Source: Deltaproteobacteria bacterium (GTDB taxonomy: Bacteria; Myxococcota; Myxococcia; Myxococcales; 40CM-4-68-19). From it: 47,362 nucleotides of DNA. The position numbers and the translations under genes were made by a program. Location of the stretch: assembly GCA_005879535.1 (NCBI GenBank), contig VBKI01000081.1, positions 1-47,362 of the forward strand, written 5' to 3'. Below, piece by piece: positions 1-47,362 of this stretch (position 1 is the stretch's first letter; every line of letters starts with the position of its first letter). The notes under the pieces were generated by a model. It was given only the letters and a program-made list of their open reading frames with translations, ran no database searches and was not told the origin of the DNA.

Positions 1-179
1 GGCGGCCGGGGCCACTCACTTCAAGCACATGCGCGATTTTGCCTGCCCTCGCGCTTGCCTTCGCGCATGCCTCGCCGCGTGCCTAGTTTGACTTCAACCC
101 TCAGAGGCACCCGCGAATGCGGTCTCGAAGGCATCCTGGAAGGCAGGCGCGTCCACGTGGACGAAGCGTCTTGCGCACC
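1..179. other. Left edge, no supported gene
   Basis: No reading frame here is convincing. The stretch lies downstream of the leftward AbiEii-like gene, whose stop is at 180-182. A short leftward frame around 94-180 has coding-like amino-acid composition but no start of its own, so it is left unassigned. No terminator hairpin with a T-tract was seen. Confidence 0.4.
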
Positions 180-1154
180 TCACTCCGCTTGCTCTGCAGT
201 CGGCAACCCTCGATGCTTGCGCACGTTGATCGCCTTCCAGCGAAGCGCTGGGTGCTGCTGAATCGCTCTCCCCATCGCAGTATCGTCGGTGAGCAAGTTC
301 GGCGCGATCTCGCCACGCTCGTTCAGGCGCTCGATGAACTCGCGCTCCTCGCGCGTCAGCGGCAGGACTGCCGAGAGGAGGTCGCGGCAGTCGGACACGA
401 GCGTTTTCGCTTTCGCCTTCGGCAGCGCTCCCGGCCGCACCGTCGGAAGGAGTTGGCTCTTCAGCTCTGCGGCATCGAGCTTCACGTCCTTGGCCGAGAC
501 GGTGCGCCAGTCCTTGCGGTTGGCGCCGCCGTAGACGACGAAGCCCAGGCGCAGCTTCGCGCGATCGAGGTCCTCGGGACGCAGCAGCTCGACCGCGTCG
601 AACACGTCCCGGCTTGCGTTGCGGGATAGCAGGGCCGCAAGCTTGCCGGCAGCGAGCTCGTGAAGATCCAGCAGCCGCACTTGCGTCGCCTGGAACGAAC
701 CGACCGGGTGCGAGTCCGCAAGCTCGGCGGGCCACAGCGGCGTCCTGAGCAGGTAGTTCACGTCGAGCTCCAGGTTGCCGCTCCGCCCAGACGCCGCGAT
801 GTACGTCAGCCGCCACTTGACGCCTGCGTGATCGGACGGGAGACTTCTCACCGTCAGCCCCTCGCGACCGCAAACGGCTTGCAAGGCTTGCTCGAGCTTC
901 GGCCGCTCGGCGAGCATCAAGTCGCGGTCAGGCGCGCCGATGTAGTTCAGGTCGATGTCGACCGAGAGGCGCGGTACGTCGAAGATGAAGAGGTTGAGCG
1001 CCGTCCCGCCCTTCAGGGCAATGCGCGTCTTCAGAAATGGATGGCTGCGCAGCACATTCAGCAGGCTCACGATCCGGATGGATTTCTCCAGCGTCTCGGC
1101 AGGAAAGCCTGTCGCCGCCGCCTCTCGCTGCAGATCCTGGAGCGAGAGGTTCAA
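180..1154 (-). CDS. abiEii: AbiEii/AbiGii-type nucleotidyltransferase toxin
   Basis: About 324 residues, the usual length of AbiEii/AbiGii toxins, which are nucleotidyltransferase-fold proteins that stop growth of phage-infected cells unless the antitoxin acts. Visible signatures are LKGGTALNLF (the G-G-T nucleotidyltransferase segment), the SVDIDLNY acidic motif with the two expected aspartates, and the LHELAAGKLAAL-SRNASRDVFD block typical of the family (K, R and D positions). The start is set at TTG 1154, because GGAGG lies five bases upstream and the TTGA overlaps the antitoxin stop by four bases. This gives the family-like N-terminus beginning NLSLQDLQ. A longer frame opens further upstream but would run deep into the antitoxin gene. 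Family call is firm; the start is well supported. Confidence 0.9.
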   Translation of the reverse strand: MNLSLQDLQREAAATGFPAETLEKSIRIVSLLNVLRSHPFLKTRIALKGGTALNLFIFDVPRLSVDIDLNYIGAPDRDLMLAERPKLEQALQAVCGREGLTVRSLPSDHAGVKWRLTYIAASGRSGNLELDVNYLLRTPLWPAELADSHPVGSFQATQVRLLDLHELAAGKLAALLSRNASRDVFDAVELLRPEDLDRAKLRLGFVVYGGANRKDWRTVSAKDVKLDAAELKSQLLPTVRPGALPKAKAKTLVSDCRDLLSAVLPLTREEREFIERLNERGEIAPNLLTDDTAMGRAIQQHPALRWKAINVRKHRGLPTAEQAE

Positions 1155-1954
1155 GGCACCTCCGCCCACGAGCGCGAGAGCACGTGCTCCGGCACGACCA
1201 GGTTCCACGGCCGCACGAACTTCCCGGGTCCGCGGTCGCCGTCGAAGTAGCGCGGCTGCGCCGGCGCCCGCGCACGCAGCGCCTTGAGATGGCGATCCTC
1301 GACCATCAACTGCTCGCGGTGCTGCTCGAGGTAGAAGCCGACGCGGGCGACCGTTAGCGCGGAGCCCAGCTTGAGGGCGTACTCGATCACGGCGTCGAGA
1401 TCGAAGAACTCGATCGACTCCAGCGAGCGCCAGATCTCCTCCCAGCCGCCGCCGTGCTCGGGCGCGTCGAGCACGTCGACGAGAGTTCGCTCCAACGAGG
1501 TCACGCGAACAAATCCGCCGGCATGACGTTGCTCCAGGAGACCGCCGGCCGGACGCCGCGAAGCCCGCAGCCTTGCAGGCAGCAGTACAGCGACGAACTC
1601 CGCGCCTCGGAACTCGAAGGACCGCAGGCGATGCCGCGTGAGGTAGGTGAACCGCCTCGAGACCGAATAGGCCTTGCCGTGGAACTGGAGCGCCGCGTGA
1701 TAGGCCACGATCGCGTCATCCGTGGCCTGCGTCGCGATCAGGTACGAATCCGGCTCGAACGATTTCGGATCGACGCCGGACGGCACGGTCGCGTACAGGC
1801 CCCGATGGACGCGGAGCAATCGACCGCCCGCGACATGCTGCGCAAGGACGTTGTTCGTCGTCTGACTGCTTCGACGGCCGCCCCCAGAGTGCGCCAGGGC
1901 GAACTCGCGGTGCGTGAAAATGACATGCTGGTCGAAGAAGGCGAGCGGCTTCAT
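1151..1954 (-). CDS. abiEi: AbiEi-type antitoxin / transcriptional repressor
   Basis: A 267-residue protein directly upstream of, and overlapping, the AbiEii-like toxin gene by four bases. Members of this family carry an N-terminal winged-helix DNA-binding domain that represses the operon and a C-terminal domain needed for antitoxicity. The N-terminal part (HREFALAHSGG, then LRRVHRGLYATVPSG-like residues at about 30-60) fits the AbiEi wing, and the TSLERTLVDVLD segment is typical of the middle of the family. ATG 1954 is chosen; a longer frame to 2071 would add low-complexity residues and cover the AT-rich control region. The Shine-Dalgarno sequence is weak. Known family biology predicts autorepression; here that is inferred from position. 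Confidence 0.88.
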   Translation of the reverse strand: MKPLAFFDQHVIFTHREFALAHSGGGRRSSQTTNNVLAQHVAGGRLLRVHRGLYATVPSGVDPKSFEPDSYLIATQATDDAIVAYHAALQFHGKAYSVSRRFTYLTRHRLRSFEFRGAEFVAVLLPARLRASRRPAGGLLEQRHAGGFVRVTSLERTLVDVLDAPEHGGGWEEIWRSLESIEFFDLDAVIEYALKLGSALTVARVGFYLEQHREQLMVEDRHLKALRARAPAQPRYFDGDRGPGKFVRPWNLVVPEHVLSRSWAEVP

Positions 1955-1984
1955 GATTTGCCTATTTGGGTCGCTGCCACCACA

Positions 1985-2060
1985 CATACTAGCTGCTTCG
2001 GCGCATAATAGCAAGTATATATTGCTGCGACGCATCGATACACACATTGCGAATAGCGAC
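1985..2060 (-). promoter_or_regulatory. AT-rich control region of the abiE pair with imperfect palindrome
   Basis: This stretch is clearly richer in A and T than its surroundings. It contains AGCAA (2010-2014), a seven-base TA-rich spacer, and TTGCT (2022-2026), an inverted repeat covering 2010-2026. On the minus strand a TATTAT-like -10 element preceded by TG lies beside it. CACACAT also occurs twice, at 1981-1987 and 2041-2047. AbiEi antitoxins are known to bind inverted repeats in their own promoter, so this is the natural operator candidate; the exact sites are inferred. Confidence 0.45.
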
Positions 2061-2101
2061 ATCGGTGCCATTTAGCAAGCGGCGCCCGAACTCCAGCTGG
2101 C

Positions 2102-2998
2102 ATGTTAGACGTGCTCATGCTTTACGCGATCAAGCTCGGCCCCATCGAAACTAGCGAAGGACGAGTCAGCGCGTACGTCGGCTTCACCGAGACCCATGCG
2201 CTACCGCCCGTGGTTTCGAACCAGGACAAGGACGGCCTCGAGCAGCTTGCCCAGCAAGCGCAGGGCCACGATCTGCGCTGCGACCGCGGTCTTGCGCGGG
2301 CCGGCAAGCCGCTGGGCTTCACCGCGGCGCCGCTGCCGGACTGGGCACGCTTCGGGCGGGCGACTCTCGCGTTCGCGCTCGCGCGTCCAGGAGGACGTAT
2401 TCGCAATCTGGACGTGGTCGAAAACTTCCTGGCGAGCGTGGCCGCCTTTTGCCGTGCAACACCATGGCGCTTCTGGAGCGACAATGATCCGCTCAGCCTG
2501 ACCGTCTCCGGCAGCGAGTTCGAGGCCTGCATCATGGGGGCTGGCTGCCAGGAGTATGGCATCGCGCTGTATGAACAGAAGGGCGCCGTCAAGAAGATCA
2601 CGCGCCTCATCGATGCCGGCCGGATGCAGGATGCGGCCGCTCTCGGCAGCCTCGCAGTCACTGTCGATGACGAACCGCGCTGGGCTGCCAAGGCGATCGG
2701 CGATGCATTCGGAGCGGCGTGCGTACCCGTCCCGCTCAAGATTTCCGCGGGCAGGCCGCGGCAGGTTGATGAGGGAGAGATGGTTACGCTCGCAGCGGCG
2801 TTGCGCGCCATCGCTGGCCTGGATGCCGATCGCCTTGAGGCGACCTCCGACCTCTTGATCGCCGGCTCGCGGATTGCAGCACGCGTGATCGCACCGAAGC
2901 CCGATTTGGTCTTCGGTGAGCTGAGCGAAGATGAGGCGATGCAGATTGCCCTCGAGGCTCAGCGCGCTGTCCGCCGGGGCGTGCGGAAGCGCAAGTAA
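2102..2998 (+). CDS. Hypothetical protein, divergent from abiE
   Basis: A 298-residue soluble protein (or 293 residues if the second ATG at 2117 is used). I do not recognise its function. There are no signal peptide or membrane segments. The middle contains FWSDNDPLSL, then a CIMGAGCQEYGIALYEQ segment that resembles a small conserved beta-strand/turn signature in uncharacterised domains of unknown function (for example DUF6930/DUF7309-like proteins), but I cannot confirm this. The C-terminus is very basic (RRGVRKRK). It is transcribed divergently from the AbiE pair across a 147-bp gap, and its stop codon coincides with the point where the next, truncated gene begins, so it may have arrived with the AbiE genes. 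Confidence 0.65.
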   Translation: MLDVLMLYAIKLGPIETSEGRVSAYVGFTETHALPPVVSNQDKDGLEQLAQQAQGHDLRCDRGLARAGKPLGFTAAPLPDWARFGRATLAFALARPGGRIRNLDVVENFLASVAAFCRATPWRFWSDNDPLSLTVSGSEFEACIMGAGCQEYGIALYEQKGAVKKITRLIDAGRMQDAAALGSLAVTVDDEPRWAAKAIGDAFGAACVPVPLKISAGRPRQVDEGEMVTLAAALRAIAGLDADRLEATSDLLIAGSRIAARVIAPKPDLVFGELSEDEAMQIALEAQRAVRRGVRKRK

Positions 2999-3637
2999 GG
3001 TCAGCCGCGCTTCCGAACAAACGCCGCTGACCTCCTCTGGACGGATCCGGCGGGCGCCAATCTTCAGGTCATGAGTGTCGACGGCGGGAGGGTGTCCGAT
3101 TACGCATTGCGCGCCGCCTCTGGGACCGCTGCACCGAACGCGGTCGCAGTAGACGATCGCAACGTCTACTGGAACGACGTGAGTCAGCAGACGGTAAACG
3201 AGATGCCCCTTGGGGGCGGCCCGATCACCACACTCGCGTCGGGCCAAGGTTATCTTTCAGCGATCGCCACAGATGGCGGAGACGTTTTCTGGATTTCTGT
3301 CGTCGGTGCAGCGGCGAACCAAACCACCTACGTGATGAAGACGAGTCGAAATGGCGGTACCCCACAGCAACTTGCGACCCTGCCAACCACGTTCGGGGCG
3401 GCGCTAGTCGTTGACCGGCCCTACATATACTGGACCGCGCAGGCCATCTCGACACCCACTGCGATCGTCGGGAGCGGCTCGCTTTCGCGGGTGCCGGCTG
3501 ACGGCGCGGGTGTGTCAGAGGTTGTAGTGGGCGAGCTGATGTTTCCCGCAGGCGTAGCGACGGACACCCACTTCGTGTACTGGATCGAGGATTCACTCGG
3601 GCCCTTCCGAGGGCGCGTGATGCGACTCGCAAAATAG
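2999..3637 (+). pseudogene. 5'-truncated beta-propeller-type protein
   Basis: The frame from ATG 3071 encodes 188 residues of repeats of the type VYWNDVSQQTV-NEMPLGGGPI, typical of DUF5050-like beta-propeller surface proteins common in myxobacteria. The same repeat pattern continues in frame upstream of the ATG: LLWTDPAGANLQVMSVDGG is a complete blade strand coded from about 3032. The frame is open back to the TAA that ends the preceding gene at 2998. The homologous protein would be longer with a signal peptide, so the 5' part appears to be missing. A short protein from 3071 could still be made, but no Shine-Dalgarno is obvious. It ends at TAG 3637 with MRLAK, a normal propeller end. Confidence 0.6.
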
Positions 3638-3691
3638 GGTCGCCGAACGATTAGTGATGGGTCGGGGTCGAATGTTCGAGGGTGCAGGACG

Positions 3692-4015
3692 ATGCTCAAG
3701 ACACTCATTGTGGTCGCAATCGGCAGTGCTTCCTGTGTCACTACGACGTTCACGGGGAACCCCAAGGTCCCGCATGGCGCGGCCGGATGCCGAGCGATTT
3801 GCGCCTCGTACGAAATGGAGCTCGCGGGCATGGTCGCGCTCGGTGAATACTCCGACGGCTGCATCTGTGAAGTTCCGGGCAAACGCGCCTCCGTGGCGGG
3901 CGCGAGCGGGCCCGCGGCCGTCGCCGTGATGGGTGACATGGCGAATCGGTCGGAGCAGGGAACGGACGTGGCCCCCCCCGCCGCCTCCGCCGGTGACTCC
4001 TTACGGACCGAGTAA
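3692..4015 (+). CDS. Small cysteine-rich lipoprotein
   Basis: 107 residues. The N-terminus MLKTLIVVAIGSASC is a short lipoprotein signal peptide with the lipobox cysteine at residue 15. The mature part has a compact cysteine pattern (GCRAICASY, then DGCICEVPG) followed by an Ala/Pro/Ser-rich tail, suggesting a disulfide-stabilised envelope protein. The same layout of a lipobox, then AAGC-ICASY-GCICEVPG, occurs in uncharacterised myxobacterial lipoproteins, from memory. The function is unknown. It stands alone between two damaged genes, and no partner is evident. Confidence 0.7.
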   Translation: MLKTLIVVAIGSASCVTTTFTGNPKVPHGAAGCRAICASYEMELAGMVALGEYSDGCICEVPGKRASVAGASGPAAVAVMGDMANRSEQGTDVAPPAASAGDSLRTE

Positions 4016-4143
4016 TACATCGGCGCTGCCCATTGACGCATTGGCTGGGCAGTCCTGCACAGCAAATATGGCGAGTGCGCGATGATTTCCTGAACCAAGT
4101 CGAACCGAGTCGCGCGCGCTCGTCGTCCTCCGACCCGGCTTAC

Positions 4144-4470
4144 AACTCGCAAGCAAATTTCGAGGTCGTGCTCTCGCCGGCGATCGTCGATGAGGTTCTG
4201 CGAGCGCTCGGGTATCGCAAGGTGCGTCGGCTCCTCCCGGGAACAGACGCTCGGCTCTGGTTCGAGGACCTCATCGGGCCGGCCGATGTCGTCGCGGACA
4301 GGCAGCTGTCGGCGTCTGCGAGGATCTTGATAATGACAAGTACCTGGCTGCGGCTTTCAAGGGCCGTGCGAGTCACGTCGTCGCCGGCGATCGCCGCTTC
4401 CTTGCCCTCGGTTAGCACGCGGGCGTAGCGCTCGTGCCGCGGCTCACACCCTCCAACCGGTTCACCTATT
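4144..4470 (+). pseudogene. Decayed PIN-domain toxin gene
   Basis: The first segment (to about 4310) encodes FEVVLSPAIVDEVLRALGY, the middle of the PIN family of putative toxin RNases. The matching C-terminal half, VCEDLDNDKYLAAAFKG followed by SHVVAGDRRFLALG, is found in another frame starting at about 4311. A TAG at 4413-4415 then interrupts it, after which HAGVALVPRL continues the family pattern. So the gene has at least one frameshift and one nonsense codon. The N-terminal catalytic stretch (usually V-x-DTN) is absent upstream. No intact antitoxin gene is adjacent. Presumably a non-functional remnant of a toxin-antitoxin pair. Confidence 0.75.
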
Positions 4471-4750
4471 TTGCCGCCTTCTCGATCGCTGCCTCCACCT
4501 TCGCCTTGGGCAGCTTGAGATGCTCTTCGCAGAGGAATCGGAAGCGCGGCCCCTTCGAGCGGTTCTTGCAGCCGGGATAGCGGCAATGCATGTCCAGCTT
4601 GCGACCCTTGAGGGTGGACAACCGGCGACCATTGCCCTTGGTCATCCCGTTCCGCATCCCGCTCTGAACGCGCTCGTTGATCTTTTCCAGGGCTCGCTCC
4701 GCAATCAGGTCCGCGATCTGATCCACCATGCGATCAAAGTTGAATGGCAT
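4466..4750 (-). CDS. Small conserved protein with CxxxxC...C-EEH zinc-ribbon-like motif
   Basis: 94 residues from ATG 4750, preceded by a good GGGAGGG Shine-Dalgarno; upstream in-frame residues lack conservation. The N-terminal half is helical and amphipathic (MPFNFDRMVDQIADLI), the middle is basic, with TKGNGRRLSTLKGRKLD, and residues 55-78 contain CRYPGCKNRSKGPRFRFLC followed by EEH. The C, C, C and H spacing suggests a metal-binding knuckle, and the basic surface suggests nucleic-acid binding, but both are inferences. Similar short proteins are conserved in myxobacteria as far as I recall; no function is known. It runs leftward over the end of the decayed PIN gene. Confidence 0.72.
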   Translation of the reverse strand: MPFNFDRMVDQIADLIAERALEKINERVQSGMRNGMTKGNGRRLSTLKGRKLDMHCRYPGCKNRSKGPRFRFLCEEHLKLPKAKVEAAIEKAAK

Positions 4751-4803
4751 CGCCTGCCCTCCCAAGAGAGGCAATAGCACTTGGCTATGCTGGGCGCTAA
4801 CCC

Positions 4804-4819
4804 GCCCCAGATCTGGGGC
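4804..4819. promoter_or_regulatory. Perfect 16-bp palindrome upstream of the Zn-ribbon-like gene
   Basis: GCCCCAGATCTGGGGC reads identically on both strands. It lies 54 bp upstream of the start of the leftward gene at 4750, a suitable place for a dimeric repressor site near its promoter. No function can be shown from sequence alone. Confidence 0.4.
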
Positions 4820-4888
4820 TCCATTCGCCACCCGGCGTATTGCTGCCCCGCACGGCAGTCGTCATCGTGCTTCGCGGCGCATGAACGT

Positions 4889-4926
4889 GCAGATCCTCAG
4901 CCGCTGGACGGAAGCTGAGGATCTGC
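4889..4926 (-). terminator. Strong hairpin downstream of the haloperoxidase gene
   Basis: Two perfect 13-base arms (4889-4901 and 4914-4926; left arm begins GCAGATCC) enclose a 12-base loop. The hairpin lies 78 bp beyond the stop of the leftward haloperoxidase gene and before the next leftward gene, as expected for a transcription end. There is no T-tract, so it may be an attenuator, an mRNA-stabilising 3' hairpin or a Rho-assisted end instead. Confidence 0.45.
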
Positions 4927-5003
4927 CGCACCGGTGAACGTTTTACTCGCCGCCATCTCCTGCAGTGATTTGCCCGTCGGGAGTCATCTCCCGGACGCCG
5001 TGG

Positions 5004-6329
5004 TCATGCTTCGTCTGACCCGAGCGCCGGGGATGAGCGCGGCTCCGCCACGTGGGCCAGCACGTACTCGGCGACCGCCTTGCCGGCGGCGCGTCCATCC
5101 ACGACGGCAGATCGGAAATGGATCCCGAAATAAACGCGCGCGTCATTGACCTCGAGGGCCGCGTCCGAGAACCGCGCCCAGTTCCGCACGATACCGGGAA
5201 GTGGATCGGACGTGGCGCTGAAGCTCGTCTCGTCGCCGAAGAACGCCGCGAGCACCACCGCCGCCGCCCCGGTGTTCGTGCTATGCGCGGATGGATACTC
5301 CTGGTGAGGGGGTGTCAGCGGGCGCAGCGGAAGCCAACCCGGATCCGCCTCCGTCCAGGGATTGCTGTCGGTGGCACCCAGGGGAATCGCAGTCACGGGG
5401 CGCCAGGAGCTGTAAAAATACTTGCCGTCCCACGCGGCGATCCCTGCGTCCGCCAAGGCGATGTTGAGCATCGCGAGCAGACGGGCGTTCTCCGACAACG
5501 TGTTGTGGTGGTGGGCAGCGACGGCAACCGCGATCCGATTCCACTGCACTCCGCCGTTGTCGTCCCAGAAGAATGCGATCTGCGTCTGCTGCGCGGTGCG
5601 GGTCGAGCTGGATCGGCTGCCGAAAGACTTCACCTCGTTGAAGTCAGAGGCGTACTGCGCGCTGGTCAACGCGGGCGGCCCAGGCGGCCGTGCCCACGAC
5701 GGAGAAGGAATTGCAAACGGCACCATCGTGGCGATCTGCTGGAACACCGCCGTCCGGAAATCCGGAGGCGTCGGGCGCCACTGTCCAGGCGCCGTTCCGC
5801 CCACGTACGGAGGAAAGGCAGCGCTGAACCCGTCGGCGCTGCGCCAGGCGAGGATGTCACCGGCAACGGCCTGACCCCAGGCGATCCCGCGCGCGACATG
5901 CTCGGCGTCGTCGCCGTCGTTGTCCTCGGAGTCGCCGCCTTCCGCGGTTTCCTCGATGAGCGCGAGCGAAGCCGCCCGCCGGACGTCGAGCGTCGCCTTC
6001 TGCGCCGGGAAGAGCTTGACGAGCGCGCCGTAGGCGGCCTGGACCGCAGCAGCGCGACGAGAGGCATCTTTCGGCGCATCGAAATCGACATGGTAGGGCA
6101 CGTACCGTCGCTCGATGCCGTTCACCGCATCGAACACGGCCGCATGCACGATGGCGAAGACGCGGGCCGTCGCCGCCGGAGCAGTATTCGCGGTTTTGAT
6201 GGCCGCCTGCGTGTTCTCGTTCCAGTCGGTCACCACGTCCGCTCTCGCCGCCCTTGCGGCGATCACACCCGCTGCCGCAAACGCGAGTAGCCCGATCGCG
6301 GCCCTCGCCTTCATCCATTCCCGATTCAT
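5004..6329 (-). CDS. Vanadium-dependent haloperoxidase family protein (exported)
   Basis: 441 residues from ATG 6329, which has GGGAGGA six bases upstream and opens a clear Sec signal peptide (GLLAFAAAGVIAARAARA). The mature protein begins with VVTDWNENTQAAI, typical of bacterial vanadium haloperoxidase homologues of the PAP2 superfamily. All three vanadate/phosphate-binding motifs are visible: KYFYSSWRP (K-x6-R-P), EYPSAHSTNTG (P-S-x-H) and ARVYFGIHF (R...G-x-H). These enzymes oxidise halides with peroxide using vanadate; acid phosphatase activity is the alternative for this fold. The frame continues upstream without a stop into a separate lipoprotein-like leader (see 6437-6629), which I regard as not part of this protein. 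Confidence 0.85.
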   Translation of the reverse strand: MNREWMKARAAIGLLAFAAAGVIAARAARADVVTDWNENTQAAIKTANTAPAATARVFAIVHAAVFDAVNGIERRYVPYHVDFDAPKDASRRAAAVQAAYGALVKLFPAQKATLDVRRAASLALIEETAEGGDSEDNDGDDAEHVARGIAWGQAVAGDILAWRSADGFSAAFPPYVGGTAPGQWRPTPPDFRTAVFQQIATMVPFAIPSPSWARPPGPPALTSAQYASDFNEVKSFGSRSSSTRTAQQTQIAFFWDDNGGVQWNRIAVAVAAHHHNTLSENARLLAMLNIALADAGIAAWDGKYFYSSWRPVTAIPLGATDSNPWTEADPGWLPLRPLTPPHQEYPSAHSTNTGAAAVVLAAFFGDETSFSATSDPLPGIVRNWARFSDAALEVNDARVYFGIHFRSAVVDGRAAGKAVAEYVLAHVAEPRSSPALGSDEA

Positions 6330-6436
6330 CTGAGTCCTCCCCACGAGACGCTGTCGCGGCGCTCGCAGCAGGCGAGCTCGCCGGAAACGGTCTCTACAAG
6401 GAGGTGCGCCGTCGGCCGGATTTGTCGCGCGGCGCT

Positions 6437-6629
6437 TCAGAATACGGCGCGATACCGCTCCGATCTGGTCTTCAGGTCGGCGATCTGCGGCAAGGAGCGC
6501 TGCCAGCGCGGAGGCCCTGCCTTCGGCCGTCGCAGCGGATGCGGAGCGTGTCGAGAAGGAAGGATCCATCGCGGTGCCGCCGCAGGCGACAGCGGCGCTG
6601 CAGAGCAACGTCATCAGGAATCGGTTCAA
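6437..6629 (-). other. Possible small lipoprotein gene, probably frameshifted
   Basis: TTG 6629 has GGAGGAG about eight bases upstream and opens LNRFLMTLLCSAAVACGG, a credible lipoprotein signal with its lipobox cysteine. In this frame there is no stop before the haloperoxidase, and the residues after about 30 lose protein-like character. In the neighbouring frame, however, RWQRSLPQIADLKTRSERY looks like a normal helical C-terminus and stops at 6437. A frameshift in a roughly 64-codon lipoprotein gene would reconcile both halves. The remaining DNA from 6630 to 6774 shows no gene. Confidence 0.3.
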
Positions 6630-6774
6630 AGGTGCTCCTCCGGATGGGAAGGCTCGCGGACCAGCCCGCGCTCCAGGCTACGTAAGCGAACCGCGCCGAA
6701 GAGCGGAGGGAAGAGCAGCGAGTTGGACGCGCGCTGCCGTAATCCGGCCCGCGTCCGCAGCCGCTAGTCCGGTT

Positions 6775-7884
6775 TCACTCGATGCGGTAGCGCTCGACGG
6801 CGTCGTCGTTCCAGACGACGCCGCTCCCCGGACGATCGGGAGCGGCCGCCTGCCCATTCACGATCCGCAGCGGCTCGGCGAGGATCGGGGCGGCCCAATC
6901 GACGTACTCGAGCCAGTGCGAGGTCGGCGTCACCGCGAGCAGGTGCGCGCTTACCTCGGGGAAGAGGTGCGACGACATCTCGAGCCCGTGGGCGCTGGCG
7001 AGCGCAGCGGCCCGAAGCCAGCCGGTCACGCCTCCGATGCGCTCCAGATCGGGCATCACGTAGTCGCTGGCGCGCATCCGGATCGCTTCCGCCATGGCGA
7101 ACGGGAGCGAGAAGTTCTCGCCGAGCTGCACCGGAACGTCGAGCTCTTTGGCGAGTCTGCTGCAGCCGCGATAGTCGTCGTGTCGAACGGGTTCCTCGAT
7201 CCAGTACAGGCCTTCGTTCTCCAGCGCGCGGCCGCGCCGCATCGCCTCGGCGACCGTCAGCGCCTGGTTGAAGTCCGCCATCAACGCGACGCGGTCTGGC
7301 AGGCGCGCGCGCACGGCGCGTACCGCGTCGAGATCAGCGGCAAGCGTCGGGTGCCCGAGCCGCAGCTTCACCGCCGTGAACCCGCCCTCGAGCAGCTTCT
7401 CCGCCTCGTCCGCTGCCGCTTCCTTTGGCATCAGACCGAGCCCGTTGCTGTTGTACGCGGGGATCGGCCGCGGAACGCCGCCGAGGATGGAGACGAGCGC
7501 CTTCCCCGCAGCGAGGGCCAGCGCGTCCCAGCAGGCCACGTCGAATCCCGACATCGCCATGCGGACGACCCCCTGCACGCCGATGAGCGTGAACCTGCGC
7601 GCGAGTTTCGCCCACAGCTCGGCGGGCGCGACGCGGTCGCCTTTGACCACCCGGAGGACTTCCGAAAGAACGCTGGCGATGGCCGGGGCGGCGGCGCGAA
7701 CGTAGCAAAAGAGATAGGACCGGCCGGTGATGCCCTCTTCGGTCTCGACGTCGATGAGCAAGAGCGGCGCGGCGCGGATGGTGGCCGCGCTGGTCCCGAG
7801 CGGCAACTTCATGGGGACTTCCACGCCGATGGCGCGGATCGAATTGACGGTGAGCAGTTCTGCAGTCATGGCGACTGCGTTCAT
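6775..7884 (-). CDS. Mandelate racemase-like enolase-superfamily enzyme (K-x-R variant)
   Basis: 369 residues from ATG 7884 (ATG 7869 is the alternative; longer frames would enter the divergent lipoprotein gene). The sequence follows Pseudomonas mandelate racemase along its whole length as I remember it, including SYLFCYVRAA, GVTGWLRAAALA and SSHLFPEVSAHLLA. Active-site residues visible are K173-L-R175 (K164-x-K166 in the model enzyme), metal ligands D204, E230 and E256, N206, the D279/H306 dyad and E326. The enzymes abstract the alpha-proton of a 2-hydroxy or sugar acid using Lys and His as opposed bases; here the second lysine is arginine. The substrate is unknown. Located beside a TRAP transporter and a CoA-dependent catabolic operon. 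Confidence 0.88.
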   Translation of the reverse strand: MNAVAMTAELLTVNSIRAIGVEVPMKLPLGTSAATIRAAPLLLIDVETEEGITGRSYLFCYVRAAAPAIASVLSEVLRVVKGDRVAPAELWAKLARRFTLIGVQGVVRMAMSGFDVACWDALALAAGKALVSILGGVPRPIPAYNSNGLGLMPKEAAADEAEKLLEGGFTAVKLRLGHPTLAADLDAVRAVRARLPDRVALMADFNQALTVAEAMRRGRALENEGLYWIEEPVRHDDYRGCSRLAKELDVPVQLGENFSLPFAMAEAIRMRASDYVMPDLERIGGVTGWLRAAALASAHGLEMSSHLFPEVSAHLLAVTPTSHWLEYVDWAAPILAEPLRIVNGQAAAPDRPGSGVVWNDDAVERYRIE

Positions 7885-7963
7885 AGCACCGGCCGTTTCT
7901 TCCATGCGGGACGTGCGCGCGAAAGGGTTGACGGAGCGCCGCACCAGACGCAGAACCGTGCCC

Positions 7964-8365
7964 ATGAAGGGCGTCGTGATCGCGCTCATCGCGCTCGGCT
8001 GCGCTCCGACGGGGCACTGGCCTCCACGTCCGGCGGAACATCCGCCGACAGCCGCTGAGCTCGCCTTCTACGAGCTGACGGTCCGCGCGGCGTCCGCCGA
8101 CGAGCGCACCGGTTTTTCCCAGGCGCTGGCGGCGAGGGGCTTCAACGTGGTCGATCACGACCCCAGGAAAGGGCATCTCGAGGTCACCCTTACGCACGAG
8201 GGTGATTCCCTGGTGGAGACGCTGCGCAGCGATGGCTGGTTCGTCGACGAAGCGGTCGGCAAGGACCTGGGCGCGCTGGCGTACACCTTGGCAGTCTCGC
8301 AGCGAGTGACGGACTTCATCCGCAACAGCGGGCTTCCCCAGCAGCACATGATCCCGGAGAAGTGA
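7964..8365 (+). CDS. Putative lipoprotein
   Basis: 133 residues from ATG 7964. The N-terminus MKGVVIALIALGC is a lipoprotein signal with the cysteine at residue 13, followed by a proline-rich linker (HWPPRPAEHPPTAAE). The rest is a mixed alpha/beta domain of about 100 residues (ASADERTGFSQALAARGFNV..., HLEVTLTHEGDSLVETLR) without a motif I recognise. It is divergent from the mandelate racemase-like gene with an 79-bp gap, so the two may share a control region, and precedes the TRAP operon by 128 bp. Starting further upstream would invade the racemase gene, which argues for this start. Confidence 0.7.
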   Translation: MKGVVIALIALGCAPTGHWPPRPAEHPPTAAELAFYELTVRAASADERTGFSQALAARGFNVVDHDPRKGHLEVTLTHEGDSLVETLRSDGWFVDEAVGKDLGALAYTLAVSQRVTDFIRNSGLPQQHMIPEK

Positions 8366-8413
8366 CGGGCGCCCGCGCTCCGTCTCGCTGAGACGCCCTC
8401 TGCGGACCTCCCC

Positions 8414-8443
8414 TTGACTTCGCCGCGCCGTTTGGGCTGTACC
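8414..8443 (+). promoter_or_regulatory. Candidate sigma-70-type promoter of the TRAP operon
   Basis: TTGACT (8414-8419) and TGTACC (8438-8443) are separated by 18 bases, 50 bp before the dctP start. The -35 element is near-consensus, the -10 is weak. A small hairpin-forming sequence, CGTCTC-GCT-GAGACG, lies just upstream near 8380-8395 after the lipoprotein stop and could end its transcription. Confidence 0.4.
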
Positions 8444-8493
8444 ATTCGGCGCCGAGTCCATCCGCTTCCACTCTTGCCACGCGGAGCATATCC

Positions 8494-9480
8494 ATGAGAG
8501 CGCTCTACGCCGCAGCAGCGCTGATGCTGGGAAGCATCGTCCTCCCCCGCGCCGCCGTCGCCCAGACCATCGAGCTGAAATTGGGGCACGTCGGTTCGCC
8601 AGGATCGCTGTTCGACCTTTCCTCCATCGAGTTTGCAAAGCGCGTGAAGGAGAAGACGGGAGGCAAGGTCATCCTCCAGGTTTACGGCGCGAGCCAGCTC
8701 GGCGACGACACCGAGCTGATGCAGAAGGTGAAGCTCGGTACGGTGGACATGGCGCTGCCGTCGACCGTCATGTCCTCGGTCGTGCCGGCGTTCGGACTGT
8801 TCGAGATGCCGTACCTGGTGAAAGACCGCGATCACATGAAGCGGATCGACAAGGAGATCGTCTGGCCGACGCTGGTGCCGATCGCGGAGAAGGCCGGCTA
8901 CCGGATCCTCGCCACCTGGGAAAACGGCTTCCGGCAGATCACGAACAACCTGCACGCGATCAAGGTTCCAGCGGATCTGAAGGGCATCAAGCTGCGCGTG
9001 CCGAAGGGGAAGTGGCGCGTGAAGATGTTCCAGGCCTACGGCGCGAGCCCATCGGCGATGGGGCTCTCCGAGGTGTTCGTCGCCCTGCAGACGGGGGTCA
9101 TGGACGGTGAGGAAAACCCTCTGACCCAGATCTACACCTCCAAGTTCCAGGAGGTGCAGAAGTACCTCTCGATGACCGACCACGTGTACACGCCCGCGTA
9201 CGTCGTCACCTCGCCGCGCAAGTTCGACGCGCTGCCGGAGGCGCTCCGCAAGCAGATCCAGGAGGCCGCTCAAGAGACGCAGGCCTTCGTGTACCAGACC
9301 GGCGCGAAGATGGACGACGAGCTCCTCGGCAAGCTGAAGCAGGGGGGAATGCAGGTGAACCAGGCCGACAAGCTAGCCTTCCAGAAGGCCAGCAAGTCCG
9401 TCTACGACGACTTCTCCACCGAGGTCCCGAACGGCAAGCAGATGATCGAGAAGGCGATCGCGCTCGGATCCGCGAAGTGA
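8494..9480 (+). CDS. dctP: TRAP transporter substrate-binding protein, DctP family
   Basis: 328 residues, the standard length for periplasmic DctP-type binding proteins. A Sec signal peptide occupies residues 1-23 (ends RAAVAQ). The mature protein starts IELKLGHVGSPGSLFD. The conserved ligand-binding segment is around 150-200: GIKLRVPKGKWRVKMF carries the arginine that salt-bridges the substrate carboxylate in this family, and LSEVFVALQTGVMDGEENP is the classic TRAP signature. It captures an organic acid and delivers it to the DctQM membrane components, whose genes follow with a 4-base GTGA overlap. The ligand cannot be deduced; 2-hydroxy acids or C4-dicarboxylates are plausible given the neighbours. 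Confidence 0.95.
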   Translation: MRALYAAAALMLGSIVLPRAAVAQTIELKLGHVGSPGSLFDLSSIEFAKRVKEKTGGKVILQVYGASQLGDDTELMQKVKLGTVDMALPSTVMSSVVPAFGLFEMPYLVKDRDHMKRIDKEIVWPTLVPIAEKAGYRILATWENGFRQITNNLHAIKVPADLKGIKLRVPKGKWRVKMFQAYGASPSAMGLSEVFVALQTGVMDGEENPLTQIYTSKFQEVQKYLSMTDHVYTPAYVVTSPRKFDALPEALRKQIQEAAQETQAFVYQTGAKMDDELLGKLKQGGMQVNQADKLAFQKASKSVYDDFSTEVPNGKQMIEKAIALGSAK

Positions 9481-10007
9481 CGGCGACGCGCGCGATCTGG
9501 CGCCGGCGGGTCGAGCGGATCCTGGAGTGGATCAGCGGTACGCTGCTGGTGGCCCTCGCCGTCGAGGTGCTCGCCGGCGTCATCTTCCGCGCCGCTGGAC
9601 GGTCCCTCTCCTGGTACGACGAGGTCGCCTCCGTCCTGCTCGCCTGGATCACGTATTACGGCAGTGCGCTTGCTGCGTTGAAGAAGTCCCACATCGCCTT
9701 CCCGGGGCTGGTGAACGCGATGCCGACGCCGGCGCGTTTCGTCGCCCTCGCCGTCCGCGAGGTAGTCGTCCTTGGCCTCTTCCTCGTGCTCGCCTGGCAG
9801 GGGACGGCGATCCTGCACGCGCTGGCGGGCGAAACGCTCGTCACCGTGGACATCCCGGTGACGCTGACACAGTCGGTGATCCCGATCGGGGCGGCGCTGT
9901 TCATCCTCGCGGAGATGCTCAACCTGCCGGACCGCCTCGAATGGGCCCGGGGACGAACGGCTGCAGCAGCCCCGGAACAGGGCGTGGAAAAGGAGCTGTC
10001 GCACTGA
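9477..10007 (+). CDS. dctQ: TRAP transporter small permease, DctQ family
   Basis: 176 residues from GTG 9477, overlapping the dctP stop by four bases. Four hydrophobic helices are visible (around residues 15-37, 50-70, 86-108 and 128-150), including SWYDEVASVLLAWITYYGSA, the signature segment of DctQ. It is the small membrane subunit that bridges the binding protein and the transport subunit. The gene ends in TGATG, where the next gene's ATG begins, so translation of the three is coupled. The length and topology are normal; the tail is Ala/Pro-rich and variable. Confidence 0.93.
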   Translation: MTATRAIWRRRVERILEWISGTLLVALAVEVLAGVIFRAAGRSLSWYDEVASVLLAWITYYGSALAALKKSHIAFPGLVNAMPTPARFVALAVREVVVLGLFLVLAWQGTAILHALAGETLVTVDIPVTLTQSVIPIGAALFILAEMLNLPDRLEWARGRTAAAAPEQGVEKELSH

Positions 10008-11293
10008 TGGCCATGTTCGTCCTCTTCGGCGCCGTGATGGTGCTGGTGCTCCTCAACGTGCCGATCGCCATTGCGCTCGCCGTCGTGGCGCTCGTCGCCA
10101 TCCTCCACACCGGCGGCATCCCGGCGCTCGCGAACGTGCCGCTGGTCATGTACACGGGCTCGACCAGCTTCCCGTTGATCGCCATCCCGCTCTTCATCCT
10201 GGCCGGCGCGATCATGAATGCGTCCGGCATCTCACGGCGGCTGATCGCGCTCTCTTCGGCGGTCTTCGGGTTCGTTCGCGGCGCCCTGGCCCAGGTCACG
10301 ATCGTGACGTCGCTTTTCTTCGCCGAAATCTCGGGCTCGGCGGTCGCGGACGCGGCGGCGCTGGGGACCATCCTGATCCCGGCGATGAAGAGCAAAGGCT
10401 ACACGAAGGAATTCTCGGCGGCCGTGCTGTCGTCGGCCTCGACGCTGGCAGTGATCATTCCGCCGTCGATCCCGATGATCCTCTACGCGGCGATGGCCGA
10501 CACGTCGGTGGTGAAGCTGTTCGTCGCCGGCGTCGTCCCGGGAGTCCTCGGCGGGCTGCTGATGATGGTCATCGCGTACCGGTTCGCCCGCGTCTACAAC
10601 CTGCCGGTCGAAGAGAAGTTCCAGCTCAGCCGCGTCTGGGCGGCTTTCAAGGAAGCCTCCTGGGCGCTGATCCTCCCTGCGCTGATCCTGGGCGGAATCT
10701 TCGGCGGGGTGGTCACCGCCACCGAAGGCGCTGCGCTGGCGGTGCTGGCCGCGATCGTGATCGGGACACTGATCTACCGCGAGCTCAACCTGAAGGATCT
10801 CTACACCGCGATGATCGACGGCGTCGTCCAGACGGCGGTGGTGATGTTGCTGGTCGCCGCTTCGGCGTTGCTCGGTGTGCACCTCACCGAGATCCAGGCG
10901 CCGCAGCACCTGGCCGCCGCGGCATCGACGTTGACCAACAGTCGCTGGGTCGTCCTGATGCTGCTCAACCTGCTCTTCCTGCTGCTCGGCCTCTTCCTGC
11001 ACTCGGCGGCGGCCATCATCCTGGTGGTTCCGGTGGTGATGCCGCTGGTGAAGGCGGTCGGAATCGATCCCGTCCATTTCGGGATCATGGTGACGATCAA
11101 TCTCGGCATCGGGCAGCAGACGCCGCCCGTCGCCAGCGTGCTCACCGTCGCCTGCTCGATCGCGCGCGCCGACATCTGGGAGGTGACCAAGGTCAACCTC
11201 TGGTTCATCAGCGTGCTGCTGCTGGTGCTCCTGCTGACGACGTACCTGCCGGTCGTGCCGCTGTCGCTGGTGCGGTTGTTCTACGGCGGTTAG
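10007..11293 (+). CDS. dctM: TRAP transporter large permease, DctM family
   Basis: 428 residues from ATG 10007 (TGATG overlap with dctQ), the normal size of the 12-helix DctM transport subunit that drives sodium-coupled uptake. Recognisable family segments are the N-terminal VLVLLNVPIAIALAVVAL, FAEISGSAVADAAALGTI, the SASTLAVIIPPSIPMILYA hairpin region, and the C-terminal TPPVASVLTVACSIARAD. The frame continues further upstream but that part is a shadow of dctQ. No terminator with a T-tract is obvious after the stop; the next supported rightward gene is the GlcG-like one about 330 bp on. Confidence 0.95.
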   Translation: MAMFVLFGAVMVLVLLNVPIAIALAVVALVAILHTGGIPALANVPLVMYTGSTSFPLIAIPLFILAGAIMNASGISRRLIALSSAVFGFVRGALAQVTIVTSLFFAEISGSAVADAAALGTILIPAMKSKGYTKEFSAAVLSSASTLAVIIPPSIPMILYAAMADTSVVKLFVAGVVPGVLGGLLMMVIAYRFARVYNLPVEEKFQLSRVWAAFKEASWALILPALILGGIFGGVVTATEGAALAVLAAIVIGTLIYRELNLKDLYTAMIDGVVQTAVVMLLVAASALLGVHLTEIQAPQHLAAAASTLTNSRWVVLMLLNLLFLLLGLFLHSAAAIILVVPVVMPLVKAVGIDPVHFGIMVTINLGIGQQTPPVASVLTVACSIARADIWEVTKVNLWFISVLLLVLLLTTYLPVVPLSLVRLFYGG

Positions 11294-11505
11294 GCGGCCC
11301 GGTCGAACTCGGGCTCCGAACCTGCGTCGGGGTGCGCGGGCTGGGTCGGCTGGCGGCGGGTCTTTCGCGTCACGGCCGTCGCGAGGATGGCGAGGTACAG
11401 GAATCCGACGAACGCGGTGCCGGCGATCTCCATGAAGTCGAGCACAGCGACCCCCGAGAACAGGTGCGCGGCGAGGTTGCCGCGTTGCTGTAAAAGAAAG
11501 ACCAT
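11290..11505 (-). CDS. Possible small single-helix membrane protein
   Basis: From ATG 11505 a 71-residue protein with one convincing hydrophobic helix (EIAGTAFVGFLYLAILATAV) followed by a basic then polar tail, the layout of a small inner-membrane protein. It ends four bases inside the convergent dctM gene. No Shine-Dalgarno is visible and I know no homologue, so it may not be real; if it is, nothing indicates its role. Confidence 0.3.
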   Translation of the reverse strand: MVFLLQQRGNLAAHLFSGVAVLDFMEIAGTAFVGFLYLAILATAVTRKTRRQPTQPAHPDAGSEPEFDRAA

Positions 11506-11627
11506 CGGGCGGGTGGGATCGCTAGGTCTTGCGCTCGCACTCCGGCACCAGATATCGGCTCCACGCGCTCCTTTCCCCGCCAAGGGGTAGGATTCAGCGC
11601 ACCCACGCATCGAGGAGGATCAGAGGA

Positions 11628-12009
11628 ATGCCGCCGGCTGATCGACGCCGCTCACGCCCGCGCCGGGCAGATCGGCATCCGCGTGACCGTCGCCGTCGTC
11701 GACGAAGCCGGCCTCCTGCTGGCGCTCGCGCGCATGGACGGCGCTCCCCCCATCTCCGCCCAGATCGCTGAAGCAAAGGCAAGCGGCGCGGCCCTCTGGC
11801 ACCGCGACGGCGCCTCACTGGCGCAGGTGGCGCAGGACCGTCCCGCCTTCTTCCAGGCGGTCGGAAAGATGACCCGGGTGCCGATCGTTCCCGGCCTGGG
11901 CTCGACGCTGGTGCGGCGCAAGGAAGCGGTGCTCGGCGCGGTCGGGGTGAGCGGGGGAAAGCCCGAGCAGGATCTCGACTGCGCCGAGGCGGGCCTGCGG
12001 GCGATCTGA
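11628..12009 (+). CDS. GlcG/HbpS-family heme-binding-like protein, start region damaged
   Basis: From GTG 11683 the frame gives TVAVVDEAGLLLALARMDGA and ends GVSGGKPEQDLDCAEAGLRAI, both hallmarks of the GlcG/HbpS family (small heme- or corrin-binding proteins often found beside glycolate, diol or TRAP genes). However, the family's first helix, RRLIDAAHARAGQIGI, is encoded in the same frame upstream of that GTG, with no in-frame start codon back to at least 11521. The only well-placed ATG (11628, with AGGAGG nine bases before it) is one base out of register. A one- or two-base indel just after the start codon, genuine or a sequence error, is the simplest explanation. Lies downstream of dctM. 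Confidence 0.7.
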
Positions 12010-12132
12010 TCAGCGCAAGCCGAGCACCGCGCCGGCGATCAGGGCGCCGATGAGGAGGATGACCCGGCCCGCGGCAACCAGCGCCGAGCGCGGCTTCGGC
12101 GGCGACATCCTCGGTAAATCCGTGTTGCTCAT
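12010..12132 (-). CDS. Tiny membrane protein (40 residues)
   Basis: ATG 12132 with GGGAGGG about nine bases upstream encodes MSNTDLPRMSPPKPRSALVA and then a single hydrophobic helix (VILLIGALIAGAVLGL) ending in Arg. This cytoplasmic proline-rich head plus one membrane anchor is a common small-protein layout. It follows the aminotransferase gene on the same strand after 116 bp, so it may be the last gene of that operon; it ends directly against the convergent GlcG-like gene. No function can be assigned. Confidence 0.45.
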   Translation of the reverse strand: MSNTDLPRMSPPKPRSALVAAGRVILLIGALIAGAVLGLR

Positions 12133-12248
12133 CGTCCGCGCCCTCCCGATTTTCCGGCGTACGACGATCCCGGGGTGAGGGCGCAAGTCGCCGTCCTGCG
12201 GAAGGCGGGGCAGCTGTCGAGGAATGGCGGGGCGGCGGGAAGCTTGTC

Positions 12249-13433
12249 TCACTTCTGCGTGGCGTCCGCCGTCGCGGCGAGGTGCTCCATCGCCGCGGTG
12301 ACGCCGCCCTGCCGGTGGGGAACGCCGGCCAGGGCGAGACCCATCTCCACGCCCGCCAGCGTGCCACACAGCGTCACGTCGTTGAATGCGCCGAGATGCC
12401 CGATTCGAAAGATCTTTCCTTTCAACTTGCCGAGGCCCTGGCCCAGCGACATGTCGAAGCGGTCGAGGATGACGCTGCGCAGCTTGTCCGCATCGTGGCC
12501 CGCGGGAATACGGATGCCCGTCAGCGAGGGCGAGTGCTCGCGCTCGTCGGCGCAGTTCACTTCCAGGGCCCAGGCGCGTACCGCCCGCCGCGTCGCTTCG
12601 CCATGGCGCGTATGGCGGCGGAAGACGTTCTCCAGGCCTTCCTCCTCGAGCATGGCGAGCGCCTCGCGCAACCCGTAGAGCAGGTTCGTCGCCGGCGTGT
12701 ATGGAAAGAAGCCACTCTCGTTCGCCCGAAGCATCGCGCCCCAGTCCCAGTACGAGCGCCGCAGCCCTGCATCGCGCGACGCCGCCAGCGCCTTCTGGGA
12801 GATGGCATTGAAGGAGAGGCCGGGTGGGAGCATCAGGCCCTTCTGCGAGCCCGCCACCGTCACGTCGACCTTCCAGTCGTCGTGGCGGTAATCGATGGAG
12901 GCCAGCGACGAGATGGTGTCGACGAGCAGCAGTGCCGGGTGCCCGACGCGATCGATCGCCGCCCGCACTTCGGCAACGCGGGTGGTCACGCCGGTCGAAG
13001 TCTCGTTGTGCACGACGCAGACGGCACGGACCTTTTGCTGGGAATCGGCACGCAGCTTGTCCTCGACGACCTTGGGATCCACTCCATGGCGCCAATCGCC
13101 GGGAACGAAGTCGGCCTCGAGACCGAGGCGCTGCGCCATCTCCAGCCAGAGAGTGGCGAAGTGGCCGGTCTCGAACATGAGCACGCGGTCGCCGGCAGAG
13201 AGCGTGTTGGCCAGCGCGGCCTCCCACGCGCCGGTGCCGGATGCGGGATAGATGATGACCGGCTGCTTCGTGCGGAAGATGCGTTGCAGCCCGCTGAGGA
13301 CTTCCTTGCCGAGCTTCGCGAACTCGGGCCCCCGGTGATCGATGGTGGGCCGGTCGATGGCGCGCAGCACCCGGTCGGGCACGTTGGTAGGGCCGGGAAT
13401 CTGCAGGAAGTGACGGCCGCTGGGAAACGCCAT
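12249..13433 (-). CDS. Class V aminotransferase (alanine/serine-glyoxylate aminotransferase family)
   Basis: 394 residues from ATG 13433, with TAGGAG about six bases upstream; longer frames overlap the preceding gene. It is a PLP enzyme of fold type I. QIPGPTNVPDRVL at the N-terminus, YPASGTGAWEAAL (cofactor phosphate site), VHNETSTGV, LLVDTISSLASI (Asp binding the pyridine N) and VAGSQKGLMLPPG with the Schiff-base lysine are all typical of the alanine/serine-glyoxylate group. It transfers an amino group to glyoxylate or a similar 2-oxo acid. Its gene begins eight bases after the crotonase gene on the same strand, suggesting that the operon's pathway yields glyoxylate or another 2-oxo acid. 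Amino donor unknown. Confidence 0.92.
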   Translation of the reverse strand: MAFPSGRHFLQIPGPTNVPDRVLRAIDRPTIDHRGPEFAKLGKEVLSGLQRIFRTKQPVIIYPASGTGAWEAALANTLSAGDRVLMFETGHFATLWLEMAQRLGLEADFVPGDWRHGVDPKVVEDKLRADSQQKVRAVCVVHNETSTGVTTRVAEVRAAIDRVGHPALLLVDTISSLASIDYRHDDWKVDVTVAGSQKGLMLPPGLSFNAISQKALAASRDAGLRRSYWDWGAMLRANESGFFPYTPATNLLYGLREALAMLEEEGLENVFRRHTRHGEATRRAVRAWALEVNCADEREHSPSLTGIRIPAGHDADKLRSVILDRFDMSLGQGLGKLKGKIFRIGHLGAFNDVTLCGTLAGVEMGLALAGVPHRQGGVTAAMEHLAATADATQK

Positions 13434-13441
13434 GATGACTC

Positions 13442-14221
13442 CTACTTGCCGGTCCAGCGCGGCTTGCGCTTGGCGAGGAAGGCTTCCACGCCCTCGCGAA
13501 AGTCCGCGCTCATGTAGTTGCGCACCACGAAGTCGTCGCCCCCGCTTGGTGGCGCCCAATGCCGGATGACCCGGTTCAACGCTTCCTTCGCTGCCCGCAA
13601 GGTCAGCGGGGCGTGCTCGAGGAGCGTACGAGCCAGATCCTCCGCGCGTGAGTACAGGTCGTTTTCGCCCGTGATTTCGTTCAGCAACCCGGCGGCGAGC
13701 ATCTCCTGCGCGTCCATCAGACGCGCGCGAAAGAGGATGTCCTTCGTCCGCGCCACGCCGATCAAGGCCGCGAGGCGCGCGTGATTGCGCATCGAGAGCG
13801 TGTTCCCGAGCGTCCGCGCGATGGGAAACCCAAACTTCGCCGACGGAGCGCCGAGCCGCAGATCGCACGCCGCGGCGATCCCCGCTCCGCCTCCGGTGCA
13901 GGCGCCCTGGATGGCGGCGATGGTCGGGACGGGAACGTCCTCGAGCGCGTCGAAGACGCCGTCCATCGTTGCCTCGTACTCGATGGCGTCCTTCGGCGTC
14001 TTGAACTCCCGGAACTGCGAGATGTCGGTGCCGGACACGAACGCCTTGTCGCCCGCGCCGCGCAGGACGAGCACCCTCACGCGCGGATCGGGCTTCCGGC
14101 AGATCTCCCCGAGGCGGCGGTACATCCCGAACGTCATCGCGTTGCGGGCCTCGGGCCGGTTGAACGTCAGCCAGGCGATGCCGTCGCCGCCGATCTCGAA
14201 CAGCGTCTCTTCCGCGCTCAT
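13442..14221 (-). CDS. Crotonase-fold (enoyl-CoA hydratase/isomerase) protein lacking both classical glutamates
   Basis: 259 residues from ATG 14221, overlapping the CoA-transferase stop by four bases (ATGA). The oxyanion-hole segments KAFVSGTDISQF and GACTGGGAGIAAACD are intact, so it should bind an acyl-CoA. In rat enoyl-CoA hydratase the catalytic glutamates sit in GGGCELA and GQPEILLG; the matching segments here are GGGAGIA and GFPIARTLG, so neither glutamate is present. It is therefore probably not an ordinary hydratase; crotonase relatives with other chemistries (isomerase, hydrolase, decarboxylase, lyase-like) exist. Sandwiched between a CoA-transferase and an aminotransferase in one operon. 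Confidence 0.9.
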   Translation of the reverse strand: MSAEETLFEIGGDGIAWLTFNRPEARNAMTFGMYRRLGEICRKPDPRVRVLVLRGAGDKAFVSGTDISQFREFKTPKDAIEYEATMDGVFDALEDVPVPTIAAIQGACTGGGAGIAAACDLRLGAPSAKFGFPIARTLGNTLSMRNHARLAALIGVARTKDILFRARLMDAQEMLAAGLLNEITGENDLYSRAEDLARTLLEHAPLTLRAAKEALNRVIRHWAPPSGGDDFVVRNYMSADFREGVEAFLAKRKPRWTGK

Positions 14222-15420
14222 CCAGGCCCCCGGATCACGCCCGCGCTGGTGAGCTTGCCGATCTCGTCGCGCGAGTATCCCAGCTCGGAGAGGATCTCGG
14301 CGGAATGTTCGCCGAGCAGCGGACCGGCGCGGACCATGCGCGTCGGCGTCTCCGACAGCCGCATCGGCGAACCCACCTGCTTCACCGGGCCGAGCTTCGT
14401 GTGCGGCGCGTCGGGAAAGAAGCCGCGGGCGTTCAGGTGGGGGTCGTTGAACACCTGATCGTAGGTCTGCAGCAGCCCGCAGGGCACACCGGCGCGTTCG
14501 AGGGCCTCTACCCAATGCCGCGCCGGGCGCCTCGTGGTGACGTCCTCGATCAGCGGAATCAGCGCATGGCGGTTCTGGTGACGGACATGGTTCTTCGCGA
14601 AGCGGGGATCCTGCTTGAGGCCGGCGAGCCCGAACACGTCGCAGCAGGCTTCCCAGTTCCGCGTCGTGGTCGCTCCCAGGGTGAAGAACCCGTCGGAAGC
14701 GCGCAGCGCCTGGTAGGGAGCGGAGGTCTGGTGCGCCGAGCCCAGGGGCTGCGGAACCTCGCCGGTGGCGAAGTACCGGCCCGCTTCCCAGACGGCCAGG
14801 GCAACGCCGGCCTCGAACAGGCAGACGTCGATGAACTGGCCGCGGCCCGTCCGCTCCCGAGCCCGCAGCGCCGCCACGGCTGCGAGCGCGCCCCAGAGCG
14901 CGCAAGTGAGGTCCGTCACTGGAACGCCGATCTTCACCGGCGCCTTGCCTCCCTCCTCGCCGGTGATGGACATCAGTCCGCTCATCCCCTGGGCCATGAT
15001 GTCGAGGCCGGGCCGCTGGGCATACGGACCGTCCTGGCCCCACCCCGACGCGGCGACGAAGACCAGGCGCGGGTTCAGCTCGGAGAGGCGCGGGTAGTCG
15101 AGCTCCAGGTCGGCCATGGTGCCGGGACGGAGGTTTTCGACGACGACGTCCGCGCGTCGAATCAGGCGGCGGAACACTTCCTTGCCCTCCCGCGACTTGA
15201 GATCCAGCGCGAGAGAGCGCTTGTTCCGATTCAGGCGGACGAAGCTGGACGACTCCCCGTCGAGAAACGGAGCGGTGGTGCGCACCTGGTCGCCTCCGTC
15301 GGGGTTTTCGATCTTCACCACGTCGGCGCCGAGATCGGCGAGTTGCAGCGTGCAGAAGGGCGCGGCCATGAAGTTGCCAACCTCGACGACGCGGATGCCG
15401 GCCAGCGCGGACTCGGGCAT
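14218..15420 (-). CDS. CaiB/BaiF family (type III) CoA-transferase
   Basis: 400 residues, the normal family length. MPESALAGIRVVEVGNFMAA, ADLGADVVKIENPDGGD, NRNKRSLALDLKSREG, and VVVENLRPGTMADL are classical motifs. The catalytic aspartate that forms the acyl anhydride lies in RPGLDIMAQGMSGLM. Such enzymes move CoA between carboxylic acids (formyl/oxalyl, carnitine, malate/succinate, mesaconate and others). It begins 13 bp after the TonB receptor gene and overlaps the crotonase gene by four bases, so it is translationally coupled in the operon. The acid it activates is unknown; organic acid import by the neighbouring TRAP system is an attractive link. Confidence 0.94.
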   Translation of the reverse strand: MPESALAGIRVVEVGNFMAAPFCTLQLADLGADVVKIENPDGGDQVRTTAPFLDGESSSFVRLNRNKRSLALDLKSREGKEVFRRLIRRADVVVENLRPGTMADLELDYPRLSELNPRLVFVAASGWGQDGPYAQRPGLDIMAQGMSGLMSITGEEGGKAPVKIGVPVTDLTCALWGALAAVAALRARERTGRGQFIDVCLFEAGVALAVWEAGRYFATGEVPQPLGSAHQTSAPYQALRASDGFFTLGATTTRNWEACCDVFGLAGLKQDPRFAKNHVRHQNRHALIPLIEDVTTRRPARHWVEALERAGVPCGLLQTYDQVFNDPHLNARGFFPDAPHTKLGPVKQVGSPMRLSETPTRMVRAGPLLGEHSAEILSELGYSRDEIGKLTSAGVIRGPG

Positions 15421-15433
15421 GGGCGCACCTTTA

Positions 15434-17380
15434 TCAGAAGAACCGTGCGCGGACGCCGGCCCGGACGCACAGCGGTTGCCCCACGGTCGCCACGCCGCCC
15501 TGCAGCCCGACCAGGTACCGCCTGTCGAGGAGGTTCTCGGCGGCGGCGAACAGCGTCCACCCCGGCGCGAACATCCGTGAGAGCTGCACGTCGAAGACGG
15601 CGAACCCGGGCAGGCGGAAGACGTTGCGATCGTCTTCGAACTGGTCGGAGGTCCAGCGCAGCGCGAGGTCGGCCTCGAACCAGCGCAAGTCGGCGAAGCT
15701 CGCCGCCGCTGCGATCCTGTGGCGTGGATCCTGCGGCAGGGCGCGGCCGTTCAGGTCGCCGGAGGTGACGCGCGCATCGGTGAAGGTCCAGGCGAGCGAA
15801 AGTCGAACGGCTTCGAACGGCGCCCAGAAGGATTGCACTTCGACACCGCGGACGCGCGCGGACCCGAGGTTCTGACGCATCTGGAGATTTGGGACGTTGG
15901 GCACGGTGGCGTTGGTGATGGGATCGCGCAGTCCGGCCAAAAAGGCGGTCGCGCGCAACCAGCGGGTCTCGAATCCCGCTTCGGCGCCTAGCAGCGTCTC
16001 CGGGCCGAGCTGCGGATTCGCTTCGGTCCGCACCGGTCCGGCCTGGAACGGACGATACAGCTCATTGAGGGTTGGGGCCCTGAAGGACCGGTAGGCGGCC
16101 GCACGCACCGATAACCAGGGGAGAGCCTGAACGTGAACCCCAAGGCGCGGACTCACCGCCACGTCGCTGCGATCGGGCAGATCGGGATCCGGGACCGACG
16201 ACGGGACCTGGTGACGCAGACCGCCGAGGTTGTGCCAGTAGTCGAAGCGGACCGCGGCTTGCACCCGCAGCCAGGGCAGCACGTCGAGGAGGCGCTGGGC
16301 GAACGCTCCGCCTTGACGCTGCTCCCCAGAGACGGAACGTGACACCGCCGTCGGCAACCGGACGTCTTCGAGCGATCTGCCGAAGACGCGTCTCGCGTCC
16401 GCGCCGATGAGGAAACCGCCGCCTGACCACTGGACCGAGATCCCCTCATCGTCCGCCGGCGCCTGCTGCCTGGAGGCGAGCTGTTCCCCGATGCGGCCGG
16501 CTTGCACCTGGGCGCGGTCCTGTGCGAACCGCGCCCAACGCGCGAATGCGCGGGCCTCGACTCCGAAGGCCGATACGCCGAACGCGACCAGACCTTCGCG
16601 CGCCAAGGCGGTGGTATAGCGTGTGCCTCCGTTCTCCTTCTCCACGAATCCAGCGAGTCGGGCGCTCGCGGTGACGTTCTCGGTGATCCGCGCCTCGACG
16701 CGCCCGCGTGCCGCCGCACGCCGGGACCAGGCCGGCTGATCGATGGGCCCCGGGAGGGCGATCACGCCGTAGCCATCGGTGCGCAGCCCCTCGACGTCCA
16801 ATGACGCGCCGATCCGTTCGCCAAGCATGCTCACGGTCGCCGCTCCTTCGGCGGTGCCGAAAGCGCCTGCCTGGAGCTCGAGCTCCGCGCGATCGTCGAT
16901 GGGGCGCGTGAGCACCTGGACTACGCCGCCGAGCGCCGAGGACCCGTAGAGCGCAGAAGACGCTCCGGGCGCAATCTCCACGCGGGCGATGCCCAGGCGC
17001 GGGACCGAGCCCCAGTACATCCAGCCGCCGAATCCGTCGTTCAGCGGGACACCGTCTTCCAGGACGAGCGCACGGGAGACTCCCGAAGGCCCGATGCCGC
17101 GCAGGTTGACGCCTTGCGAGCTGGGGTCGGCGACCAGACTGGAGGATCTGCGGAAGACCGCGAACGAGGGGTCGCGCCGCAGCGCCTCGTCGAGGGATTT
17201 GGCGCGCCCGATCTCCGTCCCCGGAATGACGGTCACGGGCGCGGTCGCCTCTCCCGACGCCTCCGCCGCGCGGGCCGGCGTGATCACGATGGTCTCGCTC
17301 ATCTCCTCGCCGCCTGCGGGCAAGGCGAGCGCAAGCATCGCCCCAGCCAGGCACTTCACGGCGCGACAGCAATGCCCCAT
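15434..17380 (-). CDS. TonB-dependent outer-membrane receptor
   Basis: 648 residues from ATG 17380, with AGGGA about nine bases upstream, overlapping the propeller gene by 25 bases. The order is signal peptide (1-25), a TonB box ETIVITPAR (29-37), the plug domain with RRDPSFAVFRR and GVNLRGIGPSGVSRALVLED, then the beta-barrel with SFRAPTLNELYRPF and a terminal aromatic residue (FF) expected for barrel assembly. BtuB/FepA-like overall. It takes up a large or scarce ligand using TonB energy. The length is on the short side of normal. Sharing an operon with a YVTN propeller and CoA enzymes suggests the ligand feeds, or is a cofactor for, that pathway. Confidence 0.93.
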   Translation of the reverse strand: MGHCCRAVKCLAGAMLALALPAGGEEMSETIVITPARAAEASGEATAPVTVIPGTEIGRAKSLDEALRRDPSFAVFRRSSSLVADPSSQGVNLRGIGPSGVSRALVLEDGVPLNDGFGGWMYWGSVPRLGIARVEIAPGASSALYGSSALGGVVQVLTRPIDDRAELELQAGAFGTAEGAATVSMLGERIGASLDVEGLRTDGYGVIALPGPIDQPAWSRRAAARGRVEARITENVTASARLAGFVEKENGGTRYTTALAREGLVAFGVSAFGVEARAFARWARFAQDRAQVQAGRIGEQLASRQQAPADDEGISVQWSGGGFLIGADARRVFGRSLEDVRLPTAVSRSVSGEQRQGGAFAQRLLDVLPWLRVQAAVRFDYWHNLGGLRHQVPSSVPDPDLPDRSDVAVSPRLGVHVQALPWLSVRAAAYRSFRAPTLNELYRPFQAGPVRTEANPQLGPETLLGAEAGFETRWLRATAFLAGLRDPITNATVPNVPNLQMRQNLGSARVRGVEVQSFWAPFEAVRLSLAWTFTDARVTSGDLNGRALPQDPRHRIAAAASFADLRWFEADLALRWTSDQFEDDRNVFRLPGFAVFDVQLSRMFAPGWTLFAAAENLLDRRYLVGLQGGVATVGQPLCVRAGVRARFF

Positions 17381-18330
17381 GGCAATTTCCCTACCGTGAT
17401 CCGCTGGACGATCTGGCCGGTCGCGACGTCGATGACGGAGACGTCGTCGGAAGGGCCGTTCGCCGTGTAGAGCCGGTCGCCCTGCGGGCTCAGGCCGATG
17501 CCCCACGGGCGCGGTCCGACCGATTCGAACGTCCGCAGGACCTTGCCCGAGCGCGCGTCGATGCAGGCGACGGCGCCGCCGCGACCTGTAGTGACGAAGA
17601 GGCGCGAGCCGTCCGGCGCCATGGCGAGCCCCATCGGCTTCGCTCCCGGTCCTTCGATGCGAATGCGGCCGCTGCGGCGGCGGGTGCGCGCGTCGATCAC
17701 GTCGACGGCTGCGCCCTGCTCGGCGCTGACGAATGCGCGCTTGCCGTCGCGCGCGAATGCGACCGCTCGCGGACGGGCGGCGACCGCAGGCCGCGCCAGC
17801 AGCTTGAAGGTGAGAGCATCGATGATGTCGACCTCGTTGTCCTCCTCGCTGGTGACGTAGATCGCCCGACCGTCGGGAGCCACGGTCACGCCCTCCGGCT
17901 GTGCGCCGACCTTCACCGTTCGCACGATCCGCGCCGCCGGGATGTCGACGACGCTCAGCGCGGCTGCGTCCTCGTTGGAGACATAGAGAAACCTGCCGTC
18001 GGGGCTGAGATCGAACGATTCCGGATCGGGCCCGCCCGGAAGGCGGCCGACCGCGACGCCGCGGGCGAGGTCGACGACCGCGATGCCGTCCTGCGCGCGA
18101 TCCGGAGGCGGAAGATCCTCGTCCCGCTGCCCCGGTCCGCCCCGCGGCGACCCGCTGACGGCGACGTACAGCTTGCCGCCGGGGCCGAGGCGAATGCCGC
18201 GCGGGCGCTTTCCCACCGGGATGTGCGCGACGACTGCGTCGTTTTCGATCACCGCGACGTCGTCGGATGCCTCGTTGCTCACGTACACGCGGTACGGCGA
18301 GGCGAGCAGCAACGCGGCGAGGATCACCAT
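17356..18330 (-). CDS. YVTN beta-propeller protein, PQQ-catabolism-associated type
   Basis: 324 residues from ATG 18330. A short hydrophobic leader is followed by about seven repeats of YVSNEASDDVAVIEN / HIPVGKRPRGIRLGPGG type. The ending, VTVGKLPWGIAVAP-like, and the interior RTVKVGAQPEGVTVAPDG strongly resemble the family of PQQ-dependent catabolism-associated beta-propellers (TIGR03866, from memory). Those periplasmic proteins occur beside PQQ-dependent alcohol or methanol dehydrogenases; no such dehydrogenase or pqq gene is in this window. It is the first gene of the leftward operon and overlaps the TonB receptor gene. A generic YVTN surface propeller is the alternative reading. Confidence 0.85.
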   Translation of the reverse strand: MVILAALLLASPYRVYVSNEASDDVAVIENDAVVAHIPVGKRPRGIRLGPGGKLYVAVSGSPRGGPGQRDEDLPPPDRAQDGIAVVDLARGVAVGRLPGGPDPESFDLSPDGRFLYVSNEDAAALSVVDIPAARIVRTVKVGAQPEGVTVAPDGRAIYVTSEEDNEVDIIDALTFKLLARPAVAARPRAVAFARDGKRAFVSAEQGAAVDVIDARTRRRSGRIRIEGPGAKPMGLAMAPDGSRLFVTTGRGGAVACIDARSGKVLRTFESVGPRPWGIGLSPQGDRLYTANGPSDDVSVIDVATGQIVQRITVGKLPWGIAVAP

Positions 18331-18381
18331 CGCCCTGCTTTGTCTCCGAAGGATCGGTCGTGTCAATGCCGCAGGCGGAGT

Positions 18382-19665
18382 ATGTTGCGCGCCATGCTCA
18401 CGTTCCTCGCCGTCCTCCTCGCCGCCTCGTCGCTCGATGGCCTCGACCAGATGTATCCGCAGCTCGACGCGCTCTACCTCGACCTGCACAAGAACCCGGA
18501 GCTCGCGATGAAGGAGCAGCGCACTTCCGCGCGCATGGCGGAAGAGCTGCGCAAGCTCGGGTACGAAGTGACCACCGGCGTCGGAGGCACCGGTGTCGTC
18601 GGCGTCTTGCGCAACGGGAAGGGGCCGACGGTATTGCTCCGCACCGAGCTCGACGCGCTGCCCGTGGAAGAGAAGACGGGCTTGCCGTACGCCAGCACCG
18701 CCACCGCCGTGAACGCGGCCGGGCAGACCGTGCCGGTGATGCACGCCTGCGGTCACGACGCGCACATGGCCGGCTGGACCGGCGCCGCCGCGTTGCTGGC
18801 CCGGATGAAGGACAGCTGGCGCGGCACCGTCTTGATGATCGGTCAGCCGGCCGAGGAGACCGTGCAGGGGGCGAAGGCGATGATCGCCGACGGCCTGCTC
18901 AAGCGGTTCCCCAAGCCGGACTTCTCCGTCGCCGTGCACGACAGCTCGGACGCGCCGGCAGGCAAGGTCTACTTCGTGCCCGGTTACGGGATGGCGAGCG
19001 TCGATTCGGTGGACATGACGATCTTCGGACGAGGCGGGCACGGAGCGAAGCCGAACACGACCGTGGACCCGATCGTGATCGCCGCCCGGACCGTCCTCGC
19101 TATCCAGACGCTGGTGTCGCGCGAGAAAGATCCGCTGGACCCGGCCGTGGTGACCGTGGGGTCGATCCACGGCGGCACCCGGTACAACATCATTCCAGAC
19201 GAGGTGAAGCTGCAGCTCACGGTGCGCACCTACAAGCCGGAGGTGCGCAAGCTGCTGCTGGAGGGGATCGAGAGGATCGCGAAGGCGGAAGCGGCGTCGG
19301 CGCGGGCCCCGAAGGAGCCGGAGATCAGGTTCAGCGAGCACCAGGACGCGACCTACAACGACCCTGCGGTGACCCAGCGGCTCGCAGGGGCCGTCGCGAA
19401 GCAGATCGGCGCGCAGAACGTCCTCGAAGCTCGCCCGGAGATGGTCGCGGAGGATTTCGGCGAGTTCGGGAAGGCGGCGGGTGCTCCCTCCGTGCTCCTG
19501 CGGGTCGGCGCGGCGGAGCCGTCGAAGTACGAGGCAGCGCAGAAGTCCGGGACGCCGCTCCCTTCGCTGCATTCGTCGGGGTTCGCGCCGGATCGCGAGC
19601 GAACGATCAAGACGGCCGCAGCCGCCTTGACCTTGTCGGCGCTCGAGCTGCTCGGGAAACCCTAG
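18382..19665 (+). CDS. Exported M20-family metallopeptidase / amidohydrolase
   Basis: 427 residues from ATG 18382; ATG 18394 is a possible alternative. MLRAMLTFLAVLLAASS is a signal peptide. The catalytic domain shows LDLHKNPELAMKEQRTSA, LLRTELDALPVEEKTGLPYA, the metal-binding HACGHDAHMAGW, PAEETVQGA with the conserved glutamate pair, and AVHDSSD; the dimerisation domain is around GRGGHGAKPNTTVDP. This is the IAA-amino-acid hydrolase/N-acyl-amino-acid amidohydrolase branch of M20, which cleaves N-acylated amino acids or small peptides; export suggests a periplasmic role. Divergent from the propeller gene with 51 bp between starts. Confidence 0.92.
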   Translation: MLRAMLTFLAVLLAASSLDGLDQMYPQLDALYLDLHKNPELAMKEQRTSARMAEELRKLGYEVTTGVGGTGVVGVLRNGKGPTVLLRTELDALPVEEKTGLPYASTATAVNAAGQTVPVMHACGHDAHMAGWTGAAALLARMKDSWRGTVLMIGQPAEETVQGAKAMIADGLLKRFPKPDFSVAVHDSSDAPAGKVYFVPGYGMASVDSVDMTIFGRGGHGAKPNTTVDPIVIAARTVLAIQTLVSREKDPLDPAVVTVGSIHGGTRYNIIPDEVKLQLTVRTYKPEVRKLLLEGIERIAKAEAASARAPKEPEIRFSEHQDATYNDPAVTQRLAGAVAKQIGAQNVLEARPEMVAEDFGEFGKAAGAPSVLLRVGAAEPSKYEAAQKSGTPLPSLHSSGFAPDRERTIKTAAAALTLSALELLGKP

Positions 19666-19668
19666 CGC

Positions 19669-19911
19669 CTAGTGGGCCGCCTTACGGCGGGACGCGCGTA
19701 CGGCCCTCGCGTCGGCGTCGGCGAACGCCGCTTCCCAGGTGGCGCCGCGGCCGCGGATCCAAAAACGGCCTCCGCGAAGCTCGCCGACCAGGCGCCGCGC
19801 GCGCGGAAAGTTGTCCGCCACGGAGACGGCTCCCGCAGGTCCCCACCTGCGTCTCGCCTCGGCAATCGCCGCGTCCGCGGCACGATGGTCGAGGTCCTCT
19901 GCGTGCAGCAT
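19669..19911 (-). CDS. Small hypothetical protein
   Basis: 80 residues from ATG 19911, stopping three bases past the convergent M20 gene. Composition is Ala/Arg-rich with alternating helix and strand segments (HRAADAAIAEARRRWGPAGA, then VADNFPRARRLVG and GGRFWIRGRGATWEAAFADA), which reads like a real compact domain rather than a shadow frame. No signal or membrane segment, no strong Shine-Dalgarno. I do not recognise the family. The pattern suggests a small housekeeping-like protein of unknown role. Confidence 0.45.
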   Translation of the reverse strand: MLHAEDLDHRAADAAIAEARRRWGPAGAVSVADNFPRARRLVGELRGGRFWIRGRGATWEAAFADADARAVRASRRKAAH

Positions 19912-20031
19912 CGCAGAGAAACTTGCGTCTCCTCGCGGGTGGCCGCCACGGGAAGAAAGAGAGATACGGCGGTTCCCAGGCTGTCTGCTTTCAAGGCACC
20001 GCCATACGCAGGGCAGCCGCTCGCCTGCACG

Positions 20032-20589
20032 TCAGCAGAAGACGAGGAAGTGTTGCTGCGGCAGGAAATCGTGCTCCGCGGCGACGCGCAGCCCGGCGGC
20101 CTTGCCGGCGCGCAGCACCCGCGCTTTCTCGACCTTCTCGTGAAAATCGATGAGCGCGATCCGGCCGCCCGGCCGAAGCGCCCGGCGGATCCGACGCAAG
20201 TAGGCGCGGGGCTCGGGGAAGTGATGATACGTGTTGATGGAGACGATCAGATCGCACCGGCCGCTCGGCAGGAATGGATCCTCCGGCAGGCCGAGGACGG
20301 GCGTGACGTTCCGGGCGTCGGCGGCGGCGAGCCGTTCGCGGAGGATCTCCACCAACCGCGGATCCGCATCGGAAGCGAAGACGTGCGCGGCGGCGCGCGC
20401 CAGCGGCAGCGTGAAATACCCGGAGCCGGCGCCGATCTCGCCGATCACCGCTTCGCGCCGTACGTCCAGGACGCGCAACACCTCGTCGGGCTTCTGCCAC
20501 TCGTCGCGGCCGGGGTCTTCGAGGCGGGAGACGTATGCGTGGAGGTCTTCCGGATTGCCGAAGCGGCCGTGGGAGTGGTGATCGCCCAA
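20032..20589 (-). CDS. Class I SAM-dependent methyltransferase
   Basis: 185 residues from TTG 20589, four bases after the phosphatase stop, so it is coupled to that gene. The SAM-binding motif I is VIGEIGAGSGYFTLPLA (about 47-63); motif II acid is in FASDADPRLVEI; motif IV is CDLIVSINTYHHFPEP; the post-IV LRPGGRIALIDFHEK is complete. The N-terminal GDHHSHGRFGNPEDLHAY is a histidine-rich leader typical of a UbiE-like group of small methyltransferases whose substrates are unknown. Full length for this group. Function beyond methyl transfer cannot be stated. Confidence 0.9.
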   Translation of the reverse strand: MGDHHSHGRFGNPEDLHAYVSRLEDPGRDEWQKPDEVLRVLDVRREAVIGEIGAGSGYFTLPLARAAAHVFASDADPRLVEILRERLAAADARNVTPVLGLPEDPFLPSGRCDLIVSINTYHHFPEPRAYLRRIRRALRPGGRIALIDFHEKVEKARVLRAGKAAGLRVAAEHDFLPQQHFLVFC

Positions 20590-20593
20590 CCTG

Positions 20594-21370
20594 CTATCCG
20601 TCGTAGCGGGCGAGGATGACGGTCGAGTTGTCCACCCCGCCGTTGGCGTTGGCGGTATCGAGCAGCTTCTTCGCGCACGCTTCCAGGTTTGCCGACTGCT
20701 TCTGCAGGATCGACTCCAGGATCCGGTCCTCCACCATTCCCGACAGCCCGTCGGAGCAGAGGAGGAAGAGATCTCCGGGGCGCGGATCGTGCGGATTGAT
20801 CTCCACGTCGACCTGCCGCTGCTGCCCGAGCGCGCGCAGGATGATGTTCTTCTGCGGGAAGTTCTTCGCCTCTTCCTCGGTGATCTTGCCGAGGCGAAGG
20901 TATTCCTCGACCAGCGAGTGATCGATGGTGATGCGCTTGAGCTTGTTCTCGCGGAACAGGTAGCCGCGACTGTCGCCGGTGTGCGCCACGTAGACGCGTG
21001 GCTCGCCGTTGCGCTCGGTGAAGTGAAGCGAAACGCAGGTGGTGCCCATGTTCTTCTTCGAGCTGTCCTGCTCCGCTACCTCCATGATCCGCGCGTTGCA
21101 CAGCTTGATGGCGGTGACCAGCCGGTTCTCGTCGTAGCTGCGGGAGCGGTCGTCCTTGAAGGGCCAGGTGGCCTCGGGATCCTTGCCCGTCAGCTCGAAG
21201 AACTCCTTCATCTCGCGGACCGCAATTCCGCTCGCCACCTCGCCGGCCGCGTGCCCGCCCATGCCGTCGAAGACAGCGAACAGGTTCTGCTCGGGATAGA
21301 CGAGGTAGTTGTCCTCGTTGTTGTCCCGCTTCATCCCGACGTCGGTCCGCGCGGCGTGGCTGATGCGCAC
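20594..21370 (-). CDS. PP2C-family Ser/Thr protein phosphatase (Stp type)
   Basis: 258 residues. All PP2C metal-binding motifs are present: TDVGMKRDNNEDNY, FAVFDGMGGHAAGE, GTTCVSLHF, YVAHTGDSRGYLF, LLCSDGLSGMVED and GGVDNSTVILARY. This is the soluble bacterial Stp1/PrpC type, which reverses phosphorylation by Hanks-type Ser/Thr kinases; no kinase gene is in the window. A longer insert with acidic and basic residues (KDPEATWPFKDDRSRS) is seen after motif II, as in myxobacterial members. The methyltransferase gene follows four bases downstream. Confidence 0.95.
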   Translation of the reverse strand: MRISHAARTDVGMKRDNNEDNYLVYPEQNLFAVFDGMGGHAAGEVASGIAVREMKEFFELTGKDPEATWPFKDDRSRSYDENRLVTAIKLCNARIMEVAEQDSSKKNMGTTCVSLHFTERNGEPRVYVAHTGDSRGYLFRENKLKRITIDHSLVEEYLRLGKITEEEAKNFPQKNIILRALGQQRQVDVEINPHDPRPGDLFLLCSDGLSGMVEDRILESILQKQSANLEACAKKLLDTANANGGVDNSTVILARYDG

Positions 21371-21422
21371 GATGCGGCTCTACAGCAGGCGCTCCCGCGC
21401 CGCAAGGTGGCGGGCGTACAAT

Positions 21423-21487
21423 CAAAAACACAGGCCCAATCCCGCGCCTACGCGGGAGGGGCCTGATCCGGCGCCTTGGGCGCCGGA
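21423..21487 (-). terminator. Tandem-hairpin terminator
   Basis: Read leftward, two GC-rich hairpins follow the stop at 21492: TCCGGCGCC-loop-GGCGCCGGA (21467-21487, three-base loop) and CCCGCG-loop-CGCGGG (21441-21456) nested in an AGGCCC/GGGCCT outer stem. A run of five T (AAAAA on + at 21424-21428) follows the second. This is the clearest intrinsic terminator in the window, ending the glycine-zipper gene before the phosphatase promoter. Confidence 0.75.
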
Positions 21488-21491
21488 GGGA

Positions 21492-21878
21492 TTAGAAGTG
21501 CTGTGACGTCAGTCGGTAGGAGTCTCTGAACCCGACCGGTGCCCGGTCCGCGTTCGCCGCGGCGTCGATCGCGCCGAACACGCCGCCGATCAGCAGGCCT
21601 GCGCCGGCGCCGATGGCCAGATCGCGGCCCCAGTTGTCGCCGCCGTTCAGGAGCGCGACGCCGGCGCCGATGGCGAGACCAGCGATGCCGCCGTACAGCG
21701 CATCCTGCGCGATGATCGCGGTGGCGCTGCGGCGGGTCTGCACTTCCACGACCTCTGCGGCGAGCTGGTCTTTCGATTGCGCGCGCTCGCTCAACGTGAG
21801 CGTCTGCAGCGTACCGGCGTTCGCCGCGCCTACCACGAGCAGGGCCGCGAATGGAGCAATGAAGAGCTTCCTCAACAT
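21492..21878 (-). CDS. Exported glycine-zipper protein
   Basis: 128 residues with a Sec signal peptide (LFIAPFAALLVVGAANA, residues 5-21). The mature region first has a polar helix (LSERAQSKDQLAAEVVEVQ), then two glycine-zipper hydrophobic segments, GGIAGLAIGAGVALLNGG and LAIGAGAGLLIGGVFGAID, which usually insert in or associate with the outer membrane. The family is loosely defined; roles in envelope integrity are suggested for relatives. Single-gene unit closed by a strong terminator. The 128 bp upstream (21879-22006) contain no gene. Confidence 0.8.
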   Translation of the reverse strand: MLRKLFIAPFAALLVVGAANAGTLQTLTLSERAQSKDQLAAEVVEVQTRRSATAIIAQDALYGGIAGLAIGAGVALLNGGDNWGRDLAIGAGAGLLIGGVFGAIDAAANADRAPVGFRDSYRLTSQHF

Positions 21879-22006
21879 GGATGACCCCCGGCTGTTCGTT
21901 CGGTGATGGTGATGCCGGAAGGATGGGGAGCCCGCGCCTCAGTGGGCAACCGGACGGAGCACCACAGGGGGGCCCGCTCCCTCGTCAATCGGCCGGGCTC
22001 TCCGAC

Positions 22007-23170
22007 CTACTTGCGCTTGACGACCAGGCTGCCGGAGAAGGCGTCGGCCTCGATCATGCCCTCCCCCTTGCCGAACGTAGCCTCGAGCCAGCCGCTGCTC
22101 ATCCCGTGCTTTCGCTTGGGAGCGCGCTTCACCGCGAGGTTCACCTCGTCCCGGAGCTCGCCGCTGTGCGAGCTGTAGCTCAGCTCGAACGAGCTCTTGG
22201 GGTCGACGTTCAGCCGCAGCTCGCCCGACACCGTCTCGGCGCTGAGATGGCAGTCGCGCGCGCAGATGCCCGCCCAGTCGAGGCCGCCAGACGCCGACCG
22301 GAACTCCACCTGCGGCGCGGCGCCCGATGTAGCGACGACCGCGTGCCCGGAGACGGTATGGAGCCTCACCGGCCCCGCGACGTCCTCGATCCGGGCATCG
22401 CCGGAGATCATCTGCAAGTCGATCTTCCCCACGCCGGCGAGCTTCACGTCGCCGGACATGGTGCGGATGCGCACGTCGCCGATCCGCTGCGCGGTCACGT
22501 CGCCCGACATGGAAGCGACATCGAGGCGGCTTCCGCGGGGAAGCTCGACGCGGAGCTTCCCACGGCGCAGCGTACGGCGGCCGCGGAAGGCGGGCTCGAC
22601 GCGATCGCCGAAGGCATACAGAGCGATGTCCTCGGCGGGGGCGTCGCTCAGCGTCACCGAGACCTGGCGCTTCTCGGTCGCGATCACCTCGACTTCGCCC
22701 GCCTGCGCGCGCATCTGGAACGTGACCGGACCTTTGACCTGAAGGGTCGCGCTCCCGCGGCCCCTGGACCGGGCGGTTGCGTTCTCTTCGTCGGACTCGG
22801 AGTCGTCTTCGCCGATGCGCATCCGGGGGAGTCGGATGGAGCGTTGCTGGTTCAGCTTGTAGACCTTCACGTTGCCGCCGTGGTCCTCGTCCGCCTCGAC
22901 GTCGTGGTCCATCTCGTGGTCGTCGTCCTCCTCGTCATCGACGTCGCGGTCGTGCGGCATGGCGCTCGCGAGAAGCTCCGGCAGGTCGATCTCGATCCCG
23001 GACAGGTCGATCTCCGGCAGCGGGGGGAGGCCGGGAATGCTCGGCACCTGAATGTCCAGGTGGCGGTCGACGCGATGGCGTTGCGCGGGCTTGCCTTCGT
23101 CGTCCTGAGTCTGCGCCTTCGCCAGGACAGGGATTGCCAGAAAAAACACGATGACGAGCACTCGGATCAC
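22007..23170 (-). CDS. DUF4097-like exported beta-repeat protein with acidic/His-rich insert
   Basis: 387 residues from GTG 23170, overlapping the anti-sigma stop by four bases (GTGA). A signal peptide (VLVIVFFLAIPVLAKAQ) leads into a linker, then a striking Asp/Glu/His-rich stretch at about 70-100 (HDRDVDDEEDDDHEMDH). The C-terminal half is a DUF4097-type parallel beta repeat with phased SMSGDVTA, TMSGDVKL, MISGDARI, TVSGHAVV and TVSGELRL strands. Such proteins are envelope-associated with unknown roles and frequently sit beside ECF sigma/anti-sigma genes. Two cysteines (ICARDCH) lie in one blade. It is the last gene of the sigma/anti-sigma operon and probably the effector or sensor of that stress system. 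Confidence 0.88.
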   Translation of the reverse strand: MIRVLVIVFFLAIPVLAKAQTQDDEGKPAQRHRVDRHLDIQVPSIPGLPPLPEIDLSGIEIDLPELLASAMPHDRDVDDEEDDDHEMDHDVEADEDHGGNVKVYKLNQQRSIRLPRMRIGEDDSESDEENATARSRGRGSATLQVKGPVTFQMRAQAGEVEVIATEKRQVSVTLSDAPAEDIALYAFGDRVEPAFRGRRTLRRGKLRVELPRGSRLDVASMSGDVTAQRIGDVRIRTMSGDVKLAGVGKIDLQMISGDARIEDVAGPVRLHTVSGHAVVATSGAAPQVEFRSASGGLDWAGICARDCHLSAETVSGELRLNVDPKSSFELSYSSHSGELRDEVNLAVKRAPKRKHGMSSGWLEATFGKGEGMIEADAFSGSLVVKRK

Positions 23171-23817
23171 GGATTTGCCTCCTCAGACTCCTGCACGACG
23201 TCGCGCAGCGAGCGCAGGTACCCCGCGTACCCGTCGAGCACGCGCATGCGGACGTTCACGTCGTCGCTCGCCACCGCGCGCGACTCGCCGAGCTGCGCCC
23301 TGGCCCGCGTCAGCGTCTCGTCCCAACGCCGCGCCAGCTCCGGATCGAGGCGAGGCCTCAACCGCTCGTACTCGGCTTCCAGCACCTTGGCGGCATCGCG
23401 GTAATCCGATTCCGCCCGGTCCAAAGCCGCCAGCGTCTTCGGATCGATGGCCGGGCGAGGGCGCTCGGCACGCGCCGCTTGCGGCGCCGGCGGTTGTACG
23501 GGCTGCGGCTTCTGCGGACGGACCGTCACCAGCAGGACGGCGGCCGCCGCGGCGGCCCCTGCCGCGCCGACCGCCACCCGCCATGCCCAACGCGGGCGCC
23601 TGCGAGGGTGCGTCAGGCGCGCAGCGACACCCGGCCAGAGATGGGCGGTATCCGGCGAGGGCCGGCGGGCGAGCAATGCCTGTTCCGCCTCGAGCCAGGA
23701 CACCTCGCGCGCGCACTCCAGACAGGTGCCGAGGTGGGCGCGCACGTCCGCCGTCCGATCGGCGGACAATTCATCGAGCGCGAGCGCCTCGAGATCCTCG
23801 ATCGGGAGGTGCGTCAT
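23167..23817 (-). CDS. Zinc-finger anti-sigma factor, single-pass membrane protein
   Basis: 216 residues from ATG 23817, overlapping the sigma-factor stop by four bases. The N-terminal zf-HC2 domain has H28-x3-C32-x2-C35 (VRAHLGTCLECAREV), the standard anti-sigma zinc motif. A membrane helix rich in Ala (about 77-99) follows, then a Pro-rich linker and a periplasmic alpha-helical region (LAALDRAESDYRDAAKVLEA) that could sense envelope state. By family, it binds and restrains the co-transcribed ECF sigma factor. The C-terminal DUF4097 neighbour overlaps it. Confidence 0.9.
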   Translation of the reverse strand: MTHLPIEDLEALALDELSADRTADVRAHLGTCLECAREVSWLEAEQALLARRPSPDTAHLWPGVAARLTHPRRRPRWAWRVAVGAAGAAAAAAVLLVTVRPQKPQPVQPPAPQAARAERPRPAIDPKTLAALDRAESDYRDAAKVLEAEYERLRPRLDPELARRWDETLTRARAQLGESRAVASDDVNVRMRVLDGYAGYLRSLRDVVQESEEANP

Positions 23818-24386
23818 CGCGCCCCCTCCAGATATCCGGCGAGGCTTCTGCGCAGCTGCAGCCGCGCCCGGTGGATCTCGTTCTTGACCTTCTGCAGCGA
23901 CCAGCCCATCGCCGAGGCGATCTCCGAATACCCAAGGCCGTGATCGATCCGCATCAGCAGCGCGGCCCTTCTCTCCTCGGTCAGACCGGCGATTGCGCCG
24001 TCCAGCATGCGATCCGACTCCGCGGAGAGCAGCAGCGCCTCGGGGCTGGGCGCGCGATCGATCTGGGGCGTCTCGTCGACAGGGTCGATCGGGGCGCCGT
24101 TGCGCCGCCTGCGCCGGATCTGCTCGAAAAAGACCATCCGGGCGATGCCGAACAGCCACCCCTGCAGCTTGCCGGGTTCTTCCAGCGTGCCCAACCGGTT
24201 GTGAGCGCGCACGAAGGTCTCCTGGGTCCCCTCGTCCGCCGCGACGTCGTCGCGGAGGAGATCGCCCAGGAACCTGCGCACACCCGGAGCTTCCCGATCG
24301 AAGATCACGCGAAACGCCTCCGCATCGCCGGCACGGGCCCGCGACAGCAGCTCCTCGTCGGAATGACTGTCACGGGGAGAAACCAA
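23814..24386 (-). CDS. ECF-type RNA polymerase sigma factor
   Basis: 190 residues from TTG 24386; there is no ATG nearby, and a much longer frame (to 24497) would overlap the divergent OsmC gene. Region 2 is [19 protein letters not shown]...[17 protein letters not shown] with the -10-recognition helix, and region 4 is [23 protein letters not shown] followed by [18 protein letters not shown], the helix-turn-helix that reads the -35. Co-transcribed with a zinc anti-sigma factor (4-base overlap) and a DUF4097 protein, so it is likely an envelope-stress regulator. The start is the least certain point. Confidence 0.9.
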
Positions 24387-24395
24387 CCCGCCCGG

Positions 24396-24422
24396 TAGTG
24401 ACGCGCCGCCCACGCCGGTTTC
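24396..24422 (-). promoter_or_regulatory. Candidate autoregulated ECF promoter
   Basis: On the minus strand GAAACC (24417-24422) is followed after 15 bases by TCACTA (24396-24401), just upstream of the sigma-factor start. ECF sigma factors usually recognise a GAAC/GAAAC-type -35 and often drive their own operon. It lies so close to the TTG start at 24386 that the leader would be very short, which weakens the call. Confidence 0.25.
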
Positions 24423-24453
24423 AACGGGCTGGAAGCGCTGGTATGTCAGTCGG

Positions 24454-24876
24454 ATGGACGTCAAGGTCACCAGCGGATCCGGGCTGCAGCAAGACATCCA
24501 GATCGGGAGACACCGGCTCGTCTCGGACGAGCCCCAGGCCTTCGGTGGCGCGGATCTCGGGCCCTCGCCCTACGAGCTTCTCGCGGCCGCCATCGGCGCC
24601 TGTACCTCGATGACCCTGCGCATGTATGCGCGAGCCAAGGGCTGGCCGCTGCAGCGCGTCATCACGACCATCCGTCACGACAAGATCCACGCGCGCGACT
24701 GCGCCGATTGCGAAACGAAGGAGGGTCGCATCGACCGCCTGGAGCGCGAGATCGAGCTGGAAGGCCCGCTCGACGACCCCCAGCGAAAGCGCCTGCTGGA
24801 GATCGCGGAACGCTGCCCTGTGCACCGGACGCTGTCCAGCGAGGTGAGGCTGGTCACGCGCCTGAAGACCCCCTGA
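24454..24876 (+). CDS. OsmC/Ohr-family peroxide-detoxification protein
   Basis: 140 residues. The two redox cysteines expected of OsmC/Ohr thiol peroxidases are present: C50 in [20 protein letters not shown] and C120 in [11 protein letters not shown]. Two additional cysteines, [10 protein letters not shown] (residues 82 and 85), are unusual but occur in the YhfA/OsmC-like branch. It reduces organic hydroperoxides using dithiol partners. Divergent from the ECF sigma gene; its 3' end overlaps the convergent Nudix gene by 23 bases. Normal length and start. Confidence 0.93.
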
Positions 24877-25489
24877 GCCGTTCCGCCAGCCGCCGCAACC
24901 CGATCTCCGTCTTCATGTCGCGGATGTCGCCGCTCGCGCAACGCGACAGCGCCGCCTCCAGAGACGCCCACTCCAGTCGCGCGCCTTGCTCGAACGGCGA
25001 ACCGTCGCCAGCGACGGGGTGCGTTTCCGCCTGCGCATCCACCTCGCAGCAGACGAAGTGAAAGATCTCGGCGCACATTCCCGGCGTGGGAAACAGCGGC
25101 GGACCCAGAGGCTGGACCGCCGCTGCATCGACGCGGAGACCCGCTTCCTCCATCGCTTCCGCGGCAGCCCGCGCCATCACGTCATCGCCGGTTTCCACGA
25201 TTCCCGCGACGAGCTCCGGAAAGAGGACCGTTCGAGGCCTTTCTGCCCGGCCGAACTGGAGCGGAATGCGGACGCCGTGGCGCAGCAGGACCTCCACCCG
25301 ATCGCCCCGCCGGAAGAGGGCGACGACCACGGCGTCCAACCCCATGGGGCGCTCGACGTAATCCCAGCTGGCCTCGCCCGTACGCGACCCGTCCGAAAGG
25401 ACGAGGCGCATGCGCATGCGCCGCAGCCGCAAATGTCCTCCTTCGCCGACGCGCTGGTCGCCGGTGACCTCGAAGCCCTTCACCTCCAA
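24854..25489 (-). CDS. Nudix hydrolase with degenerate Nudix box
   Basis: 211 residues from TTG 25489, chosen because AGGAGG stands five bases before it; upstream residues are not family-like. The N-terminal beta domain ([16 protein letters not shown]) and the [15 protein letters not shown] strand resemble ADP-ribose pyrophosphatases and ADP-sugar hydrolases. The Nudix box [24 protein letters not shown] keeps the EE-x-G core but has Ala where the conserved Arg of RE-x-x-EE is expected. Whether it still hydrolyses nucleoside diphosphate derivatives is uncertain. Confidence 0.85.
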
Positions 25490-25623
25490 GTCCGCCTCCT
25501 GTCTCCGGTTTCCCGGCAGGAACATGCCCGAATGCGACCGCGCCAGCCGGTTTCCGTCAACTGGAAAGAAAGTGGAAATGAGCGATCCGCATTCGTTAAA
25601 CTGCAAAATCTGGGGGTAGGAAA

Positions 25624-26235
25624 ATGCCCGACTCCTTCCAGCTCGAGATGATTGTCGCCGCGGAGCCGCAGCGCGTCTTCTCGGCCTGGATGGACAGCCG
25701 GGAGCACGCGGCGTTCACCGGCGGCGGGGAGGCCGTCGTCGAGCCTTGGGCGGGCGGCCGGTTCATTGCCTGGGACGGGTACATCCACGGGATCCTTCTC
25801 GGGGTCGACGAGGGGCGGCGGATCGTCCAGACCTGGCGCACCTCGGAATTTCCCCCGGAAGCGCGCGATTCGCGGCTCGTCGTTGAATTCGAGCCGGCGC
25901 GCGGGGGCACCCGCGTCATCGTCAGGCACAGCGATCTGCCTTCCAGCCACGTGAAGAAATACGAAAGGGGCTGGACCGAGCATTACCTGAAGGCACTCGC
26001 CCGCTATTTTGCAAAAGGCGCAAAGCAGAGGACTCCCGCTGCACGGGCGCCAGAATCATCCTGGGGACGGAAGGCGGAACGCCCGGCCCGGCATCCGCAA
26101 AAGGCGCCCGCGCGCAAGGCGGCACCGGGAAAAACGACCCGCAAGGCAGCAGCGAGAAAGCCGGCGCGCAAGCCCGTCCGCAAGACGCGGCCCGCTCCCC
26201 GGCGCAAGGCTTCCGCGCGCCGTTCCAGGCGCTGA
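25624..26235 (+). CDS. AHSA1/SRPBCC-domain protein with histone H1-like basic tail
   Basis: 203 residues. Residues 1-130 form an AHSA1-type START-like domain (QLEMIVAAEPQRVFSAWMD, then GGRFIAWDGYIHG and RIVQTWRTSEFPP, ending GWTEHYLKALARYF). Residues 131-203 are almost entirely Lys, Arg, Ala and Pro in short repeats such as APARKAAPGKTTRKAA and RKPARKPVRKTR, like histone H1 or the tails of bacterial AlgP/HU-like proteins, predicted disordered and DNA- or RNA-binding. The combination is unusual. Well-placed ATG after a GGTAGG-like site. Its role is unknown; a small-ligand-sensing nucleoid protein is one guess. Confidence 0.85.
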   Translation: MPDSFQLEMIVAAEPQRVFSAWMDSREHAAFTGGGEAVVEPWAGGRFIAWDGYIHGILLGVDEGRRIVQTWRTSEFPPEARDSRLVVEFEPARGGTRVIVRHSDLPSSHVKKYERGWTEHYLKALARYFAKGAKQRTPAARAPESSWGRKAERPARHPQKAPARKAAPGKTTRKAAARKPARKPVRKTRPAPRRKASARRSRR

Positions 26236-26247
26236 CCGCCCCTGGCC

Positions 26248-27477
26248 ATGGACGCGATCGTGATCGGCGCCGGCGTGGCAGGGCTTGCCGCGGCGCGCGA
26301 GCTCAAAAAGCGGGGCTTCGAGGTGGTGGTGCTTGAAGCGCGCGACCGGATCGGCGGCCGCGTGCATACCGTCAGGCTGCCCGGGTGGCCTCTCCCGCTG
26401 GAAGTGGGCGCCGAGTTCCTCCACGGCAGGCCGAGATCGCTTCTGCCGCTCGCGCGCGACGCCCGCGAGCTCCGCGGCGGACATTATTTCGACGGAATGG
26501 AGCGCCGCGACGAGCTGTGGCAGTCGACGATGGAGAAGATCGGCAAGTTGCCGTCGGTGCTCGAGCGGCCCGTCGACAAGGCGCTGCGGACGCTTCGCTG
26601 GCGGTTGCGGACCACGCCGGACGAACGGCAGCTCGCTGCCGACTTCCTCGAAGGATTCAATGCGGCGCGCCTCGATCGCGCCAGCGTGAAGGCCATCGCG
26701 CAGCAGACGCAGGCGTCCGAAGAGAATGGAGGCAACCACATCGCGCGCCTCCCGCGCGGATACGATCTGGTGCCACGACGGCTCGCCCGCGGCCTGCACA
26801 TCGAGCTCGGGGTGCGCGTGCGGATGGTGCGTTGGTCGCGCTCGCGGGTCGAGGTCCACGCCGGACACCGCTCCTGGGAGGCCCCGCGCGCGATCGTCAC
26901 CGTGCCGTTGGGCGTGCTGCAGGCGGGCGCCGTGGTCTTCGAGCCCGCCCTGCCGCGATGGAAGGCGTCGGCCATCGCGGCGCTGTCAATGGGCCCGGTG
27001 GTGAAGATCGCCCTGCTCTTCGAGGAGCGTCACTGGCCGCAGGACCTGGCATTCCTGCACGCGCGCGGAGAGGAAGTGCCCACCTTCTGGCGGCCGTTGC
27101 CCTCGCGCGCACCGGCGTTGATCGGATGGGCCGCGAGCCGCAACGCGGAAGCCCTGCGGGGAAAGAATCCCGTCACGGTCGCGGTCCGATCCCTCTCCGC
27201 GGCGCTGGGCCGGCGCGTCCGGCCCATCCGGGCCGTCTCGTTCGACTGGCAGAAGGACGACCTTTCGCGCGGCGCGTACAGCTGGGTGCCGGTGGGGGCC
27301 ATGCGCGCGCAGAGGGCGATCGCCGACCAGGTGGGCCCGCTGCATTTCGCCGGCGAGGCGTCGCACTTCGACGGCGCCTGCGGGACGGTGCACGGGGCAA
27401 TCGAGACCGGCATCCGGGCAGCGCGCGAAGTCGCGACCGCGCAGCGAAAGTTGCCGGTCCGAGCGCGCCGGCCGTAG
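26248..27477 (+). CDS. FAD-dependent amine oxidase family protein
   Basis: 409 residues from ATG 26248. N-terminal Rossmann motif [19 protein letters not shown] with the acidic end [16 protein letters not shown], the amine-oxidase block [12 protein letters not shown], and a C-terminal FAD-binding block [20 protein letters not shown] are complete. These oxidise amines or related substrates using O2, or desaturate lipids or carotenoids; without a diagnostic active-site residue the substrate is open. Starts 13 bases after the AHSA1 gene stop, so it may be co-transcribed. A short gene of the Imm53 type follows after nine bases. Confidence 0.88.
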
Positions 27478-27486
27478 CATCGCCGG

Positions 27487-27819
27487 ATGGAGGTCCTCGA
27501 GCGGATCCAGGCCTGGCACAAGGCACAGCTCGAGCGCGGGCGCGATCCTTCCCTCGGGGTCCGCATCGAGACGTTGCGGGAGCGGCCCGGCTGGAGCGTA
27601 CAGATCGATCTCGCCGGCACGCGGCTCTCCGGACTGAAGCTCGCTCCCTACAAGGAGGGCGTGACGGACCGCGACTGGCTCGCATATCGCATCAAGGACG
27701 ACCGCTTCGAAGGGATCGGCGACCCGACCAAGCTGCAGGCCCTGCTTTTTGCCTTCCTCGATCTCGCCGACCGCACCCTGGCGGGGCTCTCTCGCGAGCG
27801 CCAGCGAGAGAAGAAATAG
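27487..27819 (+). CDS. Imm53-like immunity-family protein
   Basis: 110 residues. The pattern IQAWHKAQLERGRDPSLGV, RIETLRERPGWSVQIDLAGT and YRIKDDRFEGIGDPTKLQAL matches the Imm53 immunity family as I remember it (helix, then the GWSVxIDLxGT strand pair, then the FEGxGxPxxL motif). Imm proteins neutralise toxin domains of polymorphic or contact-dependent toxins. No toxin gene is adjacent; it is the last gene of the rightward run begun at 25624. It may be an orphan immunity protein or a domesticated relative. Ends four bases before the convergent M16 gene. Confidence 0.75.
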   Translation: MEVLERIQAWHKAQLERGRDPSLGVRIETLRERPGWSVQIDLAGTRLSGLKLAPYKEGVTDRDWLAYRIKDDRFEGIGDPTKLQALLFAFLDLADRTLAGLSRERQREKK

Positions 27820-27822
27820 AGG

Positions 27823-29334
27823 CTACCGTCCCGCCGCGGCGGACACGGCCTTGGAGGCCTCCCCCTCGGCGTCGCGGAGCTCGATGCGGCCGAGCTTGAG
27901 GGCCTCCAGGCGCTGCGCGATCAGCGCCGAAGGGCCGACGACGACGATGGCCATGTTCTGTGGATGCAACCGCTCGCGCGCAGCGCGAGCCACGTCATCC
28001 TTCGTCACCGAGTGCACGCGCTGCTGGTACGTCGCGTAGTAGTCGAGCGGCAAGCCGTGCGACCAGGCGCGCGCATATGCGCCAGCGGTCTGATCGTTGC
28101 TCGCGAACAGCGCAGGGATGGCGCGGATGAGCGCCTCCTTGGCGTCGGCAAGCTCCGGGTCGCTGACCTCGCCCGACTTCATCCGGGAAAGCTCCCTCAT
28201 GAACTCGCCGAGAGCATCGGCGGTCTTCTCGCTGACGACGCCCCCCGCGGCGACGAACGGACCTGCCTCGCGATGCACGTCGTAGAAGCTGAAGACGCCG
28301 TACGAATAGGCGTGCTCGGTGCGAAGGTTACCGTTGAGCCGCGAGTTGAAGCTGCCGCCGAGGATGTTGTTCATCACCCGCACCGGAAAGATGTCGGCCG
28401 CGGCGGCGGAGACGCCCACTTCTCCGATCCAGATCTGCGATTGCGGCGCGCCTGGCTTGTCGACCAGGGTCACCACGCGCGTCGCGGCCTTCGCCCGCCG
28501 GGAACGAACCGCCGGGGGGTGCTTGCCGTTCTTCCACGACGCGAATCGCTTCTCGAGCAGCGGCAAGAGGGCAGCCGCGTTGGTGTCGCCGACCACGAAC
28601 AGGGCCGCGTTGGAAGGCTGGAACCACGCCCTGTGCCAGGCGACGAGGTCCTGGCGGGAGATGGCCTTCACCGAGCGGGCCGTGCCCTCGCCCGGATAAC
28701 CCCAGGGATGCTTCTCGCCGAAGATCACGCGCGAGAGCACGTGCTGTCCCACCGACTGCGGATCGTCGAGGGTCTGCGCGATCTGGCCGAGCCGCTCGAC
28801 CCGGACGCGCTCGACGTCGGCGTTCCGGAACTGCGCATTGAGGGCGACGTCCGCGAAGATTTCCAGCACTGGATCGAGGGTATCGGAGAGCGTCGTCACC
28901 GAGACCCGCGAGGAGTCCGCCTCCGCGGCGGCGGCATACCGCGCTCCGAGATCCTCGAAAGCACGAGCGATGGCGGCGGCATCGCGAGAGGGGGTGCCTT
29001 CGTCGAGGAGGTCGAGGGCGAGGGAAGCGAGCCCGGCCTTGCCGACGGGCTCGGTGTCGGCGCCGGAGCGCAGGGCAAGATCGATGGCGATCAGCGGAAC
29101 GTCGTGGCGCTCGATCAGGTAGACGGGGAGTCGATTGCTGAGGGCGAGCTGCTGCGGAACGGGGGCGCGGAATTCCACGGGGCTGCCCGGAGGCGGCGGC
29201 TGCGCGCGGAACGCGGAATCTGGCGTTCCTTGCGGCGCGGCCTCTGCCTTGGGCGCGGGTGCCGGCGGTTGGGCGGGTTTCGGGACGGCGGACGCGCAGC
29301 CCAGGAGAACGAATGCCGCCCAGAGCGGTCTCAT
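27823..29334 (-). CDS. M16 peptidase family protein, non-catalytic partner
   Basis: 503 residues from ATG 29334, overlapping the upstream M16 gene by four bases. Lipoprotein signal (PLWAAFVLLGCAS, lipobox at about residue 13) and a Pro/Ala-rich linker. Two M16 beta-alpha domains follow, but the catalytic H-x-x-E-H is absent; the equivalent segment reads LALDLLDEGTPSRD. It retains the C-terminal RLN-GNLRTEHAYSYGVFSF substrate-handling motif. Paired catalytic/non-catalytic M16 subunits are common in Gram-negative bacteria (PqqL/YmxG-like), forming an active heterodimer that degrades peptides. Membrane-anchored in the envelope. Confidence 0.9.
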   Translation of the reverse strand: MRPLWAAFVLLGCASAVPKPAQPPAPAPKAEAAPQGTPDSAFRAQPPPPGSPVEFRAPVPQQLALSNRLPVYLIERHDVPLIAIDLALRSGADTEPVGKAGLASLALDLLDEGTPSRDAAAIARAFEDLGARYAAAAEADSSRVSVTTLSDTLDPVLEIFADVALNAQFRNADVERVRVERLGQIAQTLDDPQSVGQHVLSRVIFGEKHPWGYPGEGTARSVKAISRQDLVAWHRAWFQPSNAALFVVGDTNAAALLPLLEKRFASWKNGKHPPAVRSRRAKAATRVVTLVDKPGAPQSQIWIGEVGVSAAAADIFPVRVMNNILGGSFNSRLNGNLRTEHAYSYGVFSFYDVHREAGPFVAAGGVVSEKTADALGEFMRELSRMKSGEVSDPELADAKEALIRAIPALFASNDQTAGAYARAWSHGLPLDYYATYQQRVHSVTKDDVARAARERLHPQNMAIVVVGPSALIAQRLEALKLGRIELRDAEGEASKAVSAAAGR

Positions 29335-30665
29335 CGGGTGCCTCCCGCCGCTGCCTGCTTCTGTTCCGGAAGCACCGTGATCACCACTCGCTGCTCTTCG
29401 TTCATGTACCGCCTTGCCAGTTGCTGGACCTGCTCCGGCGTCACTGCCAGCGTCGCCTCCAGGTTCCTGGTGAAGGCGGCGGGATCCTTCGCGAACATCT
29501 CGAAGTAGTTGAGCTGATCCGCCTTTCCGCCGAAGCCCCCGACGTTTTCCAGCTGCGCGAACAGCCCGGACTTGAGGTTGCGTTTCGCGCGCTCCATCTC
29601 GTCGGCCGAGGACGGCGCGTCGCGAAGGCGCTTCACTTCCTCGGTCAGCGCCGCGGCGACTTCCTCGGGGGCGTGGCCCGCCTGCACCGTGGCCGTGATC
29701 TCGATCAGTCCGCCGAGCTGCATCGCCGGATCCCACGTCGCCGTGACGTCCTGGGCGATCTTCTTGTCGTAGACGAGGTCGTGATAGAGCCGGCTCGACT
29801 TGCCGCCGGCGAGCATGCGCATCAGCACCGGCGGCGCAGGGTTCTCGAGAGGCCGCGGGCCGATGTATCCGATGAGCACCTTCGCGAGCTGCACCTGATC
29901 GCGCACCGTCTCGGCGACCTCCTTCGTGTGGGGCTGCGTCTTCGCCGTCACCTCCGGCGGCTGGAGGCCGCGCGGGATGGGCGCGAAGTATTTCTCCACC
30001 AACCGCTTGACCTCCGCCGGGCGGAAGTCGCCGACGATCGCCATGCCGGCGTTGTTCGGCGCGTAATAGGTGCGGAAGAATTCGCGGACGTCGTCGAGCG
30101 AGGCGCGCTGCAGATCTTCGTGCGAACCGATCACGTAGCCGAAGTACGGGTGCGGATCCGGGAAGAGCAGCTGGATCAGCCGCTCTTCGGCGCGTCCGTA
30201 AGGAACATTCTCGACGCTCTGCCGCCTCTCGTTGCGGACGACGTCGCGCTGCGTGTCGAGCTTCGTCTGGTCTACGGTATCGAGGAGGAAACCCATCCGA
30301 TCGCTTTCCAGCCAGAGCGCCAGCTCGAGCCGATCCGAAGGCATGGTCTCGAAGTAGTTGGTGCGGTCCCAATCCGTGGAACCGTTCAGGTTCGTGGCGC
30401 CGTTGCGTTCCAGCATGGCGAACACAGTCCGCTCGTCGCCGTTCAGGTGCTTGCTCCCCTGGAACATCAGGTGCTCGAACAGGTGGGCGAAGCCGCTCCG
30501 CCCCTTGCGCTCGTTGACGGCGCCGACGTGGTACCAGAGATCGACCGCGACCACCGGGGCACGGTGGTCCTCGGAGAGCATCACCGTCAGTCCGTTGGGT
30601 AGCTGATACTTCTCGAACGGGATCTGCGGCAGAGCCGCGGCGGCGATCAGCATCGCGAAGAGCAT
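29331..30665 (-). CDS. M16 zinc metallopeptidase, catalytic subunit
   Basis: 444 residues from ATG 30665, with AGGAG six bases upstream. A signal peptide (MLFAMLIAAAALP) precedes the first domain, which contains the inverted zinc motif H61-L-F-E-H65 in FAHLFEHLMFQGS, and the distal metal-binding glutamate region RNERRQSVENVPYGR. The second domain carries YHDLVYDKKIAQDVTA. It is an insulinase/pitrilysin-type peptidase acting in the periplasm. The following gene encodes the non-catalytic lipoprotein partner with a four-base overlap, so the two are expected to work as one complex. Confidence 0.93.
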   Translation of the reverse strand: MLFAMLIAAAALPQIPFEKYQLPNGLTVMLSEDHRAPVVAVDLWYHVGAVNERKGRSGFAHLFEHLMFQGSKHLNGDERTVFAMLERNGATNLNGSTDWDRTNYFETMPSDRLELALWLESDRMGFLLDTVDQTKLDTQRDVVRNERRQSVENVPYGRAEERLIQLLFPDPHPYFGYVIGSHEDLQRASLDDVREFFRTYYAPNNAGMAIVGDFRPAEVKRLVEKYFAPIPRGLQPPEVTAKTQPHTKEVAETVRDQVQLAKVLIGYIGPRPLENPAPPVLMRMLAGGKSSRLYHDLVYDKKIAQDVTATWDPAMQLGGLIEITATVQAGHAPEEVAAALTEEVKRLRDAPSSADEMERAKRNLKSGLFAQLENVGGFGGKADQLNYFEMFAKDPAAFTRNLEATLAVTPEQVQQLARRYMNEEQRVVITVLPEQKQAAAGGTR

Positions 30666-30761
30666 GCGCGCTCCTGTATTCGGGTTCGCACCGTCTGGCA
30701 AATGACGCTGTACGGCCGCAGGGGTGCCGGATTTCACCCTCCGTGACTACCTGCGTCGTGA

Positions 30762-31871
30762 ATGGCCGTCATTGAACGGACCCGACTCCAGCAATCGACC
30801 TTCCTGGTCCTGTTCGCTCTCGCGGCGTATGCCTTCTGGCGAACGCTGGAGCCGATCTGGGTGCCGGTGCTGCTCGGGCTCGTGATCGCAGTCGGCGTCT
30901 ACCCCGTCCAACAGAGGCTGCTGCTCCGCTTCGGAGGGAAGCATCCGGGGCTGCCGGCGGCGGCGGTGACGGCGCTGGTGATGGTCCTGACGCTGGCGAT
31001 CGTCACCTTTCTCGTGTTCGTGGTCGGCCAGCGCCTCCTGGAGTTCGCCCGCCAGCTCGCAGCCAACTACGAAAAGAAGGGCGCCGCCGGATTGCTCGGA
31101 CACGATCTGAACGCCTTGCTCTCGCGGTTCGGCGTCTCGCCGGACGAGATCAACCGGCGCATCGCGGAGCTGGCGCGCGATTTTGCCGCCTTCCTCGGCA
31201 AGGGTGCGACCAGCATCGTCACCGGCCTGTTCACCGCCGTCTTCATCTTCATCTTCACCGCCATCACCTCCTACTACCTGTTGCGCGAAGGAACGGGCGG
31301 AACCTCATGGCTGGTGGAGATGGTGCCGCTGCCGAACGGCCAGGTGGCGGAGATCGTCCGGGACGTCCGCGACGTGACCCGCGCCATGCTCTTCAGCACG
31401 GCCGTCATGTCCGCCTACCAGGGCATCACCGCCTGGATCGGATACTGGATCTTCGGCGTCGACAGCCCGCTCGTCTGGGCGGCGCTGACGGGCGTGGCCT
31501 CCATCCTGCCTGCCGTCGGCACTGCGCTCGTCTGGGTGCCCGTCGGCATCGTGGCGATCATCATCGGGCACCCGGCGCAAGGGATCGGGATTCTTCTCTG
31601 GGGCGGCCTCGTGGTGGTCTTCGTCGCCGATTACATCCTGCGGCCGAAGCTGGTGGGGACGCGCATCAGGATGAGCGATCTCCTGGTGTTCATCGCCATC
31701 TTCGGAGGCATCGAGGCGTTCGGAATCCTCGGCGTCGTCCTCGGCCCCATCGCGGTAGCCGTCCTGCTTTCCCTGCTGCGCATCTATCAGCGCGACTACC
31801 GCCCGGAGGGACCGGTGCACGTGCACGATCCCACGCAGCCAGACCGCTCCGCGCTGCAGAACGTTCCGTGA
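30762..31871 (+). CDS. AI-2E family transporter
   Basis: 369 residues with eight or so hydrophobic segments in the typical layout: three N-terminal helices up to residue 95, a long soluble helix-rich insert (NALLSRFGVSPDEINRRIAE), then five more helices including PLVWAALTGVASILPAVGTALVW and WGGLVVVFVADYILRPKLVG, both classic for the family, and the FGGIEAFGILGVVLGPI C-terminus. Members export small solutes (autoinducer-2 in one case, Na+ or H+-coupled transport in others). Monocistronic, divergent from the M16 pair. Confidence 0.92.
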   Translation: MAVIERTRLQQSTFLVLFALAAYAFWRTLEPIWVPVLLGLVIAVGVYPVQQRLLLRFGGKHPGLPAAAVTALVMVLTLAIVTFLVFVVGQRLLEFARQLAANYEKKGAAGLLGHDLNALLSRFGVSPDEINRRIAELARDFAAFLGKGATSIVTGLFTAVFIFIFTAITSYYLLREGTGGTSWLVEMVPLPNGQVAEIVRDVRDVTRAMLFSTAVMSAYQGITAWIGYWIFGVDSPLVWAALTGVASILPAVGTALVWVPVGIVAIIIGHPAQGIGILLWGGLVVVFVADYILRPKLVGTRIRMSDLLVFIAIFGGIEAFGILGVVLGPIAVAVLLSLLRIYQRDYRPEGPVHVHDPTQPDRSALQNVP

Positions 31872-31874
31872 GCG

Positions 31875-32240
31875 TCAGGCGCAGAGGAAGAGCTTCACGC
31901 GCGTCACGCCGCGCTGGATGAAATCGAGCGCGCGCGCCGCGGCCTCCGAGACGTCGACGATCCGTCCCTGGACGAACGGGCCGCGATCGTTGATCCGCAC
32001 CTGGACCGAGCGGCCGTTGTCCAGGTTCTCGACGCGCAGGCAGGTGCCGAACGCGAGCGTCCGGTGGGCCGCCGTGAATGCATCGGGATCGAAACGCTCG
32101 CCGCTCGCCGTGCGATTCGCGCGCAGCGCGCCACCATAGTAGGAGGCAAGCCCTTCGCCGATGGGCGCGGTGGGGACCTGGGGCGGCGCATGCGCGCAGG
32201 CGGCGGCGAGTACCAGCAGGACGCCAGCGCCTCGCCTCAA
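31875..32240 (-). CDS. rlpA: RlpA-like septal/envelope lipoprotein
   Basis: 121 residues from TTG 32240, which overlaps the stop of the upstream PBP gene (TTGA); GTG 32249 is the alternative. The leader VLLVLAAACAH has a lipobox cysteine. The double-psi beta-barrel shows EGLASYYGGALRANRTASGERFDPDAFTAAHRTL with the conserved fold residues, LAFGTCLRVENLDNGRSV and VRINDRGPFVQGRIVDVSEAAA. RlpA proteins bind denuded peptidoglycan, and some are lytic transglycosylases; the catalytic Asp of DRGPF is present. Lacks a SPOR domain. Coupled to a peptidoglycan synthase gene. Confidence 0.9.
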   Translation of the reverse strand: MRRGAGVLLVLAAACAHAPPQVPTAPIGEGLASYYGGALRANRTASGERFDPDAFTAAHRTLAFGTCLRVENLDNGRSVQVRINDRGPFVQGRIVDVSEAAARALDFIQRGVTRVKLFLCA

Positions 32241-34327
32241 TGGAACCACTTTCCGAAGGTCCGCTCGAGGAACCCGGCGATTCCGCTGGCGTGCTCGGGG
32301 CAGTCGTTGGGAATGGTGCCGGGAAGGAACCACTCCCGGGAAACCTGCTGCGAGGGACAGCCGCCGCCCGCCAATCCTCCGGTGCGGGTGTCGATGTCGT
32401 GCTGCTCGAGACCCTCGGGAGGTTGCCAACGCGGCGGCAGCGGCCGGCCTTTCTCCCATGCGGCCATCACCCGCGCCCAGACCGGAGCGGCCAGCCGGCC
32501 ACCCGTCGCGGCCGGTCCGAGCGGACGCGGGTGGTCGAATCCCATCCACACTCCGGCGACCAGCTCCGGCGTCGCGCCGATGAACCAGATGTCCTGCGCG
32601 CCGTTGGTGGTGCCCGTCTTTCCCAGGACCGGCAGGTCCGCGGGGAGGCCAGCGCGCGCCGCGGTTCCCGTGCCACGCTCGACCACGTCCGCAAGCAGCG
32701 ACGACATGATGAACGCGGCCCCGTGCTGCAGCGCCGGCGAAGTGACGACTCCGTTCTTCAAGAGGACGTCGCCGGTGGCACTACGAACCTCGTCGATGAA
32801 GCGAGGCAGGATGCGATCCCCGCCGTTGGCGAACGGCGCGAATGCCGCGACGAGCTCGAGCGGGACCACGTTGGCGGCGCCGAGGAAGCTCGAGGGATAC
32901 GGAGGGATCACCGCGTCGCCGATCCCGCAGGAGTGCGCCGTGTCCACGACCTGCGCCATTCCGACGCGCTGCCCGAGCGCGACCGCGGCTCTGTTCGAGG
33001 ATACGCGCAGCGCCTCGCGAAGGTTGAGCGGCTTGTCGCTCGCGACCTGCCCGTCCGCCGGCGCGTAGTCGGCCGGGAGCTGCGCGGGATCGAGCAACGT
33101 CGACACGGGAATGCCCGCCTGCACCGCCGCAGCCCAGACGAACGCCTTGAAGGTGGACCCAGGCTGGCGCCTCGCCTGCGTCACGCGGTCGAACTCCGAA
33201 AGCGCGTAATCGCGTCCGCCCACCAGGGCGCGGACGTCGCCGGTGTGCGCGTCTAGGGCGACGAAGAGACCTTCCAGGCATTCTTCCGGATCGCCGTTGC
33301 ACTTTTCGACCGCGAGGCGGCCGAGCTTCCCGGACTCGGCGGCCTCGATCTGGCGCGCCAGCTCCTTTTCTGCCGCCCGCTGCAGCCCCGCGTCCAGCGT
33401 GGTCCGCACCCGGAGACCCTGCGTCTCGGCGTCCTGCCCGAAGCGGTCGTTGAGCTCGCGCCGGACGGCGGCCACGAACCAGGGCGCACGGCCTTCCTGC
33501 TCCTGCGCGCTCAGCCGGAGCTTGCTCTTGCGCGCGATCGCTTCCTCCTTGGGCGAGATCACCTTCTGCTTGAGCATCTGCGCGAGGACGAGGTTGCGCC
33601 GCTTCAATGCCGGCTCGGGGAAGCGGCGGGGATCGTAGTTGGAAGGCGCCTTGGGAAGCGCGGCGAGGAGCGCCGCCTGGGAAACGGACAGCTCGAGCGC
33701 CGTACGCTCGAAGTAGCCATGCGAGGCTGCCTCGACGCCGTAGTAGCCGTTCGCGAGATAGATCTGGTTCAAGTACATCTCGAGAATCTGCGGCTTCGTG
33801 AATTCGCGCTCGATCCGGCGGGCGACGATCATCTCCGCGAGCTTGCGGCGCAGGGTCCGCGCGCGGGTGAGGCTGTCGGGGAAGACGTTGCGGGCGAGCT
33901 GCATCGTGATGGTGCTCGAGCCCTCGCGGAGCGAGAAGGCGCGGATGTCGCGCCAGATCGCTCCCGCTACGCGGCGCCAGTCGATGCCCGAGTGCTCGTA
34001 GAAGCGGATGTCCTCCACGGCCAGGATGGCGCCGACGAGCTTCGGCGACATGGCGGTGAGCGGAACGACGATTCGTTCCTCGGGCGCCAGCCGGGCGAGC
34101 AATTTGTTGTCGCGGTCGAAGACGAGACTCGCCTGCGGCGCCTTGTACTCCTTGAGCGCGCTCACCGGCGGGCAGTTGATCGCGATGATCCCGACGCCGG
34201 CCGCTATGAGCGCGAACAGCGCCGCGGCGCACCACGCCCCGATGCGCACACCTTTCGGCACAGGGGGAAGCCGGGGCATCCTCCCCGGAACAACTGGACG
34301 GGCGCTCTTCCTCCCGAACCACCTCAT
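32237..34327 (-). CDS. Bifunctional class A penicillin-binding protein
   Basis: 696 residues from ATG 34327. A basic cytoplasmic head and one membrane helix (WCAAALFALIAAGVGIIAI) precede the GT51 glycosyltransferase domain with EDIRFYEHSGIDWRRVAGAI, GSSTITMQLARNVF and RKLAEMIVARRIEREFTKPQILEMYLNQ motifs. The transpeptidase domain has the S-x-x-K active-site serine in RRQPGSTFKAF, S-x-N in VSSNRAAV and K-T-G in VLGKTGTTNGAQD. A PBP1b/1C-like layout. It builds and crosslinks peptidoglycan. Divergent from the STAS-like gene at 34373 and followed by coupled RlpA. Confidence 0.95.
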   Translation of the reverse strand: MRWFGRKSARPVVPGRMPRLPPVPKGVRIGAWCAAALFALIAAGVGIIAINCPPVSALKEYKAPQASLVFDRDNKLLARLAPEERIVVPLTAMSPKLVGAILAVEDIRFYEHSGIDWRRVAGAIWRDIRAFSLREGSSTITMQLARNVFPDSLTRARTLRRKLAEMIVARRIEREFTKPQILEMYLNQIYLANGYYGVEAASHGYFERTALELSVSQAALLAALPKAPSNYDPRRFPEPALKRRNLVLAQMLKQKVISPKEEAIARKSKLRLSAQEQEGRAPWFVAAVRRELNDRFGQDAETQGLRVRTTLDAGLQRAAEKELARQIEAAESGKLGRLAVEKCNGDPEECLEGLFVALDAHTGDVRALVGGRDYALSEFDRVTQARRQPGSTFKAFVWAAAVQAGIPVSTLLDPAQLPADYAPADGQVASDKPLNLREALRVSSNRAAVALGQRVGMAQVVDTAHSCGIGDAVIPPYPSSFLGAANVVPLELVAAFAPFANGGDRILPRFIDEVRSATGDVLLKNGVVTSPALQHGAAFIMSSLLADVVERGTGTAARAGLPADLPVLGKTGTTNGAQDIWFIGATPELVAGVWMGFDHPRPLGPAATGGRLAAPVWARVMAAWEKGRPLPPRWQPPEGLEQHDIDTRTGGLAGGGCPSQQVSREWFLPGTIPNDCPEHASGIAGFLERTFGKWFH

Positions 34328-34372
34328 GCGACGGAGCTTCCGCCCGGCGCGTCGAATCCACAAGCTCTTTGC

Positions 34373-34651
34373 ATGCGCATCGACCGCTTCGAGGACGAGG
34401 GTCGCTGCGAGCTCAAGGTCCACGGCGAGTTGCATCTTGACGACGCCCGGGAGTTGCTGGAACAAGTCCTGCACGAAGACTGCAACCGCGTCGTGCTCGA
34501 CTTCTGCGCCTGCGACGTGGAAGACCGCGCGCTGTCGGCGCTGGCGGATCTGTTGAGCCAGTCGCAGCTGCGTCTGGGCGTGCGCGGTCTTCGCGAGCGG
34601 CAGCTGCGGCTGCTCGAGTACCTCGGCGCTACCCGGCCACTCGACATGTGA
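34373..34651 (+). CDS. STAS-like small protein
   Basis: 92 residues from ATG 34373. The sequence CELKVHGELHLDDARELLEQ ... CNRVVLDFCACDVEDRALSAL follows the beta-alpha pattern of STAS domains (anti-sigma factor antagonist-like), with an Asp/Cys segment VVLDFCACDVED where the regulatory Ser/Thr would be expected. The usual phosphorylatable serine is not evident, so it may not be a classical anti-anti-sigma factor. It starts 46 bp from the divergent PBP gene and ends 12 bp before the AidB-like gene. The call is moderate; it is a good candidate for a small regulator. Confidence 0.6.
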   Translation: MRIDRFEDEGRCELKVHGELHLDDARELLEQVLHEDCNRVVLDFCACDVEDRALSALADLLSQSQLRLGVRGLRERQLRLLEYLGATRPLDM

Positions 34652-34663
34652 GAGAGTGGGCTC

Positions 34664-36277
34664 ATGCCCACGCACGAGGTCCTGAACCAGGCGCCGCCCC
34701 TGCAGGGCTACGACCCGTTGGCATGCGACCTCGCGCTGCTGGATGGGTTGCGCCGGGAAGGGGCTGGCTGGGCCGAGACCGAGGTGGGCGCCTTTGCGCG
34801 GCGAACCGCCAGCCCCGAGGTGGTGGCCTGGGGGTTCCAGGCGAACGAGAACCGCCCGCGCCTTTGTACACACGACCGCTTCGGAACGCGCATCGACGAA
34901 GTCGAGTTCCATCCGGCGTGGCACGAGCTGATGCGGCTATCCATCGGAAGCGGCGTCCATTCGGGTCCGTGGCGCGATCCGCGCGAAGGGGCGCACGTCG
35001 CGCGCGCGGCGAAGATGCTGCTCGTCTCGCAGGCAGAAGCGGGTCATGGCTGTCCCATCTCGATGACGTACTCTGCGTTTCCGGCGCTGCAGCGGCAACC
35101 GGATCTGCTGGACGAGTGGGCGCCGCGCATCGTCTCGCTCGATTACGACGCGCGGATGCGTCCCCCGGTCGAGAAGCGAGGCGCGCTGATCGGGATGGGG
35201 ATGACGGAGAAGCAGGGGGGCTCTGACGTGCGGGCGAACACGACCCGCGCGGAGCCGCTCGGATCGGGTGCCTACGCGCTCAGCGGACATAAATGGTTCT
35301 GCTCGGCGCCGATGAGCGACGCATTTCTCGTCCTCGCGCAGGCGCCGCGCGGACTCTCCTGCTTCCTGTTGCCGCGCTGGAGTCCGGACCGGGACCGGAA
35401 CCACTTCCATCTGCAGCGCCTGAAGGACAAGCTCGGAAACCGCAGCAATGCTTCGGCGGAGGTGGAGTTCGACCGCGCCTGGGCACGGCTGGTGGGCGAG
35501 GAAGGCCGCGGCGTGACGACCATCCTGGAGATGGTGAATCACACGCGGCTCGACTGCGTGATCGGCGCCGCTGCGGTGATGCGGCAGGCCCTGGTGCAGG
35601 CGATTCATCACTGCAGCCATCGGCGCGCATTCGGGCGCCGCCTGATCGAGCAGCCGTTGATGCGCGCCGTGCTCGCGGACCTGGCGATCGAATCGGAGGC
35701 GGCGACGATCCTGATGATGCGCCTGGCGCGTGCGTACGACAGGCGCTCCGCGGAGGAGGCCGGGTTTCGGCGGCTTGGGACCGCGGTGGCGAAGTATTGG
35801 GTCTGCAAGCGCGCGCCGGCGATGGTCGCAGAGGCCCTCGAGTGCCTCGGGGGCAACGGGTACGTCGAGGAATCCATCCTGCCCCGCCTGTACCGGGAGG
35901 CGCCGCTCAATTCCATCTGGGAAGGCTCGGGCAACGTCATCTGTCTCGACGTGCTGCGCGCGCTGCAGAAGGAACCACAGGCGCGCGACGCGCTGGTCGC
36001 CGAGTTACGGCTGGGCCGCGGAGCAGACCGCCGGCTCGACGTCGCGCTGGACCAGGCGGAGGCGCAGCTCGAGTCGCCGGACGAATCCGGCGCGCGCAGG
36101 CTGGTGGAGTCGCTCGCGCTCGCGCTCCAGGGCTCGCTGCTCGTGCGTCACTCACCGCAGGCCGTGGCCGGCGCCTTCTGCGCCACGCGGACGGCCGGCG
36201 ATCACGGGTATGCGTTTGGATCGCTTCCGGCGGGAATCGAGACGGGCGCGATCCTGGAGCGCGCGTGGCCGGAATGA
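34664..36277 (+). CDS. AidB-like acyl-CoA dehydrogenase family protein
   Basis: 537 residues, matching the extended (~540 aa) AidB/isovaleryl-CoA dehydrogenase-like family. Motifs: GHGCPISMTYSAFPALQ, GMGMTEKQGGSDVRANTT (FAD-binding), SGHKWFCSAPMSDAFLVLA, KLGNRSNASAEVEF and the C-terminal ALECLGGNGYVEES...WEGSGNVICLDVLRAL. AidB of Escherichia coli protects DNA from alkylation; many relatives are true dehydrogenases. It overlaps the hydrolase gene by four bases. Start at the first ATG. Specific substrate is unknown. Confidence 0.9.
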   Translation: MPTHEVLNQAPPLQGYDPLACDLALLDGLRREGAGWAETEVGAFARRTASPEVVAWGFQANENRPRLCTHDRFGTRIDEVEFHPAWHELMRLSIGSGVHSGPWRDPREGAHVARAAKMLLVSQAEAGHGCPISMTYSAFPALQRQPDLLDEWAPRIVSLDYDARMRPPVEKRGALIGMGMTEKQGGSDVRANTTRAEPLGSGAYALSGHKWFCSAPMSDAFLVLAQAPRGLSCFLLPRWSPDRDRNHFHLQRLKDKLGNRSNASAEVEFDRAWARLVGEEGRGVTTILEMVNHTRLDCVIGAAAVMRQALVQAIHHCSHRRAFGRRLIEQPLMRAVLADLAIESEAATILMMRLARAYDRRSAEEAGFRRLGTAVAKYWVCKRAPAMVAEALECLGGNGYVEESILPRLYREAPLNSIWEGSGNVICLDVLRALQKEPQARDALVAELRLGRGADRRLDVALDQAEAQLESPDESGARRLVESLALALQGSLLVRHSPQAVAGAFCATRTAGDHGYAFGSLPAGIETGAILERAWPE

Positions 36278-37029
36278 TCACGGTCCGCGGCGCGAAGATC
36301 GAGGTGGAGCACATCGGACGCTCCGGCGGACCGACGCTGGTATTCCTGCATGAAGGTCTAGGGTCTCTGGATCTGTGGCGCGATTTTCCTCGCAGGGTAT
36401 CGGAGGCCACCGGGCTGCCGGCATTCGTCTACAGCCGGGCGGGCTACGGGAAGTCGAACCCCGCTCCCCTACCGCGGCCCGTCCGCTACATGCACGACGA
36501 GGCGGCACTGCTGCCGGACCTCTTGAAAGCGGCAGGTATCGACGACCCGGTGCTCGTCGGTCACAGCGATGGCGCCTCGATCTCGATCATCCATGCCGGC
36601 AGCGGCGGGAAGGCGCGCGCACTTGTGCTCGAGGCTCCACACGTTTTCACCGAGGAGATGGGGCTGCGGAGCATCGCGAAGGCGCGAGAGGCGTACGAGA
36701 GCGGCGACCTGCGCACGCGCCTCGCGAAGTACCACCAGAACGTCGACGCCGCGTTCTGGGGCTGGAACCGGCCCTGGCTCGATCCGGAGTTCCGAAAGTG
36801 GAACCTGGAGGAGTTTCTGCCGCGGATTCCCGTGCCGATCCTCGTCGTCCAGGGCGAGGACGACGAGTACGGGACGCGCAAGCAGGTCGACGCCATCCAG
36901 CGAGGCGCGCGGCAGGTCGAAGTGCTGATGTTGCCGCGATGCGGCCATTCGCCCCATCGCGATCAGCCGGAGGCTACCCTGCGCGGGATGGTGGAGTTCG
37001 TGCGGAGATACGTTACGCCGGGTCCGTGA
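36274..37029 (+). CDS. Alpha/beta hydrolase
   Basis: 251 residues from ATG 36274, overlapping the AidB-like gene stop (ATGA). The fold is clear: oxyanion region LVFLHEGLGSLDLWRDFP, nucleophile elbow GHSDGAS (S98), acid in LVVQGEDDEYG, and the histidine in CGHSPHRDQP. Translationally coupled to the acyl-CoA dehydrogenase-like gene, suggesting it hydrolyses a thioester or ester made there; this is inference. Its 3' end overlaps the convergent MauE-like gene by 17 bases. Confidence 0.92.
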   Translation: MITVRGAKIEVEHIGRSGGPTLVFLHEGLGSLDLWRDFPRRVSEATGLPAFVYSRAGYGKSNPAPLPRPVRYMHDEAALLPDLLKAAGIDDPVLVGHSDGASISIIHAGSGGKARALVLEAPHVFTEEMGLRSIAKAREAYESGDLRTRLAKYHQNVDAAFWGWNRPWLDPEFRKWNLEEFLPRIPVPILVVQGEDDEYGTRKQVDAIQRGARQVEVLMLPRCGHSPHRDQPEATLRGMVEFVRRYVTPGP

Positions 37030-37450
37030 GGTCCTTGCCGACCTGCCGCTGCGGCACCGGGCCTCGCGCGACGACGACGGCAGCGGCGAGCATCAACAGA
37101 TCGCGCGCCACCGTCCACCACGAGGCGGGCTCGTCGCCGCCGAAGCAACCGCAGCGCAAGTCGATGCCGCGCAGCAGCGCCTGGGAAAGGAAGGCGATGA
37201 ACGCGACGAGCAGGCAGGCGATGACGGCCGCCGCCGCGCGCTCCATCACTCCCGCGACGAGCGCGATTCCGCCGAGCAACTCGATTCCCACGACCGCAGA
37301 CGCGACGAACGGCACCAAGGCCGCTGGAACGATGCGGTAGTTCGCCACGTCCTGCGCAAAGCCCGCCATGTCGGGCAGCTTGGTTACTGCCGCCCAGATG
37401 AAGAGGGCGCCGAGCACGATGCGGACGCCGGTCAAGACGCGCGCCATCAT
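37013..37450 (-). CDS. MauE/DoxX-family redox-associated membrane protein
   Basis: 145 residues from ATG 37450, overlapping the rhodanese stop. Four transmembrane helices with the MauE-type signature GIDLRCGCFGG (Cys-x-Cys near a membrane interface) after LLGGIALVAGVMERAAAAVIA. MauE is needed for disulfide/redox maturation of methylamine dehydrogenase; DoxX-like relatives act in sulfur metabolism. Here it follows a rhodanese-like protein that carries CxxC pairs, suggesting a small electron or sulfur relay in the envelope (inference). Confidence 0.85.
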   Translation of the reverse strand: MMARVLTGVRIVLGALFIWAAVTKLPDMAGFAQDVANYRIVPAALVPFVASAVVGIELLGGIALVAGVMERAAAAVIACLLVAFIAFLSQALLRGIDLRCGCFGGDEPASWWTVARDLLMLAAAVVVARGPVPQRQVGKDLTDPA

Positions 37451-37965
37451 CGTCCCTCGCCCGTGCAAAGCGCGCACGTTCCCGACTCACCGGGGCCGCC
37501 CGCCGCGAGCCAGTCCGCCCAGGCGCCGGTGAGCACCCGCACGTCGCGCAATCCTTTCGCCTGGAGGCCCGTGGCGACCTGGTCCGCCGCAGCGCACTCG
37601 CGGTCGCGGTCGTAGACGATCACCATCGGCGCGGCGCCCAGCTTCGGCAAGAGCGGTTCAACCGGGTCGCCGGGGCGCACATGCACGGCGCCGGTGACAT
37701 GACCGCTCGCGTACTCCTGTGCGGACCTCGCATCGACGAACGCTGCCGCGCAAGCGATGCAGAGCGGCTTCGCCTCCTGCACAGAGATCCGCGCAACGCT
37801 GGCGCGGGGATCCTGACAGACCGCTCCGGGCGACTCGGCTGCGGCGAAGACCGGTCTCCCGAGGGCCGAGGGCCGCGGCGAAACGAAATTCGCGGCGATC
37901 CCAATGACAGCGCCAGCGACGGCGATGAATCCTGCGCGCAGCAGCATTCCCACGGGTCCAATCAT
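37447..37965 (-). CDS. Membrane-anchored rhodanese-like protein with CxxC pairs
   Basis: 172 residues. An N-terminal signal/anchor (MLLRAGFIAVAGAVIGIAANF) is followed by a rhodanese domain: AAAFVDARSAQEYASGHVTGAVHV, VIVYDRDRECAAADQVA and the WADWLAAGGP end. The active-site loop starts with Asp (VYDRDREC) where catalytic rhodaneses have Cys, so sulfur transfer by the usual mechanism is doubtful. Two CxxC pairs, LCIAC near residue 70 and TCALC near the C-terminus, are notable and could be redox or metal sites. Overlaps the MauE-like gene by four bases; both form one unit. Confidence 0.85.
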   Translation of the reverse strand: MIGPVGMLLRAGFIAVAGAVIGIAANFVSPRPSALGRPVFAAAESPGAVCQDPRASVARISVQEAKPLCIACAAAFVDARSAQEYASGHVTGAVHVRPGDPVEPLLPKLGAAPMVIVYDRDRECAAADQVATGLQAKGLRDVRVLTGAWADWLAAGGPGESGTCALCTGEGR

Positions 37966-37980
37966 AACCGGCAGGACGAT

Positions 37981-38799
37981 CTAGGCGAGGGCTCTCGGTG
38001 GGGTTCCGGCCGGTTCTCCGCGCGCGACGTAGACGGCGGCGGCGAGGTCGCCTGTGACGTTGACCGTCGTCCGGCACATGTCGAGCAGCCGATCCATGCC
38101 GATGATCACCACTCCGACGTACGCCGCGATGGGCCGGATGACCGCCGGACCGATTCGCGCCGTCATCACGAAGAGCAGCGCCGCGACGCCGTAAGGCGCC
38201 AGCTTGAGCACGCCTTCCACCAGCTTCATCGAAACGTCGTAGAGGCCCTGGAGCATCTCTCGCAGGCGCCGTGACGCATCGCTTTCCGCGGCGGAGAGCG
38301 CGATCCCGAAGAGAATCGCGAACACGATGAGCCCGATCAGGTCGCCGGTCGCAGCGGCCTTGACCGGGTTGTCGGGAACCGGCGCCAGCAGGACGGCGGA
38401 AACTCCCTCGCCGGCGGGAAGCGCGGCTGGTTTGATCCCGGTCCCGTGGGACAGCTCGCGTACGGCCGCGGGAAGGCCACGTCCAGGTCCGAGCAGGTTC
38501 ACCAGCGCGACGCCGATGAGAACGGAAATGCCCGAGACCACCACCGTGTAGCCCAGCATCCGCGCTCCGAGGCGGCCGAGGTGCCTGAGCTCCAGATCGG
38601 CGACGCCGAGCACGAGCGCCGAGAACAGGAGCGGGATGACCAGCATGAACAGCAGCCGGATGAAGAGCTGACCGAGCGGCTGGGCGAAGTTTCGAATCAC
38701 CGCGTCGAGCCAAGGCGCTCCGCCGGCGGCAAGGTTTGCGACGATGCCGACGCCGGCGCCGAGGATCAGCGCAGCGATCATCCTGCGATGGGAGACCAT
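37981..38799 (-). pseudogene. Dicarboxylate/amino-acid:cation symporter with large internal deletion
   Basis: 272 residues, against about 410-430 for this family (GltP/DctA-like). The N-terminal two-thirds are intact (FIRLLFMLVIPLLFSALVLG, LIGLIVFAILFGIALSAAE, VEGVLKLAPYGVAALLFVMT) but after IAAYVGVVI the frame jumps directly to GMDRLLDMCRTTVNVTGDLA, the normal C-terminal helix. About 150 residues, covering the re-entrant hairpins and the NMDGT helix needed for substrate and Na+ binding, are missing in frame. A transporter made from this gene would be inactive, unless the deletion is an assembly error. Confidence 0.75.
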
Positions 38800-38808
38800 T
38801 GCCCTACT

Positions 38809-39150
38809 TTAGTCGGAGTCGGGGAGCAGCGTCCTGCGCCGCACCGTCACGGAGACACCGAGCACGCCGCCGAGATCGATGCCGGCCACCCGCAGGCCGA
38901 GATACGTCTCGGTTTCCTCGCCCAGATCGTGACGCCGCCTCAGGCGTCCAAGGTCGTACTCGTTCCGCTTCGCGGGATCGGAGAGAACGACGAAAGCCTC
39001 GGTGATTTCGCGAAAGTGCTCGACCGCTTCCGGCTCGGCGTTGACGTCGGGGTGAAACGTGCGGGCAAGCTGCCGGTAGACTGCCTTGATGTCGCCGGCG
39101 GTGGCATCGTCGGCAACACCGAGCACGTCGTACAGGTCGCGTTGCGGCAT
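38809..39150 (-). CDS. J-domain (DnaJ-like) co-chaperone
   Basis: 113 residues. Residues 5-72 are a full J-domain: DLYDVLGVADDATAGDIKAVYRQLA, the essential H33-P34-D35 in TFHPDVNAEP, then FREITEAFVVLSDPAKRNEYD. The rest is a short C-terminal domain (GLRVAGIDLGGVLGVSVTVRRR) that is not a canonical DnaJ substrate domain. J-proteins stimulate Hsp70 ATPase; this one is a stand-alone type. Leftward, 27 bp downstream of the GTPase gene. Confidence 0.9.
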   Translation of the reverse strand: MPQRDLYDVLGVADDATAGDIKAVYRQLARTFHPDVNAEPEAVEHFREITEAFVVLSDPAKRNEYDLGRLRRRHDLGEETETYLGLRVAGIDLGGVLGVSVTVRRRTLLPDSD

Positions 39151-39177
39151 AGGGACAAGATAGGCGTTCGCCCGCGC

Positions 39178-40656
39178 TCAGGCAGGAGGGACTTCCGAGT
39201 CACCCGGAAGCGGGTCGATCCGCTGCAGCACCCGGCCGACGAACCACTCCAGCGAGTCGCGCAGCTCGCGGGGCGGATCGGCGGCGGAGCGGCGGATCTT
39301 GCGAAACAGATCCTCGAGATTGCGCCGGTCCGCGCGCGCGAGCTCCGCGACCACGCCTGCGCGTCCGGTGCCGTCGGAAATCGGAATGGTGCCTCGCCGG
39401 GCGTGCGTCCTGCGGACCACGCTGTCGTAATGCAAGAGCGCCCGATCGAGCAGCACCCAGGGAAAGTTCGGCTGCGCATGGGGACCGATGCGAAAGCGTC
39501 GGCCGCCTTCCCAATAACGCCGCGCGGCGCTCCACCATCCCGCGATGCCGCCGGGCCCGATCTGCCGCACGCTCGCGTACCGACGGCCGAGACCGAAGAG
39601 TGCGGTAGCGCCTCCGACTGCGCCGCCGATGGCCGTTCCGGCGAGCAGGCTCGCTCCGCCGACGAGCGCGTCGACCGCGCCGCCCACCGCGGCGCCGGCC
39701 AGCGTGCTCGCCGCAACGAGCTCTACGGGAGCGAGACCGAGCAACCTCCACGTCTCTTCGGCGAAGAGGTCCTGCTGGAAGATGGGCCGATCGAGCGACG
39801 TCGTCTCGAAGCGGACTTCGCCATGCGCGTAGAGAGCCTCGACGCGCCGACGCGCCTTCTCTTCGCGCTCCCTGAGGTGGTCATGGAAGCTGCGCTCCAG
39901 CCGGTCGCGCTCCGCCTCCAGCGCCGCTTCGTGCGCGACGGCGATCTCCTCCGTGTGCGTGAGCTCGTCGAGCAGGAGGTCCGCGATCTCGCTGCCCGCA
40001 TCCGCGCGGCGGCGCCGCCGCTGCGCCGTCAGCGCCGTGATCGCCTCGTCGATGGCGGCGCGGGACTCCGGCCGGAGCTCGCGGAACGATTCGAGCAACT
40101 TCAACCGCTCTTCGAAGCTGACGGAGAAGGCGTCGAAGTCGCGCACCATCTTGAAGTACTGATCCAGGGCTCGGTGCCACTCGAGGCCGTAGTCCTCATC
40201 GCCGATGCGGTTGACGAGCGCCATCCCGGGCCGTCCGGTCCAGCGCAGGATCTCCATCTCCGCTTCGTAGTTGCGCCGGAAGGGCCGCGTGCCATCGACG
40301 ACGTACAGCACGTTCGCTCCGGCGAGGATCGGCGCGAGAAGCTTGCGCTCGTCCGCGAACTCGCCGGTGCCCTGGTATGCGCGGAGCAGCTCCGCCACGC
40401 GGGCGGGACGATCGGCGGCGGACACCTGCCGGGATCGAAGCCACGCCAGGGCGCGGGGCGCGTCCTCGAATCCCGGCGTGTCCACCAGCACGAACAGCGT
40501 ACGGCCGTCCACGCGCACCGGATATTCGCGGACTTCGGTGGTGGTTCCCGGACGGGGATCGATCCGGACGGTGTCGTCTTCCGCGAGGGTGGCCACGATG
40601 CTCGATTTGCCCTTGTTCACCCGTCCCACCACCGCAAAGCGCGGAGGGTCGTTCAT
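39178..40656 (-). CDS. GTPase with DUF3482 domain
   Basis: 492 residues from ATG 40656, overlapping the DUF2868 gene by four bases. N-terminal GTPase: VVGRVNKGKSSI P-loop (10-19), TTTEVREY switch 1, LVDTPGFED (G3) and an NRIG segment in the G4 position. The C-terminal part matches DUF3482: coiled-coil region with KARRRVEALYAHGEVRFE, glycine-rich hydrophobic hairpins (TLAGAAVGGAVDALVGGASL), suggesting membrane insertion. DUF2868 and DUF3482 genes are neighbours in many proteobacteria, so a joint function is likely; what it is remains unknown. Confidence 0.9.
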   Translation of the reverse strand: MNDPPRFAVVGRVNKGKSSIVATLAEDDTVRIDPRPGTTTEVREYPVRVDGRTLFVLVDTPGFEDAPRALAWLRSRQVSAADRPARVAELLRAYQGTGEFADERKLLAPILAGANVLYVVDGTRPFRRNYEAEMEILRWTGRPGMALVNRIGDEDYGLEWHRALDQYFKMVRDFDAFSVSFEERLKLLESFRELRPESRAAIDEAITALTAQRRRRRADAGSEIADLLLDELTHTEEIAVAHEAALEAERDRLERSFHDHLREREEKARRRVEALYAHGEVRFETTSLDRPIFQQDLFAEETWRLLGLAPVELVAASTLAGAAVGGAVDALVGGASLLAGTAIGGAVGGATALFGLGRRYASVRQIGPGGIAGWWSAARRYWEGGRRFRIGPHAQPNFPWVLLDRALLHYDSVVRRTHARRGTIPISDGTGRAGVVAELARADRRNLEDLFRKIRRSAADPPRELRDSLEWFVGRVLQRIDPLPGDSEVPPA

Positions 40657-42143
40657 GGCGCAGCCTCCAGCGGCTGCACGGCGATGTACGGGTCTTCCAG
40701 CGCAGCGAGGCTCTCTTCCCAGATGCGCACTTCCGAAGTGGAAGCCGGGCGGACGCCGGCCGCGTCGACGGCCGCCAGGAGCACCACGAGGTGGCGGCGC
40801 GATCCCAGCGAACGGCGAAGCTCCCGCATCAGCCTGAGCATGGCCTTGTCCGGCGCTTCCCATCCCTCCGCGACGATCACCACCGGATCGGATCCATTCG
40901 CAAGCCGGGTCCAGTCGATGCGGCCTTCCTCATAGTCGCGTCCGCCCACGGGCTGGACGGAGGCGATGGCCCACCTGGTCTGCCGTGAAACTGCGGCCTC
41001 CACCGCGGGAAGCGCGGGTACGTCGCGCCACAGAACGAGGGTGCACCGGCTGGCGGCGCTCGCGGGGACCAGCGCCGGTGCGGCGTGCGAAGACTGCGGC
41101 GCAGCCAGCTCCGGCTGCGTGCTACGCGTCTCGATGCGCGGCTCCGAAAGCCGGCGAACCACGCGCATCACCTCGGAATCGTCGAGCGGAAGCCGCGCCA
41201 ACAGCCGCGATCCGCGGACCGCGGCGATGCCGAGCGTCAGGCATCTCGGCAAGAGACCGTAGAAGGCGAGCGACGCGAGAAGGAACGGCCACCAGCCGCC
41301 GACGAGCTCGGGATGTGCCGCGCGGCCTCCCCCTGAGAGAACGTAAGATCCTTCGAGCCGCGAGTAGCGCGTCGCCTCCACCAGGGCGCGCGAAGGGTCC
41401 GCATCGGGCCAGAACCAGGCAAACGGGGCTGCCAGCGCGTGCACCAAACCGTGGAACCGGGGCGCGTCGAGCTGGAGCAGCGTCGTGCTCCAAGAGAACG
41501 CGATGTCGGAGAACACGATCAGCCGCAGGCAACCGAGCAGCGCTCCGACGTTGAAGGCGACCCCGAATGACTGGGTGAGACCGAGCAGGATCCAGGGCTC
41601 GAGGTGATGATAGAGCGACCGGCGGCTGCGCAGCCGGTGCCAGAGCGCGCGCCACTCCGCGAGCCGGTCTGCGTTGGCCCCGACCGCCCGGGCGGCAAGC
41701 CGTGGATACACCGCCGCTACCAGGCCGCGGAACAGACCGAAGAGAGGCGTGCCCAAGGCGGCGACCGGGAAGAGAAACGACGCGATCAAGAACGCGAAGA
41801 GCAGCAATTGAAGCCCGACGAAGACGAGAAGAAAGTCCCAGGCGTTCACGGGCTGCTCGCCGGTGTAGCGCAGCACCGCCGTCGCCGCGGTCCATCCGAG
41901 CACGAGCCCGGCGATCAGGAGCGCGGCGCGAATGCCGCGCAATACGTTGGCCACGGCGCGACCGGGGTAGAGCTGACCGGGCTCCGCGTCCCGGCGCGCT
42001 TGCAGCCAACGCGCGATGAGGACCCCGCGATCCCGCGGTGCCTCCGGAAAGCTGCCCGTGTCGCGCCCCTCGAGCGCGGCGGGATCCGCGCTCCGGTCGC
42101 GGGCGAGCTGCGCTTCGAGATCGACGAGATCGGCGAGCGTCAT
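40653..42143 (-). CDS. DUF2868 membrane protein
   Basis: 496 residues from ATG 42143, preceded by GAGGA. Two N-terminal helices (ALLIAGLVLGWTAATAVL, WDFLLVFVGLQLLLFAFL), then LEPWILLGLTQSFGVAFNVGAL and LVGGWWPFLLASLAFYGLLPR, form the membrane part, with RARHKLYHHLEPW-like polar loops; the C-terminal 150 residues are soluble with a VVRRLSEPRIETRS start. The family is known only by its pairing with the GTPase/DUF3482 protein encoded next. The soluble region contains nothing I can name. Divergent from the 42240 gene. Confidence 0.88.
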   Translation of the reverse strand: MTLADLVDLEAQLARDRSADPAALEGRDTGSFPEAPRDRGVLIARWLQARRDAEPGQLYPGRAVANVLRGIRAALLIAGLVLGWTAATAVLRYTGEQPVNAWDFLLVFVGLQLLLFAFLIASFLFPVAALGTPLFGLFRGLVAAVYPRLAARAVGANADRLAEWRALWHRLRSRRSLYHHLEPWILLGLTQSFGVAFNVGALLGCLRLIVFSDIAFSWSTTLLQLDAPRFHGLVHALAAPFAWFWPDADPSRALVEATRYSRLEGSYVLSGGGRAAHPELVGGWWPFLLASLAFYGLLPRCLTLGIAAVRGSRLLARLPLDDSEVMRVVRRLSEPRIETRSTQPELAAPQSSHAAPALVPASAASRCTLVLWRDVPALPAVEAAVSRQTRWAIASVQPVGGRDYEEGRIDWTRLANGSDPVVIVAEGWEAPDKAMLRLMRELRRSLGSRRHLVVLLAAVDAAGVRPASTSEVRIWEESLAALEDPYIAVQPLEAAP

Positions 42144-42239
42144 CGTTCCTCGTGGCAGAACATACCAACCCCGTTGCACACAGCCTTGCGGGAAATGGGT
42201 CGCTTGACGACGGCATCGTCGCCCGGGTACACGGCGCAC

Positions 42240-42647
42240 ATGGGCGGTTCCGGCCTGTTCGCGCGCGCTCTGACCCTTCCCTGGTGCCGGGCGCTTGCGA
42301 TCATCGGCGTCTGGCTCTTCGCGGCGAACACGTTGGGCCTTTCGCGCCTCACCGCACCCGGACCTGCTTCCTGCTGCTGCGGTCATCACACTGGCGACGC
42401 CAAGTGCCACTGCCGCGCCTGCACACACGCCCGCGAGCTCGCCTCGAACAAACCTCTGGTGAAGACGTGCGGTTTCACGGGCGACATGCCCAGCGTCGTC
42501 TCGCCTGAGCCCGCGTACGCGCATGCCGTCCTGCGACCGGGGCGCGTGGTCACCCCTCCGCGGCTCGAAATCGTCCTGCTGGAATCTCCCGCTCCTTCCG
42601 ACCCTTTCTTCGAAGTGCCAACGCCTCCTCCGCTCTCGCGATCCTGA
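42240..42647 (+). CDS. Cys/His-rich exported protein, putative metal binder
   Basis: 135 residues from ATG 42240 (an in-frame ATG at 42195 is the alternative). One hydrophobic segment (ALAIIGVWLFAANTLGL, signal or anchor) leads into SCCCGHHTGDAKCHCRACTH, in which six cysteines and several histidines lie within 20 residues, then KTCGF and a proline-rich tail. Such density of Cys/His after the membrane segment suggests binding of Cu, Zn or Fe. I do not recognise the family. It opens a rightward group with a porin, a membrane protein and an FMN-binding-like protein, with small gaps, so all four may be one operon. Confidence 0.65.
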   Translation: MGGSGLFARALTLPWCRALAIIGVWLFAANTLGLSRLTAPGPASCCCGHHTGDAKCHCRACTHARELASNKPLVKTCGFTGDMPSVVSPEPAYAHAVLRPGRVVTPPRLEIVLLESPAPSDPFFEVPTPPPLSRS

Positions 42648-42708
42648 GGACGACCGTGCCGGCAGCGTCCTGCGCTGCCTGTTCCTGGATCCCGGCCAAG
42701 GAGGAAGA

Positions 42709-44016
42709 ATGCGCGCGCGCGCGCTGCCGTGTTTCATGTGTTGCATCGCTTTGGCTGCTTCGGCGCAGGAACGCGAGGTCGCCCTCGACCGCGGCGAGGC
42801 GTCCGGTCCTGGGCTGGAGGTGGCCGGTTTCAGACTCTCGGGATTCTTCGTCGGCTCGGCGAACTACAATTCGCGCATCCAGATGGTGCCCGAGTTCGCC
42901 GGCAGTGCTCCCGTTTCCTCCGAGCCGACGCGGATCGACTTCCGATTCGATCAGTTGTCCGTCGGCGTGAACCGGATCTTCTCGCCTTGGCTGTTCGCCG
43001 GCGCCAGCGTCGAGATCGAGCGCCACCGGCACCGGCACAGCCACGGATTCGATCCCGCGTTCGGATGTCCGGGCGCCGGTCCGTGCGTCGAGCAGTTCGG
43101 GACGGAAGCGATCGACACGGAAGTCAGCCTCCATCGCTTCAACGTCACTGCGGTCGCGCCCGTCGGCAACGGGATCGCGCTGTCGTTCGGTAGATTCGAC
43201 ACGCCGTTCGGCTACGAGCGGCACGACGCGGCGCTCAACCTGACCGCGACCACCTCCGAATTGCAGCGGTTCGGCCGTCCCCAGAGCATGACGGGCTTCC
43301 AGGCCTCGTACCAGTTCTCGCCGTTGCTCGACGTCTTCACCTGGGTCGTCAATCGTTGGGAGAACGAGACGATCGAAGATCCGCCCGAAGACAACAACCG
43401 CGCGAAGAGCATCGGCGGGCGGATCGGCTTCACGCCGCTGCAAGGTGCCAGCCTCCTCAACTTCGGAGTCGGCGGATTCTGGGGACCGGAACAGGACGAG
43501 AGCAATGCGCACGCGCGCTGGATTGCCGACGCGGACCTGACCTGGTCAGCATCGTCGCTTCTCGTCGCCAGCGAGTTCGTCTACGGCGGCGAATCGGGCG
43601 TCTCTTTCCGGCGCCGCGGGACGCCGTTCGCGGCAGACGGACTCGACAATGCCGACGTGCATTGGTTCGGCCTCTATGTCCTCGCCCACTACGACGTCGC
43701 GCCCTGGCTCGGCCTTTCCCTGCGGTATGGCGCCTTCAGGGACGATGAGGGCGCCCGGACGGGCGTGGCGCAGACCCTGCAGTCATTCACGATCGTCCCC
43801 ATCGTCCACCTCTCGCGTCTGATCCCCGAGTTGCGGCCGCGCGGCGTGACCTACGCGCGGACGCGGCACCCGATCGACTGGGTGGATCTGCGGCTCGAAT
43901 ACCGGTTTGGTCACTCCAACCGGACCGTCTTCTCCGACGTTGCTCCCGGCCTGCCAATCACCGAAGCCACGAACGGCGCGCACGTGGTCACCGCGCAATT
44001 CGTGGTCAACTATTAG
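42709..44016 (+). CDS. Outer-membrane beta-barrel porin (BBP2-like)
   Basis: 435 residues from ATG 42709, preceded by GGAGG. A signal peptide (CCIALAASAQ) then alternating amphipathic beta-strands with aromatic girdles throughout, e.g. FRLSGFFVGSANYNSRIQMV, FNVTAVAPVGNGIALSFGRFDTPF, FQASYQFSPLLDVFTWVVNRWEN and VDLRLEYRFGHSNRTVF, ending with a strand whose last residue is aromatic (VVNY). Resembles putative OmpL-type porins. An insert with HRHRHSHGFD is histidine-rich. Embedded in the metal/flavin-like cluster, so it may import a metal or ligand. No Shine-Dalgarno problem; normal length. Confidence 0.85.
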   Translation: MRARALPCFMCCIALAASAQEREVALDRGEASGPGLEVAGFRLSGFFVGSANYNSRIQMVPEFAGSAPVSSEPTRIDFRFDQLSVGVNRIFSPWLFAGASVEIERHRHRHSHGFDPAFGCPGAGPCVEQFGTEAIDTEVSLHRFNVTAVAPVGNGIALSFGRFDTPFGYERHDAALNLTATTSELQRFGRPQSMTGFQASYQFSPLLDVFTWVVNRWENETIEDPPEDNNRAKSIGGRIGFTPLQGASLLNFGVGGFWGPEQDESNAHARWIADADLTWSASSLLVASEFVYGGESGVSFRRRGTPFAADGLDNADVHWFGLYVLAHYDVAPWLGLSLRYGAFRDDEGARTGVAQTLQSFTIVPIVHLSRLIPELRPRGVTYARTRHPIDWVDLRLEYRFGHSNRTVFSDVAPGLPITEATNGAHVVTAQFVVNY

Positions 44017-44029
44017 GGAGAGGCCAACC

Positions 44030-44575
44030 ATGGAGGGAATCCGGCTGTCCCGCTTGACGATCAGCGGCAGGATACTTTGCACGCTCTTTCTCGTGGGGAT
44101 CGGCTGCGGTGCCGTCGCGGCGTTCGCCCAGGCCGCCACCGCCGTCGGCGTTTCGCCCGCGGCAGTCCAGGCGAGCCTGGCGCCGGAGATGCCGATGGCC
44201 TCGATGCGTCACGGGGAGGCGAGCGGAGAGCGGGAGATCGACCTGGGGGAAATCTCCAGCGCGGCGAAGGTCTGGATGCGCACGCCACTCCTCATCCAGA
44301 CCAGCCACACCCACCTCTTCAGCCAGACGCTCATCGCCGGCCTGCTGGGACTCATCTTCCTCTTCGCGTCGGTGCGGGAAGGACTGAAGGCGGCGATCAT
44401 CGCACTGCCGTTCGTCGGCACCTTGCTGGACATCGGTGGAATGTGGTTGACGCGCTTTCTTTCGCCTGCGCTGAGCTTCCTGGTCATCGCCGGCGGCACG
44501 CTGTTCGCCCTCGGCTACGTGCTGATCGCGGCGTTGTCCATGTACGACCTCTGGCTGCGAAAGGAGAGCGCATGA
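44030..44575 (+). CDS. Integral membrane protein of the porin cluster
   Basis: 181 residues from ATG 44030, with AGGGAGAGG before it. Predicted helices: an N-terminal one (ILCTLFLVGIGCGAVAAFA), then FSQTLIAGLLGLIFLFASV, AAIIALPFVGTLLDIGGMWL and FLVIAGGTLFALGYVLIAA, so four in total. Between the first and second lies a long extracytoplasmic loop with MRHGEASGEREIDLGEIS, and THTHLF before the second helix. The family is unknown to me; the layout suggests a membrane anchor or electron-transfer partner. The stop overlaps the next gene (ATGA), so it is translationally coupled to the FMN-binding-like protein. Confidence 0.75.
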   Translation: MEGIRLSRLTISGRILCTLFLVGIGCGAVAAFAQAATAVGVSPAAVQASLAPEMPMASMRHGEASGEREIDLGEISSAAKVWMRTPLLIQTSHTHLFSQTLIAGLLGLIFLFASVREGLKAAIIALPFVGTLLDIGGMWLTRFLSPALSFLVIAGGTLFALGYVLIAALSMYDLWLRKESA

Positions 44576-45138
44576 GAGTCCGCATCGCGCTGGTCGTTGG
44601 CATGCTCGCCGCCGGCTCCGCACTCGCGCACATCACTCCGCCCGTCGTTCTCGCGTCGGACCGCGACGCGGTGAGCGCCTTGCTTGCGGGCGCAAGGCGC
44701 TACTTCCTCCGCGAGGTCCGGCTGACGGCGGCCGAGCGGCAACAGATGGAGAAAGAGACAGGCTGGCATCCGGACGAGGACTTCTATCGCTTCTACATCG
44801 GCCGCGACGAACAGCTGCACGACGTCGGCGCGGTCGCCTTCCTCACCGAGTACACCATCCACGGGCTGGTGCGCGTCGCGGTCGCGCTTGCACCGGACGG
44901 CAAGGTGACGGGCGCCCGCGTCGTCGAGCTGACCGAGGAGACGTACCCGTGGGTCAAAGGGCTCATTGACCGCGGCTTCTTGCAGAACTTCAACGGCCGG
45001 GATGCGCACGCTTCGTTCGCCATGGAGAGGGGACCCGGAAGCTCGATGCCGCAGTTTTACGGCAACGTGATCGCAGGCCTCGTCCGCCGCGCGGCGCTGC
45101 TGTACGAGGCCGGCATCCTCAGGCGCGGACGGCCTTAG
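44572..45138 (+). CDS. Exported FMN-binding-domain-like protein
   Basis: 188 residues. A signal peptide (LVVGMLAAGSALA) precedes an FMN_bind-like domain: DEDFYRFYIGRDEQLHDVGAVAFLTEYTIHGLVRVAVALAPDGKVTGARVVELTEETY resembles the GxAxFLxxxxxH/GxIxVxVxxDxxGKVxxVxVlxhxET pattern. In classical family members an S/T-GA-T site near the C-terminus is flavinylated by ApbE; here the equivalent reads RGPGSSMPQFYGNV, so covalent flavin is uncertain. Coupled by ATGA to a membrane protein. A secreted electron-transfer or flavin-carrying role is inferred; no ApbE gene is in the window. Confidence 0.7.
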   Translation: MRVRIALVVGMLAAGSALAHITPPVVLASDRDAVSALLAGARRYFLREVRLTAAERQQMEKETGWHPDEDFYRFYIGRDEQLHDVGAVAFLTEYTIHGLVRVAVALAPDGKVTGARVVELTEETYPWVKGLIDRGFLQNFNGRDAHASFAMERGPGSSMPQFYGNVIAGLVRRAALLYEAGILRRGRP

Positions 45139-45141
45139 CGG

Positions 45142-46047
45142 TCACCAGCCGACGCCGAGGTTCAGGAAGGGAATGCCGAGCGGGAGCACGCTGTACAGGC
45201 CCCCGCACCCGTCGCAGATCAGGTCCGCGAGCGCAATGTCGCCCCAGAAGGATTGGCCGAAGAGGCGGACGCCCCAGAGCACGACGCCGATCCTGCCGAG
45301 CCCGGTGCTGCTCACGTCGCGGCCGTACGCACCGGGAATCCAGACCTCGGCGCCGATGCGGACGCCCCGGGTCGCGAGCACGGAGAATCCGGCATGTGGA
45401 ATGATCACGCCGTCTCCGTTCGAGGTGACGAAGTACGAGAGCACGCCCAGGTTCAGATAGCGATCGGGATTGCCGAACGTCAGGATGGGCCCTCCTCCGG
45501 CAACGAAGTAGGTCGACGTGCTGCCTACGAACGGGGCGAAGAGGAGCGCGTCGACCTCCAATCCGACAGCGCCGCCCTGGAAAGGAAGGCTCATCCGCAC
45601 GGTCGGGCCGAACACGAACGCGCCGACGGGAATGGCGGTATGCAGGCCGAGGGCGATGTTGGGCGTGATTCCGTGATCGAAGGTCAGTGTTCCGAGCTCG
45701 AATGCGTTGAACGAGCTCGTGCCCTGCGGGCGGGTGAATGCAGTCGGGGCGAGGATGACGCGCGTCGGGTCACCGGATGGCGTCGTCGACCCGTACAGGC
45801 GCGCGTATGTTTTCGCGGCCTAGTCGCTCAGGACGGAATCCTGATTCGCCATTTCCGCGATGGTTTCCTTCGCTTGGCCGCCCGGATCTCCCTGCGCCGC
45901 GATGGAGTGCAGGCAATACGAGCGGGCCGCGGGATCGATGCTGCGGCAGAGTCCGAGCAACTCGGGATCGAGCTGGCGCGGCTCGGCGGGTTCCTGGGCC
46001 AGCGCCGCAACGGAGAAGCAGCACATGCTTGCCGCCAGCATACGCAT
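45142..46047 (-). pseudogene. Exported beta-barrel-like protein gene interrupted by an in-frame amber codon
   Basis: ATG 46047, with GGAGGGG before it, opens a signal peptide (MLAASMCCFSVAALA) and about 75 codons of cysteine-bearing sequence (LLGLCRSIDPAARSYCLHS), ending at TAG 45820-45822. The very same frame continues after the TAG for a further 226 codons: TYARLYGSTTPSGDPTRVIL, then beta-strand repeats such as TFDHGITPNIALGLHTAIPV and YFVAGGGPILTFGNPDRYLN, to TGA 45142. Conserved-looking strands begin upstream of any start codon in the second half, so both parts are one 301-residue gene with a nonsense codon (CAG to TAG is possible). Possibly truncated, read through, or a sequencing error. 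Looks like an outer-membrane protein. Confidence 0.75.
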
Positions 46048-46102
46048 TCATTCCCCTCCGCCGTACGACGACCTGCCGTCGCGAACGGCCACTCCACATC
46101 GT

Positions 46103-46129
46103 GGAAACTGCGACCGTAGCTTGCTAGTG
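46103..46129 (+). promoter_or_regulatory. Candidate ECF-type promoter of the second sigma operon
   Basis: GGAAAC (46103-46108) and CTAGTG (46124-46129) are separated by 15 bases, 20 bp before the sigma start at 46149. The GAAAC core matches the candidate upstream of the first ECF operon. ECF sigma factors frequently control their own genes. Assigned on spacing and core only. Confidence 0.35.
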
Positions 46130-46148
46130 TGCCCGCCCCGGGGGTTCC

Positions 46149-46805
46149 ATGGTGGAGCAGACCGCTCTGGCGCGCACGATTTCGGACGACGAGCGCGTGC
46201 TTGCCGCGCTTCGCGTCGGCGACGAGCAGGCCTTCCTCGTCCTCGTCCAGCGGCTCCATCCATCGATGCTGCACGTCGCCCTCGCATTCGTGCCCAGCCG
46301 CGCCGTCGCCGAGGAAGTGGTGCAGGAGGCGTGGCTCGGCGTCCTCAAGGGTCTGGCGCAGTTCGAAGGGCGCTCCTCGCTTCGCCGATGGATCTTCGGC
46401 ATCCTTTCCAATTGCGCGCGGACCCGCGGCGCCCGGGAGGCCCGCTCGGTCCCTCTCTCGTCGCTGGGCGCGGAAGACGACAGCGAGCCCGCCGTCGATC
46501 CCTCCCGGTTCCGGCCGCCCGATCATTCCCACTGGCCGGGGCATTGGTCGTCGCCGCCGACGCCTTGGCCGGAGGAGCAGTTGCTCCGGCGCGAAGCGGT
46601 CGAGGCAGTCGAGCGCGCGATCCAGGACTTGCCGCCCGGGCAACGCGCGGTGATCACGCTGCGCGACATCCAGGGTTGCGAGTCCGCCGAAGTGTGCGAC
46701 GTACTCGGCATTTCCGAAGGCAACCAGCGTGTCCTTTTGCATCGGGCCCGCTCGAAGGTACGCGCGCACCTCGAGCGACGACTGCAAGCGGAGAAGCCGC
46801 GATGA
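46149..46805 (+). CDS. ECF-type RNA polymerase sigma factor
   Basis: 218 residues from ATG 46149. Region 2: AALRVGDEQAFLVLVQRLHP ... AEEVVQEAWLGVLKGLAQFEGRSSLRRWIFGI (the WIFGI block is typical). A long Pro/His/Trp-rich linker (FRPPDHSHWPGHWSSPPTPW) then region 4: LPPGQRAVITLRDIQGCESAEVCDVLGIS and NQRVLLHRARSKVRAHLE. Coupled to the small zinc-finger anti-sigma protein by a four-base overlap. The stimulus is unknown; the linker is unusually long and aromatic. Confidence 0.93.
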   Translation: MVEQTALARTISDDERVLAALRVGDEQAFLVLVQRLHPSMLHVALAFVPSRAVAEEVVQEAWLGVLKGLAQFEGRSSLRRWIFGILSNCARTRGAREARSVPLSSLGAEDDSEPAVDPSRFRPPDHSHWPGHWSSPPTPWPEEQLLRREAVEAVERAIQDLPPGQRAVITLRDIQGCESAEVCDVLGISEGNQRVLLHRARSKVRAHLERRLQAEKPR

Positions 46806-47062
46806 CGCTACGCGCGCCCGAGCAGATGACCTGCCGCGAGTTCGTCGAGTTGGTGACCGAGTACCTCGAGGGAGCGCTCTCGCTCGAGGACCGCACGCGA
46901 TTCGAGCACCACCTCGTGTTCTGCACCTGGTGCGTCGACTACCTGCAGCAGATGCGCGAGACGCTCCGCGCCGCCGGACGACTGCGCGAGAGCGACGTGC
47001 CCGAGAATGCGAAGGAGAAGCTGCTGCGCGCCTTCCGGCAATGGAAGCGAGGCATCCCGTGA
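46802..47062 (+). CDS. Soluble zf-HC2 anti-sigma-factor-like protein
   Basis: 86 residues from ATG 46802 (ATGA overlap with the sigma gene). The zf-HC2 signature is RTRFEHHLVFCTWCVDYL, with H36/H37, C41 and C44; N-terminal CREFVELVTEYLEGAL contributes the remaining contact. There is no membrane helix, unlike the anti-sigma factor of the first operon, so it would act in the cytoplasm, perhaps via zinc or redox state. Ends with a four-base GTGA overlap with the next gene. By family and gene order it should hold the adjacent sigma factor inactive. Confidence 0.9.
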   Translation: MTLRAPEQMTCREFVELVTEYLEGALSLEDRTRFEHHLVFCTWCVDYLQQMRETLRAAGRLRESDVPENAKEKLLRAFRQWKRGIP

Positions 47063-47362
47063 TCGCCTACAAGTTCCTGCGTGTCGGCGCCGTCGGTCCC
47101 TTCACCGGTCACCGCTGGTCGCCGGGAACGTGGGTCGACGCGGCCGATGTCCACGAAGGCCTCGGCGTGCACGCCTGCCGCGTCTCCGATCTCGCGTTCT
47201 GGATCGGCGAAGAGCTGTGGCGCGTCGAGTTGCAGGGGCACGTCTGGGAGCGCGCGACGCAGATCGAAGCCGCGCGGGGACGGTTGCTCGACCGCGTCGC
47301 GGGCTGGCACGGGAAGGCGCGAACGGAGTTCGGACTGCACTGCGTGTTCCAGGCGCGAGACA
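47059..47362 (+). CDS. Conserved hypothetical protein, truncated by the window edge
   Basis: GTG 47059 overlaps the anti-sigma stop (GTGA). 101 codons are visible: VIAYKFLRVGAVGPFTGHRW, GTWVDAADVHEGLGVHACRVSDLAFWIGEELWRVELQG, then AARGRLLDRVAGWHGKART. This pattern, YKFLRxG-x-xPFTGxxW ... GVHACRxxDLxxWxxxELWRVEL, is shared with uncharacterised actinobacterial and myxobacterial proteins, as far as I recall. Function unknown. It would be the third gene of the sigma/anti-sigma unit. The C-terminus is beyond the window. Confidence 0.75.
   Translation, partial: MIAYKFLRVGAVGPFTGHRWSPGTWVDAADVHEGLGVHACRVSDLAFWIGEELWRVELQGHVWERATQIEAARGRLLDRVAGWHGKARTEFGLHCVFQARD

Follow-up and report, generated by a model that had tools for sequence, protein, structure and literature searches.

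Several described systems come close to the locus considered here. In the carnitine (CaiB/CaiD) and oxalate (Frc/Oxc) systems, a type III CoA-transferase is paired with one further CoA-ester enzyme. The operons of the serine-cycle aminotransferase SGAT combine this enzyme with a CoA ester lyase and a malate-CoA ligase. The beta-hydroxyaspartate cycle (BHAC), a glyoxylate-consuming pathway, consists of BhcABCD and operates with a glycolate oxidase (PMC11323563). For the combination of genes reported below, no description was found in the literature searched, which comprised open-licence papers only.

The window, by which we mean the whole analysed stretch of 47,362 nucleotides, is contig 81 of a 5.16 Mb genome assembled in 118 contigs and rated as 100% complete. 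Among named organisms, its closest relatives are Deltaproteobacteria MAGs, and the tree output puts two of them in Myxococcota. The initial annotation had proposed a catabolic system in this window, and every gene that it named was confirmed in its place. The forward strand encodes a TRAP transporter, namely, the solute-binding protein DctP (8494..9480; PF03480, 289 bits; TIGR00787, 244 bits), the small permease DctQ (9477..10007; PF04290) and the large permease DctM (10007..11293; TIGR00786, 383 bits), followed by a GlcG/HbpS-like gene (11605..12009, start approximate; PF03928, 101 bits). The reverse strand carries a class V aminotransferase, a probable glyoxylate aminotransferase (AGT, 12249..13433), a PRK06144-type crotonase (ECH, 13442..14221; NF004796, 365 bits, cut-off 272), a family III CoA-transferase (CoAT, 14218..15420; PF02515, 429 bits), a TonB-dependent receptor (15434..17380; PF00593, PF07715) and a YncE/TIGR03866-like beta-propeller (17356..18330). 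The tight spacing of the leftward genes holds as reported: propeller and receptor overlap by 25 bp, the receptor is separated from CoAT by 13 bp, CoAT and ECH overlap in ATGA, and 8 bp lie between ECH and AGT. The GlcG/HbpS-like frame has no ATG, GTG or TTG ahead of an internal GTG (first in-frame start at 11683), and alignment with the copies of two relatives (L018/L019) reveals that their ATG and about five N-terminal codons are missing here. Loss of the start codon or an assembly error is possible, and the window copy of this gene may be broken.

To place the locus in a broader context, AGT was used as the query in a genome-wide search. Many relatives were found, of which the best 80 loci were read and compared by BLAST with the proteins of the window and those usually encoded next to them. 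The arrangement that recurs at these loci consists of FADox, a GntR regulator, AGT, DctPQM, ECH and CoAT, where FADox is a single-chain FAD/Fe-S 2-hydroxyacid dehydrogenase of ~960 aa. FADox and GntR, usual companions in the cassette, had no place in the model of the initial annotation. Counts were made on the 31 AGT loci from outside the genus whose flanks extend for 6.5 kb or more on each side, using identity thresholds of 40% for FADox, 55% for DctM and 45% for ECH and CoAT, so that weaker relatives are missed. FADox lies near AGT in 25 of the 31 loci and the GntR regulator in 17. ECH and CoAT are present in 16, never one without the other, and FADox accompanies the pair in all 16 cases (Fisher p = 0.007, uncorrected for kinship); nine loci have FADox and AGT without CoAT and ECH. 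Orthologous DctM is found in 12 loci, 11 of which also carry ECH and CoAT. Across Proteobacteria, the CoAT-ECH-AGT triad is found repeatedly and is usually accompanied by this TRAP transporter; full cassettes are present in Azospirillum, Skermanella and Limimaricola, and AGT extends to several further phyla. Gene order, the conservation of which had been named beforehand as the refutation test, is thus kept across genomes, and the neighbourhood comparison bears out the proposal that the TRAP transporter, CoA-transferase, atypical crotonase and glyoxylate-type aminotransferase form one conserved cassette. CoAT/ECH pairs without AGT occur in mixed sugar-acid or tricarboxylate-transporter settings, which do not narrow the substrate.

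In the family of the window genome, CoAT, ECH and AGT are contiguous in seven genomes (G001, G002, G004, G005, G006, G008 and G010), and in G003 the order holds as far as the contig reaches; contig ends cut AGT in G002 and G003. The triad is adjoined by the TRAP genes in the window, G005, G008 and G010, as well as in G006 up to the contig end, and by an MFS carrier in G001 and G004. FADox is located directly before CoAT in G004. The constant unit in the window genus is CoAT-ECH-AGT, with FADox as the mobile part. The distribution of AGT in the phylum is patchy, with 10 of 195 genomes encoding it.

The transporter resembles those of the other cassettes closely, with DctP sharing 55-64% identity with its counterparts in cassettes from outside the genus and DctM 65-71% identical to DctM at most cassette loci elsewhere. 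Carboxylate is bound in TRAP solute-binding proteins by two arginines and one asparagine (PMC11668362). DctP has R121, R142 and N182 (aligned-fragment numbering) at the carboxylate-binding positions, and none of these residues varies among 22 aligned DctPs from cassettes. Its nearest fold match is 4nq8, a comparison that does not settle the ligand. At other loci, the same slot is filled by TRAP, tripartite tricarboxylate, MFS or BASS transporters, all of carboxylate type. Homologous TRAP genes are also present at AGT loci devoid of CoAT and ECH; the acid that is transported may therefore differ from the one that is activated with CoA.

CoAT has an aspartate, Asp170, which is aligned and conserved among cassette CoATs and which we take to be catalytic. 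The nearest characterised kinds are succinate-glutarate and mesaconate CoA-transferases, with scores under their respective cut-offs. In ECH, alignment with 5z7r and 5zai places Gly114 and Ala135 at both positions occupied by glutamates in hydratases. Cassette crotonases split in the family alignment into type A, which includes the window ECH, carries the FG(F/V)PIART-GN-LS motif and has neither glutamate in the sequences aligned, and type B, in which only the first glutamate is kept. Neither type is a canonical hydratase. The predicted structure of ECH is a confident crotonase fold (pLDDT 91), the best PDB matches of which are crotonases (TM up to 0.89), with no separation between hydratase, decarboxylase and isomerase relatives.

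AGT belongs to PF00266, and alignment locates Lys198 and Arg343, presumably the PLP lysine and the carboxylate arginine, respectively. The best solved relative is serine-glyoxylate aminotransferase 6pk1, and the best NCBIfam match is the BhcA model NF045640, which AGT reaches with 450 bits against a cut-off of 650, that is, not at the level needed for assignment. Phylogenetic analysis separates 92 cassette-type AGTs from three BhcA and two serine-cycle SGAT sequences by a branch with 100/100 support, and the annotated neighbours of the BhcA and SGAT references confirm the pathways of the latter. The tree accordingly gives AGT a clade of its own, the third next to those of BhcA and serine-cycle SGAT. 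Both of these are glyoxylate aminotransferases, and AGT is itself a probable glyoxylate aminotransferase. This placement provides a better name than 'BhcA-like' for a subfamily found in many genomes. A member of the sister SGAT clade adjoins the genes for a CoA ester lyase and a malate-CoA ligase. Relatives of AGT are also found in purine/hydantoin clusters, where glyoxylate has another source.

FADox of the window genome is encoded away from the locus, on another contig (G000:C86:28537-31386), and is 61% identical to Azospirillum FADox. Its FAD half matches GlcD and its Fe-S half matches GlcF/GlpC. The protein scores 528 of 1350 bits against the model of YdiJ, a D-2-hydroxyglutarate dehydrogenase, and 222 of 568 against that of GlcD, far under both cut-offs, with the YdiJ model fitting better. 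The surroundings on this contig, which include a ThDP-dependent enzyme and, further on, ABC transporters, have no clear pathway link to the cassette. The ThDP-dependent enzyme is of PRK08199 type (904 bits; L106 6481-8199) and its gene is convergent with FADox. A second FADox 5' end is found at the edge of contig C106 (L116 1-185, 2095-2450), where 179 bp match the copy on C86 with 93% nucleotide identity and a matching upstream segment lies ~1.9 kb away; it may represent either a duplicated or rearranged locus or an assembly artefact. In a separate locus (L159, G000:C58:33001-45000), the malate synthase gene precedes genes for GlcD-, GlcE- and GlcF-like proteins, so that plain glycolate use needs no cassette in this genome. 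Upstream in L159, lactate-utilisation-type genes were read from the sequence. The observation that no malyl/citramalyl-type lyase is in view turned out to hold genome-wide: the HpcH/HpaI model detects nothing above its cut-off in the whole genome, rated 100% complete, whereas it scores over the cut-off in 9 of 14 control genomes. BhcC has no match at 1e-8 in a search run without a positive control, and the BhcD-like match is only 30% identical.

Taken together, we consider it likely, with a probability of roughly 0.6, that the window holds, in locally rearranged form, a widespread organic-acid cassette (FADox/GntR/AGT/transporter/ECH/CoAT) functioning in the uptake and conversion of an acid to glycine. 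A tie to glyoxylate is supported by the sister clades of AGT, by the AGT relatives in purine/hydantoin clusters and by a Tateyamaria plasmid, described below, on which a FADox-AGT-TRAP block adjoins bhc genes. The TRAP system would import a small carboxylate, which CoAT would activate as a CoA ester through Asp170, and the non-hydratase crotonase ECH would rearrange, decarboxylate or cleave the ester. FADox would oxidise a 2-hydroxy acid, for which glycolate is the most likely candidate, to its 2-oxo counterpart, and AGT would aminate glyoxylate to glycine, which could be used by the glycine cleavage system; GcvP is present in the window genome. The analysis demonstrates the parts, how they are conserved and linked, and which catalytic residues persist or are gone; from these we infer the order of steps, glyoxylate and glycolate as the respective substrates of AGT and FADox, and the use of the unlinked FADox by the window locus. 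Counting against this proposal are the location of FADox outside the locus, its better but still poor fit to the YdiJ model rather than GlcD, the existence of the GlcDEF-like/malate synthase locus, the possible breakage of the GlcG gene and the TRAP genes at AGT loci devoid of CoAT and ECH. That CoAT, ECH, FADox and AGT constitute a single undescribed pathway from an imported acid to glycine via CoA esters is a more tentative suggestion, with somewhat less than even chances. A concrete version, built by analogy with oxalate/formyl-CoA cycling, would start from tartronate (hydroxymalonate), with ECH decarboxylating tartronyl-CoA to glycolyl-CoA, the CoA being passed on to the next tartronate and glycolate converted to glyoxylate and then glycine; in this specific form the scheme is chemically consistent but improbable.

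The edges of the cassette were drawn differently in the initial annotation, which included the propeller and the TonB receptor in the leftward operon and had the mandelate racemase/enolase-superfamily gene (6775..7989, minus strand; PF13378, PF02746) flanking it. Outside the genus, none of the three is found in any of the 31 loci, and the same is true of the GlcG and M20 genes; the mandelate-racemase-like gene is also missing from the related loci of the genus. We judge these three genes to be neighbours rather than parts of the cassette. A single leftward system including propeller and receptor, for example, one that takes up a metal- or PQQ-linked compound, would fit the overlapping or nearly overlapping genes of the window and the propeller that stays next to CoAT in the two nearest relatives, G005 and G006. 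However, the TonB gene is missing in both relatives, in which propeller and CoAT are only 60-70 bp apart with no receptor between them, and the propeller is not beside CoAT in the remaining family members examined. A receptor located between propeller and CoAT is specific to this genome, no TonB gene being found at this position in L018, L019, L107 or L108. As judged from the neighbourhood comparison, such a system is thus largely refuted and appears very improbable. The propeller gene itself is present, but its 253 bits against TIGR03866 remain under the cut-off of 287. No PQQ enzyme adjoins it, PQQ dehydrogenases being encoded on other contigs only; among them is a PQQ alcohol dehydrogenase, and the suggested link to methanol or rare-earth conditions finds no support at the locus. 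An M20-family amidohydrolase/carboxypeptidase gene (18382-19665; TIGR01891, 276 bits) is divergent from the propeller, and the M20-propeller neighbourhood is also present in G005 and G006. Thus, the initial annotation is right on the conserved catabolic unit and wrong on its edges.

Other readings concern the chemistry. Plain use of glycolate or glyoxylate, in which TRAP imports glycolate, FADox and AGT convert it to glycine, and CoAT and ECH are separate and merely co-regulated, is consistent with the nine loci that have FADox and AGT alone. It also agrees with a plasmid of Tateyamaria omphalii, where a GntR-FADox-AGT-TRAP-HbpS block without CoAT and ECH adjoins a complete bhcDCBA cluster. 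We regard this reading as unlikely, because CoAT and ECH, where present, are with FADox in 16 of 16 loci, CoAT-ECH-AGT is constant in the window genus while FADox moves, and the genome already has its separate glycolate/malate synthase locus. The bhc genes of Tateyamaria could also point to a variant BHAC with AGT acting as BhcA, in line with the best NCBIfam match of AGT and with the Caballeronia locus, in which AGT is followed by 2-keto-4-pentenoate hydratase, FADox, MFS, ECH, CoAT and a DSD1-family gene, the last being 41% identical to BhcC and next to ECH/CoAT. Membership of the window AGT in the BHAC was nevertheless rejected on the grounds of its score, its position outside the BhcA clade and the empty BhcC search of the genome, where the BhcD-like match is likewise weak, and such a variant has hardly any likelihood. 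Finally, the similarity of CoAT to dicarboxylate CoA-transferases could suggest a malyl-CoA/citramalyl-CoA-type route, with a lyase splitting the ester into glyoxylate or pyruvate and an acyl-CoA. This route is disfavoured by the genome-wide absence of HpcH/HpaI matches over the cut-off, given that the model detects such lyases in most controls; the crotonase itself would have to perform the cleavage, and we consider the route improbable.

The preferred reading, a CoA-ester cassette ending in glyoxylate amination, would suggest that a route is still missing from the picture of organic-acid and C2 metabolism in the environment, given the wide proteobacterial distribution, the uncharacterised AGT subfamily and the non-hydratase crotonase. 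The presence of full cassettes in named strains of Azospirillum, Skermanella and Limimaricola makes it testable. Compared with known systems, the cassette resembles the BHAC in its probable glyoxylate aminotransferase, which belongs to the same branch of the superfamily, in glyoxylate being fed by 2-hydroxyacid oxidation, and in its HbpS-like neighbour genes and GntR, which regulates oxidase genes in Paracoccus. Unlike in the BHAC, the aminotransferase falls outside the BhcA clade and under its cut-off, BhcC has no match in the window genome, and a CoA-transferase and a non-hydratase crotonase are added. FADox comes close to the YdiJ and GlcDEF 2-hydroxyacid dehydrogenases in joining a GlcD-type FAD half and a GlcF/GlpC-type Fe-S half in one chain, but remains far from both curated models and, in this genome, has no linkage to the window. 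The pairing of CoAT with ECH is reminiscent of CaiB/CaiD and Frc/Oxc, although the crotonase lacks the hydratase glutamates and no Oxc-type decarboxylase is encoded at the locus. The serine-cycle SGAT operon shares with the cassette CoA-ester chemistry beside a sister aminotransferase that is ~46% identical; in place of its malyl-CoA lyase and malate-CoA ligase, the window locus has a type III CoA-transferase and a crotonase.
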